NCBI RefSeq assembly: GCF_031127875.1
Contig: NZ_JARXIA010000003.1
Coordinates: forward strand, 62,001-126,000
Origin: Pelagicoccus sp. SDUM812005
GTDB taxonomy: Bacteria > Verrucomicrobiota > Verrucomicrobiia > Opitutales > Opitutaceae
Direction: 5' to 3'
DNA length: 64,000 bases
In this document: positions 1 to 64,000 of the stretch, one piece after another
Layout of the letters: every line of letters starts with the position of its first letter
Numbering within the stretch: position 1 is the first letter of the stretch
Program-made: the position numbers and the translations under genes
Notes under the pieces: generated by a model
The model's input: the letters and a program-made list of their open reading frames with translations, nothing else
Told to the model about the DNA's origin: nothing
The model's database searches: none

Positions 1-108
1 GATTCCGTGGCGGCGAGCTTGATCCTGCAGGACTACTTGAACCAGAACGTCGAGCTGCCGGAGTACGATCCCTACGCGGAATACGAGGACGAGGGCGGCT
101 ACCGGTGA
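1..108 (+). CDS. 3' end of an unidentified protein (partial)
   Basis: An open frame enters from the left edge and ends at TGA 106-108, giving the last 35 residues. The tail is acidic and rich in Tyr and Glu (...PYAEYEDEGGYR). The stretch DSVAASLIL faintly recalls the C-terminal helix of SpoU/TrmH-type RNA methyltransferases (NVSVAA...). That would suit a neighbour of truA, but the fragment is too short to assign. It overlaps the truA start by four bases (GTGA), so the two genes are probably one operon with coupled translation. Confidence 0.6.
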   Translation, partial: DSVAASLILQDYLNQNVELPEYDPYAEYEDEGGYR

Positions 109-845
109 GGTGGAAGTGCACGTGTTCGTATGACGGAAGCAACTACGCCGGATGGCAGAAGCAGCAGGGCCAGCTTTCCGTGCAGCAGGTTATCGAGGAG
201 GTGCTGGAAAAGCTCTTCAAGGAGCCTGCTTTGATCCAGGGAAGCGGTCGCACGGATGCCGGCGTGCACGCTTACGAGCAAGTATTCCATTTCGATCGGG
301 AGTGGAGGCATGGAGGGGAAAGCCTGGTAAAGGCCCTGCATGCCCTTTTGCCGAAGTCAATTCGCGTGGAGTCGGCGGTGCCGGTGGGCGACGATTTCCA
401 TTCCCGCTTTTCCGCGGTGTCCAAGCGTTACGTTTACCGCCTGAAACTCGGCGAAGCGGATCCTTTCCAGTGGCCCTACTGTTGGCCCGTGCCCGCATTG
501 CTGGACTTGAACCTCTTGCACGAGGCGATGCGAAAGCTGGTAGGGAAGCACGACTTTGCGGCCTTCGCGGCCAATCGCGGCAACGGCCTCGAGTACGAAA
601 GCACCGTGCGACATATCACGGAGGCGAAAGTGAGCCAGGAGTGGGAGTTCGTGGACCTCTCCTTTCGGGCTGACGGCTTTATGTATAAGATGGTCAGGAG
701 CTTAGCGGGTACGGTGGTTAACGTGGGCCTTGGGCGACTGTCGCTTGAGGAAGTCGATGGCCTGCTGGAGTCGAAAACGCGCACGCCGCTCGTGCAGGCG
801 GCGCCGGCCAAGGGGCTCTACCTCGCGAAGGTATTTTATAGCTAG
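105..845 (+). CDS. truA: tRNA pseudouridine synthase A
   Basis: Converts uridines 38-40 in the tRNA anticodon stem-loop to pseudouridine in the cytoplasm. The protein has 246 residues, normal for TruA. The family signature GSGRTDAGVHA is present, with the catalytic aspartate at residue 51. Other conserved blocks follow, such as KRYVYRL and the C-terminal FRADGFMYKMVRSLAGTVVNVG. The start is GTG 105, overlapping the upstream stop codon by four bases, which implies co-translation with the truncated upstream gene. Nothing unusual is seen inside the protein. Confidence 0.96.
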   Translation: MRWKCTCSYDGSNYAGWQKQQGQLSVQQVIEEVLEKLFKEPALIQGSGRTDAGVHAYEQVFHFDREWRHGGESLVKALHALLPKSIRVESAVPVGDDFHSRFSAVSKRYVYRLKLGEADPFQWPYCWPVPALLDLNLLHEAMRKLVGKHDFAAFAANRGNGLEYESTVRHITEAKVSQEWEFVDLSFRADGFMYKMVRSLAGTVVNVGLGRLSLEEVDGLLESKTRTPLVQAAPAKGLYLAKVFYS

Positions 846-914
846 GTTGCAGATTGTTGCTGAATTAGGTTTATCGATTGAGTTAGGACATAATTTGCGA
901 CATTAAAGTTTCGC

Positions 915-1787
915 ATGCTGGAATTTTGGCCAAACGAAGCTCGGTCGGACCTGTCTGTTTCTTTTCAAGAATTTGATGGAAAGGAACTTAGGGACTCCTT
1001 GCACGAGCATGAAAGCTACGAGCTCTGTTTCATTTGGCGCGGCAGCGGAAACTGGCAAATGGGGGCGGCTTCCGGCGATTTTGCGGCAGGGAGTTTGGTG
1101 CTATGTCCTCCACGGGTCCTACATGCTTGGCGTAGCGGACAGAGGGGGAGGGAAGGGACGCCTTGCTCGGGGATGGTATTGCGATTCAAGCGCGAAACCC
1201 TGCCTCCTCAGCTTCTGAAACTGCCGGAAATGGCGGCCTTGGCGACGCTGCGAAAGGCATTCGAGAAGCCCTTGGTTTTCGAGGTTTCGGACCGCGAGCG
1301 TCTGCGCTCCCGGCTGCGTTCGGTGGATCGCGCCCAAGGCGCCTTGAGGCTGGCCCGCTTCTATGTGGCCCTGGAGTTGGTTGCAGGCTTTAGGTATTTT
1401 GAAGTTGTTGATAAACAAGTGGAAAGGGGAGGCTTTAGTCCTCGCGACCTCGCTCGAGTGGAGGAGTTGAAGCGCTTTATGCAGGAGCGCTTCTCGGGGG
1501 AAGTGAGCCGTGGGGAAGCCGCGCGATTGGTGGGTTTGGAGGAGGCGGCGTTCTCCCGTTTTTTTCGCAAGGCGATGGGCACGACTTTTGTGGATTACCT
1601 GTCCAGTTTGCGGGTGCGGCGGGCGGCGGCGCTTTTGGGAAATCGCCGCGACCTTTCCTTGGACGAGGTGGCGGCCCAGAGCGGATTTGGCAGCCTGGCT
1701 TCCCTGCATCGGCAGTTCAAGAAACGGCTGGGAACGACTCCGGATTCCTACCGCAAGGCGGCGAATTCCGAAATCCTGGCCCCGTAG
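915..1787 (+). CDS. AraC-family transcriptional regulator
   Basis: A 290-residue AraC-type regulator. The N-terminal half (about 1-100) looks like a cupin sensor domain, with the spaced HEHESYELCFIWRGSG motif and a PPRVLHAW segment. The C-terminal third (about 190-285) is the double helix-turn-helix domain. It contains EAARLVGLEEAAFSRFFRKAMGTTFVDYL and the second recognition unit LDEVAAQSGFGSLASLHRQFKKRLGTTP. The ligand and target genes are unknown. It stands 86 bases upstream of leuC in the same direction, but I see no evidence that it regulates leucine synthesis. An AraC protein acting on a sugar or aromatic pathway elsewhere is equally likely. Confidence 0.88.
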   Translation: MLEFWPNEARSDLSVSFQEFDGKELRDSLHEHESYELCFIWRGSGNWQMGAASGDFAAGSLVLCPPRVLHAWRSGQRGREGTPCSGMVLRFKRETLPPQLLKLPEMAALATLRKAFEKPLVFEVSDRERLRSRLRSVDRAQGALRLARFYVALELVAGFRYFEVVDKQVERGGFSPRDLARVEELKRFMQERFSGEVSRGEAARLVGLEEAAFSRFFRKAMGTTFVDYLSSLRVRRAAALLGNRRDLSLDEVAAQSGFGSLASLHRQFKKRLGTTPDSYRKAANSEILAP

Positions 1788-1873
1788 CTGCGAATCGCGG
1801 ATTGTAGTTGCCGAAAGGGCGAAGCGTTTCGATTTTGTTCGGCCTCTAATTTCACAGTTAACCCTCACATATT

Positions 1874-3298
1874 ATGGGAAAATCATTATTCGAAAAAGTT
1901 TGGGACGCGCACACGGTGCGGACCTTGTCCAACGGTCAGACGCAGCTCTTGATCGGCACCCACCTCTTGCACGAGGTCACTAGCCCGCAGGCTTTCGGCA
2001 TGCTGCGCGACCTTGATTTGAAGGTTGCCTACCCGCATCGCACCTTCGCGACGGTCGACCACATCGTACCGACCGACTCCCGCGTGGAGCCCTTCGCGGA
2101 TCCGCTCGCGGACGCCATGATCAACGAGCTCCGCAAGAACTGCGCGGAGACAGGCGTGACTTTCTTCGACATGAACACCGGCAAGCAGGGCATCGTGCAC
2201 GTGGTCGGCCCGGAGCAGGGCATCACCCAGCCCGGCACGACGATCGCTTGCGGCGATTCGCACACCTCGACGCACGGCGCTTTTGGCGCGATCGCTTTCG
2301 GTATCGGCACCACGCAGATCCGCGACTTGCTCGCGACGCAGACCATGGCCCTCACGCAGCTGAAGGTGCGTAAGGTCGAAGTGAACGGCTCGCTTCGTCC
2401 AGGAGTTTACGCGAAGGACGTGATCCTGCACATCATCCGCAAGCTCGGCGTGAACGGCGGAACGGGATTCGCTTACGAGTACGCGGGCGAAGTCTTCGAA
2501 AACTTCTCCATGGAAGAGCGCATGACGGTTTGTAACATGTCCATCGAAGGCGGCGCTCGCGTGGGTTATATCAATCCCGACGAGAAGACCTTCGAGTACC
2601 TGAAGGGACGTCCTTACTCGCCAAAGGGCGAGGAGTGGGAAGCAGCGGTCGAAAACTGGAAGTCGTTCGCGTCGGATCCGGATTGCGAATACGACGACGT
2701 TGTCGTTATCGACGCAGCGGACATCGCTCCCACGGTTACTTGGGGCATCAATCCAGCGCAGGCGATCACCATCGAGGAGAGCATCCCGACGGTCGACAGC
2801 GTGAAGGAGTCCGAGAAGGCCATCACTGCAGAAGCGCTCGAGTACATGAAGCTCGAAGGCGGCGCCCCGATCAAGGGGACCAAGGTGGACGTTTGTTTCG
2901 TCGGGTCTTGTACAAATGGACGTTTGTCCGACTTCGAGGAAGTCGCGAAGTACTTGAAGGGCCACAAGGTCGCTCCGGGCGTCAAGGCGATCGCGGTTCC
3001 CGGTTCCCAGATCGTCGACGCGATCTGCAAGGAAAAGGGGATCGACGCGATCTACCGCGAGGCAGGTTTCGAATGGCGCGAGGCAGGTTGCTCGATGTGC
3101 TTGGCCATGAATCCTGACAAGCTGATCGGCGACCAGCTCAGCGCGAGCTCGTCGAACCGTAACTTCAAGGGCCGCCAAGGTAGCCCCACGGGCCGTACCG
3201 TTTTGATGAGCCCAGTGATGGTGGCTGCCGCTGCGATCCGCGGCGAGATCAGCGACTCCCGCGAGGTGTTCGATATCCGTGAAACCGCAAACGCGTAA
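1874..3298 (+). CDS. leuC: 3-isopropylmalate dehydratase large subunit
   Basis: Large subunit of isopropylmalate isomerase, which interconverts 2- and 3-isopropylmalate in leucine biosynthesis. The protein has 474 residues, the usual LeuC length. Aconitase-family blocks are visible: [27 protein letters not shown], and the cysteines that ligate the [4Fe-4S] cluster in [14 protein letters not shown] and [10 protein letters not shown]. The C terminus has [12 protein letters not shown], which binds substrate. The ATG at 1874 has no obvious Shine-Dalgarno sequence. leuD follows after 21 bases and supplies the small swivel subunit, so the pair forms a standard leuCD operon. Confidence 0.98.
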
Positions 3299-3319
3299 CC
3301 GCAAAGGAACTACACAGAA

Positions 3320-3922
3320 ATGGCTTTAGAAAAAATCACACAAGTAACCGGTCGCGGCGTAACCGTAGCGGGCGACGAAATCGATACTGACCGCATCATT
3401 CCTGCGCGCTTTATGAAGTGCGTGACTTTCGACAGCATGGGAGAGTACCTCTTCTATGACGTCCGCAAGAACGAGGATGGCAGCGACAAGAAGCACCCGC
3501 TCAACGAAGAGCGTTTTCAGGGAGCGAGCATCTTGCTCTCCGGCGCCAACTTCGGTTGCGGAAGCTCCCGCGAGCATGCTCCCCAAGCGATCTACCGCTA
3601 CGGTTTCCGTGGCATCATCGCCGAGAGCTACGCGGAAATCTTCTTCGGCAATTGCACGACGCTCGGCATCCCTTGCTTCATCGCGACCAAGGAAGATATC
3701 GCCAAGATCTCGGCTGCGGTCGACGCGGACCCGAGCTTGGAAATCACGCTCGACGTGGAGAACGAGAAGATCGTTTTTGGCGACCAAAGCGTGACGGCGG
3801 TTATCCGCGAGACAGCCAAGAAGGCGCTGGTCGCTGGCAAGTGGGACATGATCGGCGAGCTGAAGGAAGCGGAGGCGGAGATAGCCGCTGTCGCTGCCAA
3901 GCTCCCTTACATGGCCAAGTAG
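3320..3922 (+). CDS. leuD: 3-isopropylmalate dehydratase small subunit
   Basis: Swivel-domain subunit that joins LeuC to form the active isopropylmalate isomerase. It has 200 residues, typical for bacterial LeuD. Diagnostic segments are DEIDTDRIIPARFMKCVTF near the N terminus and GANFGCGSSREHAPQAI around residues 75-91, which form the active-site loop. The C-terminal 30 residues are helical and Ala/Glu-rich. A strong intrinsic terminator 32 bases after the stop codon closes the leuCD unit. Confidence 0.97.
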   Translation: MALEKITQVTGRGVTVAGDEIDTDRIIPARFMKCVTFDSMGEYLFYDVRKNEDGSDKKHPLNEERFQGASILLSGANFGCGSSREHAPQAIYRYGFRGIIAESYAEIFFGNCTTLGIPCFIATKEDIAKISAAVDADPSLEITLDVENEKIVFGDQSVTAVIRETAKKALVAGKWDMIGELKEAEAEIAAVAAKLPYMAK

Positions 3923-3953
3923 GCTGGGATCGCATTTCCTGATTTTCCGTACA

Positions 3954-3985
3954 GGTCCGAGGGCAGACGCCCTCGGGCCTTTTTT
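3954..3985 (+). terminator. Intrinsic terminator of leuCD
   Basis: An 11-bp stem with one G-T-type mismatch position (GGTCCGAGGGC / GCCCTCGGGCC), a four-base loop AGAC and a run of six T. It lies directly downstream of leuD. Confidence 0.9.
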
Positions 3986-4112
3986 CGTTTCGCATTCGTG
4001 GGCGGAAGGGGCGGCTTGCCGGCCGCGTTTTTCTGTTGAACATGCGCTGCGCATTGGAGTCTTTTGTTTGCGCAGCGGAAGTCTGCTGCATCCCTTATTC
4101 GTTTCGACGCTT

Positions 4113-4670
4113 ATGCCTGATATCCTCAAAGACGCCGGGATTTTTATATTTCCTCTCTTAGCTTGTTCCCTGGTGGGCGTTTTCGTGATCTGCGAACGCC
4201 TCTTTTCGCTGCGCCGCAGCGCGATCCTGCCCGACGAGCTTCTCAACGAAGCGACGGAAGGGCGCCGCGGGGCCGGCGAGCACAGTTCCGCCTTTGGTCG
4301 CATCCTTCGCTATTGGCACAAGCACGAAGCCGACATGGGGGCCGTGAGGGCCTACGCTCGCCTGGAGGTGAACCGCATGGAGCGGGGTCTGGTCTTTTTG
4401 GACATCGTGGTCGGGGCGGCGCCGCTGCTCGGCTTGTTGGGCACGGTGACGGGCTTGGTCACGGTGTTCGGCAACGTGTCCTTGGATACGGGCTTGCCGG
4501 AACCGGCTTTGTTTACGAAGGGGATCGCCATGGCGATGACCACGACGGTGCTGGGCTTGACAGTTGCGATCCCTTGCTTGATCGCGAACAGCTACTTCCA
4601 GCGCCGGGTGGAGACCTTTGCGGTGCAGATCGAGTCGCTGCTTGAGCAGCTGGGCCTGAAGGACTCATGA
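4113..4670 (+). CDS. exbB: MotA/TolQ/ExbB proton-channel family protein
   Basis: Inner-membrane proton-channel subunit that would form an energy-transducing complex with the ExbD/TolR protein encoded next. From the ATG at 4113 the protein has 185 residues; an upstream in-frame TTG at 4068 would add 15 residues with no sign of conservation. Three membrane segments are visible at about 8-28, 94-118 and 136-160. The conserved TolQ/ExbB core GAAPLLGLLGTVTGLVTVFG lies in the second, and KGIAMAMTTTVLGLTVAIPCLI leads into the third. The gene overlaps exbD by ATGA. No TonB gene is adjacent, so the client process (TonB receptor energisation or Tol-Pal) cannot be read from context. Confidence 0.9.
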   Translation: MPDILKDAGIFIFPLLACSLVGVFVICERLFSLRRSAILPDELLNEATEGRRGAGEHSSAFGRILRYWHKHEADMGAVRAYARLEVNRMERGLVFLDIVVGAAPLLGLLGTVTGLVTVFGNVSLDTGLPEPALFTKGIAMAMTTTVLGLTVAIPCLIANSYFQRRVETFAVQIESLLEQLGLKDS

Positions 4671-5065
4671 GCGGTCTGCTGACACGAAAGCGTTCCAAGC
4701 CGACGATCAACGTCGTGCCTTTGATGGACGTGCTCACGATCCTGATCTTTTTCTTTTTGGTGAGCATGCAGTTCAAGGAGATGACGACCTTGAACCTGAC
4801 CCTGCCGAGCATCGAGTCGGCCGGTAAGAACGAGTTTCCCGACAAGATCCAGATCAGCATCGACGAGGACGGGGTGATCTATCTGGAGACCAAGCCGGTG
4901 GAGGTGGCGGAGCTGAAGGCGGTGATCTCTCAGCTTTCGGACTTGAGCAACGATATCCCGGTCTTGATCCGCGCCCATAATTTGACCCCGCTCGAAACGG
5001 TGACGGACGTGATGGACGCTTGTCGCCTGAACGGCTTGAGCAAGATCCGGCTGCAGTCGCGCTAG
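4667..5065 (+). CDS. exbD: ExbD/TolR family protein
   Basis: Partner of the preceding ExbB-like channel. It has 132 residues, with a short basic cytoplasmic N terminus, one membrane segment (about 16-34) and a periplasmic domain ending in SKIRLQSR. The membrane helix carries the invariant aspartate at residue 21 (NVVPLMDVLTILIFFFLVSM), which in the family binds the translocated proton. The ATGA overlap with exbB indicates coupled translation. I cannot tell ExbD from TolR by eye. Confidence 0.9.
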   Translation: MSGLLTRKRSKPTINVVPLMDVLTILIFFFLVSMQFKEMTTLNLTLPSIESAGKNEFPDKIQISIDEDGVIYLETKPVEVAELKAVISQLSDLSNDIPVLIRAHNLTPLETVTDVMDACRLNGLSKIRLQSR

Positions 5066-5223
5066 AAAAGGCGGAGCAAGCGCCGCCGCTGGCTGGCCGA
5101 CTGGATTTTTCGACTTTTTTAGGGTTCCGGTGAAAGGGGCGGGCGATTTGGCCGATAAGGGTAGTGGACCTCGGCGAAAGCTGGGTTCCTCTGGCGTATC
5201 TGGCCAAAATCTTCCCACAAGAA

Positions 5224-5643
5224 ATGAAAATACTCGGTGCATCGGTAGAACGTGAGCTTCCTTATGAAAAGGAATTGGTGCTGCGCTTTATCTCGGCGCC
5301 GGCCTTGATCGTGAATTGGCACCCTTGGATCGAGAAGGTTTCGATCTTCGAGGAGCAGGGCTTGCAGTTTCGCCGCGCCGAAATCGCGGGGGGCGAATCC
5401 GAACTCATCGAGAAGTATTGGGAGGATGAGGAGCGCGACGAGTTTCACTTCCAGGTGGTGCAGGGGCTTTGGTCTGACTTCCGTTACCGCTCGAAGATCA
5501 GCGTGGAAGCCTGCGAAGCGGGAAGCCGCATCTCGTGGCAAGGCCGCTTGATGACCGACGAGCCGGAGGACGAAGACGAGCAGATGGAAGCTTTTTTCGA
5601 GGAAGGGCTCAACGGGCTCGAGGCGTTTTTGGCCGAGCTTTAG
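5224..5643 (+). CDS. Hypothetical SRPBCC-like protein
   Basis: A 139-residue acidic protein counted from ATG 5224; an in-frame GTG at 5164 would add 20 residues without conserved features. The pattern looks like an SRPBCC/START-type ligand pocket: an N-terminal amphipathic strand, ISAPALIVNWHPWIEKVSIFEE, paired strands such as EFHFQVVQGLWSDFRYRSKISVEA, and a long acidic C-terminal helix. The fold call is by impression only. No signal peptide or membrane segment is seen, so it is probably cytoplasmic. It sits between exbBD and tatD with no clear operon partner. Confidence 0.6.
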   Translation: MKILGASVERELPYEKELVLRFISAPALIVNWHPWIEKVSIFEEQGLQFRRAEIAGGESELIEKYWEDEERDEFHFQVVQGLWSDFRYRSKISVEACEAGSRISWQGRLMTDEPEDEDEQMEAFFEEGLNGLEAFLAEL

Positions 5644-5768
5644 GCAGGAAGCCCCAGGCGGTTTTCTCGGAGGGACGCTTTTTTCTGCGGCGCAAGGCCT
5701 AGGCGTCTGGAGCGTTCCGCTTTGCGGGATTGCTCGCGCTTTGGCGGAAAATAGATTTACTCGTTCCA

Positions 5769-6563
5769 ATGAGATATTACGACGCGCATTGCCACCTGCA
5801 GGATGAGCGTCTCGCTGGCTTCCAAGGCGAGATCTTTGCCTTGTACGATCGGCTTGGCGTGGAGGAGGTCGTGGTCAACGGGACGGGGCCGGAGGATTGG
5901 GACGCAGTAGCGGAGATGGCCCGCGATTCGGCCTTGGTGAAACCTTCCTTTGGATTGCATCCGTGGAAGGTGAACGAGGTCGCCACTCACTGGAAACTGA
6001 TCCTCTCGCAACTTTGGGACTACTACCCGGAAGCCGGCGTGGGTGAGATTGGATTGGATCGTTGGATCGAAGGCCACGATTTGGCGAAGCAAGAGCCGGC
6101 GTTCCTTTGGCAATTCGCCCAGGCTCGGGAGCGAGATTTGCCTGTATCCATACATTGCCTACGGGCTTGGGGACGCATGCAAGAGCTTTTGAGCGAGGTG
6201 TCGGCTCCGGAGCGGGGCTTCCTTTTGCATTCCTACGGTGGGCCTGCTGAAATGGTGAAACCCTTCGCGAAGCTGGGCGCTTACTTTTCGATTTCCGGGT
6301 GTTTCGAGCTGGAGAAAAAGGAAAAGCAGCGGGCGGCCTTGCGGGAAATACCCTTGGATCGCTTGCTTATCGAGACCGATGCTCCGGATATGCGCGGGCC
6401 GGAGCGGGAGCGCATGTATCGTTGCGGCCGTGACGAAACTGCGAACCATCCGGCGAACATCGTGCATGTCTACGAGTTCGTGGCCCGACTGTTTGAAATG
6501 CCCTTGGAGGAGCTGGTCGAACAGGTCGAAGCGAACTATCGGACGTTTTTTTGCGGCGACTAG
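5769..6563 (+). CDS. TatD-family metal-dependent hydrolase
   Basis: A 264-residue TIM-barrel metallohydrolase of the TatD DNase family, which cleaves nucleic acid using two metal ions. All expected ligands are visible: His7 and His9 (DAHCHL), Glu93 (GEIGLDR), His129 (SIHCLRAW), His154 (LHSYGG) and Asp204 (LLIETDAPDM). The start is ATG 5769; longer in-frame starts would add residues upstream of the conserved MRYYDAHCHL. It is convergent with the next gene. TatD proteins act in DNA repair or turnover, not in Tat export. Confidence 0.92.
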   Translation: MRYYDAHCHLQDERLAGFQGEIFALYDRLGVEEVVVNGTGPEDWDAVAEMARDSALVKPSFGLHPWKVNEVATHWKLILSQLWDYYPEAGVGEIGLDRWIEGHDLAKQEPAFLWQFAQARERDLPVSIHCLRAWGRMQELLSEVSAPERGFLLHSYGGPAEMVKPFAKLGAYFSISGCFELEKKEKQRAALREIPLDRLLIETDAPDMRGPERERMYRCGRDETANHPANIVHVYEFVARLFEMPLEELVEQVEANYRTFFCGD

Positions 6564-6586
6564 CGTTTGTTCGGTTTTGAAGGGGA

Positions 6587-8335
6587 CTAGTCGATTTGTC
6601 GGGAAACGCGGTAAAGCTGGCTAGGGGTGTGGTAGCTCGTTGACTCCCGTTCCTGTTCGAGGATGGCGAGGCTGCTCCAGTCAAAGTCCATGAAAGCGGT
6701 GGGGATGTTTTGCGTGTTGTTTACTTGCTGGTAGAGAACGGCGGTGAGTTGGAAGAGGCTGGCGGGCAGCTTGCGGGCCGAAAGGGCGCCGTTGCCGACT
6801 CTTGTGGGGGAGGGGGAATCGCTCTCGCTGGTTTCCTGGGCAGCTTCCTTTTGTCCGAGCAAGGCGTGGAAGCTCTTGAGGGTGCCGCCTCCCAAGAGGA
6901 TGGAGTTGCCGTGGTAGGACAAGGCGTAGCGGTTGCTGGTGAGTGTCGTGTCCCAATTGCGATCGAGGTAGAAAATTCCATCCTCTTGGTAGGCGTTGAG
7001 GGAAGTCGCTTGCATCAGCCTTGGGAGTTGGCTGTCGAGGATGGTCGGAAGGCTGCGGTCGGCGGTGAGTTCGAACTTGTATGCGAAATCGAATACAACC
7101 TGCTCCTGTGTTTGGCCGAATTCGTTTTTGCCGGTTCCGAAGTCCACGGTCTGCAGGTAGGTGACGGAAGGGGCGAAGGCTTTGGGCAGCGACGCTTCGA
7201 GGTCGAAGCCGCTGTCGTACTTGATCTTCGATCGAAGGCCGATGTAGGGAAAGGCGGCGAGCGGGGCGGCCTTTAGAAAGGCGTTCTTTATCTCGAGAAG
7301 CGCTTTCCCGGTGTCGATTTCCAAGGATTCATAGGAGTAGATGGGGGTATTCTCAAGCGGTGGAAAATGGGTTTTGTCGCTGGGGACGAGCGTGTTGAGA
7401 AGCGGAATCTCGGAGCTGTATGTGATTCCTGAATACGCGGCCCGATCGCCGGTGAAACGCATAGCCACGGCGAGGGAATCGATGTGGTCGAGTTCGAGGG
7501 CATCGATGAAGGCGTGAGGGGAGAAGCTGGCGGCGATGCCGCCGGAGCGGATCAGGTCCGCGCGTAGGTCCGAGGCGATTCGTTGAAGGGTGGGGGCGCT
7601 GTTGACGAGCAAGGTGATGTCGGCGGCTCCGAGGTGCTTGTCGATTTCGTGTTTCGTGAGGGCGTCGGCGAGGCTGGCGTGCGGGGCGACGGCGTGGGCG
7701 AGCAGTTTTTGGAGCGTTTGCGGGTGGGTGCAGAGGTAGAAGGTTCCGTCCAAGATGGCCCAGCAGAGCGTGCTTGGAGGCAGGTCTGGATCGAGGGCGG
7801 CGAGGGAGGGCGAGAGGATTTGGTAGGGAATGCCGTTCCAGGATTCGTTTTGCCACCCGATCTCGATTCCGGAGGAGGTGGCGGCCTGGAGGGTGATGGC
7901 GTCGAGGGTTTCTAGAAAGTCGGCTTCCTGTCCGTAGAAGTCGGAGAGCAGGGCGTATTCGATGGAAGCGGATGTCTCGCTGGGGGGCGGGAGCGCGGCG
8001 AGGGCGAGCTGGGTTTTGAAGTGTTGGGAGAGGGCCAGCAGGAGCGCCTCGTCGACCTCCGGCTTGTCGCCGGGGAACTCGAAGGACGCGAACGAGCGTT
8101 CCAGGATTTTTCCGATCGCTTGTACGACTTGTACCGATGCTTGGAGTTGCTGGTCGGTGGCGAAGGCGAGTCCGAGCTTGCGAAGGTGGCGAACCGAGAG
8201 GGAGGCGTAGGTGTCGGCGGGCAGCTTGCGGGCCAGCGAGGGGCGTTCGAAGCCGACGAAGTAGGAGTAGAGAAAGTAGCTCGCGGCGAGGAACCCGATG
8301 AGAAGCAGGGTTCCGATGGCGGTCTTCTTTCCCAT
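6587..8335 (-). CDS. Large N-terminally anchored protein of unknown function
   Basis: A 582-residue protein I do not recognise. Residues 6-27 (IGTLLLIGFLAASYFLYSYFVG) form a membrane anchor or uncleaved signal. The rest looks extracytoplasmic, with repeated blocks that open with 'L...LPADTYASLSVRHL', a pattern reminiscent of DUF3352-type exported proteins in which each unit estimates a scalar per strand. Other segments include YALLSDFYGQEADFLETLDAI and a long beta-rich C-terminal half ending in a tail that mentions no catalytic motif. Its stop is 23 bases from the convergent tatD stop. It lies seven bases downstream of the DUF368 gene and is probably co-transcribed with it and the phosphatase gene, which suggests an envelope role. 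Confidence 0.75.
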   Translation of the reverse strand: MGKKTAIGTLLLIGFLAASYFLYSYFVGFERPSLARKLPADTYASLSVRHLRKLGLAFATDQQLQASVQVVQAIGKILERSFASFEFPGDKPEVDEALLLALSQHFKTQLALAALPPPSETSASIEYALLSDFYGQEADFLETLDAITLQAATSSGIEIGWQNESWNGIPYQILSPSLAALDPDLPPSTLCWAILDGTFYLCTHPQTLQKLLAHAVAPHASLADALTKHEIDKHLGAADITLLVNSAPTLQRIASDLRADLIRSGGIAASFSPHAFIDALELDHIDSLAVAMRFTGDRAAYSGITYSSEIPLLNTLVPSDKTHFPPLENTPIYSYESLEIDTGKALLEIKNAFLKAAPLAAFPYIGLRSKIKYDSGFDLEASLPKAFAPSVTYLQTVDFGTGKNEFGQTQEQVVFDFAYKFELTADRSLPTILDSQLPRLMQATSLNAYQEDGIFYLDRNWDTTLTSNRYALSYHGNSILLGGGTLKSFHALLGQKEAAQETSESDSPSPTRVGNGALSARKLPASLFQLTAVLYQQVNNTQNIPTAFMDFDWSSLAILEQERESTSYHTPSQLYRVSRQID

Positions 8336-8342
8336 GCGAGTC

Positions 8343-9305
8343 CTAGTTTTTCTTGGCGGACATTTCCAGCAGGGCGACTGCTACGATCCCGGAGAGGATG
8401 AGGGCGATCGCGATCAAGGTGTGGGTGTCGCTGAAGGAGGGAACGAACCACTGGTAGCCTTGCACGATCTTTTCGCCGTCCTTCAGGACGAACACTCCAA
8501 ACTCGTCAGTGAGGTGGAGTTCGTTTTTCCAGGGCCAGATAATCACGAGCGAGCCGAGGATGAATCCGGTCAGGATGCTGAGCGTGGAGTCGTGGAAGTT
8601 ATGCAGGAGGTAGGAGATTGCTCGGGAGAGAATAATGAATCCGACGACGGCGCCGATGGCGAAGGGGGCGACGATCTGGAGGTTGCTGAGGATCGCCTCG
8701 GAGTCGACGGTGAGAAGGGACTCCGCCATGTTGGGAACCGCTTGCAGCATGACGAGCTGGTAGTTGCCCATGAGGATAAGCACGAAGGATCCGGAAAGGC
8801 CAGGCAGGATCATGCTGCAGATCGCGACCACGCCGCATATGGCGATGTAGTAGAAGGCGGCGTTTTCCTCGGCTGGCTTGAGGAAGGCGAGGGCGAGCGC
8901 TGCCAAGGTTCCCGCTGCGAAGCTCGCGTAGACGGAAAACGAGCGTTGTCGTATGTTTTTGGATACGTAGTAGACGGAGGCCAGTATAAGTCCGAAGAAG
9001 AAGCTCCAGACCAGCACGGGGTGGTGCGTGAAGAGCCAGTCGAGGGCTTTGCCCAACGAGAGCAGGCTAACGAAGACTCCGAGGCCGAGGGGAATGAGGA
9101 AGGCGAGGTTCAGGTGCTTGGCCAATTCGCCGAGCTGGAATTGGCGGGCGAGCTGCAGGGCCTTGAGGTCGAAGGCCTTGAGGCTGTCGATGAATTCTTC
9201 GTAGATGCCGGTCACGAAGGCGATGGTGCCGCCGCTGACGCCCGGGATCACGTTGGCCGCGCCCATGGCGATGCCTTTGAGGAAGAGGATGATGTAGGAG
9301 CCCAT
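8343..9305 (-). CDS. DUF368 polyprenyl-phosphate transporter (PopT type)
   Basis: A 320-residue polytopic membrane protein with about eight hydrophobic segments. The N terminus GIAMGAANVIPGVSGGTIAFVTGIYEEFI is the DUF368 signature. A second copy of the motif type occurs at MILPGLSGSFVLILMGNYQ, consistent with the inverted-repeat architecture of this family. DUF368 members (PopT) have been shown to recycle undecaprenyl phosphate across the cytoplasmic membrane for cell-wall and surface-polymer synthesis. It lies 36 bases downstream of a low-molecular-weight phosphatase gene and seven bases upstream of the anchored protein, so a three-gene envelope operon is likely. Confidence 0.92.
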   Translation of the reverse strand: MGSYIILFLKGIAMGAANVIPGVSGGTIAFVTGIYEEFIDSLKAFDLKALQLARQFQLGELAKHLNLAFLIPLGLGVFVSLLSLGKALDWLFTHHPVLVWSFFFGLILASVYYVSKNIRQRSFSVYASFAAGTLAALALAFLKPAEENAAFYYIAICGVVAICSMILPGLSGSFVLILMGNYQLVMLQAVPNMAESLLTVDSEAILSNLQIVAPFAIGAVVGFIILSRAISYLLHNFHDSTLSILTGFILGSLVIIWPWKNELHLTDEFGVFVLKDGEKIVQGYQWFVPSFSDTHTLIAIALILSGIVAVALLEMSAKKN

Positions 9306-9341
9306 TGCTGAGTTGGTTCGCGGTGGCGGGAAGGTGGCTCG

Positions 9342-9842
9342 TTACTTGGCGGAGCTGGCAGCTTCGTGCAGCTTTCTGACGACTTCGATCAGGGAGGGGA
9401 TCGCTTCCACCATGCTGTCCCGGCAGGCTTCGTATTGGCGTAGGTTGCCGCCGAAGGGGTCGGGAATTTGGTCGTCGATGCCGTCGCCGATGAACTGGCG
9501 CATGAGGAAGGCGTTGGGGGGCGGAGGGTCGATCTGGTAGTTGAGCATGGCGAGGTGGGAGTCGGTCATGCAGAAGAAGGCGAGGGTGTTGTCGACCAGT
9601 TCCTGGCTGAGGCCTTGGCTCTTGTGGTTCTTCAGGTCGATGCCTACTTTCTTGAGGGCGTCTACCGAGTTTTCGCTGGCTGCCTGTCCTGGGAAAGCGG
9701 ATACGCCTGCCGAGGAAACCTTGAGCGAGCTCAAGGGATTGTCCTGCGCGTCCAAGGCGTGGCGAAAGAGGGCGGCGGCCATCGGGCTGCGGCAAGTGTT
9801 CGCGGTACAGACAAATACGATTTCGTTGGGAGTGTCGGGCAT
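9342..9842 (-). CDS. Low-molecular-weight protein-tyrosine phosphatase family protein
   Basis: A 166-residue cytoplasmic phosphatase of the LMW-PTP/arsenate-reductase fold. The P-loop C-T-A-N-T-C-R-S is at residues 12-19, with the nucleophile Cys12 and the phosphate-binding Arg18. The general-acid aspartate is Asp128 in IPDPFGG. In bacteria such enzymes often dephosphorylate tyrosine kinases that control exopolysaccharide export, or act on arginine phosphate. Its place ahead of a polyprenyl-phosphate recycling transporter fits a surface-polymer role, but no BY-kinase is visible here. An arsenate reductase role is less likely because no ars genes are nearby. Confidence 0.9.
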   Translation of the reverse strand: MPDTPNEIVFVCTANTCRSPMAAALFRHALDAQDNPLSSLKVSSAGVSAFPGQAASENSVDALKKVGIDLKNHKSQGLSQELVDNTLAFFCMTDSHLAMLNYQIDPPPPNAFLMRQFIGDGIDDQIPDPFGGNLRQYEACRDSMVEAIPSLIEVVRKLHEAASSAK

Positions 9843-9917
9843 GCTGGTTCGAAGCTAGCTCAAGAAGGGGCTCTGTAAACAGCCGATTTTATCAGGCTAC
9901 GGATTTGCTTCGGACGC

Positions 9918-9946
9918 AAAAAGTGCCCTCGCGATGGAGGGCACTT
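9918..9946 (-). terminator. Intrinsic terminator of the PDZ gene
   Basis: Read on the minus strand, the stem GTGCCCTC/GAGGGCAC encloses a six-base loop and is followed by a run of T. It sits about 25 bases after the PDZ gene stop at 9971. Confidence 0.85.
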
Positions 9947-9970
9947 CGTTGCAAAGTCGTCGTCTCGTCT

Positions 9971-10468
9971 CTAGCCGTTGTTTTGCAGGGCGGCGGTCGA
10001 GTGGTTTTGTCCGAAGCCGTCGCGGATGATGGTGGTGGTGATTTCTCCGTCCCACTCCACGGCAGGCTCGACGCGTTCCGCGAATTGCTTGAGGGCGGAT
10101 TGGCCGCGGGAAACGTAGAAGCTGTTGATTTGCAGCAGCTGGTCGCCTGGCTTGAGTCCGAGCTGCTCGGCGAGGGAACCCTTTTCGATGCTGATGATTT
10201 GCAGGCGGTCCGAGATCTGGAGTTCGGATTTCGCTTCGCGTACGAGTTCTTTTGGAAAGTCGTGGATGTTCGCCAGGACCACGCCGAAATCGTCGACGGG
10301 AGGGCGAGTCGCGATGATTTGCTGGATCGCTTTGTTCAGCTGTTTGCTGGAGCTCGTGAGTACGAGGGCGCTTTCGTTGGCCTGCTTCGAGGGGGCAGCG
10401 TGGCTGAGCAACGGGGTTGCCGCGACGATGGCGATCAGGATTATCTTCGAGAGGGAAGAGCGTAGCAT
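9971..10468 (-). CDS. Secreted PDZ-domain protein
   Basis: A 165-residue exported protein. Residues 1-24 form a signal peptide (MLRSSLSKIILIAIVAATPL, cleavage near SHA/APS). The C-terminal 80 residues carry a PDZ-like fold centred on GSLAEQLGLKPGDQLLQINSFYVSRG, the carboxylate-binding-loop and strand pattern of the domain. There is no protease domain, so it is probably an adaptor or substrate-binding protein in the periplasm. It is a single gene with its own terminator, 279 bases downstream of alr. The intergenic stretch 10469-10747 is AT-rich and shows no other gene. Confidence 0.8.
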   Translation of the reverse strand: MLRSSLSKIILIAIVAATPLLSHAAPSKQANESALVLTSSSKQLNKAIQQIIATRPPVDDFGVVLANIHDFPKELVREAKSELQISDRLQIISIEKGSLAEQLGLKPGDQLLQINSFYVSRGQSALKQFAERVEPAVEWDGEITTTIIRDGFGQNHSTAALQNNG

Positions 10469-10747
10469 GGTTGTAGTCTTTGTGATTTCGGCTCTAAAAA
10501 AAAGAGATGTTCTGGTAGAAATACGTAAATAGTTGAGAGATCAACGTTTTTCTTACGCTGGTAGTACAGCAGGCTTTACGGAGATGTTTCGGTAGCGGAT
10601 TCAGAAAGTGCGTAAATGGTTCCACCTTAAATTTACGATAGCCGAATGCGCTGTAGCGCAATTGTTTACGAAAGTGGATCCAGCGAAGTTTAGCTCCCCT
10701 GCAGTAATTGCTGGGCGGACTTGGTTCCAAATTTTCGCTGCGAAATT

Positions 10748-11905
10748 TTATCCGGTGGCGATCGAGGTTTTGTAGATGCGTGGGACCCGCTTGGTGATGG
10801 AGCAAAGGATCTCCCAGGAAATGGTGCCGGCCCAGCGGGCGAACTGTTCGATTTTTATTTCGCCGTCCGCTTGGGTGCCGATCAGGCAGACTTCGTCTCC
10901 GGCTTGGGGGAGGGTGTCAAGGTCCGTTACGTCGATAATGGTCTGGTCCATGGTGACGCGTCCGAGGTAGGGGCAGCGCTGGCCTTGGATGAGGCAGAAT
11001 CCCTTGTTGCTGAGAGCGCGGGGAATGCCGTCGCCGTAGCCGGCGCAGAGAATGGCGATCTTGCTCGGACGCTTCAGGCGGCAAGTCCTTCCGTAGCTGA
11101 TCTCGGTACCGGCCGGCAGGTCTTTGACGATGGAGATTCGCGTTTTGAAGCTGAAGATCGGAGTGGTTGGGACCTTGGCGAAGAGGGATTGGGCGTAGGG
11201 CGTGATTCCGAATTGCAGCAGGCCGATGCGAACGGCGTTGTAGGCGCTCTCCCGGGAGAAGCTGTTGAGGCCGGCGCTGTTGTCGGCGTGGATGAGCAGC
11301 TCTTCGGGGCGGAGCCAATCCACGGCAGCGATGGCGGTCATGAAGCGTCGGCGCTGGCGTTCGGTGAATTCGACGTCGGTTTCGGCGTGGGCGAAATGGG
11401 TGTAGATGCCGTCGAGCTTGAGGTGTTGGGCGGCCTTGAGGGCGTCGAACAAGCTGGCGGCGTTTTCGTGCCAGATGCCGAGCCGTCCCATTCCGGTGTC
11501 GATCTTGAGGTGAACCTTGAGGGTGGCGCCGCGTTCCGCTGCCATGGCGTCGAGAAACTCCACTTCTTCGACGCTCGAGAGCGTAGGGATGAGGTCGTAT
11601 TCGAAGAGGAACTGGGCTTCTTCGCGCAGGGTTGCTCCGAGGACGAGGATGGACCAGCCGGTGCCGCCGATTTCGCGAATGGTAGCGGCTTCGGCGACGT
11701 TCGCCACGCCGTACATGTCGATGCCGGCTTGCATGAGGCGGGCGACGGTTTGGTGCATGCCGTGGCCGTAGGCGTCCGCTTTCACGACTGCGATGTAGCG
11801 GATGTGCGGCGGCAGGGCGGCCTTGATGGCGATGAGGTTGCGCTCGAGGGCGGCGAGGTCGATCTCGGCCCAGCAGCGCCGCGGGAATTGGTCGAGTCCG
11901 TTCAT
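10748..11905 (-). CDS. alr: Alanine racemase
   Basis: PLP-dependent enzyme that makes D-alanine for peptidoglycan from L-alanine. From ATG 11905 it has 385 residues. PLP-binding Lys42 is in YIAVVKADAYGHG, and the catalytic Tyr motif is in EISYGRTCR. The C-terminal dimer domain includes LGRVTMDQTIIDVTDLD. The start at 11905 was chosen because it overlaps the tsaB stop by ATGA; a longer start at 11938 would intrude into tsaB. The alr-tsaB pairing is translationally coupled. No odd feature was seen. Confidence 0.95.
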   Translation of the reverse strand: MNGLDQFPRRCWAEIDLAALERNLIAIKAALPPHIRYIAVVKADAYGHGMHQTVARLMQAGIDMYGVANVAEAATIREIGGTGWSILVLGATLREEAQFLFEYDLIPTLSSVEEVEFLDAMAAERGATLKVHLKIDTGMGRLGIWHENAASLFDALKAAQHLKLDGIYTHFAHAETDVEFTERQRRRFMTAIAAVDWLRPEELLIHADNSAGLNSFSRESAYNAVRIGLLQFGITPYAQSLFAKVPTTPIFSFKTRISIVKDLPAGTEISYGRTCRLKRPSKIAILCAGYGDGIPRALSNKGFCLIQGQRCPYLGRVTMDQTIIDVTDLDTLPQAGDEVCLIGTQADGEIKIEQFARWAGTISWEILCSITKRVPRIYKTSIATG

Positions 11906-12573
11906 GCTTCCCGGGCGGAGTGGATTTTGGCGTCCCACTTCTTGTATTCGTTGCTGCGAACCGTTAGCGGACTCGCTTCGCGGGTCGGGCTCAGCAAGGG
12001 GAGGAAGGCTTCCTGTTGGAAGATGGGGCTCGGGTCGTAGCTCAGCTCCGTGAGGCGGGCGGCCGTTTTTGTCCAGCTGGGAAATTCCGCGAAACTCGCG
12101 ATGGTTCCTTCTCGGCTCTCGAGTTCCTCGTTGGCGATCAAGCTCAGTTCGCTGGCAGGGTCCAAGGGGAAGGGCAGGGCGTTCCAGGCGGCGCGTCGGG
12201 CATCGGTAACGACGAGGCCGCGCGAGTCCAGCTGCTCGGCGGCGATAAGGGCTCCGATTTGCAGGCTATTATAATAGAAGACGGATTGGGCGGCGGGGAT
12301 GCCGATCCCTTTCCAGGCTCGGATTGCCATGGAGGCGGTGCGGGCTCCCAGCATGGAGCCGGGGCCGGCGCAGAAGGCGATGGAAGCGAGTTCGGAGAGG
12401 GATTTGCCAGCCTCGGCGAGGACGGCGTCGGCGAGCTTGAAGAGGGTTTTGCTGGGATCCTGCTCCTCGGAACGGGAGATGAGTTCGCGGGCGCTGAGCT
12501 TGAGGCCGACCCAGGTCGTGCGGGACGAGGTATCGAGTACGAGTAGAGGGTAATCCGGTGATTGGTCTGACAT
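11902..12573 (-). CDS. tsaB: tRNA threonylcarbamoyladenosine biosynthesis protein TsaB
   Basis: Partner of TsaD in the t6A37 tRNA modification. From ATG 12573 the protein has 223 residues; a longer in-frame start at 12615 adds a Cys/Ala-rich stretch not expected in the family. The N-terminal actin-like segment LLVLDTSSRTTWVGLKL and the hallmark FCAGPGSMLGARTASMAIRAWKG are both present. The gene is divergent from tig, and its end overlaps alr. Confidence 0.92.
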   Translation of the reverse strand: MSDQSPDYPLLVLDTSSRTTWVGLKLSARELISRSEEQDPSKTLFKLADAVLAEAGKSLSELASIAFCAGPGSMLGARTASMAIRAWKGIGIPAAQSVFYYNSLQIGALIAAEQLDSRGLVVTDARRAAWNALPFPLDPASELSLIANEELESREGTIASFAEFPSWTKTAARLTELSYDPSPIFQQEAFLPLLSPTREASPLTVRSNEYKKWDAKIHSAREA

Positions 12574-12779
12574 TTTCGAGCAAGCAGAGTCAGCAGCGAA
12601 AGCGGCGCCGCACAAGCGCGAATTGGCTAAAGCTTCGCGGAGCGGGAGAGAGTCGCTTGCGGACCTGGGTACGGCTTTTGCTCGCAGAGTGGCCTAATTC
12701 CATTGACCGACTGGAAAAATGTCTTCTAGTTTGCGCGATTTTCTCCGGCTAACTGAAACCTGGACACCCGCAATACGCT

Positions 12780-14084
12780 GTGAAAATCGACATACAAGAC
12801 GTCAACGATACCCGTAAAACCCTCGCGGTTTCTTTCGAAGCTAGCGAAATCGCTGCCGAAGAGGCCGAGCTGCTCAAGCAGTTCTCCAAGCAGGCGAAAA
12901 TCCCTGGCTTCCGCCCAGGCAAGGCTCCGGTCAACATGATCCGCCAGCGTTTTGGCAAGCAGATCAAGGACGAGCTGCGCCAGCGCGTGATCTCCAAGGC
13001 CTACCAGGACGGTACCAAGGAAGCGAAGCTCAATCTCATCAACGTCGTTGATCTCGCGGATGCGGATATTGCCGCCGACCAGGACGCGGAGCTCAAGTTC
13101 ACGGTCGACGTCCGTCCCGAGTTCGAAATCACGGACTACAAGGAACTTCCTGTTACGGGCATCTCCGAGGAGGTTTCCGACGCCGACGTAGAGGAAACGA
13201 TCGATCGTATCCGTTCCGAGCGGGCAGAGTTCGCTCCCGTCGAGCGCGAAGCGGCCAAGGGCGACTACGTCAAGTTTTCCCACGAAGGCACCATCGATGG
13301 GCAGCCTATTAGCGAGATCGCTCCTGAGAAGCCGGTTTACGCGAAGATGCCGCAAACATGGGAAGAGATCGGTTCCGAGCATGGCCTGATCCCAGGATTG
13401 GGCGACGGGCTCGAAGGTCTCAAGACGGGCGACAAGAAGGAGATCGAAGTCGAGTTCCCCGCGGATTTCAGCGTGGAAGCGCTCCAGGGCAAGAAGGCCG
13501 TTTACGCGGTTGAGGTTCAGGAAGTGCGCGAGCGCAAGTTGCCAGCTCTCGACGAAGAGTTTTGCAAGGCGCAAGGCGTAGACAGCGTCGACGAATTCAA
13601 GAAGCGCGTAACCGAGATGGTTAAGGGAAAGAAGTCCCAGGACCGCCGCGCCGACATCCGCCGTCAAGTTACGGAAGCGATCGCAGGCAAGGTAGAGATT
13701 CCTCTGCCAGAGAGCCTCGTGGACTACGAAACGGAGATGGCGATGCGTCAGGTTGTGCAGAACAACGTTCGCCAAGGCGTGTCCCAAGAAAAGCTCGAGG
13801 AAAACAAGGAGCAGATTCACGCCGAGTCTCGCGCCGCTGCTGCCGAAGCCGTTAAGCTTCAGCTGATCCTCACCCAGATCGCCCAGAAGGAGGAGATCGA
13901 AGTGACGGATGAGGACATGAGCCGTTTCATCATGCAACGCGCTTACCAGTCCGGTCAAAAGCCAGACGCGATCGTGAAGGATCTCCGCAAGGACCAAGAG
14001 CAAGTTCGTCGCATTCAGTCGTCCCTCTTATACGATAAGACTCTTGAATTCTTGGTCGATCAGGCTAAGGTCTCCGAGGCTTAG
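12780..14084 (+). CDS. tig: Trigger factor (ribosome-associated chaperone, PPIase)
   Basis: Binds nascent chains at the ribosome exit. The 434-residue protein has the three-part architecture. The ribosome-binding tail domain (about 1-145) carries the GFRPGKAP signature. The FKBP-type PPIase insert (about 150-245) starts around KGDYVKFSHEGTIDG. The C-terminal helical chaperone domain ends near QAKVSEA. The start codon is GTG at 12780. It is followed by clpP and clpX, the common tig-clpP-clpX order that couples folding to proteolysis. Confidence 0.97.
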   Translation: MKIDIQDVNDTRKTLAVSFEASEIAAEEAELLKQFSKQAKIPGFRPGKAPVNMIRQRFGKQIKDELRQRVISKAYQDGTKEAKLNLINVVDLADADIAADQDAELKFTVDVRPEFEITDYKELPVTGISEEVSDADVEETIDRIRSERAEFAPVEREAAKGDYVKFSHEGTIDGQPISEIAPEKPVYAKMPQTWEEIGSEHGLIPGLGDGLEGLKTGDKKEIEVEFPADFSVEALQGKKAVYAVEVQEVRERKLPALDEEFCKAQGVDSVDEFKKRVTEMVKGKKSQDRRADIRRQVTEAIAGKVEIPLPESLVDYETEMAMRQVVQNNVRQGVSQEKLEENKEQIHAESRAAAAEAVKLQLILTQIAQKEEIEVTDEDMSRFIMQRAYQSGQKPDAIVKDLRKDQEQVRRIQSSLLYDKTLEFLVDQAKVSEA

Positions 14085-14142
14085 TGACGAGCCGACGCCT
14101 AGATAGTTAGGTGGCAATCCGCATATAATTACATTACCCAAC

Positions 14143-14739
14143 GTGTCTTACTACTTACCCAACGTTATTGAAAACACCGGACGCGGCGAGCGTAGCATGG
14201 ATATCTACTCCCGTCTCTTGAAGGACCGTATCGTTTTTATCGGTACGCCCATCAACGACGAGATAGCGAACGCCATCATCGCCCAGCTGCTTTTCCTCCA
14301 GATGGAGGATCCCAAGAAGGACATCAACGTATACATCAACTCCCCCGGTGGCAGCGTCACCGCAGGGATGGCGATCTACGATACGATGAACTTCCTCTCC
14401 TGTGAGATCTCTACGTGGTGTATCGGTATGGCGGCGAGCATGGGCACCATCCTGCTCGCTGGCGGCACGAAGGGTAAGCGTTACGCCTTGCCGAACAGCC
14501 GCGTCATGATCCACCAGCCATCTGGCGGCGCGGGCGGACAAGCTTCCGACATCTCTATCCAGGCCAAGGAAATCATCCGCTGGCGCGAAACGTTGAACAA
14601 GGTACTGGCGGAAAAAACGGGCCAGCCGGTAGAGCGCATCCAGAAGGACTCGGATCGCGACTACTGGATGACTTCCCAGGAAGCGCTCGACTACGGCGTA
14701 ATCGACCACGTTTACACCGGAAACAATCCCAAGGCTTAA
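14143..14739 (+). CDS. clpP: ATP-dependent Clp protease proteolytic subunit
   Basis: Serine protease that forms the 14-mer barrel of ClpXP. It has 198 residues from GTG 14143. The catalytic triad residues are visible: Ser99 in GMAASMG, His124 in RVMIHQP and the Asp in KDSDRDYW (residues 171 or 173). The IGTPI N-terminal segment and the helix [22 protein letters not shown] match the family. Between tig and clpX, with the same direction as both, it is likely co-transcribed. Confidence 0.98.
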
Positions 14740-14754
14740 AGGTAACCTTTCTAG

Positions 14755-16059
14755 ATGGCTAAATCCTCTCGCATGACACTCTGCTCCTTCTGCGGCAAAT
14801 CGCAGTCGGAAGTTCGCAAAATGATCGCCGGTCCCGGCGTCTACATCTGCGACGCTTGCGTGTCGGTATGCAAAACCATCATCGAGCGCGAGCTCGGTGG
14901 GGAAGAGAAGTCCGACGAAGAGAAGCCAGCCTTCAAGCTGATCAAGCCGACCGAGATCAAGGCCGTGCTCGACCAGCATGTCATCGGGCAGGACCACGCC
15001 AAGAAGGTGCTTTCCGTTGCGGTTTACAACCACTACAAGCGACTCGGTTTCGAGGTCGGGAAGGTGGGGCGCGCGGATGGAGACGAGGAAGCGGTGATCG
15101 CTGCTCCACCCTCGGAGTACGCGGACGTGGAAGTCGACAAGAGCAACATCTTGCTGGTGGGCCCTACGGGGTCGGGCAAGACCTTCCTGGCTCGCAACCT
15201 CGCACGCATTTTGGACGTGCCTTTCGCTATCGCCGACGCGACTACGCTGACGGAAGCCGGCTACGTGGGCGACGACGTGGAGAACATCGTGCTTCGCTTG
15301 CTCCAGTCCGCTAATTACGACGTCAAGCGTGCCGAGTGCGGTATCATCTACGTGGACGAGATCGACAAGATCGGCCGCAAGACCGAGAACGTTTCCATAA
15401 CTCGCGACGTATCCGGAGAAGGGGTACAGCAAGCCTTGCTCAAAATTCTGGAAGGCACGACCTGCAACGTACCGCCGCAAGGTGGGCGCAAGCACCCGAA
15501 CCAGGAGTATATCCAAGTCGATACTTCCAAGATCCTCTTCATTTGCGGCGGCGCATTCGTCGGCCTCGACGAGGTGATCTCGAAGCGTTCTGGCGGATCG
15601 ACCCTCGGGTTCGGGGCCAGCAAGAAGGAAGAGCTTTCCGGCGAAGAGGTCATGAAGAAGATCGAGCCGGAAGACTTGGTTAAGTTCGGCATGATCCCCG
15701 AGTTCATCGGGCGTCTTCCCGTAGTCTCCGTGCTCGAGCAGCTCAGCGTGGAGGACTTGGAAAACATCCTACTCAATACCAAGAACTCCATCATCAAGCA
15801 GTACTCCAAGCTCTTCGCGATCGATGGCGTGAAGCTCAACCTGACCCCTGGCGCGATCAAGGCGGTTGCGGAAAAGGCGATCGAGCTGCGCACGGGCGCC
15901 CGCGCCTTGCGTTCCATCATGGAGAACTTGACGCTGGAGATCATGTACGAGATTCCGGATCGCGACGATATCGACGAAGTGGTCATCAACCGCGACGTCG
16001 TTCTCGGAAAGAAGAAGCCTGTCTTCAAGAAGTCCGAGTCCAAGAAGGATGCAGCGTAG
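14755..16059 (+). CDS. clpX: ATP-dependent Clp protease ATP-binding subunit ClpX
   Basis: AAA+ unfoldase that feeds substrates to ClpP. The 434-residue protein has the zinc-binding N-terminal domain with Cys10, Cys13, Cys32 and Cys35. The Walker A GPTGSGKT is at residues 136-143 and the Walker B region reads [11 protein letters not shown]. The arginine-finger and sensor segments include [15 protein letters not shown] and [10 protein letters not shown]. The tail is lysine-rich. A terminator about 30 bases downstream closes the tig-clpP-clpX unit. Confidence 0.98.
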
Positions 16060-16086
16060 TTGAACGCCGGATACTAAACTTTACGA

Positions 16087-16114
16087 AGCCGCCCAGTCTA
16101 AGGGCGGCTTTTTT
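16087..16114 (+). terminator. Intrinsic terminator of clpX
   Basis: Stem AGCCGCCC/GGGCGGCT with a seven-base loop, followed by six T. It begins 28 bases after the clpX stop. Confidence 0.88.
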
Positions 16115-16116
16115 GT

Positions 16117-16191
16117 TGCGCGTAGGGTGGAGCTGTAGCGAGCACGCTGGATATGGCGCTGCGGTCGCGGGCTGAGGCTCCGCGCTACGGG
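16117..16191. repeat. REP-like imperfect palindrome
   Basis: The ends CGTAGGGTGGAGC and GCTCCGCGCTACG are imperfect inverted repeats of each other, about 75 bases apart end to end. The interior is GC-rich and can partly pair. It sits in the convergent space between clpX and the CoA-transferase gene, a typical location for dispersed REP-type elements. A related palindromic unit with a different interior follows meaB. Confidence 0.4.
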
Positions 16192-16192
16192 G

Positions 16193-16229
16193 CAAAATAA
16201 AGGGCAGCATCCGGGTAGAGATGCTGCCC
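16193..16229 (-). terminator. Intrinsic terminator of the CoA-transferase/decarboxylase operon
   Basis: On the minus strand, GGGCAGCATC and GATGCTGCCC form a stem around an eight-base loop, followed by TTTATTTT. It lies 39 bases after the CoA-transferase stop, so it is the expected end of the minus-strand unit. Confidence 0.85.
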
Positions 16230-16267
16230 AATGGCGGTGGACCGTTGTAGGGTCCGGGGAAGCGTGA

Positions 16268-17758
16268 TCAAGCGGTGACCTGCGGTCCTCGCATGTCCTT
16301 GAACTCGAGGAAGCGTTCGTGCATCTGGAAGGCCGTCTTGAGGGTCTGGGGAGTGTGTCCTCCCTTGAAGCTCTGGAAGTAGTCCAGCAGTTGCGGGCGG
16401 TATTCGGGGTGCACGCAATTGTTGATGATCGCGGTGGCCCGCTCCTGCGGGTCCTTGGCGCGGAGGTCTGCGATGCCGCGTTCGGTGATGAGCACCTGTA
16501 CGCTATGCTCGCTGTGGTCGAGGTGGCTCACGAAGGGAACGATGGTGCTGATGGCACCGCCTTTGGCGATCGATGGGCAGGTAAAGATCGAGATGTAGGC
16601 GTTGCGGGTGAAGTCACCGGAGCCGCCGATGCCGTTCATCATTTCCTTCCCCATGACGTGGGTGCTGTTCACGTTGCCGAAAAGGTCGACTTCGATCGCT
16701 GTATTGATGGAGATGATACCAAGTCGCCGGATGACTTCCGGGTTGTTGGAAATCTCTTGAGGACGCAGCAGCAGGCGCCGCTTGAAGTACTCGTAGTTGT
16801 CATAGGTTTGCTTGAGGACTTCCGGGCTCAAGGTCAGCGAGGTGGCGCTGGCGAACTTGATCTTGTCCTCCTTCATAAGCGAGATGACGGAGTCCTGGAT
16901 GACTTCGGAATACATCTCGAAGGAGGGGATCTCGTCGTTGTCGCCGAGGGCGCCGAGCACTGCGTTGGCAATATTCCCGACTCCGGATTGTATCGGGAGG
17001 AACTCTGAGGGAATGCGGCCGGAACGCATTTCGCTGGCGAGGAAGGTGGCGACGTTTTCGCCAATCTGCTTGGTGGTTTCGTCGGATTCGCGGAAGCCGC
17101 CGATTTCGTCGGGCTGCTTTGACGCGACGACGCCTACGATCTTGTTCGGGTCGAGCTGCACGTATTCGGTGCCGATGCGGCCATCGCAGCGACAGAGGTT
17201 GATGGGCCGCCGGTGAGGGGGATCGAGGGGTTCGTAGATGTCGTGCAGGCCGTAGAGCGATTCCTGGTGGGAAGTATTGAGCTCGATGATTACCTTTTCG
17301 GCAACGCGTGCGAGGGTGGGGGAGGCCCCGACGGAGGTGGTGAGGATGATCTTCCCGTCGGCTTGGACTTCGCTGGCTTCGATGACCGCGACATCGACCT
17401 TGCCCAGGAATCCGTAGCGCAGGTTCTGCGGGAGCTGGGATAGGTGCATATCGAAGAACTTGGTCTTACCGATATTGATGTTCTTGCGCAGGAACTTGTC
17501 GGATTGGTAAGGCGTGCGCCAGGCGACCGCGTCGGCCCGAGCCAGTTCCCCGTCGAGCGAGTCCCCGGTGGAGGCGCCGGTGATGACGCCGATCTTGAAG
17601 GTGCGACCGGAGTTGTGTTCGTCCTTGGCGAACTTGGCGATCGCTTTGGGCACGACTTTGGCGGCTCCGGCGGGCGTGAATCCGCTGAAGCCGACGGTCA
17701 TGCCGTTCGTGATATAACTAGCTGCTTCCTCGGGGGTGAGTTCTTTGAGCTTCTTCAT
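16268..17758 (-). CDS. Acetyl-CoA hydrolase/transferase family protein, probable succinate:propionyl-CoA CoA-transferase
   Basis: A 496-residue member of the acetyl-CoA hydrolase/succinate CoA-transferase family. N-terminal motifs are GMTVGFSGFTPAGAAK and VITGASTGDSLDGELA. Further conserved blocks are LTTSVGASPTLARVAEKVIIELN and, near the C terminus, STHVMGKEMMNGIGGSGDFTRNAYISIF. The family transfers CoA between short acids. Next to the methylmalonyl-CoA decarboxylase and mutase genes, the likely job is moving CoA from propionyl-CoA to succinate, which regenerates succinyl-CoA. An acetate:succinate transferase is the main alternative. It ends the minus-strand operon, with a terminator downstream. 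Confidence 0.88.
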   Translation of the reverse strand: MKKLKELTPEEAASYITNGMTVGFSGFTPAGAAKVVPKAIAKFAKDEHNSGRTFKIGVITGASTGDSLDGELARADAVAWRTPYQSDKFLRKNINIGKTKFFDMHLSQLPQNLRYGFLGKVDVAVIEASEVQADGKIILTTSVGASPTLARVAEKVIIELNTSHQESLYGLHDIYEPLDPPHRRPINLCRCDGRIGTEYVQLDPNKIVGVVASKQPDEIGGFRESDETTKQIGENVATFLASEMRSGRIPSEFLPIQSGVGNIANAVLGALGDNDEIPSFEMYSEVIQDSVISLMKEDKIKFASATSLTLSPEVLKQTYDNYEYFKRRLLLRPQEISNNPEVIRRLGIISINTAIEVDLFGNVNSTHVMGKEMMNGIGGSGDFTRNAYISIFTCPSIAKGGAISTIVPFVSHLDHSEHSVQVLITERGIADLRAKDPQERATAIINNCVHPEYRPQLLDYFQSFKGGHTPQTLKTAFQMHERFLEFKDMRGPQVTA

Positions 17759-17780
17759 TTCTTTCTGTGCTAAATTGGGG

Positions 17781-17801
17781 CCGCGCGGACGATCCGCGCG
17801 G
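17781..17801. other. Intercistronic hairpin without a T tract
   Basis: A perfect nine-base palindrome CCGCGCGGA/TCCGCGCGG with a three-base loop lies in the 75-base gap between the decarboxylase beta-subunit stop and the CoA-transferase start. No T run follows on either strand. It may act as an mRNA-stabilising or processing hairpin rather than a full terminator. Confidence 0.5.
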
Positions 17802-17833
17802 ACTTTCGGGGGATGGGATCGGTGGCCTGCGGA

Positions 17834-19363
17834 CTAGTGTCCGCCGCCCATGACGGTCATGAAATAGCCGGCTACCAAGGCGGTTCCGATTACGCCTGCA
17901 ACGTTGGGGCCCATGGCGTGCATGAGCAGGAAGTTGCCGGAGTCCGCCTTTTGGCCTTCGACTTGGCTGACGCGGGCAGCCATGGGGACTGCGGAAACGC
18001 CGGCGGAACCGATGAGCGGATTGATCTTATTCTTGGAAAACAGGTTCATGAACTTCGCCATGAGGACGCCGGAGGCGGTCGCGATACCGAAGGCCACGAT
18101 TCCGAGAGCGAGGATGGCAAGGGTTTCCGTTTTGAGGAAACGGTCGCCGGTCATGGTGATGCCCACGCTGGTTCCGAGGAAGATGGTGATCACGTTGATC
18201 AGCTCGTTTTGGGCGGCCTTGGAGAGGCGTTCCGTGACTCCGCATTCGCGGAGGAAGTTTCCGAGCAGGAGCAGACCGATCAAGGGCGAGGCCGCTGGAA
18301 CGAGCAGTATGCAGAATACCACTACAACCAGCGCGAATATCAGTTTTTCGAGGCGTGACACCTTGCGGAGGCTTTTCATGCGAATCTTCCGTTCGTCCTT
18401 GCTGGTGAGCGCTTTCATGATCGGCGGTTGGATAACCGGCACGAGGGCCATGTAGCTGTAAGCTGCCACGGCGATGGGCGCTAGGAGTTCCGGAGCGAGG
18501 CTGTTCGCCAGGAAGATGGAGGTCGGTCCATCCGCTCCTCCGATGATCCCGATGGCTGCGGCTTGGCTGGAATTGAAGATTCCCATTCCCATGGCTCCTG
18601 CGTAGGTCGCGAAAACGCCGAACTGAGCAGCCGCGCCGAGCAGAAGCGTGCGCGGGTTGGCGATAAGCGGTCCGAAGTCGGTGAGCGCTCCCACGCCAAG
18701 GAAAATCAGGGGCGGGAAGAGTTCCAGGATGATGCCGAGCGAGATGTAGTGGAAGAAGCCGCCGGTGTGGGGGCTGTGCACCTGGGCCAGCTGCGCTCCC
18801 GCGACGACCTCTTCGCCTTGCCGCCATTGAAGCTCCGCGATGCTGCCGGATGCGTTTGCCCAAACGAGTTGGTCGGTTGAGCGAATCGCGACCGGTGTCG
18901 AGTTAAGGGTGACTTCGATTTCGGTATAGTCCGGTTTCACCGCGAACGCTTGTTCGCGCTTGGGCCGGATGACGAAGAGGAGGGTTTGTCCGTCCTCCTC
19001 GGCCTTGGCGAACTGGTCGAGAAGGAGGGCTCGAGCGTCCTCCTTGTCTTTTATGGAGCCAAGCAGCTTCGGCATTTCGTGGGCGACGGGCGGCATGGTG
19101 ATGGTTTGGCCGAGTTCGACGGTGGACACGATTACGGTACCGTCGACCGGGCTTAGGATCGGCCCGGCGGGAGGGTTGACCATGTTTTGCGTCGGCAAGT
19201 TTGCGAGCAGGGCTCCGAAAGCGATCGGCACGAGCAAGAGAGGCTCGAACTTTTTGAATACCGCGAGGTAGAGGAGCGCTGCCGCTACGAGCCACATGAC
19301 GATCATGCGCCACTCGAGAGCGAAGAATCCCGTTTGGTAGAATAGCTCTTCGATTTGCTTCAT
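17834..19363 (-). CDS. Na+-translocating decarboxylase beta subunit with an extra internal domain
   Basis: Membrane subunit of the biotin-dependent methylmalonyl-CoA decarboxylase, which couples carboxybiotin decarboxylation to Na+ export. At 509 residues it is well over the roughly 380-430 usual for the family. Residues 1-60 (TGFFALEW...FEPLLLVPIAFGALLANLP) and 201-509 (GGFFHYISLGIILELFPPLI, FLGVGALTDFGPLIANP, GGADGPTSIFL, NVAGVIGTALVAGYFM) match the standard protein, including the key Asp in GGADGPTS. Residues about 62-200 are an insertion between the second and third membrane segments. It has SPVDGTVIVSTVELGQTI and GSIAELQWRQGEEVVAGAQL, which look like the two halves of a barrel-sandwich (biotinyl/lipoyl-like) fold but without the biotin lysine motif. 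Confidence 0.93.
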   Translation of the reverse strand: MKQIEELFYQTGFFALEWRMIVMWLVAAALLYLAVFKKFEPLLLVPIAFGALLANLPTQNMVNPPAGPILSPVDGTVIVSTVELGQTITMPPVAHEMPKLLGSIKDKEDARALLLDQFAKAEEDGQTLLFVIRPKREQAFAVKPDYTEIEVTLNSTPVAIRSTDQLVWANASGSIAELQWRQGEEVVAGAQLAQVHSPHTGGFFHYISLGIILELFPPLIFLGVGALTDFGPLIANPRTLLLGAAAQFGVFATYAGAMGMGIFNSSQAAAIGIIGGADGPTSIFLANSLAPELLAPIAVAAYSYMALVPVIQPPIMKALTSKDERKIRMKSLRKVSRLEKLIFALVVVVFCILLVPAASPLIGLLLLGNFLRECGVTERLSKAAQNELINVITIFLGTSVGITMTGDRFLKTETLAILALGIVAFGIATASGVLMAKFMNLFSKNKINPLIGSAGVSAVPMAARVSQVEGQKADSGNFLLMHAMGPNVAGVIGTALVAGYFMTVMGGGH

Positions 19364-19397
19364 AGCTTTTGGGTGGAGTGTTCGTTAGGAGGCTCGG

Positions 19398-19796
19398 CTA
19401 TGAAAGGGTGAGGAGGGCTCCACCTTCGTCGACGGATTGCCCGTCGGTCACGTGGATGGCGGTTACGGTGCCGCTCGTGGGAGCGCTGACGATGGTGTTC
19501 ATCTTCATGGCTTCGAGCGTTACGACTTGGTCGCCTTCGGAAACGGTGTCGCCAACTTTAACGTCGACGGATACGACCTTGCCGGAGAGGGGGCTCGGCA
19601 CGTCTCCTGCGGCGGCGGGAGCGGAAGCTGCTGCTGGAGCTGGGGCGGCTGGGGCGGCCGCCACCGGAGCCGAGGCTGCTGCAGGGCGAGAGCGGCCGGG
19701 GGTTGAGGAGCGTTTGACCGGCTCGTTTTCTTCGCCAAGGATCTCGACGTCGACGTCGTAGGTTTTGCCTTCGATAGTGATGCGTAAGTGTTTCAT
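19398..19796 (-). CDS. mmdC: Biotin carboxyl-carrier subunit of the methylmalonyl-CoA decarboxylase
   Basis: A 132-residue biotin carrier. The N terminus (HLRITIEGKTYDVDVEILGE) is the usual carrier start. A flexible Ala/Pro-rich linker runs from about residue 28 to 66. The C-terminal biotinyl domain carries the modification motif E-A-M-K-M-N, whose Lys is biotinylated, and then IHVTDGQSVDEGGALLTLS. It shuttles CO2 from the carboxyltransferase subunit to the membrane beta subunit. It stands between the beta and delta-type genes in the same operon. Confidence 0.93.
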   Translation of the reverse strand: MKHLRITIEGKTYDVDVEILGEENEPVKRSSTPGRSRPAAASAPVAAAPAAPAPAAASAPAAAGDVPSPLSGKVVSVDVKVGDTVSEGDQVVTLEAMKMNTIVSAPTSGTVTAIHVTDGQSVDEGGALLTLS

Positions 19797-19846
19797 GATA
19801 GAAAATGTCTAATTGGTAAGTATTATATAATTGGATACGGAATGGC

Positions 19847-20239
19847 TTAGCGGACGCGGTGAGAGGAGAATATTTCGCGTCGGCCCTCTTGGGCCCAGCC
19901 TTGGCTATTGCCTCGGATGCTGACTATCTTTTGGGGCCGTCCTTTTAGGATGACGTGGGTCGCGGCCGCGATGAGGGCGATCACGTGATCCGGTATGTCG
20001 TCGTCGGCATCGATCTCTCGCCGTGTTGGAGTGGACGGCGTGGCAGGACCGGGTACGACGGCTTTCTTGGGAGGCTCGGGTTCCCTGATAAATCGCGTGC
20101 AAAGTACCCCGATCAAGGAGGTGACGATCGATAGGGTCGCCAGCACGACCAGTACGAAGAGGAATCCGGTCACGATGAAGGATACGTTTTCCAGTACGGT
20201 CGGCTTCGCCGCGATTGCTGCTAGTGTAGGAATCATCAT
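19847..20239 (-). CDS. OadG-family small membrane subunit (decarboxylase delta/gamma)
   Basis: A 130-residue subunit with one membrane segment at about 17-44 (ENVSFIVTGFLFVLVVLATLS), a Pro-rich cytoplasmic linker, and a C-terminal helix with IPDHVIALIAAATHVILKGRP that binds the carboxyltransferase in related complexes. The family (OadG/MmdD) anchors the soluble alpha subunit to the membrane part. The order alpha-OadG-carrier-beta, all on the minus strand, supports the assignment. Two adjacent ATGs at 20234-20239 are both possible starts. Confidence 0.85.
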   Translation of the reverse strand: MMIPTLAAIAAKPTVLENVSFIVTGFLFVLVVLATLSIVTSLIGVLCTRFIREPEPPKKAVVPGPATPSTPTRREIDADDDIPDHVIALIAAATHVILKGRPQKIVSIRGNSQGWAQEGRREIFSSHRVR

Positions 20240-20282
20240 AGTATGAAGGTGTGCATTTTCCGGTTTTTCGCCAGCGACACGA

Positions 20283-21836
20283 TCAGAGTGGAATGTTGCC
20301 GTGCTTCTTGGGAGGCCGAGTGTCGCGCTTGGAAAGCGTGAGGCGGAGAGCCTGGGCGATCTTGGAGCGCGTTTCCGCGGGTTCGATGACGTCGGTGATC
20401 ATGGCGTTGGCGGCGGCCTGGTAGGGCGATGCGAACTCGTCGTGGTATTCCTCGACCAGTTCCGCGGTGCGCTTGGCGGGATCTTCCGCTTCGGCGAGCT
20501 CCTTCTTGAAGAGTACGCCTACGGCGCCTTCGGCTCCCATGACAGCGATCTCAGCGGTGGGCCATGCGTAGACGACGTCGGCTCCCATGTCGGCAGAGCA
20601 CATGGCGAGGTAGGCGCCGCCGTAGGCTTTGCGCATGATCAGGGTGATCTTCGGTACGGTGGCGGAGGCGTAGGCGAAGAGCATCTTGGCTCCGTGTCGG
20701 ATGATGCCGCCGCGTTCCTGGGCGAGTCCGGGCATGAAGCCGGGGACGTCGACGAGGTTCACGATAGGAATGTTATAGATATTGCAGGTGCGGATGAAGC
20801 GGGCTCCCTTGTCGGAGGAGTCGATATCGAGGGTGCCGGCTTTGACCTTGGGGTTGTTGCCGATGATGCCTACCACGATGCCGCCGATGCGAGCGAATCC
20901 GGTAATGATATTCGGGGCGAAGTCGCGCATGATTTCGAAGAAGTGGCTGTCGTCTACCAAGTAGGAGATGACCTCGTGAGTATCGAGCGGCATCCTGTTT
21001 GTGTCGGGCACGACTTCGTTCATGCGAGGGTCGTGCGGAATTTCCCAGTCTGCGTCCAGCTGGTGTGGCGGGTCGGAGATGTTGTTGCTGGGCATGTAGG
21101 AGAGCAGCTCGGCGGCGAGCTCGATGGCGTGCTTGTCGTCGTCGGCTACGATGTGGATGTTGCCGGCTACGGAGGCGTGGGCGGATGCGGTTGCGAACTG
21201 CTCGAGGGAGGCGTTCTCGCCGGTGGCTGCCTTGATGACGCCGGGGCCGCAAATGAACATGTTGGCGTTCTTTTGCGTCATGATAATGAAGTCGGCGAGG
21301 GCGGGCGAGTAGGCGGCGCCGCCGGCGCAGGGGCCGGCAATGATCGCGACTTGCGGTACGACTCCGGATAGGAACACGTTCTTGTAGAATACCTGTCCGT
21401 ATCCAGAAAGTGAATCCACGCCTTCCTGGATGCGAGCTCCGCCGGAGTCGTTGACGGAAACGACGGGAATGCCGGTATCGTGGGCGTAGTCCATGAGATC
21501 GCAGATCTTCTTGGAGTGGATACGTCCGAGGGCGCCGCCTCCGACCGTGAAGTCCTGACTGAAAGCCGCCACGGGACGGCCGTCCACGAAACCGGCGCCG
21601 CAGACGACGCCGTCGCCGGGGAGCTTCTTGTCCTTCAATCCGAAGCGGTGGCAGGAGTGGGCGGCGTGTTGGCCGAACTCCTGGAATTCTCCGTTATCGA
21701 ACAGGGCCTTGAGGCGTTCGCGCGCCGAGAGTTGCCCTTTGGCTTTGCGCTTTTCCAGTTTGTCTTTTCCGCCCGCCAGTTCGGCGGTTTTGCGTCTTTC
21801 GGAAAGGTCCTTCAACAGTTTTGGATTAATGCTCAT
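20283..21836 (-). CDS. mmdA: Methylmalonyl-CoA decarboxylase alpha subunit / acyl-CoA carboxyltransferase
   Basis: Carboxyltransferase that moves CO2 between (S)-methylmalonyl-CoA and the biotin carrier. It has 517 residues. The N domain contains DFTVGGGALGRIHSKKICDLMD and SGGARIQEGVDSLSGYGQVFYKN, and IAGPCAGGAAYSPALADF is the oxyanion-loop region. The C domain has DVPGFMPGLAQERGGIIRHGAKML and KITLIMRKAYGGAYLAMCSADMGADVVYAWP. The same family includes propionyl-CoA carboxylase beta subunits. The neighbouring membrane beta, OadG and carrier genes, and the absence of a biotin carboxylase gene, favour the Na+-pumping decarboxylase. Confidence 0.93.
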   Translation of the reverse strand: MSINPKLLKDLSERRKTAELAGGKDKLEKRKAKGQLSARERLKALFDNGEFQEFGQHAAHSCHRFGLKDKKLPGDGVVCGAGFVDGRPVAAFSQDFTVGGGALGRIHSKKICDLMDYAHDTGIPVVSVNDSGGARIQEGVDSLSGYGQVFYKNVFLSGVVPQVAIIAGPCAGGAAYSPALADFIIMTQKNANMFICGPGVIKAATGENASLEQFATASAHASVAGNIHIVADDDKHAIELAAELLSYMPSNNISDPPHQLDADWEIPHDPRMNEVVPDTNRMPLDTHEVISYLVDDSHFFEIMRDFAPNIITGFARIGGIVVGIIGNNPKVKAGTLDIDSSDKGARFIRTCNIYNIPIVNLVDVPGFMPGLAQERGGIIRHGAKMLFAYASATVPKITLIMRKAYGGAYLAMCSADMGADVVYAWPTAEIAVMGAEGAVGVLFKKELAEAEDPAKRTAELVEEYHDEFASPYQAAANAMITDVIEPAETRSKIAQALRLTLSKRDTRPPKKHGNIPL

Positions 21837-21894
21837 GATTCGAAATTAGGTTTAATAAGCGCGATGGCGCGTGTCTGACCTGCTGCCTCTACTG

Positions 21895-22296
21895 TTATTT
21901 GCTCATGCAGAATTCGGTGAGCACCCCGTAGGTCGACTTGGGGTGGAGGAAGGCGACGAGCTTGTCGCCGGCGCCGTCGATGGGCACCTCGTGGATCAAG
22001 GCGCAGCCGCTTTCCTTGGCTTGTCCGAGCTGCGATTCGATGTTGTCGGTGCGGAACGCGATATGGTGGATGCCTTCGCCCTTCTTCTCGATGAATTTGG
22101 CGATGGGGCTTTCCGGATCGGTTGCCTCAAGCAGCTCGATGTGCACGTCGCCGGCGGCGAAGAAGGCGGTCTTTACCTTTTGGGATTCGACGATCTCCGT
22201 GCCGTGCAGCTCGAGGCCGAGCGATTCCTCGTAGTAGCGAGAAGCCTTCTCCAGGTCCTTCACCGCGATTCCGATATGGTCGATTTGCTTAATCAT
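21895..22296 (-). CDS. mce: Methylmalonyl-CoA epimerase
   Basis: Interconverts (R)- and (S)-methylmalonyl-CoA, linking the mutase to the decarboxylase. The 133-residue VOC-fold protein begins IDHIGIAVKDLEKASRYYEESLGLEL, with a metal-ligand His at residue 7. HHIAFRTDNIESQ and a C-terminal Glu in VLTEFCMSK complete the expected ligand set. It is the first gene of the minus-strand operon, divergent from mutA. Confidence 0.95.
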   Translation of the reverse strand: MIKQIDHIGIAVKDLEKASRYYEESLGLELHGTEIVESQKVKTAFFAAGDVHIELLEATDPESPIAKFIEKKGEGIHHIAFRTDNIESQLGQAKESGCALIHEVPIDGAGDKLVAFLHPKSTYGVLTEFCMSK

Positions 22297-22328
22297 TAAA
22301 TAAAGATAGGTTTGTGTTTAAACGAGAC

Positions 22329-22354
22329 TTGACGATTAGAAATTCTAAAGTCAA
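22329..22354. promoter_or_regulatory. Palindromic operator candidate between mce and mutA
   Basis: In the 172-base divergent region there is a core TTAGAA-A-TTCTAA, flanked by TTGAC on the left (two-base spacer GA) and GTCAA on the right (one-base spacer A), giving 26 bases with 11-bp matching arms. It lies 33 bases upstream of the mce ATG and 115 bases upstream of the mutA ATG. It could serve a dimeric regulator of both propionate operons. The left TTGAC may also be part of a plus-strand -35 box. Confidence 0.55.
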
Positions 22355-22468
22355 ACATTCTTACGTATCACAATAACTAATTTGTAGATTTTCAGGCGAG
22401 CCCCTTGGCTAATGAGGGGGAAGGCTCGATTCACGTTGAGCGGGCTCTCGCCGAACCGGTTTCAAGAC

Positions 22469-24592
22469 ATGAGCACAGAAATGAACCAGGATCTTCTAAA
22501 GGATTTTAAGCAAGCGACTTACGAAGAGTGGCGTCAGGCGGCGGAAGCGCTGTTGAAGGGCGCTCCCTTCGAGAAGCGAATGCTCACCAAAACCCCGGAG
22601 GGCATCGTATTGCAGCCGATTTACCGCAAGGAGGACGTCGAGGAACTGGCGACGTCGCGTTCCGCGCCGGGCGAGGGAAATTTCGCCCGAGGATCGGACG
22701 CTAGCGGCTATTTAGGAAAGGCCTGGGAAATCGCCCAAGAGCAGCCTTACGGCGACCCTCAGGTATTTAACGAAGCCTTGCTGAAGGACTTGGACGCGGG
22801 GCAGAGCGCGGTGAACGCCTTGTTGGACGTCGCCACCCAGCTGGGACTGGATCCCGACCAGGCGGACGATGCCCAAGTGGGCGAGTGCGGCCTTTCGCTG
22901 GCGACGCTGGACGACCTCAAGGTCGCGTTCGGCAAGGTAAAGGCGGACTACTTGCCTGTTTATTTCCAGACAGGCTGCGCGGGTCTAGCGACGCAGGCTC
23001 TCTTCGCTGCCTGGTTGAAAGGGGAGGGCTTGGATTTCCGCGACGCCAAAGGCGGACTGAACATGGACCCGTACGGAGTGCTGGCCGCCAGGGGGAAACT
23101 TCCGGTATCGCTCGAAGCTTTGCTCGACGAATTGGCGCAGTTGGTAAAGTACAACGCGCAGAACGCTCCCGGATTTGCGGCAGCGGGAATCAGCGGGATT
23201 CCCTATCATGGAGCGGGGGCGAGCGCCACGGAAGAGCTGGCGAGCGTTTTATCCACGGGAGTCGCCTATTTGCGGGCTATGGACGATCGGGGTGTTTCGA
23301 TCGACGAGGCGGCGAGCCAGGTTCGTTTCACGCTTTCGATTGGGGGGAACATCTTCATGGAGATCGCCAAGTTCAAGGTGGCCCGTATGCTTTGGGCGAA
23401 GGTGGTCAAGGAGCTCGGCGGAGGTCCGGAGGCCCAGAAGATGAAGATCCATGCTCGCACCGGCATGGCCAACAAAACCCAACTCGATCCTTACGTGAAT
23501 ATGCTTCGCACCACGACCGAAGCGTTTTCGGCAGTGGTGGGGGGAGCGTCCAGCATTTGCGTCGGCTGCTTCGACGAGACGATGCGGCTTCCCGACGATT
23601 TTTCGCGTCGTATCGCTCGAAACTTGCAGGTCATCTTGCAAGAGGAGTGCGAGCTGACCCATGTCATCGACCCAGCCGGCGGTTCCTGGTATATCGATTC
23701 CTTAACGGACGAGCTTGCGAAAATGGCATGGTCCGCGTTTCAGCAGCTCGAAGGGTCAGGCGGTATCGTTGCCTCGCTCAAGTCCGGTAAATGGCAGGAG
23801 ACGCTGGCTGCGACTCGGGCCAATCGCGAGGCCATGCTGGGGCAGCGGCGGGCCAGTCTGATTGGAACCAACCAGTATCCGAATCTCGAGGAAAAACCCT
23901 TGCAGGCTGGAGTTGTCACGGCTCCTGCATTCAAGGCGAAGGCTCGCGCCGCTGCCAAGGCGCGGCGGGACGCGAACGATTGCGCTGCGGTTCGGAAGGA
24001 CTATGAAGAGGCCGCCGCCGAAGCTAAGATCGGCTTCTTGATCGAGGCGGTGGAGAAGGGAGCGACCGTGGGTTGCATCACTAAACTTTTCCGTTCCGAC
24101 GCGGTGGAGGAGACGCTGTCGGCGCCGCTTCCGAGCTGGCGCTTGGCCCAATGCTACGAAGCGCTGCGGGCTGCAGCTTCCAAGTACCAGGAGAAGACGG
24201 GTACCGCTCCGCAGATCTTCCTCGCCAACCTAGGGCCGCTCAAGAAGCACAAGATTCGCGCGGACTTTACTCGCTCCTTCTTTGCGGCAGGTGGATTCGA
24301 ATGCCAGTATAGCGCGGGTATCGAAGATATCGATACAGGGGTGAAGGACTTCAAGAAGTCGGGCGCTCGTATCGCGGTGATTTGCGGTACCGATCCGGAC
24401 TACGTGGAAAAGGTTCCAGCTCTGGCGGCGGCCCTCAAGGACGCGGCGCCCGACATGAAGCTGCTGCTGGCTGGATTCCCCGGAGACAACCTTGCCGCAT
24501 TCAAGGAGGCGGGGCTCGACGACTACATATTCGTGAAGTCCAACAACTATGAAGTAAACAAGGCGTACCTCGAGTGGCTCGGCGTACTGTAA
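22469..24592 (+). CDS. mutA: Methylmalonyl-CoA mutase small (beta) subunit
   Basis: Non-catalytic subunit of the heterodimeric B12 mutase that isomerises succinyl-CoA and (R)-methylmalonyl-CoA. It has 707 residues from ATG 22469; a second ATG at 22481 also fits. The barrel region (about 80-480) shares FMEIAKFKVARMLWAKVVKELGG and MHARTGMANKTQLDPYVNMLRTTTEAFSA with MutB. The C-terminal domain lacks the DxHxxG cobalamin-binding motif, as expected for the small subunit. mutB follows after 16 bases. Confidence 0.94.
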   Translation: MSTEMNQDLLKDFKQATYEEWRQAAEALLKGAPFEKRMLTKTPEGIVLQPIYRKEDVEELATSRSAPGEGNFARGSDASGYLGKAWEIAQEQPYGDPQVFNEALLKDLDAGQSAVNALLDVATQLGLDPDQADDAQVGECGLSLATLDDLKVAFGKVKADYLPVYFQTGCAGLATQALFAAWLKGEGLDFRDAKGGLNMDPYGVLAARGKLPVSLEALLDELAQLVKYNAQNAPGFAAAGISGIPYHGAGASATEELASVLSTGVAYLRAMDDRGVSIDEAASQVRFTLSIGGNIFMEIAKFKVARMLWAKVVKELGGGPEAQKMKIHARTGMANKTQLDPYVNMLRTTTEAFSAVVGGASSICVGCFDETMRLPDDFSRRIARNLQVILQEECELTHVIDPAGGSWYIDSLTDELAKMAWSAFQQLEGSGGIVASLKSGKWQETLAATRANREAMLGQRRASLIGTNQYPNLEEKPLQAGVVTAPAFKAKARAAAKARRDANDCAAVRKDYEEAAAEAKIGFLIEAVEKGATVGCITKLFRSDAVEETLSAPLPSWRLAQCYEALRAAASKYQEKTGTAPQIFLANLGPLKKHKIRADFTRSFFAAGGFECQYSAGIEDIDTGVKDFKKSGARIAVICGTDPDYVEKVPALAAALKDAAPDMKLLLAGFPGDNLAAFKEAGLDDYIFVKSNNYEVNKAYLEWLGVL

Positions 24593-24608
24593 TTGAAAAT
24601 TTGATACG

Positions 24609-26792
24609 ATGAAAACAGTAGATTTCTCGACACTTGCCTACGAGGCGAACGAAACGGCTGCTCAACCCTCGGAGTGGGAAGCGTCCTTCAAGGCCGAAAG
24701 CGGCAAGACTCCGGAAGAAACGTCCCACGAGACCATGGAGCGCATCCCAGTGAAGCCGCTCTACACGAAGGTAGACTGCGAGGGGATGAACCATCTTGGC
24801 TTTACGGCGGGCTTGGCTCCCTTCCTGCGCGGCCCCTATGCCACCATGTACGTCTTCCGTCCTTGGACAGTGCGTCAGTACGCAGGCTTCTCCACGGCTG
24901 AGGAGTCCAATGCCTTCTACCGCCGCAATATTGCGGCAGGTCAGCAGGGGCTCTCGGTTGCATTCGACTTGGCGACTCACCGCGGCTACGACAGCGACCA
25001 CCCGCGCGTTTCGGGCGACGTGGGCAAGGCCGGTGTAGCGATCGACTCGGTGGAGGACATGAAGATCCTTTTCGACAAGATTCCGCTCGATCAAGTCTCG
25101 GTATCCATGACGATGAACGGGGCGGTGATTCCGGTGCTCGCCTTCTACATCGCGGCGGCTCTGGAGCAAGGCTGCACGCTCGACCAGCTCAGCGGCACGA
25201 TCCAGAACGATATCCTGAAGGAGTTCATGGTGCGTAACACTTATATCTACCCGCCAGCTCCCAGCATGAAGATCATTGGCGATATCTTCGAGTTCACTTC
25301 GCAGAAGATGCCTCGCTTCAACTCGATCTCGATTTCTGGATACCACATGCAGGAAGCGGGCGCTACGGCGGACTTGGAAATGGGCTACACCTTGGCCGAC
25401 GGTCTCGAATACCTACGCAAGGGGGTAGACGCGGGACTCGACATCGATAGCTTCGCTCCCCGCCTCTCGTTCTTCTGGGCGATCGGTAAAAACTTCTTCA
25501 TGGAAGTCGCTAAGATGCGGGCCGCTCGCTTGCTTTGGGCGAAGCTGGTCAAGCAGTTCAATCCGAAGAACCCGAAGTCCTTAGCCCTGCGTACTCACTC
25601 GCAAACTTCCGGCTGGTCGCTCACCGAGCAAGATCCGTTCAACAACGTCGCTCGAACCGCGATCGAAGCCTTGGCGGCGGCTTGCGGGCATACCCAAAGT
25701 TTGCATACGAACGCTTTGGACGAAGCGATCGCCTTGCCGACCGATTTCTCTGCTCGCATCGCGCGTAACACCCAGCTCTTCCTCCAGGAAGAAACGGGTA
25801 TTTGCAACGTGATCGATCCTTGGGGCGGCAGCTACTACGTCGAGTCCTTGACCAAGGAATTGATGGAAAAGGCTTGGGCTCATATCGAAGAGATCGAATC
25901 TCTCGGCGGCATGACCAAGGCGATCGAAGAAGGCATTCCCAAGCTTCGCATCGAAGAGGCGGCGGCGCGTCGCCAAGCTCGTATCGACAGCGGCGCGGAA
26001 ACCATCGTGGGTCTCAACAAGTTCCGCCTCGAGAAGGAGGATCCGCTGGAGATCCTCGACATCGACAACTCCGCGGTGCGCGACTCTCAGATCAAGCGCC
26101 TCGCAGAGCTGCGGGCCAACCGCGATGCGGACAAGTGCAAGGCGGCGCTCGACGCCCTTGCGGCCTGCGCGGCAGGCGGCAAAGGCAATTTGCTCGGACT
26201 CGCTGTCGAAGCGGCGCAAGCGCGGGCTTCGCTCGGTGAGATCTCCGATGCCATGGAAGCCAGCTTCGGTCGCTACAAGGCCCAGATCCGCTCCATCTCA
26301 GGCGTTTATTCAAAGGAATTCGGAAAGGGAAGCTCTATGGACGAAGTGAATCAGCTCGTCGAAAAGTTCGAAAAGCTCGAAGGTCGCCGTCCGCGCATCA
26401 TGGTCGCCAAGCTCGGCCAAGACGGGCACGACCGCGGAGCCAAGGTGGTTTCGACCGCGTATGCAGATCTTGGATTCGACGTAGACATCGGTCCGCTCTT
26501 CCAAACGCCGGAGGAAGCGGCTCGTCAAGCGGTGGAGAACGACGTGCACGTGCTCGCCATGAGCTCGCTCGCCGCCGGGCACAAGACGCTCTTGCCGATG
26601 TTGGTCGAGGCTCTCAAGTCGCATGGCCGCGAAGATATCCTAGTCGTTTGCGGCGGTGTTATTCCCGCTCAGGACTACGACTACCTCTATGAAAACGGAG
26701 CGAGCGCGATCTTCGGGCCGGGAACTATCATTCCAGAGTCTGCTAAGAAGATTCTCGAAACGCTCATCGATACGCTCGAAGTCGAAGCATGA
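24609..26792 (+). CDS. mutB: Methylmalonyl-CoA mutase large (alpha) subunit
   Basis: Catalytic, adenosylcobalamin-binding subunit. The 727-residue protein has the substrate barrel with [57 protein letters not shown] and [16 protein letters not shown]. The C-terminal B12 domain holds DGHDRG at residues 605-610, with cobalt-ligand His607. Its stop overlaps the meaB start by ATGA. In this context it links the succinate and propionate ends of the pathway. Confidence 0.97.
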
Positions 26793-27886
26793 GCGAGATG
26801 GGTAGAGCCCGATCGCCAGAGTGGCATCCAAGCGACGCCGACAAGTCAAAGTTTGCGGGCGAGGTGATGGCCGGAAAGGTCGAAGCTTCGCCCGCAATTA
26901 AGGTGGCGCGCAAGCCGCGTCGGCCTCTCTTGAAGGTAGAGGAGCTCTACGCGGGGATCGTCGGCGGCAATCGTACGGCCTTGGCTCGCGGCATCACTTG
27001 TATCGAGAGCGAGGCTCCGCGGCATCAGGAGATCGCCCGGGAGTTGTTGCGGCGTTGCTTGCCTCACTCTGGCAACTCGATCCGAATCGGGATCACTGGG
27101 ATCCCGGGGGCCGGCAAGAGCCAATTCTTGGAGTGTCTCGGCAAGATGCTTTGCGAAGCGGACGAACGGGTCGCCGTTCTGGCAGTGGACCCGAGCAGTA
27201 CGGTTACGGGCGGCAGCATCTTAGGCGACAAGACGCGCATGGAGAGCCTTTGCCGGGACGAACGCGCCTTTATTCGTCCCTCGCCGGCTGGCAAGACGCT
27301 GGGCGGCGTGGCGGCTAAGACGCGGGAATCGATCATCCTGTGTGAAGCGGCTGGATACAAAGTGATATTCGTGGAGACGGTTGGCGTTGGCCAAAGCGAA
27401 GTCGCGGTACGTTCCATGGTGGATTTCTTCCTGTTGCTTCAACTGGCGGGCGCCGGCGACGAGTTGCAAGGAATCAAGAAGGGCGTAATTGAAATGGCGG
27501 ACGCGATCGTCGTAAACAAGTCGGACGGCGACAACGTGCAGCGCGCGAAAGTCGCCCGCGGCGAATATGCCCGGGTGTTGCACCACTTGCATCCATTTAC
27601 CAAGGGCTGGGAGCCGAAGGCGCTTTGTTGCTCCGGGTTGAAGGGGACAGGTGTGTGGGAAGTCTGGGAAATAGTACAAGCTTTCTGCCAGAAGCTGAAA
27701 GATGAAAACCGGTTCGACGAGATTCGAGCCAAGCAGAACGCCAAGTGGTTCAGGACGCTGCTGGAGCAACGCGTGCTGGAAGCGTTTTATCGCAAGCAAG
27801 CGCTCGATGACGGCTTTGCGAAGCTGGAGAAAGCAGTATCCGAGGGACGGATACCGGTTATCGAAGCGGTGGAGAGGGTGTTGTAG
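26789..27886 (+). CDS. meaB: Methylmalonyl-CoA mutase-associated GTPase MeaB
   Basis: G3E-family GTPase that protects and reloads the B12 mutase. It has 365 residues. The Walker A motif G-I-P-G-A-G-K-S lies at 104-111 ([18 protein letters not shown]). Further GTPase motifs are [19 protein letters not shown] and [10 protein letters not shown], with NKSDGDN as the guanine-specificity motif. An N-terminal basic extension (about 50 residues) precedes the G domain. It overlaps mutB by ATGA, and such gene pairing is common for this chaperone. A palindromic element starts at its stop codon. Confidence 0.93.
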
Positions 27887-27965
27887 TAGGGCTGGCGCTC
27901 GCGCCATGCCGCGTTGCTGGAGTTTCGATTTGGGACTCGCGGCGTGCCGCAAGCGGCAGCCCTAC
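27886..27965. repeat. REP-like palindrome with 28-base arms
   Basis: The arms 27886-27913 and 27938-27965 are inverted repeats with 24 of 28 positions identical (outer ends GTAGGGCTG and CAGCCCTAC), around a 24-base centre. The left arm starts on the last base of the meaB stop codon. It lies between convergent meaB and hemH, where it could also end transcription on both strands. It looks like a dispersed extragenic palindromic element. Confidence 0.65.
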
Positions 27966-27972
27966 GTTACTC

Positions 27973-28995
27973 TCACTTCCCGTCCAGCCACGCTAGGGAT
28001 TTGTCGGCGAGGAACTGTACCCAGGCTGGGTGTTCGTTCATGCAGGGGACGGCCGTGAACTTTTCGCCGCCGGCTTCGAGGTATTCCTCTTTGCCTTCCA
28101 TGGCGATTTCTTCGAGCGTCTCGAGGCAGTCGGATACGAAGGCCGGCGTCATGACGACGAGGCGCTTGATGCCTTTCTTGGGCAATTCTTCCAGGACATG
28201 GTCGGTGTAAGGCATGAGCCAGGGTTCGCGGCCGAGTCGCGACTGGAAGGAGATAGACCACTTGCCGTCGGGGATGCCGGCTCGCTTGACGAAGAGTTCG
28301 GTGGTCTTGGTTACTTGATGGCGGTAGCAGGTGGCGTGGGCGGGACTGCAGGTGGTACAGCAGTCCTTGACCACGTTGCAGTGGGCCTTGGAGGAATCGG
28401 CCTTGTTGAGGTGGCGATTCGGGATGCCGTGGTAGGAGAAGAGCAGGTGGTCGTATTCGTCTTCCAGATACGGTTTGGCGCTTTTGTATAGGGCTTCGAT
28501 GTAGGAAGGGTCGCCGTAGAAGGGTTGCAGGGTGGTGACCTTCATCTCGGGCGCCTTGGAGGCGACCTCTTCCATGACCTTGACCACGACTGTCTCGTAG
28601 CTGGACATGGCGTAGTGCGGATAGAGGGGGACTAGGAACACGTTCTTCACCCCGTTGTTTTTCATGCGGTCGATCGCGTCGGGGATGGAGGGTGATCCGT
28701 AGCGCATCGCCAGTTCGACGGTGGGTTCGATCTTTTCCTGCAGGAGGGACTGGAGGTGCTTGCTGGTGACGATAAGGGGCGAGCCTTCTTCGGTCCAAAC
28801 CTTCTTGTAGGCGGCGGCAGATTGGGCGGGACGCTTGGGCAGGATGAAGCAGTTCAGGACGAACTGCTGGATGAGCTTAGGCGAGTCGATTACGCGATCG
28901 TCGGAGAGGAACTCCTTCAGGTAGCGGCGGACGTCTTCGTTGGACGTCGAGTCTGGGGATCCTAGGTTTACGAGAAGTACTGCGTTTTCGCTCAT
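27973..28995 (-). CDS. hemH: Ferrochelatase
   Basis: Inserts Fe2+ into protoporphyrin IX to make heme. The protein has 340 residues. N-terminal VLLVNLGSPDS and the FSYHGIP signature (catalytic His189) are present. A cysteine cluster lies at residues 206, 212, 213, 216 and 223 (HC...DCCTTC...C). Some bacterial ferrochelatases hold a [2Fe-2S] cluster with internal cysteines, and this may be such a case. The conserved glutamate region is SDCLETLEEI. The gene stands alone on the minus strand. Confidence 0.95.
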   Translation of the reverse strand: MSENAVLLVNLGSPDSTSNEDVRRYLKEFLSDDRVIDSPKLIQQFVLNCFILPKRPAQSAAAYKKVWTEEGSPLIVTSKHLQSLLQEKIEPTVELAMRYGSPSIPDAIDRMKNNGVKNVFLVPLYPHYAMSSYETVVVKVMEEVASKAPEMKVTTLQPFYGDPSYIEALYKSAKPYLEDEYDHLLFSYHGIPNRHLNKADSSKAHCNVVKDCCTTCSPAHATCYRHQVTKTTELFVKRAGIPDGKWSISFQSRLGREPWLMPYTDHVLEELPKKGIKRLVVMTPAFVSDCLETLEEIAMEGKEEYLEAGGEKFTAVPCMNEHPAWVQFLADKSLAWLDGK

Positions 28996-29110
28996 AGTGT
29001 ATCTGGTTTATAAATCCGGTGATGCGCGAGGCATCAAGAAAACTGCGGCGATTTGGGGGAATTTGCCGCAAATACTGGCTATTGAAAATTTCGATAGCGG
29101 ATGGACTTGT

Positions 29111-29914
29111 TCAAAAGTCCCTGTTCTCCCGCAGGGATGCCGGGGAGTAGCCGAGGCGTCGCTGGAAGAGTTGGTGGAAGCGCTTGAGGTCGCTGTAGCC
29201 GAGGTTGATGGCGATTTCCTCGATGGGCAGGCTCGATTGTTGGATTTGGCGTTTGGCCTCTTCCATGCGGCGCCGGATGACGTAGTGGATGGGAGCTTCG
29301 TTCATCATCTGGCGGAACGATTGGGCGAAGCGCTTTGTTGGCATGCCGGCCTCGGCGGCGAGGTCTTGCACGGTCCATTTGCGGGCGAGGTCGTTTTCGA
29401 TGGCGTGGAGGGCTTCGTAGGCTTGGGAGTCGAAGGCGCCGGAGTGGCGGGTGGCGGACTCCACCAGCAGCCGAATGATCATAGTGATGGCATCGGCGAG
29501 GAGCGGATCGTCGCTTTTGCGGGTGGCGACCAGTTCGGCGAGGGCTTCCAGGTTGCGTACGTTGCGGATGAATACGCTTTGGTAGGGGGCGTCGCCTTCG
29601 GAGGTTTGGGGGCAGTTTTCTTCTGTATCCAGAATGTCAAAACGAACGAGGAAGATGAATAGGGGGTAGGACGGGGTCTGTTGGGCTTGGACCTCGATGC
29701 CGGGCTTGAGGAAGTAGCAGATGCCTTTGCGGAGTTCGGCGGCTTGGCCGTCGAGGGTGAGCTTTCCGCGTCCGTCGAAAACGAGCAGCAGGGCGTGCTC
29801 GGGCAGGGAGTCGACATGCCAGTTCCAAGTGGCTGGACAATGGTACAGGATGGGCGCTGCGGTGAGCCTTATCTTGCCATGGTTGAGTATCCACTGGAGG
29901 TGGTTGCTTGGCAT
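29111..29914 (-). CDS. AraC-family transcriptional regulator
   Basis: A 267-residue AraC-type regulator counted from ATG 29914; an upstream in-frame TTG at 29932 would add six residues. Residues 1-120 form a cupin-like sensor (ALLLVFDGRGKLTLDGQAAELRKGICYFLKPG). The C-terminal DNA-binding region (about 165-262) contains WTVQDLAAEAGMPTKRFAQSFRQMMNEAPIHYV and LPIEEIAINLGYSDLKRFHQLFQRRLGYSPASL. No adjacent catabolic gene reveals its ligand. It lies between hemH and eno on the same strand, with an independent start. Confidence 0.88.
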   Translation of the reverse strand: MPSNHLQWILNHGKIRLTAAPILYHCPATWNWHVDSLPEHALLLVFDGRGKLTLDGQAAELRKGICYFLKPGIEVQAQQTPSYPLFIFLVRFDILDTEENCPQTSEGDAPYQSVFIRNVRNLEALAELVATRKSDDPLLADAITMIIRLLVESATRHSGAFDSQAYEALHAIENDLARKWTVQDLAAEAGMPTKRFAQSFRQMMNEAPIHYVIRRRMEEAKRQIQQSSLPIEEIAINLGYSDLKRFHQLFQRRLGYSPASLRENRDF

Positions 29915-30023
29915 GGTTGCCAGTGTAGCCAAGGAGCGGACTTTGTCTAATGGGAATGCGTCTTGGGCGGGCTTTTCGGGAGTAGGGGCAAGGCCGCTCG
30001 CTCGTTTGTTACGAGTGGATACG

Positions 30024-30054
30024 AAAAAGGCCCGACGCGGGAGCGTCGGGCCTT
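30024..30054 (-). terminator. Intrinsic terminator of eno
   Basis: On the minus strand, GGCCCGACGC and GCGTCGGGCC form a 10-bp stem with a four-base loop, followed by a run of T. It lies 37 bases after the eno stop. Confidence 0.92.
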
Positions 30055-30090
30055 GTGAAAGGTTTCGTGTAGTGAAACGGCGACTACGGC

Positions 30091-31395
<1,305 letters not shown>

Positions 31396-31553
31396 TTAAC
31401 GATTTTCCGAAGGGTAGGTCCCGACGAAGGGCTGGAACTTATGACCGGGCTTCGGGGAAATGCAAGCGTGGGAAACGCAACAATCGCGTGCGCCGAATAT
31501 TTTGCGTTTTCGGGGTTTGTAAGGCGGAATCGGGCTAGGTATTTCGATTAGGA

Positions 31554-32252
31554 ATGAAGATTGCGATCATTAGTGGAACGAGCATCGAGCGGGCGGATAC
31601 CTTTGCGGACTGGGAGGATTGCAAGGTGGAGACGGAGCACGGGGAGGTGCACGTGAAGACTCGTGGCCAGCTGGTCGCGATGAACCGGCACGGCTTCGAG
31701 CACGCCTTGCCGCCGCATGCCATCAACTACCGAGCCAACGTGGAGGCGCTCTGCCAGCTCGGGGTGCAAAGCGTGGTGACCTTGAGTTCGGTGGGATCGG
31801 TCAGCGAAGACATCCCGCCGGGAAGTTTGGTATCCTGCGAGGACTATATGAGCTTCGCGCCGAGGACCTTTATCGACGACCGCATGAGCGCCTTCGCTCC
31901 GGTGATCGGAAACCCGCACTTGGAGGCGATCCGTGGCCGCTCGAGCCTAGCTATCCTGACGGGCAAGGTCTACATGCAGACGCCCGGACCCCGTTTCGAA
32001 ACGCGGGCGGAGGTGCGGGCCATCCGGACGCTGGGAGGCGACGTGGTGGGAATGACCTTCGCGAACGAGGCGGACTTGATTCTGGAGCGAGGACTGGTGC
32101 TGACTGCGTTTTGCATGGTCGACAACTTTGCCCATGGCGTGAAGTCCAGCGAACTTTCGATGGAGGCCTTTCGGAATCTGGTGGCGGAGAACCAAGCGAC
32201 GATCAACCAATTCCTGACTGAGTTGGTGGACTATTTAGAGGATTGCTCGTAG
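31554..32252 (+). CDS. MTAP/purine nucleoside phosphorylase family protein
   Basis: A 232-residue phosphorylase of the MTAP/PNP group, which splits purine nucleosides (for example methylthioadenosine) with phosphate. Diagnostic parts are RHGFEHALPPHAINYRANVEALCQLGV, TLSSVGSV, and TPGPRFETRAEVRAIRTLGGDVVGMT. The N-terminal phosphate loop reads ISGTSIERAD where many relatives have GGTG, so the substrate may differ. The usual MTAP length is about 270-290, so this is on the short side. It is a lone gene between eno and the MoxR operon. Confidence 0.85.
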   Translation: MKIAIISGTSIERADTFADWEDCKVETEHGEVHVKTRGQLVAMNRHGFEHALPPHAINYRANVEALCQLGVQSVVTLSSVGSVSEDIPPGSLVSCEDYMSFAPRTFIDDRMSAFAPVIGNPHLEAIRGRSSLAILTGKVYMQTPGPRFETRAEVRAIRTLGGDVVGMTFANEADLILERGLVLTAFCMVDNFAHGVKSSELSMEAFRNLVAENQATINQFLTELVDYLEDCS

Positions 32253-32419
32253 AGTGGGAGCGTTCTCCGCGACAGCCGGTTTTCGCGCCGGTAGTTATGC
32301 CCAGCCCATAGAGGACCTCCCGTGGATTTCCCCTCAGTCTGCGGTAAATTTCGGCCTTCAAATGCCGATAAAGAGGGGATCCGGACCACTTTAGCTAAAT
32401 TGTTACTCCCTAAGATCTT

Positions 32420-33394
32420 ATGATGAGCGAATTTCTTCCCGCCAATGCCTTGAGCGAGTCTCGCGCCACACTCAGCCGCCTGCGCGAAGCCATGCGTGCC
32501 CGCATCAAGGGCAAGGAAGACGTTATCGATCAGGCGCTTATTTGCTTGGCAGCCGGCGGTCACGTCCTGATCGAGGACCTGCCAGGGGTGGGGAAAACGA
32601 CTTTGGCCTACTGCTTGGCCAAGGCCATGGACACGGAGTTCAAGCGGATCCAGTTCACCAGCGACATGCTTCCCACCGACGTTACCGGCGTATCGATCTA
32701 CGACGAGCGCGATCGGGAGTTTCACTTCAAGCCGGGCCCTATTTTTTCCAATATCGTGCTCGCTGACGAAATTAACCGGGCGACTCCTAAGACTCAGTCG
32801 AGTTTGCTGGAGGTGATGGACCACGGCAAGGTGACGGTGGACGGGCAGACTTATGGCGTGGGCTCGCCCTTCATGGTGATCGCCACTCAGAACCCGGTGG
32901 ACTACGAGGGCACTTTTCCGCTGCCGGAGAGCCAGATGGACCGCTTCCTCATGCGTTTGCAGATGGGGTATCCGGACCCGGCTAGCGAGTTGGAGATCTT
33001 GGCCGACGGAAATCCCAGCTACGACGAGATGGTGGTGGAGGATGCAGTGGAACCGGCGGCGATCGAAGTGATGCAGGCCACCGTGAAGAAGGTTTTCATC
33101 GAGCACTCGATTTTGGAGTACATGTTGAAGCTCATTACGGCGACCCGTACGGAGAGCGAATTTAAGGCAGGCATCAGCGTGCGCGGCGGTATCGCCCTGA
33201 AGATCGCCTCCCAAGCCCGGGCGTTGTATCTTGGCCGCGATTTCGTGATTCCGGATGACGTTTTGCAGGTGGCCCAGTCCGTGATGGGGCACCGTCTGAA
33301 CCTTCGCCGGCCATCCTCGGATGCGCTGGAGGAGCGTCGCATGGTAGAGGGAATCCTAGGGCGTTTGCTCAACGCGATTCCGCAGCCTAAGTAA
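32420..33394 (+). CDS. MoxR-family AAA+ ATPase
   Basis: A 324-residue MoxR ATPase. The Walker A motif G-V-G-K-T-T is near residues 56-61 (EDLPGVGKTTLAYCLAKA). Walker B with ILADEINRATPKTQSSLLE follows, then the sensor region ATQNPVDYEGTFPLPESQMDRFLMRL. The family assembles or activates protein complexes with von Willebrand or DUF58 partners. It begins an operon with DUF58 and transglutaminase genes, the standard arrangement. Start codons at 32420 and 32423 are both possible. Confidence 0.94.
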   Translation: MMSEFLPANALSESRATLSRLREAMRARIKGKEDVIDQALICLAAGGHVLIEDLPGVGKTTLAYCLAKAMDTEFKRIQFTSDMLPTDVTGVSIYDERDREFHFKPGPIFSNIVLADEINRATPKTQSSLLEVMDHGKVTVDGQTYGVGSPFMVIATQNPVDYEGTFPLPESQMDRFLMRLQMGYPDPASELEILADGNPSYDEMVVEDAVEPAAIEVMQATVKKVFIEHSILEYMLKLITATRTESEFKAGISVRGGIALKIASQARALYLGRDFVIPDDVLQVAQSVMGHRLNLRRPSSDALEERRMVEGILGRLLNAIPQPK

Positions 33395-33402
33395 GCGAGC
33401 CG

Positions 33403-34533
33403 ATGGCAGCTCCCGTAGCAGAAGAGCGTTTCGACTGGAAGGGGCCGGCGGTATCGAACCGTCGAGGTTCCTTGCTGCGCAAGCTCGTCGAGCAAGTTAT
33501 TCCGCCGAAGGGCCACAAGGTGATTCCGACTGGCTCGGGCATGCTGCTGATATTCATTGGCCTGACCATCGGCTTGGCTGCCTATAACACGGTCAATAAC
33601 ATCCTTTTCGCGGCGCTGGCCCTGCTTATCGCGGCTTTGATCATGAGCGGCGTGGTTTGCTGGGGGAATCTGCTTTGCGCCCGCTGGCGCTTGGAAACGA
33701 GTTCAACATTCCGAGTAGGGGAAGAAGGGCAGGCTACCGTTGTATTGGAAAACGCGCGACAGCGCTTTCCCTTGTTCTGCGTTTCCTTCGGAATGCAAAC
33801 GGACGCTACGGACGAAAAGCGTCGCTTGTACATGAAGCAACGGCTCGATCCGGGAGAGGAGACCGCCTTGGTCTGGCGTTTCAAGCCAGCGCGGCGAATG
33901 AAGACCCATGTCGTTGTCGAAAATGCGGTATCCAGTTTTCCCTTCGGATTCCTTTCCAAGTTTCTCCCTGGAGAGTGCGAGAAGGAGATCCGCGTGTGGC
34001 CGAAGCGAATCGCCTATACGCGCTATCGCAGTCCCGAAATTTCTGGACTGCTGCAAGGACGAAGCAGCAAGAAGCAAGGCGTTTCCGGCGAACTGATCGG
34101 ACTGCGCCACTACGAGAAAGGCGATGCCCAGCGGTCCATTCACTGGAAGGTATCCGCAAAGCAAGGACGCCTGATCGTAAAGCAAAACGCGACGGAAACG
34201 CAGTCCTTGCTAGATATCGTAGTCGATCCGGCTTCCTTTCTCTGGAAGAGCGAGGAGGCTTTCGAAAAAATGTGTTCCTTTGCCTCGAGCTTGGCGGAGG
34301 ACTTGTTTTTGGAGGGCAAGCTGGATTCCTGTTTTATCATTGGAGGTCCGAGTATTCGGATCCAGCGGGTGGGCGATCTGGAGGCCTTTTTCGATGCCTT
34401 GGCGGAACTGGAGCCATGCGATGCGAAGGCTGGCTATCAAGATGCGGGCGGGGTCAATAGAATCTGCTTTCAGCCGGTCAAAGGCGGAAGCGTAGGAGCG
34501 TTTGTGAATGAAATCCAAATCGGACAGGCATAG
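33403..34533 (+). CDS. DUF58 domain-containing protein
   Basis: A 376-residue membrane protein with a pair of hydrophobic segments at about 45-85 (GSGMLLIFIGLTIGLAAYNTVNNILFAALALLIAALIM). The DUF58 signature is LRHYEKGDAQRSIHWKVSAKQGRLIVKQ. DUF58 partners of MoxR carry a degenerate VWA-like domain. Function in Opitutae is unproven; envelope stress or cell-wall roles are inferred from other species. It overlaps the transglutaminase gene by 26 bases. Confidence 0.9.
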   Translation: MAAPVAEERFDWKGPAVSNRRGSLLRKLVEQVIPPKGHKVIPTGSGMLLIFIGLTIGLAAYNTVNNILFAALALLIAALIMSGVVCWGNLLCARWRLETSSTFRVGEEGQATVVLENARQRFPLFCVSFGMQTDATDEKRRLYMKQRLDPGEETALVWRFKPARRMKTHVVVENAVSSFPFGFLSKFLPGECEKEIRVWPKRIAYTRYRSPEISGLLQGRSSKKQGVSGELIGLRHYEKGDAQRSIHWKVSAKQGRLIVKQNATETQSLLDIVVDPASFLWKSEEAFEKMCSFASSLAEDLFLEGKLDSCFIIGGPSIRIQRVGDLEAFFDALAELEPCDAKAGYQDAGGVNRICFQPVKGGSVGAFVNEIQIGQA

Positions 34534-36712
34534 TCTAGAGGATCTCCTAGCGCTCAAGTGGATGCTCGGCGCCCTGATGGGGCTCGTGTGTATCACGACC
34601 CTATTCAATATTAGCGGGCATAACAAGATCCCTGCCTTGATCGCGAGCGCGGTCGTGGTGGTGGCCTTGATAAAGCCGATCTGGATCGCACGCGTTCCGC
34701 AAATCGTATGGAAGGGCTATGCGATCGCCATCGTGCCCTTGGTATTGATCGACGTGTTGGCAAAGGACACGATCCCGGCCTTGCTGGACCTGAATACTTG
34801 GCTGATCCTCTTTCGCTGCCTTAACCACAATCGGCGCCGCGAGGAAATGCAGCTGGCCTTGTTGTGCCTGTTCTTGATTATCATGACAGGCATCCTGACG
34901 GCTACCCTTGTATTTGGTTTTCAATTACTCATCTTTGCGGGGCTAGCGATTTCCTATCTGGTGATCAATTCTTCGATCGAAACGAAGGCGGAGGGGGATT
35001 ACGAAATGCTGGAAGGCATGCGGAAAACTCAGCGGATGAACCTGCTCAGCGCCTTGGGTTCGGTCTTTTCCACGCGCTTGATCTTTCTCGGGACTTCGAT
35101 GTTCGCGTCGATGATTTTCGTGGCAGCGATCGTCTTCATTGCGATCCCCCGTATCGATATCGAAGACAAGGTGAGTCTCTTCAAGATGAAGTCCAAGCAA
35201 ACCTTGTCTGGATTTAGCGATAGCATCCAGCTCGGCGAGGTGACGGATATCAAGAACGACGACAGCGTTGCCCTGCGAGTGGACGTACCGGAAGACGCGT
35301 CGGTGCCTTTGACTCCCTACTGGAGAATGCTGGCTTTGGACCAGTATAGCAGCGGTTCGTTTAAGTTGTCGGAAAGCTTGAATGCCCTGCAGCGCAGTCC
35401 GCTTGCATCGCCTTACCACTCCATTCGCTATTGGCCGGATCGTCGCTTTTCGCAGTCGCCCACGACCCTGGAACGCGATCGTTGGACCTTTTTCCTGGAG
35501 CCGGAGGTGAGTCGCTACCTGCCGATTCTCGGTACTTTCAAGCACATGACGGTGGCGAGCTTGACGGATCTATCGATCGATCCGCACATGCATTCGATAG
35601 CTTTGAAGGAAACGAATTCCAAAATGGTATCCTACCAATTGGAAGCAATTGATTTTTCGGGAATGGTCCCGGACGTGCCTGCGAATTCGTATCCGAAATT
35701 CCTGACGGATTCCTTCACGGAGGAACCTCGAGGCGGAAAGGTTCGCTATCCGGAAACGCTTTTGGCTCTTCCGGAAGAGAAGGCTGCGGCCAACATCTTT
35801 AGGCTAGCTGCTTCCGAGATATCGAATGGAGAACGCTTGCCGCCGCTGGAGTTCGCTCAAAAAGCGGTGAATTACCTTTGGAAGGATCATTCGTATTCGA
35901 TGTCGGTGGGCTTGCCGCAGGTCGAAGGCTTGAAGGATCCCGTTGCTCGCTGGTTCAGCTCGGAGCTGCCGGGGCACTGCGAATTTTTTGCGTCCTCTTT
36001 CGTGCTGACAGCCCGTTCCGCCGGCTATCCGGCCCGGGTGGTGGTGGGCTTCAAGGGAGGAACTTGGAATCCCTACGAAAAGTACTTCATGGTGCGGAAC
36101 GCAGACGCCCATGCGTGGGCGGAGATTTACGATGGCGTAGGAAATTGGATACGGGTGGATCCGACGCCTGGTTCGGAAGCGCCGGTCGTGAACCCCATGA
36201 CGGAGCTGGTGAGCCAGCGCTACGGGGAGGCGGATTCGTCCGCGTTTCTCGACAGCCTGCGGCTGCTTTGGTATCGGCGAATCGTCAACTTCGACGAAGC
36301 GGCCCAGAAGGAAGCGGCGATCCAATTGAAGGACTTTTTCCTCGCTTACGTTTCTGTCGCGGAGCGCTGGGCCAAGAATGCCGGCGACTATCTCTATTTT
36401 TGGGTGACTTCGCCTTGGGGATTTTGGCGAATCCTATATATGATATTCCTTGGGGCGATTCTTGTAGCCGCGTTTATGATACAGCGCAATATGACCTTGA
36501 ACGTGAGGGAACTTATACTGGCGCCTTTCAGGCGAGGGGATCCCATTCGTCGCAAGGCCAGCAAGCTGCTCGGAAAGCTCGCCGCTCGAGAGTTTAGGGA
36601 CCGGGAGCGATTCGAGAAAGTGGTTTCCGATTTGCAACGCTTGCGCTTCGGTTCGAAGGAGAGCTGGCCGAACGCGCGGCTTGTATTCAGGGAAGCGCGA
36701 CGCTTGCGGTAG
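34508..36712 (+). CDS. Transglutaminase-like TgpA/DUF3488 membrane protein
   Basis: A 734-residue protein with five to seven membrane segments at the N terminus (about 15-240), a periplasmic transglutaminase domain (about 420-570) and a final membrane helix near 640 with a cytoplasmic tail. The cysteine-protease-like triad is visible at Cys491 (LPGHCEFFASSFV), His535 (NADAHAWAEIY) and Asp551 (IRVDPTPG). Together with MoxR and DUF58 it forms a complete TgpA-type operon. The last 26 bases overlap the end of mrdA on the other strand. Confidence 0.92.
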   Translation: MKSKSDRHSLEDLLALKWMLGALMGLVCITTLFNISGHNKIPALIASAVVVVALIKPIWIARVPQIVWKGYAIAIVPLVLIDVLAKDTIPALLDLNTWLILFRCLNHNRRREEMQLALLCLFLIIMTGILTATLVFGFQLLIFAGLAISYLVINSSIETKAEGDYEMLEGMRKTQRMNLLSALGSVFSTRLIFLGTSMFASMIFVAAIVFIAIPRIDIEDKVSLFKMKSKQTLSGFSDSIQLGEVTDIKNDDSVALRVDVPEDASVPLTPYWRMLALDQYSSGSFKLSESLNALQRSPLASPYHSIRYWPDRRFSQSPTTLERDRWTFFLEPEVSRYLPILGTFKHMTVASLTDLSIDPHMHSIALKETNSKMVSYQLEAIDFSGMVPDVPANSYPKFLTDSFTEEPRGGKVRYPETLLALPEEKAAANIFRLAASEISNGERLPPLEFAQKAVNYLWKDHSYSMSVGLPQVEGLKDPVARWFSSELPGHCEFFASSFVLTARSAGYPARVVVGFKGGTWNPYEKYFMVRNADAHAWAEIYDGVGNWIRVDPTPGSEAPVVNPMTELVSQRYGEADSSAFLDSLRLLWYRRIVNFDEAAQKEAAIQLKDFFLAYVSVAERWAKNAGDYLYFWVTSPWGFWRILYMIFLGAILVAAFMIQRNMTLNVRELILAPFRRGDPIRRKASKLLGKLAAREFRDRERFEKVVSDLQRLRFGSKESWPNARLVFREARRLR

Positions 36713-38639
36713 GCGGAGGCGTGAGAGCGTCGGGGTGCTTCTCGACGTAGGCTTTCAGCATGGCGCGGGCGATCGGGGCTGCGTGTACGCCGCCGAAGAA
36801 GTTTTGGTTCAGGACTTGGCCTTCGATGATGACGGCGAGCGAAACCTGCGGGTCTTCGACCGGGGCGAAGGCGACGATCCAAGCGAGTTCTATTTTGCCG
36901 CCGTCTTTGCGTACTTCGGCGGTGCCTGTTTTTGCGGCGATGGAGAGGCCGTCCACTTTGATTCGATAGCTGCTGCCCATGGTTGCGGAACCGACCATGC
37001 CCTTGACGAGGATCTGGTGTTGTTCCGGGGTGAGCCCGGTTGGTTTAGGGGGCGGGCGCTGGGCGGCTTGCTGGGGGCTGAGGCGAAGGATGCTGGGTTT
37101 GGTGACGATTTCATTGCGTCCGACGCTGGCGGCGAAAACGGCCATCTGCAGGGGAGTGAGTCGCGTGAAACCTTGCCCGATGGCCAGGTTGGTGTCGTCG
37201 CCCGCATACCAACCTTGGCCGATACGCTTGCGTTTCCAGTCTTTGGTGGGAACGAGCATGGAGCCGGTTTCATGAGGAAGGTCGATGCCGGTGCGATTGT
37301 TCAGGCCCCAGTAGGTGGCCTCGTTGCTGATGATGTCGACTCCGGTGTCGAGGCCGGCGAGGTAGAAGTAGACGTTGCAGCTGTCGCGAATGGCTTCCCA
37401 AAGGATCTCCTCTTGGTGACCGCTTTGTTTCCAGCAACGTTGAACTGCTCCGCTGGAGAAGCGGTAGTAGCCGGGGCAGTAGTGTTCCGTTTCCGCGGTG
37501 AGGGTATTGGCCTTTAGGGCGGCGGCGGAGGTAAGCAGCTTGAAGGGGGAGCCGGGAGGGTAGACGCCTTGGATGGCTCGGTTTTGCAGGCCGCTGTTCT
37601 CCTTCATCTTAGCGTAGGTTTCGTTGCTGATGAAGGGGGTGGTGTCGTTCAGGTCGTAGTCGGGCTTGCTGACCATGGCCAGGACTTCGAGCGTATTGGC
37701 GTCCAGCATGACGGCGGCGCCGATGTTTTCCTTTTCGACGTTCTCCTTCTTGTCGAAGTATTTGAAGGCTTCCTCGGCAGCGGTTTGGATGTCGATATCG
37801 AGGGAGAGCTGGATGTCGTTGCCTTTGGTCGGGTAGCGGCGCTCCTGGCTTTCGACTTGGAAGCCGTAGGGATCAACCACCCAGATTTCCATTCCCATCT
37901 CGCCTTGCAGAATGTCGTCGAATTGCTTTTCCACGCCGGAGCGGCCGAAGGTGCCTTTTTCGGCGAAGGTGGTGAGGTCTTCGCCGGGGAGCCCTTCGTC
38001 AGGCGTTAAAATGGTTGAGGAAACGTATCCAAGTGTATGGGACGCGGTCGATTCGTAGGGATAGTTTCGTTGGTTGGATACATAGACTTGGACAGGAGAC
38101 TGCACGGGGAGCGACTCGAGCAGGACGGCGAATTCCTCGCGCGTGAGGTCGTCGATAATCGGAAAGGGGAGCAGCGGGTTGTAGTTGAGGTGGGTGGACA
38201 CTTTTTCCACGTCGACCTTGTCCTCGCGACCCAGCATGCGGTTTACGTCGTCGAGGTAGGTTTGGATGACGTTGGCGCGAGCCTGCTTTTGCAGGCGTCC
38301 GGTCTTGTAGTCCTCGTTCCGCTCCCGGTAGTCGCGCACGAGGATTCGGTATTCGTTGCGGAAGGCTTTGCGTACGCCGGCGTCGGAGAGGTAGACGACG
38401 GCGGAGAATTTTGGCTTGTTGCCGACGAGGAGGCGTCCTTCGCGATCGTAGATGTTGCCGCGGGGGGCGGGCGTGACGATGCGGCGGTGGTTTTGCACCT
38501 TTACCCGCTCGGAGAACTCGTCGGTTTCGATGAGCTGGCGATAGCCGACGGCGCCCAGCAGGGTGGCGATCATGAGGGCAAGCATGCCGTAGAAGAGGAG
38601 CAGGCGCCCCTGGTACTTCATCTTTTCCTCTGCCTTCAT
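36687..38639 (-). CDS. mrdA: Penicillin-binding protein 2 (class B transpeptidase)
   Basis: Peptidoglycan transpeptidase of the elongation complex. The 650-residue protein has a membrane anchor (about 11-31), the pedestal domain with PAPRGNIYDREGRLL, and the transpeptidase domain. Active-site motifs are S364-P-F-K367 (PPGSPFKLLT), S420-C-N422 and KTG in AAKTGTAEV. The first ATG at 38639 overlaps the mreD stop; a second Met is at residue 7. It ends the mreBCD-mrdA operon and its last 26 bases overlap the convergent transglutaminase gene. Confidence 0.95.
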   Translation of the reverse strand: MKAEEKMKYQGRLLLFYGMLALMIATLLGAVGYRQLIETDEFSERVKVQNHRRIVTPAPRGNIYDREGRLLVGNKPKFSAVVYLSDAGVRKAFRNEYRILVRDYRERNEDYKTGRLQKQARANVIQTYLDDVNRMLGREDKVDVEKVSTHLNYNPLLPFPIIDDLTREEFAVLLESLPVQSPVQVYVSNQRNYPYESTASHTLGYVSSTILTPDEGLPGEDLTTFAEKGTFGRSGVEKQFDDILQGEMGMEIWVVDPYGFQVESQERRYPTKGNDIQLSLDIDIQTAAEEAFKYFDKKENVEKENIGAAVMLDANTLEVLAMVSKPDYDLNDTTPFISNETYAKMKENSGLQNRAIQGVYPPGSPFKLLTSAAALKANTLTAETEHYCPGYYRFSSGAVQRCWKQSGHQEEILWEAIRDSCNVYFYLAGLDTGVDIISNEATYWGLNNRTGIDLPHETGSMLVPTKDWKRKRIGQGWYAGDDTNLAIGQGFTRLTPLQMAVFAASVGRNEIVTKPSILRLSPQQAAQRPPPKPTGLTPEQHQILVKGMVGSATMGSSYRIKVDGLSIAAKTGTAEVRKDGGKIELAWIVAFAPVEDPQVSLAVIIEGQVLNQNFFGGVHAAPIARAMLKAYVEKHPDALTPPPTASVALP

Positions 38640-39172
38640 CGAGCTTCTCGCTGTTCCTCTGCTAAGTTGATACCGAATATCGAAAGCACTCCGACCTGGG
38701 TGTCGAAGAACGTTCGGTTGATTACTAGGACGACAAGCGTGCTGGCTAAAAGGTTCAGGGCAAGTGGTCCGAAATGGATGGCTTCGAGGCTGAGGTAGCG
38801 CATGGCCCCGAAGGTGTAGGCGCCGTAGGAGGCTAGGTTGAGCAGCACGGAGGTGACGAGGGCGGATGCGGTGATTTCCCTGCGCACGCGGGAACGGAGC
38901 AGGTGGGCGACGGTGAAGAGGGTGAGGCTGGCGATGAGGGTGAAGCCGAAGGGCAGGGGCAGTTTGCTGTCGATGACTAGGCTTACGGGAATGAGGGAGA
39001 GCAGCCCTTGCTTGTAATTCAGCTCCAGGGCGCTGAAGGAAATGAGCATGCCGAGGACAAAAAGCTGAATGCCGTAGGGTGAGAGGTAGTGGTTGAGCTG
39101 GGTTAGAAAGAAGAGGGTGACGTAGTGTCCGATCGAAACCAGGACCCAGCGGTTGTTGGAAAAGCTGATCAT
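38636..39172 (-). CDS. mreD: Rod shape-determining protein MreD
   Basis: A 178-residue membrane protein with about five hydrophobic segments that fills the usual mreD position. Sequence conservation in MreD is weak, so position counts heavily: it overlaps mreC and mrdA by four bases each. The central VSLVIDSKLPLPFGFTLIASL part resembles MreD helices. It belongs to the elongasome with MreB, MreC and PBP2. Confidence 0.82.
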   Translation of the reverse strand: MISFSNNRWVLVSIGHYVTLFFLTQLNHYLSPYGIQLFVLGMLISFSALELNYKQGLLSLIPVSLVIDSKLPLPFGFTLIASLTLFTVAHLLRSRVRREITASALVTSVLLNLASYGAYTFGAMRYLSLEAIHFGPLALNLLASTLVVLVINRTFFDTQVGVLSIFGINLAEEQREAR

Positions 39173-40005
39173 TGTTCCGGTGGGATTTGGATCATGACCG
39201 CCACTTCGGTGAGGGAAGCGAGGCGTTCGTCGAGCTGCACCTCGCCTTCGAAGAACATTCCGCCGGCCCCGTTGTTGAGGCGTCGGATTTCGCCGACCCG
39301 AATGCCGGCCGGATAGACCCCGCCCATTCCCGAGGTGACCAGCACGGGGAGATTGTCCCTATCCGCGATTTGGATGTCGACGGGAATGAACTCGGCGATG
39401 CCGACCGGTTTGGCGAAGGACTCGGCTCCGCCTCCGCGGTAGCTCATGGGACGGTTGTCCCCTTCGATGACCACGGCCAGGCGAAGGTGGTTGTTGCTGA
39501 TAATATCGACGACGGAGGTGTAGGCGTGTACCTCGCTGACCCGGCCGACCACTCCGCCTACGAAGACGACGGGGGCTCCCACGGGGATGCCGTAGTCTCG
39601 GCCTTTGCGAATGACGATACGCTGCCACCATGCGTTGAAGTCGCGTTCCACCACGCGAGCGATCTCGTATTGGTAGTCCGGACGGGAAGGGAGTTGCAGG
39701 AGGTTTTCGAGGCGGGCGATCTCGTTCTTGAGAGTATTGTTCTCAAGGGCGGTGAGTTCGTAGGCGGCGTTGAGCCGAGCTAGGCCTTGCCCTGCTTCGT
39801 AGAGCTCGTTCTTGGACTTGGTGCGAGCGGCCCAGAAGTCCTGCAGGTCGCGCACGTAGGAGCTAGTGAGCGAGATGGGCGCTTGGAACTCGTAGAAGCT
39901 CGTCTTGGCGAAGGCCTTGAAGACCACGGGGAGCGTGAGCCAAGCCATGGTCGCGACTCCAAGGACGATGAGAGGCTTGAATTGACCGAGTCGCTTTCTG
40001 TACAA
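39169..40005 (-). CDS. mreC: Rod shape-determining protein MreC
   Basis: Periplasmic scaffold of the elongation machinery. The 278-residue protein has a short basic tail, a membrane helix at about 11-28, a coiled coil (about 65-100; LYEAGQGLARLNAAYELTALENNTLKNEIARLENLLQ, seen in pieces) and a beta-domain with IVIRKGRDYGIPVGAPVVFVGGVVGRVSEVHAYTSVV and VTSGMGGVYPAGIRVGEI. Both pairs of blocks are typical. The start is TTG 40005; no ATG precedes the membrane helix. Confidence 0.93.
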   Translation of the reverse strand: MYRKRLGQFKPLIVLGVATMAWLTLPVVFKAFAKTSFYEFQAPISLTSSYVRDLQDFWAARTKSKNELYEAGQGLARLNAAYELTALENNTLKNEIARLENLLQLPSRPDYQYEIARVVERDFNAWWQRIVIRKGRDYGIPVGAPVVFVGGVVGRVSEVHAYTSVVDIISNNHLRLAVVIEGDNRPMSYRGGGAESFAKPVGIAEFIPVDIQIADRDNLPVLVTSGMGGVYPAGIRVGEIRRLNNGAGGMFFEGEVQLDERLASLTEVAVMIQIPPEQ

Positions 40006-40048
40006 GGCTCAATCCTTCGCTTTGGGGGCGTTCCAGGAGGCAGCAGCG

Positions 40049-41086
<1,038 letters not shown>

Positions 41087-41246
41087 CTAAGATGCTCAAT
41101 AAAAGGACCTTTCGAAGCAAGTGTTTAAACGCGAAGCGAGGCAAATGCATTTTTGATCGGGGAAGGTTTTATTTGGAGGCTGCGGGAAAGGCTTTCCAGC
41201 TAGCTTGGATAGGTGCCGCGGGGCGAAGTTCCCTGCGTCGGGGCAT

Positions 41247-41281
41247 GAAAAAGCCAGTCGCCTCCGAGGAGGGACTGGCTG
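41247..41281 (-). terminator. Intrinsic terminator of tatA
   Basis: On the minus strand, AGCCAGTC and GACTGGCT close a stem whose interior (CCTCC...GGAGG) can also pair, followed by a T run. It lies 36 bases after the tatA stop and separates it from mreB. Confidence 0.88.
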
Positions 41282-41316
41282 CAAAGTGTATTTAAGATTC
41301 GGAGACGGATGCCGCG

Positions 41317-41574
41317 CTACTTTTCGGTGGTGGACTTTTCCTTTTCCACGCTGGGCTTGGGAGCGCTTGACTTGGGCTCCTCTTCGATCGCGTTGCGGAC
41401 CTCTTCCTCGATGTTGCTGGTGGCCTTTTTGAATTCCTTGATGGACTTGCCGACTCCGCGGGCGAGCTCGGGGAGCTTCTTGGCGCCGAAGAGTAGGATG
41501 AAGATCACGATTACGATGGTGATCTCCGGCCAACCCATGTTCATGAATCCGAGTACTGCGTTACTTGCTTGCAT
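41317..41574 (-). CDS. tatA: Twin-arginine translocase subunit TatA/E
   Basis: Pore-forming Tat subunit. The 85-residue protein shows the single membrane helix (about 17-33; [21 protein letters not shown]), the [12 protein letters not shown] hinge and amphipathic helix, and a charged tail. tatB and tatC are not adjacent, so this single-gene setup depends on a tatC elsewhere. Upstream is rpoD on the same strand, but a 72-base gap makes co-transcription uncertain. Confidence 0.93.
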
Positions 41575-41646
41575 CTAGATGTGGTTGAATCGTTAGGGCT
41601 CCCCCGTGTAAAGCCAATTTGGCGGGAGAGCGGGTGGCGAAGCTGG

Positions 41647-43377
<1,731 letters not shown>

Positions 43378-43398
43378 GTTGCTGGGTCTGGTGCTGTC

Positions 43399-45285
43399 TT
43401 ATGAAAATAAAGAACCAATCTGAGGCGGTTTATGCTTCAGTTGGTTTAATGCAAATAGTTCTCCGAGGAGGGCACTAGCGGCGGGATGGTCATTGGTTGC
43501 CTCTTTTCTTCCGATTTCAAGTCTTATTTCCTTGCTCTTTCGATCTACGAACTTGATGGCCAGTTGCTTGAGGGCTTCGTTTGCGAATCGTTCTGGGTTT
43601 TCTTGCGGTTTGGCCTCGAAGTAGATGGAGGAAGCTAGCCTTTTCTGATCGGCGCTTTCGAGGTGTTCATTAAGGGAATCGGGTCCTTCCCACATGTCGT
43701 TGAGGAACTCGTTAAGCACGAAGTCGAGCAACTTCCCTTCGGGCAACGTATTGTCAATCCACTCGGGGTCAACTACGTGGGCCACTTGGCTGCCGAGCTC
43801 CGGCTCGATCATGCAAAGCGCGAGCAGGTCGTGCTCCACGGAATAGACCGCCTTGCGGCGGGTTGGTTCGTTGGGGGCCGCGATTTGCGGGGATTGCTGA
43901 GGCGGGGGAGCGGGCGGCGGTGGCGGGGCGGGGCGGGCGTGCTCCACTTGCTGGCCGGTGAAGCGCTGGAAGTCGGAGAGGGTGGCGTCCTCGTCGAGCT
44001 CGAAGGCGGCGGCGGCTTGCTTGACGAATTCGATCTTTGCCGCTTCGGAATCGGCCTTCTCTATAATAGAGAAGACTTCGCGAATGGCCTTGGCCTTGCC
44101 TTGGGGTGTGAGGCGTTCGTCCTGGGGCATGTGGGCCTTGCAGGCGAAGGGGATGGGCTGGAGCTCGCGTTGGAGCAGTGCGTCGAGGGCTTCGCGGCCG
44201 CCTTCCCGAAAGATGTCGTCTGGGTCTTCCTTGTCGGTGAGGGGGATGAAGGCCGCTTCCACACCTTGGGCGAGGGCGAGCGGCAGCATGCGCAAGGCGG
44301 CCTTTTGGCCGGCGGAGTCGCCGTCGAGCAGGACAATCAGGCGCGGTTCGTAGCGCTTGAGGAGGCGGAGCTGGGATTCGGTGATGCCGGTGCCTTGGGG
44401 GGCGACGGAGGTCTTGATGCCCACCGACCAGCAGCGGATGGCGTCGAGCTGGCCTTCGACCATGACGAAGGGGCTTTCCGGCTTGGCCTCCATGCGGGCT
44501 CGGTCGAGGTTGAAGAGCAGGTTGCCTTTGTGGAAGATGGGGGTTTCCGGGGAATTGATGTATTTCGCCTCGTGGCTGGGGTCGTCCTTGGGGGTGATCT
44601 CCAGTTGGCGAGCGGTGAAGGCGGTGACGCGGCCTTGGTGGTCGCGGATGGGGATCATCAAGCGGCCGCGGAAGCGGTAGCCCATGCGGTGCGGGTCGAT
44701 GCCGCGCTTGGCGTAGAAGAGGCCGCAGGCTTCCATGGCTTCTTTGGAAAAGCCTTTTTTTACGGCGAGTTCGCCGAGCTTGACGCTGTTGATCGGGGCG
44801 AAGCCGATCTTGAATTCCTCAGCGGTCTCGAGGGAGAACTGGCGTCCTTCGACCCAGTACTTGCGGATCCACTCGCCCGCTTTGTCGCTGGCGAGGAACT
44901 GTTCTCGGAAGAAGTCGGTGGCGAGCTCGTGCAGGTCGAAGAGCTCTTGGCGGAGGCTGCGTTCCTCGCGGGCCCGGCTGTTTCCCTGTTCGTACTCGAG
45001 CTCGAAGTTGAAGCGTTTGGCGAGCGTCTCGACGGCTTCGGTGAAGGTGAGGCGCTCGGTTTCCATCACGAAGGCGATGGCGTCGCCGGAATTGCCGGAG
45101 CTGAAGCACTTGTAGAAGCCCTTGTCGGGAGAGACGTAGAAGGAGGGGGTCTTCTCGTTGTTGAAGGGGCTGAGCCCTTTGTAGTCCGCCCCGGCTTTCT
45201 TCAACGCGACTTCGCGCGAGACGACATCGTATATATTGATGCGGTCTTTGAGATCGCGAATGCTGCTGGGTTTGATTGCTGGCAT
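43399..45285 (-). CDS. dnaG: DNA primase with a degenerate zinc ribbon
   Basis: Makes RNA primers for replication. From ATG 45285 it has 628 residues; the upstream in-frame extension to 45372 overlaps the preceding gene and is not conserved. The N-terminal zinc ribbon is recognisable (YKGLSPFNNEKTPSF and FYKCFSSGNSGDAI), but of the four ligands of CHC2 only Cys60 remains; Ser39, Asn42 and Ser63 replace Cys, His and Cys. The catalytic Toprim core is normal (VEGQLDAIRCW, VLLDGDSAGQKAALRM, with the acidic residues). The C-terminal half with a Pro-rich linker should bind the replicative helicase. It is co-directional with rpoD. Confidence 0.93.
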   Translation of the reverse strand: MPAIKPSSIRDLKDRINIYDVVSREVALKKAGADYKGLSPFNNEKTPSFYVSPDKGFYKCFSSGNSGDAIAFVMETERLTFTEAVETLAKRFNFELEYEQGNSRAREERSLRQELFDLHELATDFFREQFLASDKAGEWIRKYWVEGRQFSLETAEEFKIGFAPINSVKLGELAVKKGFSKEAMEACGLFYAKRGIDPHRMGYRFRGRLMIPIRDHQGRVTAFTARQLEITPKDDPSHEAKYINSPETPIFHKGNLLFNLDRARMEAKPESPFVMVEGQLDAIRCWSVGIKTSVAPQGTGITESQLRLLKRYEPRLIVLLDGDSAGQKAALRMLPLALAQGVEAAFIPLTDKEDPDDIFREGGREALDALLQRELQPIPFACKAHMPQDERLTPQGKAKAIREVFSIIEKADSEAAKIEFVKQAAAAFELDEDATLSDFQRFTGQQVEHARPAPPPPPAPPPQQSPQIAAPNEPTRRKAVYSVEHDLLALCMIEPELGSQVAHVVDPEWIDNTLPEGKLLDFVLNEFLNDMWEGPDSLNEHLESADQKRLASSIYFEAKPQENPERFANEALKQLAIKFVDRKSKEIRLEIGRKEATNDHPAASALLGELFALNQLKHKPPQIGSLFS

Positions 45286-45319
45286 GTGGGGCCCGACGAG
45301 GCTGCGCGGAGAATCCGGA

Positions 45320-46852
45320 TCAGTTGCCGTTTTGCAAGTACTGTTTCGCCTCTTCGTATCCGGGCGCTCCACGAGGGGCGATAGACATGAAATCTCGGTA
45401 GGCGGCAGCGATAATGGAGCGCGGGGCGTTCGCGTTGCGCAGGGTCTGGGCGAGGGTGAGCGCGATGGCCGGGCTTTGGGGGAAAAGGAGTCGAAGGGCT
45501 TTGATTTCCTCGAGAACGCGGGTGGTGTTCTGCGTTTTGATTAAGGTCTGGAGGTACTGGTTGGCGATGACCTCGGAGCGGGGAGCCCGGCTCTTGGCCT
45601 GCAGGATGGTATTCTCCGCGTCGTACCAGTTGCCGAGGGCGTAGTAGGCTTGGGAGAGGCGGTACCAAACTTGCGGATCGTTGTCGTTGTTGCCGAGCAG
45701 TTCCCAGTAGAGGGAGATGGCCTCGTTGTAGTTGCCGGCTTCGAAGGCGGAGATCGCTTGTTCGTAGGGGCTGAGGGCGAGGCTGTTGCCTTTTTCGGCG
45801 GGACCGGCGGGACCGTCGGGCGGGGTGGAAGCGGTGTTGGCGGGCGGGTCGCCCTCGTCGTCGAATAGGGCGAAGGGCAGCTTTTGCGCGGGAGCGTCGC
45901 CGGGGGCTGGTTTCGGAGCGGCTTCGTTTTGGTTCGGTTCGGTCGGTTGCTGGGCAGCTACGGTATTTGCCAGCTGTTCCGCCTGGCGTTTCGCGGCGGC
46001 TTCTTCTTCGGCGATCCGTTGAGCCTCCAGCTCCTCGCGTTCCTTTTCCAGCTCGGCGGCTGCGGCGGCGATTTCGCGGCGGGCGCGGTCCCAGCTGTCT
46101 AGAACTGTCTTCGATTCTTGGATACGGGGATCGCTGAGGTCGGAGCCGTAGCGCTGGCCGTACTGGGTGAGCCAGATGGTGGCTTGCTGGAATTGCTTGA
46201 GCGAGGTCTCGAGCTTGATGAGTTCGGCGAGTGCGTCCTTGGAGGCGCCGTCGTCGCCGTAGGCGGCGGCTTGGCTGAACCAAGAGCGGGCTTGGGCGGT
46301 GTTGCGGCTGGCGAGGTAGAGCTCGCCCAGCTTGAGGGCCGGCTGGGAGGAGGGAGTGATTTCGTTCCACTTGCCGGCGGCTTTGATGGCGTCGGTGAGC
46401 TTGCCGAGCTTTTCGTTTTCCAAGGCGACGGCTTTCCAGGCGAGGAAGTCGCCGGCGTGGTTTTTGAGGTAGGATTCGAAGGCGGTCACGGCGGCCTGGC
46501 TCTGGCCGAGGCTGGCCCGGATTTCGCCGATCTTTACCCAGAGCTGGTCGGCCTCGGGATCGAAGCGGACGGCCTCCTCGAAATGGGCGGCTGCTTCCTC
46601 CAGCTTACCGGCGTTTTGCAAGGCCCGGGCTAGGGCGATGCGGAGCTCGTTGGAGTCGGGAAAGGAGTCGAGGCCTTCGCTCAGGATCTCGATGGCGAGG
46701 TCGGAGCGGTCCGCGAAGAGCGCTTCGTTGGCCTCGATCTGGACGGACTGGATCCGCTCCTCGCGGCTGGCGCAACCGCTGATGATGGCGGCGATACCGG
46801 CGATGATAAGGAGTGTCAGGGCGCGTCTGAGCGACTTGGGAAAGGTGGACAT
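45320..46852 (-). CDS. TPR-repeat lipoprotein
   Basis: A 510-residue exported lipoprotein. The signal sequence ends with the lipobox ISGC, predicting lipidation of Cys27. Two TPR arrays (about 35-230 and 390-500) have units such as LDSFPDSNELRIALARALQNAGKLEEAAAHFEEAVRFDP. Between them is a charged helical stretch (ELEKEREELEAQRIAEEEAAAKRQ) and a Pro/Ala-rich linker. It likely scaffolds envelope complexes. It lies 34 bases upstream of dnaG on the same strand, an unusual partner for replication genes. Confidence 0.85.
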   Translation of the reverse strand: MSTFPKSLRRALTLLIIAGIAAIISGCASREERIQSVQIEANEALFADRSDLAIEILSEGLDSFPDSNELRIALARALQNAGKLEEAAAHFEEAVRFDPEADQLWVKIGEIRASLGQSQAAVTAFESYLKNHAGDFLAWKAVALENEKLGKLTDAIKAAGKWNEITPSSQPALKLGELYLASRNTAQARSWFSQAAAYGDDGASKDALAELIKLETSLKQFQQATIWLTQYGQRYGSDLSDPRIQESKTVLDSWDRARREIAAAAAELEKEREELEAQRIAEEEAAAKRQAEQLANTVAAQQPTEPNQNEAAPKPAPGDAPAQKLPFALFDDEGDPPANTASTPPDGPAGPAEKGNSLALSPYEQAISAFEAGNYNEAISLYWELLGNNDNDPQVWYRLSQAYYALGNWYDAENTILQAKSRAPRSEVIANQYLQTLIKTQNTTRVLEEIKALRLLFPQSPAIALTLAQTLRNANAPRSIIAAAYRDFMSIAPRGAPGYEEAKQYLQNGN

Positions 46853-47044
46853 TTAGAAGAAAGGCGGTCTGGATTGCGGGCGTCTACGGGTTTTCCGATA
46901 CAATCAACGAAGGTTGTAGTGAGGCGGGCCGATTTTTGACAACTTTTATTTGCTTACGCTGTCAGGGTTGTGCGAGTTCCGAATTGATCCCCCTTGGAAT
47001 CAATCGCAGTCTCCCTCCGTTTCCCTCAAAGAGTTTTGCCTCAC

Positions 47045-48154
47045 GTGACTAAAACCTTCCCCATCTTCTTTTCGACCAAGCTCCGACGTTTCCTTCGGAG
47101 AAGGACCTTGCTCGTCTCTGCCGCTTTGTTGCTTGGCGCGGTCGCGTCGCTGCCCGCTCAGGACCAAGAGCAGCTCGATCTGTTTGCGGAAGCGCCGCCG
47201 CCGCCTTCGAACCGCGTATTCGAATACAAGATGAACGCTTTCGACCTGGAGCATTATTCGGAAGCGGTCGAGGACATGATCGGCCTGTTCGAGCAGGCGA
47301 ACCAAAAGAAGTTGGCGAAGGGGGCCAAGGGGCGGGTGGGCCTCAAGGTCTACAGCGATTCGGGGCCGGGCTTGAGCACGCCGGAGCCGCTGGTGGAGGC
47401 GGTGGTACGCGCCCTCGAGAAGCGCGGCTTCGCCCGCAACGAGATCTTCATAATCGGCATGAGCGCCATCAATCTGCGCGATTCCGGCTTCCTGCCGCCT
47501 TTGAGCAAGCGAGCTTACGATTTCCATCAAGTCTTCGTGCGTTCGTTGGATTCGGGGCAGTACTACCACGAGAAGTGGTTTTACGACAGTCCCTTGCCTG
47601 CGAAGTCGGCCAAGTACTGGATCAACGTGGCCCAGGAGAACCCGTTTCCCGCCAAGGACGAGGACGAGCTGGCCCGCAAGAGCTACCTGCCGGTTCCGCT
47701 GCTGCACGAGGTCGACTTTTGGATCAACCTGCCGTGCTATTCCGACCATCCGGTTTTGGGGGTAAACGGAGCCTTGATGAATGCGACTTTGTGGAACGCC
47801 AGCAATACGACTCGCTTTCTCAACAGCCCGGCTAACGCGCCGGTCGCGGTCGCGGAGATGGGGGCCATTCCGGAGCTACGCGAGACTTGGCAGCTCAACA
47901 TCGTGAGCCTCGAGCGCTATCAGTACATCGGCGGGCCGGTTTTCAATTCGCTCTATACCGTTTCCGAACCGTACGTCCTGCTCAGCGACAATCCGGTGAT
48001 GCTGGACTCGCTCATGGCGGAGCGCATCAATCGGCACCGCTCGAAAAATGGGTTTGCTCCCTTGCCGGAACAGATGAAGATCCTCGAGTTTTCCGAGCAG
48101 CTCGGATTGGGCGATAGAGACATTGCGTTGATGGACCTGATTCGGGCTAACTAG
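47045..48154 (+). CDS. Exported DUF362-like protein
   Basis: A 369-residue protein from GTG 47045 (a TTG at 46994 is an alternative) that starts with a basic, Arg-rich stretch and a hydrophobic signal, RRRTLLVSAALLLGAVASLPAQ, possibly recognised by Tat. The mature part resembles DUF362: VGLKVYSDSGPGLSTPEPLVEAVVRALEKRG and, near the centre, DFWINLPCYSDHPVLGVNGALMNATLW. DUF362 proteins often carry iron-sulfur clusters, but only one Cys is seen here. The function is not known to me. It is divergent from the TPR lipoprotein gene and upstream of aroB. Confidence 0.7.
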   Translation: MTKTFPIFFSTKLRRFLRRRTLLVSAALLLGAVASLPAQDQEQLDLFAEAPPPPSNRVFEYKMNAFDLEHYSEAVEDMIGLFEQANQKKLAKGAKGRVGLKVYSDSGPGLSTPEPLVEAVVRALEKRGFARNEIFIIGMSAINLRDSGFLPPLSKRAYDFHQVFVRSLDSGQYYHEKWFYDSPLPAKSAKYWINVAQENPFPAKDEDELARKSYLPVPLLHEVDFWINLPCYSDHPVLGVNGALMNATLWNASNTTRFLNSPANAPVAVAEMGAIPELRETWQLNIVSLERYQYIGGPVFNSLYTVSEPYVLLSDNPVMLDSLMAERINRHRSKNGFAPLPEQMKILEFSEQLGLGDRDIALMDLIRAN

Positions 48155-48180
48155 CCACTTATCAGATTTTTGAATACGCC

Positions 48181-49272
48181 GTGTCTGCCAAACAGGTCAT
48201 CGTAGAAACTTCCCTTTCCACCTATCCGATCCATGTCGGTCGTAACTTGGGCGCTCAATTGCTCGCTCAGGTCGAGCAGCTCGCTTCCAAGGGAGCGCGA
48301 ATCGCAGCGGTCACCGATAGCAACGTTCGCAAGGCGCAGGCTGCTTGGTTCGATGCCTTGGGCGAGTCGGTTGCGGTATTGACGGTACCGGCTGGCGAGA
48401 CGAGCAAGGGCATCGCCCACTTCGGGGAAGTGCTGGACTTTCTTGCGGCCAACAAGCTGGACCGTGGCGGCGTGGTGCTAGCCGTGGGCGGCGGGGTGGT
48501 CGGCGACCTCGCTGGATACGCGGCGGCGTCCTACCTGCGCGGAGTGCGTTTTATCCAAGTTCCCACAACCTTGCTCGCCATGGTTGACAGCTCGGTCGGC
48601 GGGAAGACTGGAATCAATATCTCGGCTGGCAAGAACCTGGTGGGCGCCTTCCATCAGCCCATCGCCGTGTATTCGGATATCGAGATGCTGAAGACCATGC
48701 CTCCCCGCGAATTCGCGTCGGGCATGGCGGAGGTGATCAAGCACGGGATGCTGCAGGATGCGTCGCTTTTCGACCTGTTGGAAGCCAGCCCCATCGCGGG
48801 ACCGGAGGACGAGCGGCTGGAGTCGGTGGTGGAGTGGAACTGCAAGATTAAGGCGTCCGTAGTGAATGCGGACGAGAAGGAAACGGCTGCCAGTGGCGGT
48901 CGCGCTCTCTTGAATCTGGGCCACACCTTTGGGCATGCCATCGAAAATGTGGCCGGCTACGGCGAATACTTGCACGGCGAGGCTATCGGAATCGGGCTCG
49001 TGGCGGCGGCGCTTTTGAGCGAGCGCTTGGGCTTCCTTTCGGAAGCCGATGTGACTCGTATTCGAAAAGTGGTTTCAGAGCACCGGCTTCCCATTGCCTT
49101 GAGCAAGCCCTTGCCGGCGGAACGGTTGCTGGGGGCGATGCGACTGGACAAGAAGGTGAAGGCCGGCGTGATTCGCTTTGTAATCATGAAGCGTATTGGG
49201 CAAGCTGAGACAATCGAGTCTGCCGACATGGCTCTGATCGAGGAGATCTGGCGCGAGTGCGGCGCCTCTTGA
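48181..49272 (+). CDS. aroB: 3-dehydroquinate synthase
   Basis: Second step of the shikimate pathway: converts DAHP to 3-dehydroquinate with NAD+. The 363-residue protein starts at GTG 48181. NAD-binding GGGVVGDLAGYAAASYLRGVRFIQVPTTLLAMVDSSVGGKTGIN is split here as GGGVVGDLAGYAAAS and VPTTLLAMVDSSVGGKTG. Metal ligands are in AEVIKHG and LNLGHTFGHAIE. Placed 26 bases after the DUF362-like gene, it may be co-transcribed with it. Confidence 0.96.
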   Translation: MSAKQVIVETSLSTYPIHVGRNLGAQLLAQVEQLASKGARIAAVTDSNVRKAQAAWFDALGESVAVLTVPAGETSKGIAHFGEVLDFLAANKLDRGGVVLAVGGGVVGDLAGYAAASYLRGVRFIQVPTTLLAMVDSSVGGKTGINISAGKNLVGAFHQPIAVYSDIEMLKTMPPREFASGMAEVIKHGMLQDASLFDLLEASPIAGPEDERLESVVEWNCKIKASVVNADEKETAASGGRALLNLGHTFGHAIENVAGYGEYLHGEAIGIGLVAAALLSERLGFLSEADVTRIRKVVSEHRLPIALSKPLPAERLLGAMRLDKKVKAGVIRFVIMKRIGQAETIESADMALIEEIWRECGAS

Positions 49273-49304
49273 TTTTCGATTGAGCCAAGCGAATCCCGAA
49301 AGCC

Positions 49305-49907
49305 ATGCAACGCGTCGAAGAAGCCATTGTCAGTGAATACTTCGAGCAGAACGGCTTTTTGGTGCGGCCGCTGCGCAAGTCGCGGCCTCAAACCAAGAAG
49401 GCGAACGAGGAAGGGCTCGACCTCTACGTGCGGAACATGGTTTTCCGCGAGGGCGGGCGGGATCCGAGCTTCCTGCTTTTCTCCAGCGAGCTGCGGTACC
49501 TGGAAAGCGCCATCATCTGCGTGCGGGGTTGGTTTGGCGACAAGGCGGCGCTTGCCAGCATGACGGGCGGGGCGGACATCTTGAAGCACTTGGAGGCATA
49601 CGTCTTCAAGAAGGTGGACAAGTGGTTCGAATACGATCCGGCGGTGACCTTCGGGACCACGACGCCGCCGCGGAAGGTACTGCTGGCGCCGGTCTTTCCG
49701 ACTCAGGAGCCGCATCGCTCGCAGTGCGTCGAGCTGCTGCAGGAGAAGGGGGTGGACGGGATCCTCTCCTTCAAGTCGATGGCTTTGGACCTGATCGACC
49801 GAGTGGATACGAAGCAGATCTACGAGAAGTCGGACTTGCTGCAAACCCTGCGGATCCTGAAGAACTTCGACTTGATCAAGGATTCGCAGATGGGCTTGTT
49901 GGGGTAG
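49305..49907 (+). CDS. Conserved hypothetical protein
   Basis: A 200-residue protein I do not recognise. No signal or membrane segment is visible, so it is probably cytoplasmic. It has charged helices (FEQNGFLVRPLRKSRPQTKKANEEGLDLYV), a segment SSELRYLESAIICVRGWFGDKAALASM, and a C-terminal part LLQTLRILKNFDLIKDSQ. The alternating strand/helix pattern recalls nuclease-like folds, but no clear catalytic triad is seen. It lies 32 bases after aroB on the same strand. Confidence 0.7.
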   Translation: MQRVEEAIVSEYFEQNGFLVRPLRKSRPQTKKANEEGLDLYVRNMVFREGGRDPSFLLFSSELRYLESAIICVRGWFGDKAALASMTGGADILKHLEAYVFKKVDKWFEYDPAVTFGTTTPPRKVLLAPVFPTQEPHRSQCVELLQEKGVDGILSFKSMALDLIDRVDTKQIYEKSDLLQTLRILKNFDLIKDSQMGLLG

Positions 49908-49935
49908 CCGACGCTCGCGGCTGGCGCGGGGGCAC

Positions 49936-49966
49936 GAAAAAACCGGCCCCTGAAGAGGAGCCGGTT
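49936..49966 (-). terminator. Intrinsic terminator of the small membrane protein gene
   Basis: On the minus strand, AACCGGCTCC and a nearly complementary GGCCGGTT arm pair around a short loop, followed by six T. It lies 28 bases after the stop at 49994. Confidence 0.85.
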
Positions 49967-49993
49967 CTAGAAAGTCTAATCGGGAGCGAGAAG

Positions 49994-50233
49994 CTAGTTC
50001 TTCTCTGCCTTGAGCTTGCGCTGGTGGGCGAGGGTGACCTTGAACATCTGCAAGCAGAAGTAGAAAGTGCCGGCAGCCGGAAGGGCTGTGAAGCCAGCGA
50101 CTAGGTTGATGATAGTCGCATCTTCGCTGGGAACGTGTGGCTTGAACCAGAGGGCGAAGAGGGCCCAGACGATAACGACGAGCACGACGTCGAAGGCGAT
50201 TGTTTTAGGCGTTATTTTTAGCACTTTGGACAT
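49994..50233 (-). CDS. Small two-helix membrane protein
   Basis: A 79-residue protein with hydrophobic segments at about 12-30 (TIAFDVVLVVIVWALFALWF) and 42-63 (INLVAGFTALPAAGTFYFCL), and a basic C-terminal tail (LAHQRKLKAEKN). I do not recognise it. It has its own terminator and an independent start. A long gene-free stretch lies upstream. Confidence 0.65.
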   Translation of the reverse strand: MSKVLKITPKTIAFDVVLVVIVWALFALWFKPHVPSEDATIINLVAGFTALPAAGTFYFCLQMFKVTLAHQRKLKAEKN

Positions 50234-50521
50234 AACGGAGGAAATAGGTAGTCGGAGAACTCGGAGTGTCCACCCATTTTCTGCCGGAATCCGCGGAAAA
50301 GTGCCTGAAAGCGCCGATCTGGGACCTGCACAGGCGGTTTTGCGGTTTGAGCTTAGCGAAATTGCGGAAAGACACGGCGAAAACGGTATCCTTCACGGAT
50401 TGTGGAATTTGCCCGGATTTGCTAGTCTATGGGCACGCTCAAGAAAACGAGCGCACAGGACACGAAAGCAGGACGAAAGTAATTTTTCTCTGATTTTAGT
50501 TCCAAAACTGAGTCGTTGCTT

Positions 50522-50555
50522 GGCCGGGGCGGATGTGGGACCGCCCCGGTCTTCT
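50522..50555 (+). terminator. Terminator-like hairpin in the gene-free stretch
   Basis: Stem GGCCGGGGCGG/CCGCCCCGGTC with one mismatch and an eight-base loop, followed by a weak T-rich tail (TTCTTG). No annotated gene ends upstream on the plus strand, so it might end an unannotated short RNA, or be only a structural element. Confidence 0.3.
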
Positions 50556-50694
50556 TGTGTCTGGAGCTCGCCTCGCCGAGCGGACGAGAAGCTCCCGGGC
50601 ATTAGAAAGATGCATGGCGAAACAGCTTTTCTAATACCTCGATGGCTGGATTCGGTGTGCATTGACGGTCATCGTTTTCGCCGCTTAAATCTAA

Positions 50695-50793
50695 GGCATA
50701 GAAATAAAGAGGCGCGGTGCCTGGCTCTGCAAAATAACGCAACCAGGGGATGATAGCGTCAAACGGGCGGTACAACCGCCCGTTTTCTGTTTT
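50695..50793 (+). ncRNA. Candidate small RNA (weak)
   Basis: A putative transcript starts after a moderate promoter (TTGACG, 18 bases, TAAATC). It contains a CCTGG/CCAGG hairpin and ends with the strong stem AAACGGGCGG/CCGCCCGTTT plus a TTTTCTGTTTT tail. It matches no RNA family I know (not 6S, tmRNA, SRP or RNase P). The final hairpin may belong instead to the DUF1080 gene on the other strand. Confidence 0.25.
50761..50793. terminator. Bidirectional-type intrinsic terminator
   Basis: A 10-bp stem AAACGGGCGG/CCGCCCGTTT with a five-base loop. T-rich tails exist on the plus side (TTTTCTGTTTT) and a short T run on the minus side. It lies 25 bases after the DUF1080 stop and can serve that gene on the minus strand. 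Confidence 0.75.
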
Positions 50794-50817
50794 GTAGGGG
50801 GAGGAAGCGAGTGTGCC

Positions 50818-51510
50818 TCAGTCGAGCTCGCGCAGGCGGAAGTTGCGGATTTCGATGTTGGCCTCTTCGGCTTGGAAGGTGATGAAGCCGGAGGTGGCGG
50901 ATGCGTTTTTGCCTTCGTTGACCAGCTTGTCGTTGAGGTAGACCTGGATGGTGTCTCCTTTGGCTACGATGTGCAGGGCGTTCCATTCGTCCGGCTCGTT
51001 TTCGAGCTTCTTCTTTGGCTTCCCGTATTCGCGCGGTTCGGGCTTGGGGGTGAGGCGGATGCGGCGATTTCGCTCGGCCGCCTTGTCGGGCATTTGCTCT
51101 TCTTCTACGTCGATGCTGTTGTTCAGCAGCCAGAAGTCTCCGGTATGCTCTGGCTCCAATTGGATCTCGATGCTTTCCGGCCAAATACTATGGGCGGTGT
51201 CGCTTGTACTGTGAATCTGGATACCGCTTTTTCCGGGCTCGTCGGGCCAGCGGAACTCGAACTTTATCTCGTAGTCCTCGTACTCGTCCAAGGTTTGCAG
51301 GTAGCCTTCCGGTTGGCCGGCTCCCTTGATCAGCAAGGTCCCGTCTGCTTTGATCTCGAAGACCTCCTCCGGATCCGCTTCTTCGATGAAGTCGAAGTAG
51401 AATTCGTTATGGTCGACGTCCTTGAAGAGGTAGGTCCAGTCGCCTTGGGCGGTTGCGTAGCTGGCGAACAGAAGGGTGGATACGACGAGTGGAAGTAAGC
51501 GAGTCTTCAT
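50818..51510 (-). CDS. Secreted DUF1080 (3-keto-disaccharide hydrolase-type) protein
   Basis: A 230-residue exported protein from ATG 51510, with signal KTRLLPLVVSTLLFASYATAQ. The mature part is a LamG/concanavalin-like domain of the DUF1080 family. Seen are YEIKFEFRWPDEPGKSGIQIHS, the IEIQLEPEHTGDFWLLN strand pair and EWNALHIVAKGDTIQVYLNDKLVNEG. DUF1080 members act on 3-keto-glycosides or bind sugars, and they are common in Verrucomicrobiota. A longer start at 51651 has no signal at its N terminus and was rejected. Confidence 0.88.
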   Translation of the reverse strand: MKTRLLPLVVSTLLFASYATAQGDWTYLFKDVDHNEFYFDFIEEADPEEVFEIKADGTLLIKGAGQPEGYLQTLDEYEDYEIKFEFRWPDEPGKSGIQIHSTSDTAHSIWPESIEIQLEPEHTGDFWLLNNSIDVEEEQMPDKAAERNRRIRLTPKPEPREYGKPKKKLENEPDEWNALHIVAKGDTIQVYLNDKLVNEGKNASATSGFITFQAEEANIEIRNFRLRELD

Positions 51511-51678
51511 AGCGGTTAAAGGGGGTGTGGAAAACCTTAGTGCATTGTCCGCATCTGGCAAGGGCGAGGCGAACGAATCACTTATGGACCCGATTCTTGG
51601 CGATTCGTTGCGCAATGAAAGTGAAGCGCTTCTCGTCTTTCGGTTGTTCACCTCGTAACCTCAAAAAGCAAGTGCCCT

Positions 51679-52572
51679 ATGAAACGTAAAAAAGCCTCCG
51701 ATTTCGACCAAGGTCTCCTCAATCTTTTCGATCAATACGTACACGGACTCGTCGATCGACGCTTTTTCGTGAAGGAGGCGAGCAAGTACGCGATCGGCGG
51801 ACTCACGGTGGCCGGGATCTTGGATAGCCTAAGTCCCAACTACGCCTTTGCCCGCCAGGTCGATCCCGAGGATGCGTCTTTGCTGACTGGATACGAGACC
51901 TACGAATCGCCCGAGGGGAACGGCGAGATGCGCGGCTACCTCGTTCGTCCGAAGGAAGCGGGCGGCAAGCTGCCGGGAGTTTTGGTGGTGCATGAAAACC
52001 GAGGCTTGAATCCTTACGTGGAGGACGTGGTGCGGCGCTTGGGGAAAGCGGGTTACGTGGCCTTCGGTCCGGACGCGCTGTGGCCACTCGGCGGCTATCC
52101 CGGCACCGATGACGAGGGGCGAGCGATGCAGCGGAAGCTCGACCGTGGACTGATCGTAAAGGATTTTATCGCAGGTGCTCGCCACCTCGCCGCTCACGAG
52201 GCCTGCAATGGGAACATCGGGGTGGTGGGATTCTGTTTCGGCGGTTGGATGTCGAACCGCTTGGCGGTCCACTTGCCGGATCTCATCAAGGCGGCCGTCC
52301 CTTACTACGGAGGCCAGCCCACGGCGGAGGAAACGGCGAAGATCAAGGCGGCGATTCAGTTGCACTACGGAGGTCTCGACGAGCGCGTGAATGCGGGTTG
52401 GCCAGCTTACGAAGAGGCGCTCAAGGCCAACGACGTGGAGTACGAGGCCTATATTTACGAGGGAGCGAACCATGGGTTTCACAACGATACGACGCCGCGT
52501 TTCGACGAGGCGGCCGCTGCCTTGGCATGGGAGCGGACCCTGGCCTTTTTCGCGAAGCACTTGAAACGCTGA
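51679..52572 (+). CDS. Dienelactone hydrolase-family protein with Tat-like N terminus
   Basis: A 297-residue alpha/beta hydrolase. Residues 24-60 ([16 protein letters not shown], then a hydrophobic run to ASA-like NYAFA) look like a twin-arginine signal with Arg27-Arg28, so the enzyme may be exported. The catalytic triad is Cys186 (GFCFGG), Asp234 (GGLDERV) and His265 (NHGFHND). Family enzymes cleave lactones and related esters; the natural substrate here is unknown. It is divergent from the DUF1080 gene. Confidence 0.9.
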
Positions 52573-52609
52573 CGGTTGAGGGGGCCATCGCTTTTAATGG
52601 GACCCGTTT

Positions 52610-55216
52610 CTAGTCTTCAACGGTAACGCGAAAGAAGGATCGCGGGGCTTGCGAATCTAAGGAGCCCTGGATGCGCGCGTCCGTGTTTTGCTCGGGATCG
52701 CTTCGAGGTGGATTGCCTGAGGCCTGCCATTCGGTCCAGGTGCTGAGGTCGTCGCTGCGCTGAATCACGAAACTCCGGTCGGGGACCATAGAGAAACGCA
52801 CGCTGAGGGTGTCTCGGTCGCGCGTGAATTGCGGTGACCATTTGCTCGAGGGATCGAGCGGCAAGGTGTCGGTGAGGAATTCGAGGCGGTTGCTGTTCCC
52901 GTCGGCATCGGGATCGGCGTCTGCGGCCGCTTCGGGCGCGGTGGTGCTGGAAAAGTGCTGGGCCTGCCATTCCTGGTAGCGCGTGTCGGCTCCGATCTGG
53001 GCGATCCAGCGGGTGAGCAGGCCGGTTCCGCTTTCGTCGGTGAGCTCATTGCCGAAGGGAGGCATGCGCTTGAAGCCGTCGCGGGCGGCCATGCGGTCGA
53101 GCAGGAGGGAGTTTTCCGGCGATCCGGAAGCCACGAGGCGCTTGTTGGGATTGCCTCCGGTATTGGCGGCTTCGCCTTCCACGAGGCCGGTCGCTTCCAG
53201 GGAAATGTAGGGACGGGCGTCCCAGGAGGAAGGTGCTCCGCCGTTGGGTTGATGGCAGGAGACGCAGTTGACGGCGAGGTAGCTGCGGGCCCGAGCTTCG
53301 AGCGAGGCGGTCTCGTCGTTTGGCAGTTGGTGCCGAGGCAGACTGGATGGGTCTTCGATCGCTGTATCCAAAATTCCGAGGCGCGAGAAATAGGCGAGAG
53401 TGTTTTCGGCTTGTCCCTCGTGCGCGCCGAGGGTGTTGAGTTGACGCGTGTTGAAGCTCAGGGCGTAACCGGCTGCGGGCGTGTGGCAAGCGAGGCATTG
53501 CTGGCGGGACGGAATGTTCCAGGTTTGCTCGCTTGCCTGGCCGTCGACTGTAACCGAAAACTCGATACTGGCTCCTTCGGAGGGAACGAGGGTCGCGTCC
53601 GTTTGCGCCTCGTTCCATTGGTAGCTGAGTCCATAGACGCCAGTATCCGTTTTTACGAGGAAACGAGTTTCGATGCGCTGGCGGGAAGCGGGATTGCCGC
53701 GCTCCGTCTCGAGCTCGAAGTGCTTTATCCAGATGGAGCCTTCCGGAAAGGTCCAAGGTTGGTCTGTGGCGAAGGCGATTTGCTCGTCGCCGGGAATGGA
53801 AACCCAACGGGTCTTGACGGCGTGGTCGGACCAGAAGGGAAGGGCTGGTTGGTAGGGATAGATCCCCGCTTCAGGGTCGAGGGTGGCGAGATTCGAGAAG
53901 GCGCCCGTGTCGCTCAGGCTGGCGGGGAAGTTCGGTGCTCCGGTGTTTGCGGAACGTTTCAGCTTCCCCAGTCCGCCCCAGATGTTTCCGGCGATCAGCT
54001 CGCCGTTTCGCGGGTTGCGTCCGTAGGCGGAAACGCTGGCGAAGGAACCGATGCGTTCGGTTTGGTAGCTTGCGGAGGATTCGTCCCAGCGGGTTGCCCA
54101 GGCGTGGTTGTGGTAGAAGTCGGAGAAAAGGTAGGCCCCGTAGAGTTCGGGAAAGGCGGCGCCGCGATAGACGATGCCTCCGGACACGGAGACGCCGAGG
54201 TCGCGTCCGTATTCAAAAACTGGATCGAGCAAGGGGCCGAACTCGGGTGGGACGCTGCGGTTCTGGCTGTAGTTGTGGGCTCCTTCTCGGTTGGGCCAGC
54301 CGTAGTTGCCGCCTTTTTCGATAAGGTTGATTTCCTCGTAGGCGTTTTGTCCCACGTCGGAAAGCCAGATCTGGCCGGTGAGCGGGTCGATGTCGAGATG
54401 CCAGGGGTTGCGTAGGCCGATCGCGTAGAACTCCAAGCGCAGGTCCGAGTCGGGATCGGCTCCGGCGTTTTGCCAATGGCTGACCAGTGGGTTGTCGGCG
54501 GGGATGCTGAAGGGCGCCAGGCCTTCGCCGTCGCGCGGGATGGCGGGGTGCGAAGTGGGTTCGATGTTTTGCGGCTTCTTGTCCACGTCCAGTCGCAGGA
54601 GTCCGGCGAAGAGGTCTTTGTCGATGCGTTGGCCATTTTGGTAGCTGTCGCCGCCGCCACCTTCGTCGCCCATCGCTACGTAAAGGTAGCCGTCGAGGCC
54701 GAATTGGATGGCTCCGCCGTTGTGGTTGTTCGCTTGGTCGCGTTGGTCGAAGAGGACGAGCTCGGAATCCGGGTCCGCTACGAGCGGGTCGTTCGTGGAG
54801 CGGGAGAAGCGCGACAGGCGATTGGTAGCTTGGCCGCTGGCATTGGTCGTATAGAAGACGAAGAAGTAGCCATTGGTTTCGTACTGGGGATGGAAGGCGA
54901 GGCCGAGGAGGCCGTTTTCGGATTGGGTGGTTACGCGGGAACGGATGTCGAGGAAGGGCGTCGCCGCGACGGTGCCGGCGTCCAGGTCGGTAACGACGGA
55001 GATGCGTCCGTCGCGTTCGGCGAGAAATAGCCTGCCCGAACCGTCCGCTGGGCTGGCGATCGCGAGGATGGAGCTCAGGCTGAGAATCTCTTCTAGCTCG
55101 TAGCTTCCCGTGGCGAATTGGGAGGGGAAGGAAAGGGTTTGGTTGGCAAGGCGTTGGGCGTGGCCGGGCGCGAGCAGGCCAAGCAGGAGGGCGATGGAGG
55201 CGGTGGCGAGGCGCAT
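52610..55216 (-). CDS. PQQ-type sugar dehydrogenase fused to a di-heme cytochrome c
   Basis: An 868-residue exported protein with signal RLATASIALLLGLLAPGHAQ. Residues about 30-420 form a beta-propeller of the glucose/sorbosone dehydrogenase type (GSGRLFLAERDGRISVVT, GLLGLAFHPQYETNGYFFVFYT, NNHNGGAIQFGLDGYLYVAMGDEGGGGD, IGLRNPWHLDIDPLTGQIWLSDVGQN). The C-terminal part has two heme c sites: C574-L-A-C-H and C651-V-S-C-H. A final domain resembles a beta-sandwich ending ...SFFRVTVE. Electrons probably pass from sugar oxidation to the hemes. The convergent neighbour is the dienelactone hydrolase. Confidence 0.9.
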   Translation of the reverse strand: MRLATASIALLLGLLAPGHAQRLANQTLSFPSQFATGSYELEEILSLSSILAIASPADGSGRLFLAERDGRISVVTDLDAGTVAATPFLDIRSRVTTQSENGLLGLAFHPQYETNGYFFVFYTTNASGQATNRLSRFSRSTNDPLVADPDSELVLFDQRDQANNHNGGAIQFGLDGYLYVAMGDEGGGGDSYQNGQRIDKDLFAGLLRLDVDKKPQNIEPTSHPAIPRDGEGLAPFSIPADNPLVSHWQNAGADPDSDLRLEFYAIGLRNPWHLDIDPLTGQIWLSDVGQNAYEEINLIEKGGNYGWPNREGAHNYSQNRSVPPEFGPLLDPVFEYGRDLGVSVSGGIVYRGAAFPELYGAYLFSDFYHNHAWATRWDESSASYQTERIGSFASVSAYGRNPRNGELIAGNIWGGLGKLKRSANTGAPNFPASLSDTGAFSNLATLDPEAGIYPYQPALPFWSDHAVKTRWVSIPGDEQIAFATDQPWTFPEGSIWIKHFELETERGNPASRQRIETRFLVKTDTGVYGLSYQWNEAQTDATLVPSEGASIEFSVTVDGQASEQTWNIPSRQQCLACHTPAAGYALSFNTRQLNTLGAHEGQAENTLAYFSRLGILDTAIEDPSSLPRHQLPNDETASLEARARSYLAVNCVSCHQPNGGAPSSWDARPYISLEATGLVEGEAANTGGNPNKRLVASGSPENSLLLDRMAARDGFKRMPPFGNELTDESGTGLLTRWIAQIGADTRYQEWQAQHFSSTTAPEAAADADPDADGNSNRLEFLTDTLPLDPSSKWSPQFTRDRDTLSVRFSMVPDRSFVIQRSDDLSTWTEWQASGNPPRSDPEQNTDARIQGSLDSQAPRSFFRVTVED

Positions 55217-55317
55217 GGGGCGGTTTGATTCGAGATTTACGGTAAAGGGGGAAGCGGCGCGGGGCGGAGCGAATTAGGTTGCGCGGCAAATGGCTTTTGT
55301 CTGCTTAGTGGATTCCG

Positions 55318-56181
55318 GTGCCTGACAAAGAGATAATAGAACAACGATCGAGAACGGTTCGTTCCCGCATCCTTCGTATCGGCGACGGCCGAACTCTCTC
55401 GGAGGAAGATCGCCTGACTGTAGAGGAGCCTCTAGAGATCGCCGTGCAAAATGGCAATACAACGCTGCCCTTGGGGGTTGCCTTCCGCACGCCTGGCGAC
55501 GACGAGGCGCTTGTCTTGGGCATGCTTCGCAACGAGGGGATTATCGGCAGCCATTCCGAAGTGCTGTCGATGCGCTTTACTCAGGAGAAGGGGGCGACCA
55601 TGCCGGCTTGGCGGGCCATGGTGAAGGTGTCCGATAAGATCGTTTTGGATACGGATCGGCACCAGCGGGCCTTTCCCATCAGCTCCGCCTGCGGCGCTTG
55701 CGGGAAGAGCGCTCTCGAGTCGCTGCGTATCGCTCGCGAGGATCGCTTCCACGATCGGGAAGGCCCTCGTTTCCAAGAAGCGACCTTGGTCGATTTTCCC
55801 CGTCGCCTCCTGGAGAGGCAGACGGACTTCCAGCATACGGGGGGCCTGCATGCGGCGGCCCGTTTCGGGGCGGATGGCGAGTTGATCGCCTTGGCTGAAG
55901 ACATTGGGCGACACAATGCCATGGACAAGCTGGTCGGGGCATGGCTACGCGGAGACGGCGTGGCCTGGAACGAGCAGGCCATTCTTTTCAGCGGCCGGCT
56001 GGGGTACGACTTGATGCAGAAAGCGATGGCGGTGGGATGTCCGTTTCTGGTTAGTATCGGAGCGCCGTCCAGCTTTGCGGTCGAGCTCGCGAACTTGTTC
56101 AACGTTACCTTGGTCGGTTTTTTAAGGGGCGAGCGATTCAATGTCTACAGTTCGCCCCACCGTATCCAGTTTTCGGATTAG
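55318..56181 (+). CDS. fdhD: Formate dehydrogenase accessory sulfurtransferase FdhD
   Basis: Transfers sulfur to the molybdenum cofactor for formate-dehydrogenase-type enzymes. The 287-residue protein starts at GTG 55318. The conserved Cys pair is C125-G-A-C128 (ISSACGACGKSAL). Further motifs are LRNEGIIGS, GGLHAAARFGADGELIALAEDIGRHNAMDKL and SGRLGYDLMQKAMAVGCPFLVSIGAPS (seen in parts). It lies 15 bases before the molybdoenzyme gene, its presumed client. Confidence 0.94.
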   Translation: MPDKEIIEQRSRTVRSRILRIGDGRTLSEEDRLTVEEPLEIAVQNGNTTLPLGVAFRTPGDDEALVLGMLRNEGIIGSHSEVLSMRFTQEKGATMPAWRAMVKVSDKIVLDTDRHQRAFPISSACGACGKSALESLRIAREDRFHDREGPRFQEATLVDFPRRLLERQTDFQHTGGLHAAARFGADGELIALAEDIGRHNAMDKLVGAWLRGDGVAWNEQAILFSGRLGYDLMQKAMAVGCPFLVSIGAPSSFAVELANLFNVTLVGFLRGERFNVYSSPHRIQFSD

Positions 56182-56196
56182 CTAACCCATTGCGCC

Positions 56197-58485
56197 ATGT
56201 CTGATATCCCAAACGAGAATACTCCAGAAAAGTTCGAACGGCTTTGCGTATCCAAACCCGCTGACAAGGCAGGCGGGGCGGGCGCCGTTTACCATGCGAT
56301 GCGCCATGCGATTGGGAAGGCGGGAGTTGCTCGAGCCAAGGATGCCTTGACCAAGCTGAACCAAAAGGGCGGCTTCGATTGCCCGAGTTGCGCCTGGCCG
56401 GATCCCGATGGGCACCGGAGCTCCTTCGAGTTTTGCGAGAACGGGGCCAAGGCGGTGGCCAGCGAGGCGACGGCTGAGCGTATCGACGCGCGTTTCTTCG
56501 CGAAGCATTCGGTAGCTGAGCTGGCGGAGCGGAGCGACCTTTGGCACGACCAGCAGGGGCGCCTTACGGAGCCGATGGTATTGCGCGAAGGCGGGACGCA
56601 CTATGAGCCCATTTCCTGGGAAGGGGCCTTCGACTTGATCGCGGGGGAACTCGGAGAATTGGCCGATCCCAACCAAGCCATTTTCTACACCTCCGGTCGG
56701 GCTAGCAACGAAGCTGCGTTTCTGTATCAGCTTTTCGTGCGAGCCTTCGGTACCAACAACCTTCCCGATTGTTCGAACATGTGCCACGAGTCCAGCGGCT
56801 TGGCGCTGAAGCAGTCGATCGGTGTAGGGAAGGGAACGGTGACCCTGGAAGACTTGCGGGAAGCGGAGTTGATCCTGGTGATTGGGCAGAATCCCGGCAC
56901 CAACCATCCGCGCATGCTTTCTACCTTGCAGCAAGCGAAGGAAAAGGGGGCTCGAATTGTATCCATTAATCCTCTACGGGAAGCGGGACTGGTTGCCTTT
57001 AGCCATCCGCAGCGAGTTTCCCAGGTCCTAGGAGGCAAGACGCCGCTGGCAGATACCTTCGTCAAGATTCGCACGAACGGGGACCAAGCCTTGTTCCAAG
57101 CCATCGGCAAACGCTTGCTGGAAATGGAGCAGGCGGGGCGAAGCGTTCTCGATTGCGACTTTATCAATGACTACACGGCAGGCATTGGCGAGTACCGGGA
57201 AGCTTTGAAGCGAACCCCGTGGCCGAGCTTGCTGGATGCCTGCGGCCTGGAAATGGCGACGGTGAACGATCTTGCGGAAGCCTTTGCCACCAAGCAGCGC
57301 ATCATTTCTTGTTGGGCGATGGGCCTGACGCAGCATCGCAATGCGGTGGCGACGATCCGAGAGTTGACGAACCTGCATCTTTTGCGAGGAGCGATCGGAA
57401 TAAAGGGGGCAGGCATGTGTCCGGTGCGTGGGCACAGCAATGTGCAGGGGGATCGCACGATGGGTATCTTCGAGCACATGCCGGAGTGGTTTTATGCGGC
57501 GCTCGAAAAGGAGTTCGGCATCGATTGTCCGCGGGAGACAGGATTGAATGCGGTGCATTCGATTCGACGAATGAAGGAGCATCCAGGCAGCGTGTTCCTA
57601 GCTCTCGGAGGGAACTTCCTTTCAGCGACTCCGGATACTGGATACACGGCAGCCGCTTTGCGGAATTGTCGGCTGACGGCGCATGTGTCCACGAAGTTGA
57701 ACCGATCGCATCTGGTAACCGGCAAGCAGGCTCTCATTTTGCCGTGCCTGGGACGATCCGAGCGAGATGAGCAAGCCAACGGAGCCCAGTGGGTGAGCGT
57801 GGAGAACTCGATGGGAATCGTGCATTCTTCGTCGGGCCAATTGCCGCCCGCTTCTCCCAACCTGAAGAGCGAAGTGGCGATCGTTTGCGGCATTGCGCGT
57901 CGGGCGTTGAGGAATCGAAAAGGGCAGATCGATTGGACGGGGTTCGAGACGGACTATTCCAAGATCCGTTCCGCAATCGAGCGCGTGATCCCCGGTTTCG
58001 AGGACTACAACCAGCGAGCCCGGCAACCGGGCGGTTATTACTTGCCCAATGCGGTGAAGGAGCGTCGCTTCGAAACGGATACGGGAAAGGCGAATTTCGC
58101 GACGAGCCCTCTCGACATCGAACGAGCGGAGCCGGGGCGATTGCTGTTGATGACGATTCGCAGTCACGACCAATTCAATACGACAGTTTATGGCCTGGAC
58201 GATCGCTATCGCGGAATAAGGGGAGAGCGCCGGATCGTGATGGTGAACCCGGCGGACATGGAGCGACTGGGGTTGTCGACGGAGGACGAAGTGGATGTGC
58301 ACTCCTTTTTCAAGGGAGAGGAACGCGTGACGCGTTTGTATCGACTGATTCCCTACGACATTCCTGTTGGATGCGTGGCGATGTACTTCCCCGAGGCCAA
58401 CGCGTTGGTGCCGATCGACCATATCGCGGTGGGAAGCGAAACGCCGGCGTCGAAGTCCGTTCAGGTGGAAATTCGCAAGCGTTAG
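56197..58485 (+). CDS. Molybdopterin oxidoreductase, YdeP/FdhF-like
   Basis: A 762-residue cytoplasmic molybdoenzyme, of the YdeP type rather than a classical three-subunit formate dehydrogenase. N-terminal Cys62, Cys65 and Cys80 (CPSCAWPD...FC) may bind an iron-sulfur cluster. Molybdopterin-binding parts are TSGRASNEAAFLYQLFVRAFGTNNLPDCSNMCHESSGLAL and, later, GQNPGTNHPRML and GIKGAGMCPVRGHSNVQGDRT. The C-terminal dinucleotide-binding domain ends in VDHIAVGS. YdeP relatives are linked to acid resistance and may oxidise formate; the substrate is not established. Confidence 0.9.
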   Translation: MSDIPNENTPEKFERLCVSKPADKAGGAGAVYHAMRHAIGKAGVARAKDALTKLNQKGGFDCPSCAWPDPDGHRSSFEFCENGAKAVASEATAERIDARFFAKHSVAELAERSDLWHDQQGRLTEPMVLREGGTHYEPISWEGAFDLIAGELGELADPNQAIFYTSGRASNEAAFLYQLFVRAFGTNNLPDCSNMCHESSGLALKQSIGVGKGTVTLEDLREAELILVIGQNPGTNHPRMLSTLQQAKEKGARIVSINPLREAGLVAFSHPQRVSQVLGGKTPLADTFVKIRTNGDQALFQAIGKRLLEMEQAGRSVLDCDFINDYTAGIGEYREALKRTPWPSLLDACGLEMATVNDLAEAFATKQRIISCWAMGLTQHRNAVATIRELTNLHLLRGAIGIKGAGMCPVRGHSNVQGDRTMGIFEHMPEWFYAALEKEFGIDCPRETGLNAVHSIRRMKEHPGSVFLALGGNFLSATPDTGYTAAALRNCRLTAHVSTKLNRSHLVTGKQALILPCLGRSERDEQANGAQWVSVENSMGIVHSSSGQLPPASPNLKSEVAIVCGIARRALRNRKGQIDWTGFETDYSKIRSAIERVIPGFEDYNQRARQPGGYYLPNAVKERRFETDTGKANFATSPLDIERAEPGRLLLMTIRSHDQFNTTVYGLDDRYRGIRGERRIVMVNPADMERLGLSTEDEVDVHSFFKGEERVTRLYRLIPYDIPVGCVAMYFPEANALVPIDHIAVGSETPASKSVQVEIRKR

Positions 58486-58511
58486 GGAAGGCCTTCGCGA
58501 GAAGTAGCGAG

Positions 58512-59210
58512 TTAGCGGGTGACCGCTTTCAGGGCTTTGGCGAGGATGGTTGCGTAGGATTCGCCGTCGAGATCGAGGTCGAGGGCTTGGCTGAATTCAA
58601 GTTCGATTCCGATGTATTTGCTTTCGGGATACCGTTTGCGGAGTGCGGTGGTGTGGCCGTCTTCGCGTCCATGGTAGGGTTCGTTGGGGCGGATCTCGAG
58701 ATCGGGAAGCACGATTTTTAGGAGTTTCAGGAGCTTCTTGCTGAAGGCTTCTTCGGCGGGGCGTTGGTCGTCGAAGAGGATGCCTAGGTCGACGTCACGC
58801 CGTTTTCCTTGGAAGGTTTTGGTGAAGGAGTGGATGGAGAGGTGAACGACAGTGCAGTCTTCGTGCTGGGCAGCTTCGATGCTGCGGCGGGCCTCCGCTC
58901 GGAAGGGGATGAAGATCTCGGTTAGCAGCCGGGCTTTTTCGGACTCGCAGAGGTCGTAAACGATTGGGCTAAATTGGCTGGGGTTTCCAATGGAGCGATT
59001 CAGGTCGACCGCGAGGCGAGAGAATTGGCCAAGGATAAGCGGGCAGCTTAGTTTGTGGGCGAGTTCTTCGGCGATGGCTTTGGTTCCCGGATCGTAGACC
59101 TGGTGGGTTTCGCAGCTCGCGGCGTAGGTTTGCAAGGCGAGCTTCAGGCTGTTGGGAATCTCAGCGGAAGCATGCTCAGCGGTGACGATGAATTTGTAGG
59201 AGGCGCTCAT
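58512..59210 (-). CDS. N-formylglutamate amidohydrolase-like protein
   Basis: A 232-residue protein from ATG 59210. The FGase pattern is clear: FIVTAEHASAEIP near the N terminus, FSRLAVDLNRSIGNPSQF, and VHLSIHSFTKTF with metal-ligand His residues. The C-terminal block is ESKYIGIELEFSQAL. Family enzymes deformylate N-formylglutamate or cleave related amides. Eleven bases after the GCS2-type gene, it is the last of the minus-strand amidoligase operon, so a modified-glutamate substrate is likely. Confidence 0.88.
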   Translation of the reverse strand: MSASYKFIVTAEHASAEIPNSLKLALQTYAASCETHQVYDPGTKAIAEELAHKLSCPLILGQFSRLAVDLNRSIGNPSQFSPIVYDLCESEKARLLTEIFIPFRAEARRSIEAAQHEDCTVVHLSIHSFTKTFQGKRRDVDLGILFDDQRPAEEAFSKKLLKLLKIVLPDLEIRPNEPYHGREDGHTTALRKRYPESKYIGIELEFSQALDLDLDGESYATILAKALKAVTR

Positions 59211-59221
59211 CCGCTTTTCTC

Positions 59222-60460
59222 TCAGTTGGTGAACGGTTCCGAGTTGGCGAGGCAGGAGCTCAGCTGGGCCATGGTTTCGCGGAGCTGTTCCTGGTTCGGC
59301 TTTTTCCCGACGCGAGCCAAGATTCGTTCGGCGAGGTTGCCTTCTTGCAGGATATAGCCGAGGGCTTCGCGGCGCTTGGAGACGCGCGGGTGGTTCTTGA
59401 GGACGTCCACGATCTTTGCCCACAGCTCGCCTACGGAGGTTTCATTCGCCTTCAGGTCGAAGAGTTCCGCGAGGTCGCGCAGGAGCAGGTCCGCTTCGAA
59501 TCCGTCGCGGGCAATGGCCATGAGCTGTTCCTTGCGTTCCTTAGGCGTGTAGCGGGTTGCGAACTCTTTGAGCGTCTCGATATCCAAGGCGCAGAGGCTT
59601 TCCAGCAGGGCGATGATTAGGCTGCAGATTCCGATGTCTTGCGTCGGATTCTCTTGTGTATCCAAAAGTCGGATCTCGATGGCGTTGCGGTCGAAGCGAG
59701 CGATGGCTCCACGAGAGTTTAGCCATTCGTATTGGAGGATGCCGTCCGGATCGTAGGGCTTGATGGCTTGGTAGGTCTTTTGCAGGATTTCCGTTTGGTA
59801 GTCCTGGTAGGTGAAGATGGGCTCGGGAATGATGTTGCCCGCTATTTCCGGTACCTTTGCCTGGTTGTTTTTATAGACGTCGATGCGTGTATCCAGAAAT
59901 CCACGATATTCGCCTTCGATAATGGGACTGCTCGCCGCGAGGGCCGGCAGATAGGGCAGGATGAGGATGATGGCGGCGTGGAGGCGGGCGAATTCCTCTT
60001 CGTTGGCGAAGGGGAGGTTGATGTGGCAGCTTTGCAGGTTGAACCAGCCGTGGCTGCTGCAGCCGAAAATGCGGTCGTAGGCTTCGTAGATCGTGCGATC
60101 GCCTTCGCTCCAAGTCTTTCCTTCGACGCTGGGGTCCATGAAGGGATGGATGCCGCCGGGGGCCAGCATGGCGTTGTGGGCGGCGAGCCGCGAATTCATT
60201 TCGGCGATGGCGTCGTGGAAGTCGGACTCGAGCTGCTCCAGGTCCGAAGTCGGCCCAGCGGTCTTGAATTCGAGCACATGGGTGGCGAGCTCGTTGGATA
60301 CGTCGATGGACCCGAGGGAGATTTCCTGGGTGGTATTTCCATTTTCGTCGAGCAGGATGGATTCGGCGATCGGGCAGGGGCGAAGCGTATCGCGATCGAC
60401 GATCATGTATTCAAGTTCGATGCCGAAGGCTTCGAAGATTGAGAGTGTTTTCTTGGACAT
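59222..60460 (-). CDS. GCS2-type glutamate-cysteine ligase homologue
   Basis: A 412-residue ATP-dependent carboxylate-amine ligase of the GCS2/YbdK group. Motifs are FGIELEYMIVD (substrate and Mg2+ glutamates), VSNELATHVLEFKT, CHINLPFANEEEFARLHAAII and ARFDRNAIEIRLLDTQENP. The family joins glutamate, or related acids, to an amine. It lies 26 bases downstream of the RimK-type ligase, and both ligases belong to one operon. Its true substrates are unknown; no glutathione synthetase gene is near. Confidence 0.9.
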   Translation of the reverse strand: MSKKTLSIFEAFGIELEYMIVDRDTLRPCPIAESILLDENGNTTQEISLGSIDVSNELATHVLEFKTAGPTSDLEQLESDFHDAIAEMNSRLAAHNAMLAPGGIHPFMDPSVEGKTWSEGDRTIYEAYDRIFGCSSHGWFNLQSCHINLPFANEEEFARLHAAIILILPYLPALAASSPIIEGEYRGFLDTRIDVYKNNQAKVPEIAGNIIPEPIFTYQDYQTEILQKTYQAIKPYDPDGILQYEWLNSRGAIARFDRNAIEIRLLDTQENPTQDIGICSLIIALLESLCALDIETLKEFATRYTPKERKEQLMAIARDGFEADLLLRDLAELFDLKANETSVGELWAKIVDVLKNHPRVSKRREALGYILQEGNLAERILARVGKKPNQEQLRETMAQLSSCLANSEPFTN

Positions 60461-60486
60461 TGAGAAAGGTGTTGGAAGTCGTGGCG

Positions 60487-61965
60487 TTAGCGGGCGTGCT
60501 TGGATTCGAGACGCTTTAGGAAGGTGTTCATGACGGCGAGGTAAAGCTCGTCGCCGATAAGCTCGTCTTCGATGCCGGCGTCGATGCTAGGGTTGTCGTT
60601 TACCTCAATCACCAAGGCAGTGTCGCCGTGTTGCTTGAGGTCCACGCCATAGAAGCCGTTGCCGATGAGGCCGGCAGCTTTGAGCGCAGTATCGAGCACG
60701 CATGGCGGGACGTTGGAGATGGGGACGCCGTTGCTGTCGCCGCAGAAGTCGTCGCCCTTGACGGCGTGGTTGTAGATTTGCCAGTGGCCTTTGCTCATGT
60801 AGTAGCGGCAGGCATACAGGGGAGTTCCGTCGATGATGCCGATGCGCCAGTCGAATTCGGTAGGAACGAACTCTTGGGCGATGAGGATGCTGGAGGTTTG
60901 CAGCAGCTTCTTGCAGAGGGTGTGGAATTCTTGGGAGGAACGGACTTTGTGTACGCCGATGGAGAAGGAGCCGTCGGGGATCTTGACGACGATCGGGTAG
61001 TGGAAGTTCTCGGCGAGTTCGTTGACGTTGCGTCGGGTGACGAGCGTCGAGTTTGGCGTAGGGATATTATGGGTACGAAGGAGCTCGGCGAGGAATACCT
61101 TGTTGCAGCAACGGCGGATGGACTCGGGATCGTCGATCACGACCATGCCGGAACGTTCCGCCTTGAGGGCGAAGCGCATGGTATGGTTGTCGAGGCGAGT
61201 GGTTTCGCGGATGAAGAGCGCGTCGAATTCCATGAGGCGCGGCAGGTCGCGCGGTGTGAGGATTTCGGCTCGCATGTCGAGCTGGTTCGCGGCTTTGCAA
61301 AAGGCGTCGAGGGCGGCTTTGTCGGAGGGCGCGTTGGCTTCCTGCTCGTTGGCGAGGATGGCGATTTCGTAGCGTGGAGTCTTGTTGGACTGGTCGCGCC
61401 GCCAGCGCTTGTGGAAAAGCGAGTTGAGCTCGGTCTCGATGAACTCGTGGTGTTCGTCGGGAACTTGGTGCAGGCCGAGCTGGGTGATTTCGTTGAGCTT
61501 CCACTTTCCGTCCCGCTTGTGGAACTCGTAGCGGGCGAGCGGGCAAGGGAAGAGGGAGTAGAGTCGCTTGGCCAGCTTGTCGTAGGCCTTGGCGAGGTTC
61601 TTTCCGAAGTAGACGCTGAGGGTGAACTCGTGGGCGGCGAGGCGCTTGAAGGAGCTCTGGATGAGTTCGTCGTGTTCGCGGATCGCGTCGCGGATGAGGA
61701 CCTTGCTCTCGATTTGGTGTAGGGTCTTGGCTTCCGGTAGGCAGCGGTGGCTGCGGGCGTCGGCGAGCAGCGAGACGTAGTAGCTGGTGGAGAGCGCCTT
61801 CTTGTGGGAGCAGAGGTTTATGACCTTGATGCGCTTTTTCTCGGCGTATTCGGAAGACAGGTACTCGCTCGAGGTAATGAGCGGCAGTTCTTGGAAGCGC
61901 TCGGGGATTTTAGAAAGCGAGTCGACGACGATGCGAAAGGCTGATTCTTGGGAGTTCATCTTCAC
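60487..61965 (-). CDS. RimK-family ATP-grasp ligase with RLAN N-terminal domain
   Basis: A 492-residue peptide/amide ligase. The N-terminal about 200 residues (KVINLCSHKKALSTSYYVSLLADARSHRCLPE; YEFHKRDGKWKLNEITQLGL) fit the RimK-associated RLAN module. The C-terminal ATP-grasp (about 280-480) has DDPESIRRCCNKVFLAELL, HYPIVVKIPDGSFSIGVHKV, VPTEFDWRIGIIDGTPLYACRYYM and the metal-binding GVDLKQHGDTALVIEVNDNPSIDAGIEDEL. It probably ligates glutamate or another amino acid to a carboxylate. The start is GTG 61965, overlapping the peptidase stop, or ATG 61959. Confidence 0.9.
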   Translation of the reverse strand: MKMNSQESAFRIVVDSLSKIPERFQELPLITSSEYLSSEYAEKKRIKVINLCSHKKALSTSYYVSLLADARSHRCLPEAKTLHQIESKVLIRDAIREHDELIQSSFKRLAAHEFTLSVYFGKNLAKAYDKLAKRLYSLFPCPLARYEFHKRDGKWKLNEITQLGLHQVPDEHHEFIETELNSLFHKRWRRDQSNKTPRYEIAILANEQEANAPSDKAALDAFCKAANQLDMRAEILTPRDLPRLMEFDALFIRETTRLDNHTMRFALKAERSGMVVIDDPESIRRCCNKVFLAELLRTHNIPTPNSTLVTRRNVNELAENFHYPIVVKIPDGSFSIGVHKVRSSQEFHTLCKKLLQTSSILIAQEFVPTEFDWRIGIIDGTPLYACRYYMSKGHWQIYNHAVKGDDFCGDSNGVPISNVPPCVLDTALKAAGLIGNGFYGVDLKQHGDTALVIEVNDNPSIDAGIEDELIGDELYLAVMNTFLKRLESKHAR

Positions 61966-62669
61966 TTTTTTTCGATTAGGAGCAGGTTGGCGTCGTAGGT
62001 GACGATGCCGAGCATGACGGAATTTATGAGACGTTGCGGATCTATGGCGTAGATCAGGGAATCGGAGAGCGGGTTTTTGTGGTAGGGATCGGCTACGAGG
62101 ATCTGCTTGTTGGCGTGGTCGTATTCAAAAAGCGTTACGAAGTGTCCTTCTACGTCGCCGGTTACGTCGTCGTCCTTGCCGTTCTTCTTGAGTCGGGAGG
62201 TGCGGTAGAGGTGGGTGGAGTTGAGCCCGGCGATGACGGGGTTGCCGTGGGCGAGGAGCATGGCGAGCAGAGCGGAGTCAAGTTCGTCGAAGCGGATGGT
62301 GCCGCCTCGCTCGAGGTATTCGATGTAGGCGGAGAGATTGGCTCGGGCCCGTTTGCTGCTGCTGTGTTCGCGGCGGACGGCCAGCTTTTTGCTGATTTCG
62401 TCGGACTTGAGGTTGGCCCAGGTCGGGTCGAATACGCGGAGGTTGTAACTGTAGATGGTGGCTTGGTACCCGCGCTTCAGAGCATGGTTGGCGAGCATGA
62501 CGGAATAGGTGCCGCCGTCGGGATTTTCCGGGATGTCGGAAATGATTTGCTCGAGGGCGTAGTCGTCCTCGAAATGTTGATACACTGCCTGCAGGCAGGT
62601 GGGACCGCAGCTGGTCTCGGTGGGTTGCGCCTGCATTTTCAGTTCGCGGCGCGATGGGTTCGTTTTCAT
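61962..62669 (-). CDS. Cytoplasmic C39-like cysteine peptidase
   Basis: A 235-residue papain-like peptidase of the C39 type. The triad is visible at Cys21 (PTETSCGPTCLQAVY), His176 (VEGHFVTLFEYD) and Asp194 (VADPYHKNP). No signal peptide or transporter domain is attached, so it acts in the cytoplasm, unlike bacteriocin-processing C39 exporters. It overlaps the RimK-type ligase, implying that it trims or releases the ligase product. An in-frame ATG at residue 12 is a possible shorter start. Confidence 0.87.
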   Translation of the reverse strand: MKTNPSRRELKMQAQPTETSCGPTCLQAVYQHFEDDYALEQIISDIPENPDGGTYSVMLANHALKRGYQATIYSYNLRVFDPTWANLKSDEISKKLAVRREHSSSKRARANLSAYIEYLERGGTIRFDELDSALLAMLLAHGNPVIAGLNSTHLYRTSRLKKNGKDDDVTGDVEGHFVTLFEYDHANKQILVADPYHKNPLSDSLIYAIDPQRLINSVMLGIVTYDANLLLIEKK

Positions 62670-62714
62670 TTTCTAGGTGTCCTAAGTGTGGAAACCTCTT
62701 GGGTGCGATTGCGG

Positions 62715-63467
62715 TTACTTGTCTCTGTTTTTGTAGCGGGAGACAATCATAGAATTCGGTTCAAGGGGGACTCCGAGCTCTCCTTTGCGTTGGTAGTCGC
62801 ACTGGGAGAGAACGTAGCGGATGGCTTCCATGCGGGCGACGCCCTTGTCGTTGCCGTCGACGATGATCCAGGGGGACTTGTCGCTATGGGTGAGCTCGAA
62901 CATGCGCTCCTTGTATTGGGTGAAGTCGTCCCATTTCTCCTGGGCGAGGGCGTCGATGGTGCTGAGCTTCCACTGGTAGAGGATGTCGGAGGCGCGGCGT
63001 TCGATGCGCTGGCCTTGGGCTTCCCGGTTGATGGAGAACCAAAGTTTTATAATTTGGATACCGTCGTCGATGAGCATGTTTTCCACTACGGGAACTTGTT
63101 GCATGAACATCTCGTGCTGCTGGGGCGTGCAAAAGCCCATGACTGGCTCCACTACGGCGCGGTTGTACCAGCTGCGGTCGAAGAATACGATTTCGCCCGG
63201 ATTGGGCATGTGGCGCAGGTAGCGCTGGAAGAACCATTGGCCGCTTTCTTCCTGGGTGGGCTTGGGCAAGGCGATGACGTTGAGGAAGCGGGGGTTGAGG
63301 TGTTCGGCGAAGCGGCGAATGGCGCCGCCTTTGCCGGCGGTGTCGCGTCCCTCGAAGATTACGAGCAGGCGGCGGCCTTCGGTTTGGATCGATTGCTGCA
63401 GCAGCACGAGCTCGCGCTGGAGGTTGCGAAACTCCAGGAGGTACTCTTCGGTCAGTTCGTTGCTCAT
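62715..63467 (-). CDS. ppk2: Polyphosphate kinase 2
   Basis: A 250-residue PPK2-family kinase, which uses polyphosphate to phosphorylate nucleotides. Walker A is G40-R-D-T-A-G-K-G-G48 (FEGRDTAGKGGAIRRF). Walker B is VFFDRSWYNRAVVEPVMGF (Asp97, Arg98), and the lid module is RASDILYQWKLSTIDALAQEKWDDF. The normal length and all motifs suggest an active enzyme. Its place between the AstE-like and peptidase genes suggests it supplies ATP or GTP to the ligases. Confidence 0.94.
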   Translation of the reverse strand: MSNELTEEYLLEFRNLQRELVLLQQSIQTEGRRLLVIFEGRDTAGKGGAIRRFAEHLNPRFLNVIALPKPTQEESGQWFFQRYLRHMPNPGEIVFFDRSWYNRAVVEPVMGFCTPQQHEMFMQQVPVVENMLIDDGIQIIKLWFSINREAQGQRIERRASDILYQWKLSTIDALAQEKWDDFTQYKERMFELTHSDKSPWIIVDGNDKGVARMEAIRYVLSQCDYQRKGELGVPLEPNSMIVSRYKNRDK

Positions 63468-63485
63468 GGCGCGGAGGCGCGGGCT

Positions 63486-64000
63486 CTAGGATTCGGAGAC
63501 CTCGACCACGTCGACGTTGGTCGCGAGGTCGGACTGGGCCTGTTTGTAGGGGTCAGTCTTGTCCTTGTTGAGGTTTCGCTCGTACCGCTTGATTTGGCTT
63601 TCGGACAATTTGGCGATATGGCAGACGGGTTCGCCCGGCTTGACCGCGGGCATGGTGGCCATGCCGATGGCGATGCCGTGGGTGGGGCTGGTGATGATGT
63701 TTTGTTCTTCCCCGAGGATGCTGTAGTTGGTGGCGATGGCGTGCCCTTCGCGCACGAATTCGCCAGGGCTAATGTGGAACTTCAGGATGCCGCCGACGGT
63801 GGCGCGTACCCACTGGGTCTTGCGGATGGTGGCTTGGAAGGGAGGAGGCATGGAGTCTCCGTCCTGCATGCCCAGGTGGATGAGGACGTTGCGGATGCCT
63901 TGTACTCCGATTTGCAATACGCTGGGTTCGATCTTCCAGGGCTCGCCCGCTTCCAGGATGATGGTGGGCACGCCGGCGCGGGCGCATTCGCGGCGGAAGG
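63486..64000 (-). CDS. AstE/aspartoacylase-family hydrolase, C-terminal part (cut by window edge)
   Basis: The frame continues past the right edge, and its 171 visible residues are the C-terminal half of a succinylglutamate desuccinylase/aspartoacylase family protein. Seen are VPTIILEAGEPWKIEPSV, the lipoyl-like RATVGGILKFHISPGEFVREGHAIATNY and SPTHGIAIGMATMPAVKPGEPVCHIAKL. The zinc-binding N terminus lies outside the window. A GTG at 63971 is not a true start because the frame is open upstream. The family cleaves N-acyl amino acids. It is the first visible gene of the amidoligase operon. Confidence 0.87.
   Translation of the reverse strand, partial: FRRECARAGVPTIILEAGEPWKIEPSVLQIGVQGIRNVLIHLGMQDGDSMPPPFQATIRKTQWVRATVGGILKFHISPGEFVREGHAIATNYSILGEEQNIITSPTHGIAIGMATMPAVKPGEPVCHIAKLSESQIKRYERNLNKDKTDPYKQAQSDLATNVDVVEVSES

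What the first reader, a model, noticed from the sequence alone, without database searches (positions are those of the whole stretch)
58512..64000. Six-gene amidoligase operon of unknown product
One minus-strand run holds an AstE-type hydrolase, PPK2, a C39-like peptidase, a RimK/RLAN ATP-grasp ligase, a GCS2-type ligase and an N-formylglutamate amidohydrolase-like protein. The gaps are 47 bases or less, and the peptidase and RimK-type genes overlap. Combinations of RimK-like ATP-grasp, GCS2 and peptidases have been predicted by comparative genomics as peptide or tag pathways, but I know of no experimentally defined product for this set. The layout suggests a build-and-trim pathway that attaches glutamate or a related acid to an unknown molecule.
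Basis: partly seen in the sequence, partly recalled or inferred. Interest (0 to 1): 0.8.

Follow-up and report, generated by a model that had tools for sequence, protein, structure and literature searches.

The report
Two-part peptide-ligase operon in Pelagicoccus
A marine Verrucomicrobia-type bacterium carries a long operon of enzymes that seem to build and trim small glutamate-rich peptides or tags; its core set recurs in other bacteria, but what it makes is still unknown.

Summary
The six genes are real; five are complete, and AstE runs off the window edge. The run starts further upstream: the parent contig adds RimK (with a TrkA_C domain) and RimB, giving eight genes with gaps of 45 nt or less, preceded on the same strand by glutamate dehydrogenase, MgtE- and MscS-type genes.

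Comparison splits it into two separable modules. Module 1, RimB-RimK-AstE, occurs without RLAN in the same family. Module 2, C39 peptidase - RLAN/RimK ligase - GCS2 ligase (- FGase), recurs within the phylum and in a Desulfovibrionaceae genome (Hydrogenedentota: without C39), usually with touching genes. Its C39 and GCS2 subfamilies had no match in 250 RLAN-negative genomes. All six genes together were found in 2 of 68 RLAN loci; PPK2 and AstE are local additions.

In these 68 loci the partner within 2 kb is a GNAT (37), a GCS2 (24) or neither (7), never both. I read GCS2 as filling the acyl-capping slot that GNAT fills elsewhere, in a capped-peptide pathway that works like NAGGN synthesis; protein tagging is the main rival. 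The product is unproven. The general class was predicted in 2009 (recalled); this composite and the swap look like a new variant.

The parts
58512..59207 (-). N-formylglutamate amidohydrolase-like hydrolase (FGase), last gene; start re-set from 59423 to 59207
   Evidence: PF05013 81.5 bits; aligned with 9 homologues from other loci
59222..60460 (-). GCS2-type carboxylate-amine ligase; the only GCS2 found in this genome
   Evidence: PF04107 105.8 bits; single genome match; 22-row alignment
60487..61965 (-). RLAN + RimK-like ATP-grasp ligase, GTG start overlapping the C39 stop by 4 nt
   Evidence: PF14401 138.3 bits, PF08443 37.5 bits; model Z up to 27.4 to ArgX, LysX and RimK over residues 199-490
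61962..62669 (-). C39-like cysteine peptidase; Q15, C21, H176, D194 invariant in 21 rows
   Evidence: PF13529 41.4 bits; model Z 14-15 to PeiR, ComA, PCAT1 and phytochelatin synthase Alr0975
62715..63467 (-). Polyphosphate kinase 2; a local addition seen at this place in two of the loci
   Evidence: PF03976 281.6 bits; TIGR03707 323.3 over cut-off 301.8
63486..64000 (-). AstE/aspartoacylase-like hydrolase, C-terminal part; the gene continues outside the window (L002 5486-6559, i.e. to window position 64559)
   Evidence: full gene PF24827 116.8 bits; follows RimB-RimK in 6 of 7 RimB loci of the family

Best explanation
This is the end of an eight-gene (possibly up to 13-gene) Pelagicoccus-type operon made of two separable glutamate/peptide modules. 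Module 2 (C39, RLAN-RimK, GCS2, FGase) is a capped-peptide pathway: the RLAN-RimK enzyme uses ATP to activate a carboxylate and joins it to the amine of a second, probably acidic, amino acid; GCS2 makes the other amide bond and so caps the amine end with a gamma-glutamyl group, the step that an acetyltransferase (GNAT) performs in the sister systems; the C39 enzyme and FGase then trim or recycle the peptide. Module 1 (RimB, RimK with TrkA_C, AstE, near glutamate dehydrogenase) makes and trims poly-alpha-glutamate, with the TrkA_C domain as a likely ligand or ion switch. Shown: gene content, order, overlap, conservation of residues, separability of the modules, absence of loci with both GNAT and GCS2 close to RLAN. 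Inferred: substrates, product, direction, capping role, location in the cytosol, osmotic or storage purpose.
For: C39 and RLAN genes overlap or nearly touch (median gap -4 nt in 21 loci; RLAN-GCS2 median 5 in 24; GCS2-FGase median 4.5 in 10). Of 68 RLAN loci, 37 have a GNAT and 24 a GCS2 within 2 kb, 7 neither, 0 both; at least 2 partner changes on the RLAN tree. C39-type domains accompany both kinds: C39 in 20 of 24 GCS2 loci, DUF3335 within 2.3 kb in 11 of 37 GNAT loci. In 288 genomes of the phylum, C39 (14, E up to 1e-10) and GCS2 (12, E up to 1e-30) of this kind occur only among the 38 RLAN-positive genomes, in none of the other 250. ATP-grasp part: best Z 27.4 to ArgX, 27.3 LysX, 27.2 RimK, against 23.5 or less for D-Ala ligases. 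Ngg does both N-acetylation and peptide-bond formation in NAGGN synthesis, with a peptidase in the operon (PMC8070244, passages). PMC4431377 (passages) says that ATP-grasp ligases linked with COOH-NH2 ligase or GNAT genes often make successive peptide ligations, and posits GNAT capping for its own R2K families.
Against: No substrate or product was tested. The closest folds, ArgX, LysX and RimK, act on protein C-termini (partly recalled), which favours the tagging rival. Six RLAN genes have no GNAT of the partner type, no GCS2 and no C39 beside them, so RLAN may have a job alone. The GNAT/GCS2 exclusivity rests on few independent events (2 changes), and L014, a GCS2 locus, has a weak GNAT match (31 bits) over 5 kb away. 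FGase is in only 10 of 24 loci. No osmotic data exist here. RLAN is absent from the 14 control genomes.
Confidence: 0.45

Rival explanations
1. Protein tagging: RLAN-RimK and GCS2 add amino acids to a terminus or side chain of a cellular protein or carrier, and C39 and FGase remove them, as RimK/RimB do on ribosomal protein S6 or LysX/ArgX on LysW.
For: Closest folds are ArgX (solved with LysW), LysX and RimK (solved with RpsF). RimB counteracts RimK on RpsF (PMC12239564 passages). The GNAT partner of sister systems has RimI as its best NCBIfam match, below the cut-off (61.8 of 86.4 bits). RLAN is an extra front domain that could bind a protein.
Against: No short ORF beside module 2 is shared by more than three loci, so no carrier gene is evident. 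Known GCS2-type ligases act on small molecules (recalled).
Confidence: 0.27
2. A glutathione-like route: GCS2 acts as the GshA step, RLAN-RimK as the GshB step, C39 as a phytochelatin-synthase-like gamma-glutamyl peptidase, making or recycling a low-molecular-weight thiol.
For: C39 model Z 14.1 to Alr0975 phytochelatin synthase; glutathione synthetase 1gsa is in the ATP-grasp list, Z 21.8; the only GCS2 found in the genome is here.
Against: GCS2 scores far below the listed glutamate-cysteine ligase cut-offs (30.9 of 249 bits for gshA_cyano) and RLAN-RimK below glutathione synthase (28.9 of 299). The C39 match is tied with ComA, PCAT1 and PeiR. Only weak matches to YbdK and a plant GCL among PDB sequences.
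Confidence: 0.1
3. The two modules are merely neighbours: RimB-RimK-AstE and C39-RLAN-GCS2-FGase were brought together in one Pelagicoccus branch and work on different substrates. (This can hold together with the other readings of module 2.)
For: In 100 genomes of the family RLAN is in 9 and RimB in 7, with 4 holding both; the two are neighbours in 2 of these 4, on different contigs in one and about 100 kb apart in one. In DG1235 (L084) the modules are near each other but parted by glutamate dehydrogenase and an opposite-strand MscS-type gene, so one transcript is unlikely there.
Against: The modules stay within about 2.5 kb of each other in three Pelagicoccus-type genomes (L002, L083, L084) although the genes between them differ; both handle acidic peptides by family.
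Confidence: 0.37
4. A RiPP pathway in which C39 removes a leader and the ligases modify a ribosomal core peptide.
For: A C39 peptidase/ABC transporter cluster is the first row of a table of families associated with graspetide ATP-grasp loci, though the same paper says the C39 peptidase is not typically encoded there (PMC8939145 passages).
Against: Among 2244 short ORFs within 4.5 kb of 25 RLAN genes none was shared by more than three loci, and the three-locus ones are Pelagicoccus-type and lie over AstE. The test is weak for very divergent precursors.
Confidence: 0.03

Closest known systems
Predicted amidoligase clusters of Iyer, Abhiman, Burroughs and Aravind 2009 (content recalled; paper not held; seen only in reference lists)
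   Same: RimK-like ATP-grasp enzymes linked with GCS2 or GNAT ligases and with peptidases; RLAN is Pfam family PF14401
RimABK / RloABC systems of Pseudomonas (PMC11957791, PMC12239564, PMC10092738: passages)
   Same: RimB-type retropepsin next to a RimK that scores over the S6-ligase cut-off
   Different: RimK carries a C-terminal TrkA_C domain, AstE follows, RimB is below the RimB equivalog cut-off, and this genome's S6 lacks an acidic tail
NAGGN osmolyte synthesis (Ngg, AsnO, peptidase; PMC8070244 passages)
   Same: Capping, peptide ligation and a peptidase in one operon
   Different: Here GCS2 in place of GNAT, no asparagine-synthase-type gene in the run, C39 in place of the aminopeptidase
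Glutathione / phytochelatin pathway
   Same: GCS-type ligase, ATP-grasp ligase and papain-like enzyme as a set
   Different: GCS2 and RLAN-RimK fall below the curated cut-offs for the glutathione enzymes

Membership tests
RLAN-RimK amidoligase cluster | RLAN domain followed by RimK-like ATP-grasp | tested here: met
   PF14401 138.3 bits and PF08443 37.5 bits, both over cut-off
RLAN-RimK amidoligase cluster | ATP-grasp catalytic residues kept | tested here: met
   E454, N456, D457, N458, P459 invariant in 36 rows; their metal-binding role is recalled
RLAN-RimK amidoligase cluster | second ligase and a peptidase linked in the operon | tested here: met
   GCS2 in 24 and GNAT in 37 of 68 loci; C39 in 20 of 24 GCS2 loci
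RLAN-RimK amidoligase cluster | peptide-ligase activity | not testable with these tools
   needs enzyme assays
RimBK ribosome modification (module 1) | RimK over the S6-glutamate ligase cut-off | tested here: met
   NF007764 338.7 bits, cut-off 331
RimBK ribosome modification (module 1) | RimB equivalog | tested here: not met
   PF05618 76.7 over 27, but NF052261 80.2 bits under cut-off 200
RimBK ribosome modification (module 1) | acidic S6 C-terminus as acceptor | tested here: not met
   the genome's one S6 match ends in SHKMIQKA; that E. coli S6 ends in Glu-Glu is recalled
NAGGN synthesis | N-acetylglutaminylglutamine synthetase equivalog TIGR03103 | tested here: not met
   RimK 43.2 bits, cut-off 569; not among the 25 listed of 26 families for RLAN-RimK
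Glutathione synthesis | GCS2 and ATP-grasp over glutathione-enzyme cut-offs | tested here: not met
   30.9 of 249 bits and 28.9 of 299 bits
Phytochelatin synthase | papain-like fold close to Alr0975 | tested here: inconclusive
   Z 14.1, tied with ComA, PCAT1 and PeiR at 14-15
Graspetide or other RiPP | conserved precursor peptide beside the ligase | tested here: not met
   none shared by more than three loci among 2244 short ORFs

The most novel reading that the evidence does not exclude
Module 2 is an uncharacterised, widespread pathway for a gamma-glutamyl-capped peptide (cofactor, osmolyte or counter-ion), in which a GCS2 ligase and a RimI-like acetyltransferase are interchangeable capping enzymes on one RLAN peptide ligase; in Pelagicoccus it is coupled to an ion- or nucleotide-gated (TrkA_C) poly-glutamate synthetase, so that one locus sets glutamate polymer pools against osmotic or Mg2+ state (MscS-type genes lie in or beside the locus in the window genome and in DG1235, and MgtE genes upstream).
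Probability: 0.22. Interest if true: 0.78.

Novelty: new variant of a known kind. Interest (0 to 1): 0.5.

Why it matters
RLAN ligases turn up in records labelled Verrucomicrobiota, Bacteroidota, Pseudomonadota, Spirochaetes and others, and I saw no product named for them in the papers listed by my searches. The choice between GCS2 and GNAT partners makes the chemistry testable: one RLAN step should go with products capped in two different ways. If confirmed it would give a function to a family that also occurs in Pseudomonas.

Tried and rejected
Rejected: six genes as one conserved unit (all six in 2 of 68 loci). Set aside: S6 as the obvious target of the operon's RimK, since this S6 lacks an acidic tail; another target or free poly-glutamate is open. 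Disfavoured: RiPP. Led nowhere: plasmid search with the C39 protein, no match; promoter scan, 0 sites where 2.6 are expected by chance. Literature: searches (4 of 4 papers listed; 20 of 25; 3 of 3; 0; 0; 20 of 132; 20 of 30; 8 of 118) showed, in titles and opening lines of the listed papers, none that defines a product for C39-RLAN-GCS2; the word RLAN had 0 occurrences in the 20 listed. The library lacks most subscription papers; Iyer 2009 is not held.

Limits. The RLAN model has pTM 0.61; the C39 model rests on 4 sequences. In some searches only part of each genome's candidates was scored (up to 9 and 6), and the profiles were seeded partly from the positive genomes, so the informative number is the absence from the 250 RLAN-negative genomes. 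One search used one protein and so finds close relatives. The GNAT label needs a match to a profile grown from one partner GNAT; L064, counted as 'neither', has a GNAT of another type (PF13302, 78.5 bits) about 1.2 kb away on the same strand. Rows dropped before the 68-locus count: L017 (same organism as L084), L078 and L082 (short or broken RLAN), and the short duplicate loci L001, L003-L010, L019-L046. Near-copies left in: L093/L094/L097 and L079/L080. Against strict pairing: genome G113 has a GNAT-RLAN locus and a C39 of this kind on another contig. RimK in L121 reads in two pieces.
Full report
OBSERVATION. The window is positions 62001-126000 of contig C53 (352,910 bases) of a 6.65-Mb genome. 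Its closest named relatives at this locus are Pelagicoccus sp. SDUM812002 (86% identity in the RLAN protein) and Verrucomicrobiae bacterium DG1235 (81%); Pelagicoccus is in Verrucomicrobiota, and I take the window genome to be of that kind. Five are complete; AstE is cut by the window end. The ORF listed from 59423 begins inside GCS2; alignment with nine homologues puts the FGase start at about 59207.

EXTENT. I read 20 kb around the window end (L002; window position = L002 position + 58000). The run continues upstream with RimK (L002 6560-7777, 405 aa: Rimk_N, RimK and TrkA_C domains) and RimB (7790-8242), gaps 0 and 12 nt; the eight genes from RimB to FGase have gaps of -4 to 45 nt. A 222-nt gap separates RimB from an unclassified 241-aa gene; beyond lie glutamate dehydrogenase, two MgtE-type genes and an MscS-type gene on the same strand. 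No sigma-70-like site was found in the region, so transcript borders are unknown.

TWO MODULES. In 100 genomes of the family, RLAN occurs in 9 and RimB in 7, with 4 holding both. RimB, RimK and AstE are together in 6 of the 7 RimB genomes (the seventh, L122, shows RimB alone, and RimK in L121 reads in two pieces), including G063 and G008, which have no RLAN match. Of the 4 with both, G019 has them on different contigs and G064 about 100 kb apart; in the window genome and DG1235 they are neighbours. Pelagicoccus sp. SDUM812002 (L083), outside that sample, has the window's order, PPK2 included. In DG1235 glutamate dehydrogenase and then an opposite-strand MscS-type gene (304 aa, PF00924 65.4 bits) stand between AstE and C39, so a single transcript is unlikely there. 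One more, distant PPK2 match lies about 2 kb from a GNAT-type RLAN gene (L071). The RimK-TrkA_C architecture was confirmed in L118, L119 and L120.

MODULE 2. In 288 genomes of the phylum RLAN is in 38; it is absent from the 14 control genomes. Profiles of the operon's C39 and GCS2 subfamilies match 14 (E up to 1e-10) and 12 (E up to 1e-30) genomes, every one RLAN-positive; none of the 250 RLAN-negative genomes matches. The profiles were seeded in part from these positives, and only some candidates per genome were scored. One C39 match (G113) was not in the seeds and lies on another contig than that genome's GNAT-linked RLAN. In the 24 GCS2-linked RLAN loci, C39 is directly upstream in 20 and FGase downstream in 10 (one locus, L069, ends within GCS2); L059 has C39 and no GCS2. 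C39-RLAN gaps have median -4 nt (exactly -4 in 10 of 21), RLAN-GCS2 median 5 (24), GCS2-FGase median 4.5 (10); most start codons were chosen by rule, so single values are approximate. Besides the window's phylum, the order C39-RLAN-GCS2-FGase is in a Desulfovibrionaceae MAG (L088); three Hydrogenedentota loci have RLAN-GCS2 without C39, one of them at a contig edge.

PARTNER SWAP. Of 68 RLAN loci with an intact ligase, 37 have a partner-type GNAT and 24 a GCS2 within 2 kb, 7 neither, none both. L014, a GCS2 locus, has a weak GNAT match over 5 kb away, and L064, counted as neither, has a GNAT of another type about 1.2 kb away. In Bacteroidota the RLAN ORFs are often about 650 aa; in L096 GNAT and RLAN are shown to be one protein. 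The RLAN tree needs at least 2 changes between GNAT and GCS2, so the exclusivity is clear but rests on few events. A C39-like DUF3335 domain lies within 2.3 kb in 11 of the 37 GNAT loci, as a GNAT-DUF3335 protein in Pseudomonas syringae L091 and Bacteriovorax L101; the L101 protein also matches PF13529, the family of the operon's C39. In L101 an aspartoacylase follows RLAN (NF002601 240.5 bits, cut-off 180). Six loci have RLAN without partner GNAT, GCS2 or C39, and a Pseudomonas aeruginosa plasmid record lists no such neighbour within 4 kb of its RLAN gene.

ENZYMES. C39: Q15, C21, H176 and D194 are invariant in 21 rows (that these are oxyanion and triad residues is recalled); model mean pLDDT 81.5, pTM 0.81, from 4 sequences, Z 14.7 to pseudomurein endoisopeptidase PeiR, 14.6 to ComA, 14.1 to phytochelatin synthase Alr0975, all tied. 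This suits a peptide or isopeptide hydrolase or transferase but does not say which. RLAN-RimK: model pLDDT 81.3, pTM 0.61; residues 199-490 reach Z 27.4 to ArgX, 27.3 to LysX and 27.2 to RimK (other LysX entries 23.4-23.6), against 23.5 or less for D-Ala ligases. RLAN (about 8-185) is an extra front domain whose own fold was not tested. GCS2: far from known glutamate-cysteine ligases by score, weak match to YbdK 1r8g, and the only GCS2 found in the genome. FGase: relative 2odf, a hypothetical protein. PPK2: over the TIGR03707 cut-off.

MODULE 1 TARGET. RimK scores over the S6-ligase equivalog cut-off (338.7, cut-off 331), but the genome's one S6 match ends SHKMIQKA, without an acidic tail, while bL9 encoded nearby (named by me from its sequence) ends in an acidic tail with a terminal Glu. 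RimK also makes poly-alpha-glutamate in work cited or reported in PMC12239564 and PMC11957791 (passages). I therefore favour poly-alpha-glutamate or another target.

MECHANISM. Best reading, 0.45: module 2 makes and trims a small capped peptide. It works like Ngg, which acetylates and ligates glutamine in NAGGN synthesis (PMC8070244, passages), with GCS2 in the capping slot. PMC4431377 (passages) states that linked ATP-grasp, COOH-NH2 ligase and GNAT genes have been seen before and often make successive ligations. The main rival, protein tagging, 0.27, is favoured by the fold neighbours.

NOVELTY. The kind (amidoligase clusters with peptidases) was predicted in 2009 (recalled; not held). The composite with RimB-RimK(TrkA_C)-AstE and the counted GNAT/GCS2 alternation I did not see in the papers listed by searches, several of which showed only part of their hits. 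I rate it a new variant, interest 0.5.

Noticed in passing
L002 6560-7777 (window position 64560-65777, outside the window): RimK with a C-terminal TrkA_C domain; the same architecture in L118, L119 and L120. Among the 20 listed of 30 papers none held TrkA-C together with RimK.
   Followed up: partly
L109 418-936 and 1489-1785: The genome's bL9 (named by eye) ends in an acidic tail with terminal Glu (EAEEAEGEAEAASDKE) while its S6 has none; bL9 might be a RimK substrate here.
   Followed up: no
L002 10528-12698 and 12711-13562; L084 8223-9137: Two overlapping MgtE-type genes, both with an MgtE_N domain but only one with the transporter domain, beside an MscS-type gene upstream of the operon; in DG1235 another MscS-type gene lies between the two modules on the opposite strand.
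   Followed up: partly
window 55318-58485, + strand: FdhD and an FdhF/YdeP-family molybdopterin oxidoreductase, convergent with the amidoligase operon.
   Followed up: partly
L002 8465-9190: 241-aa protein with no Pfam or NCBIfam match, kept near RimB in three Pelagicoccus-type genomes.
   Followed up: no
L124 3848-5437: An RLAN-RimK gene annotated 'RimK family alpha-L-glutamate ligase' on a Pseudomonas aeruginosa plasmid record, with no GNAT, C39 or GCS2 named nearby.
   Followed up: partly
L052, L061, L064, L066, L068, L073: RLAN genes with no partner-type GNAT, GCS2 or C39 beside them, at several places in the tree: what the ligase does alone is unexplained.
   Followed up: partly
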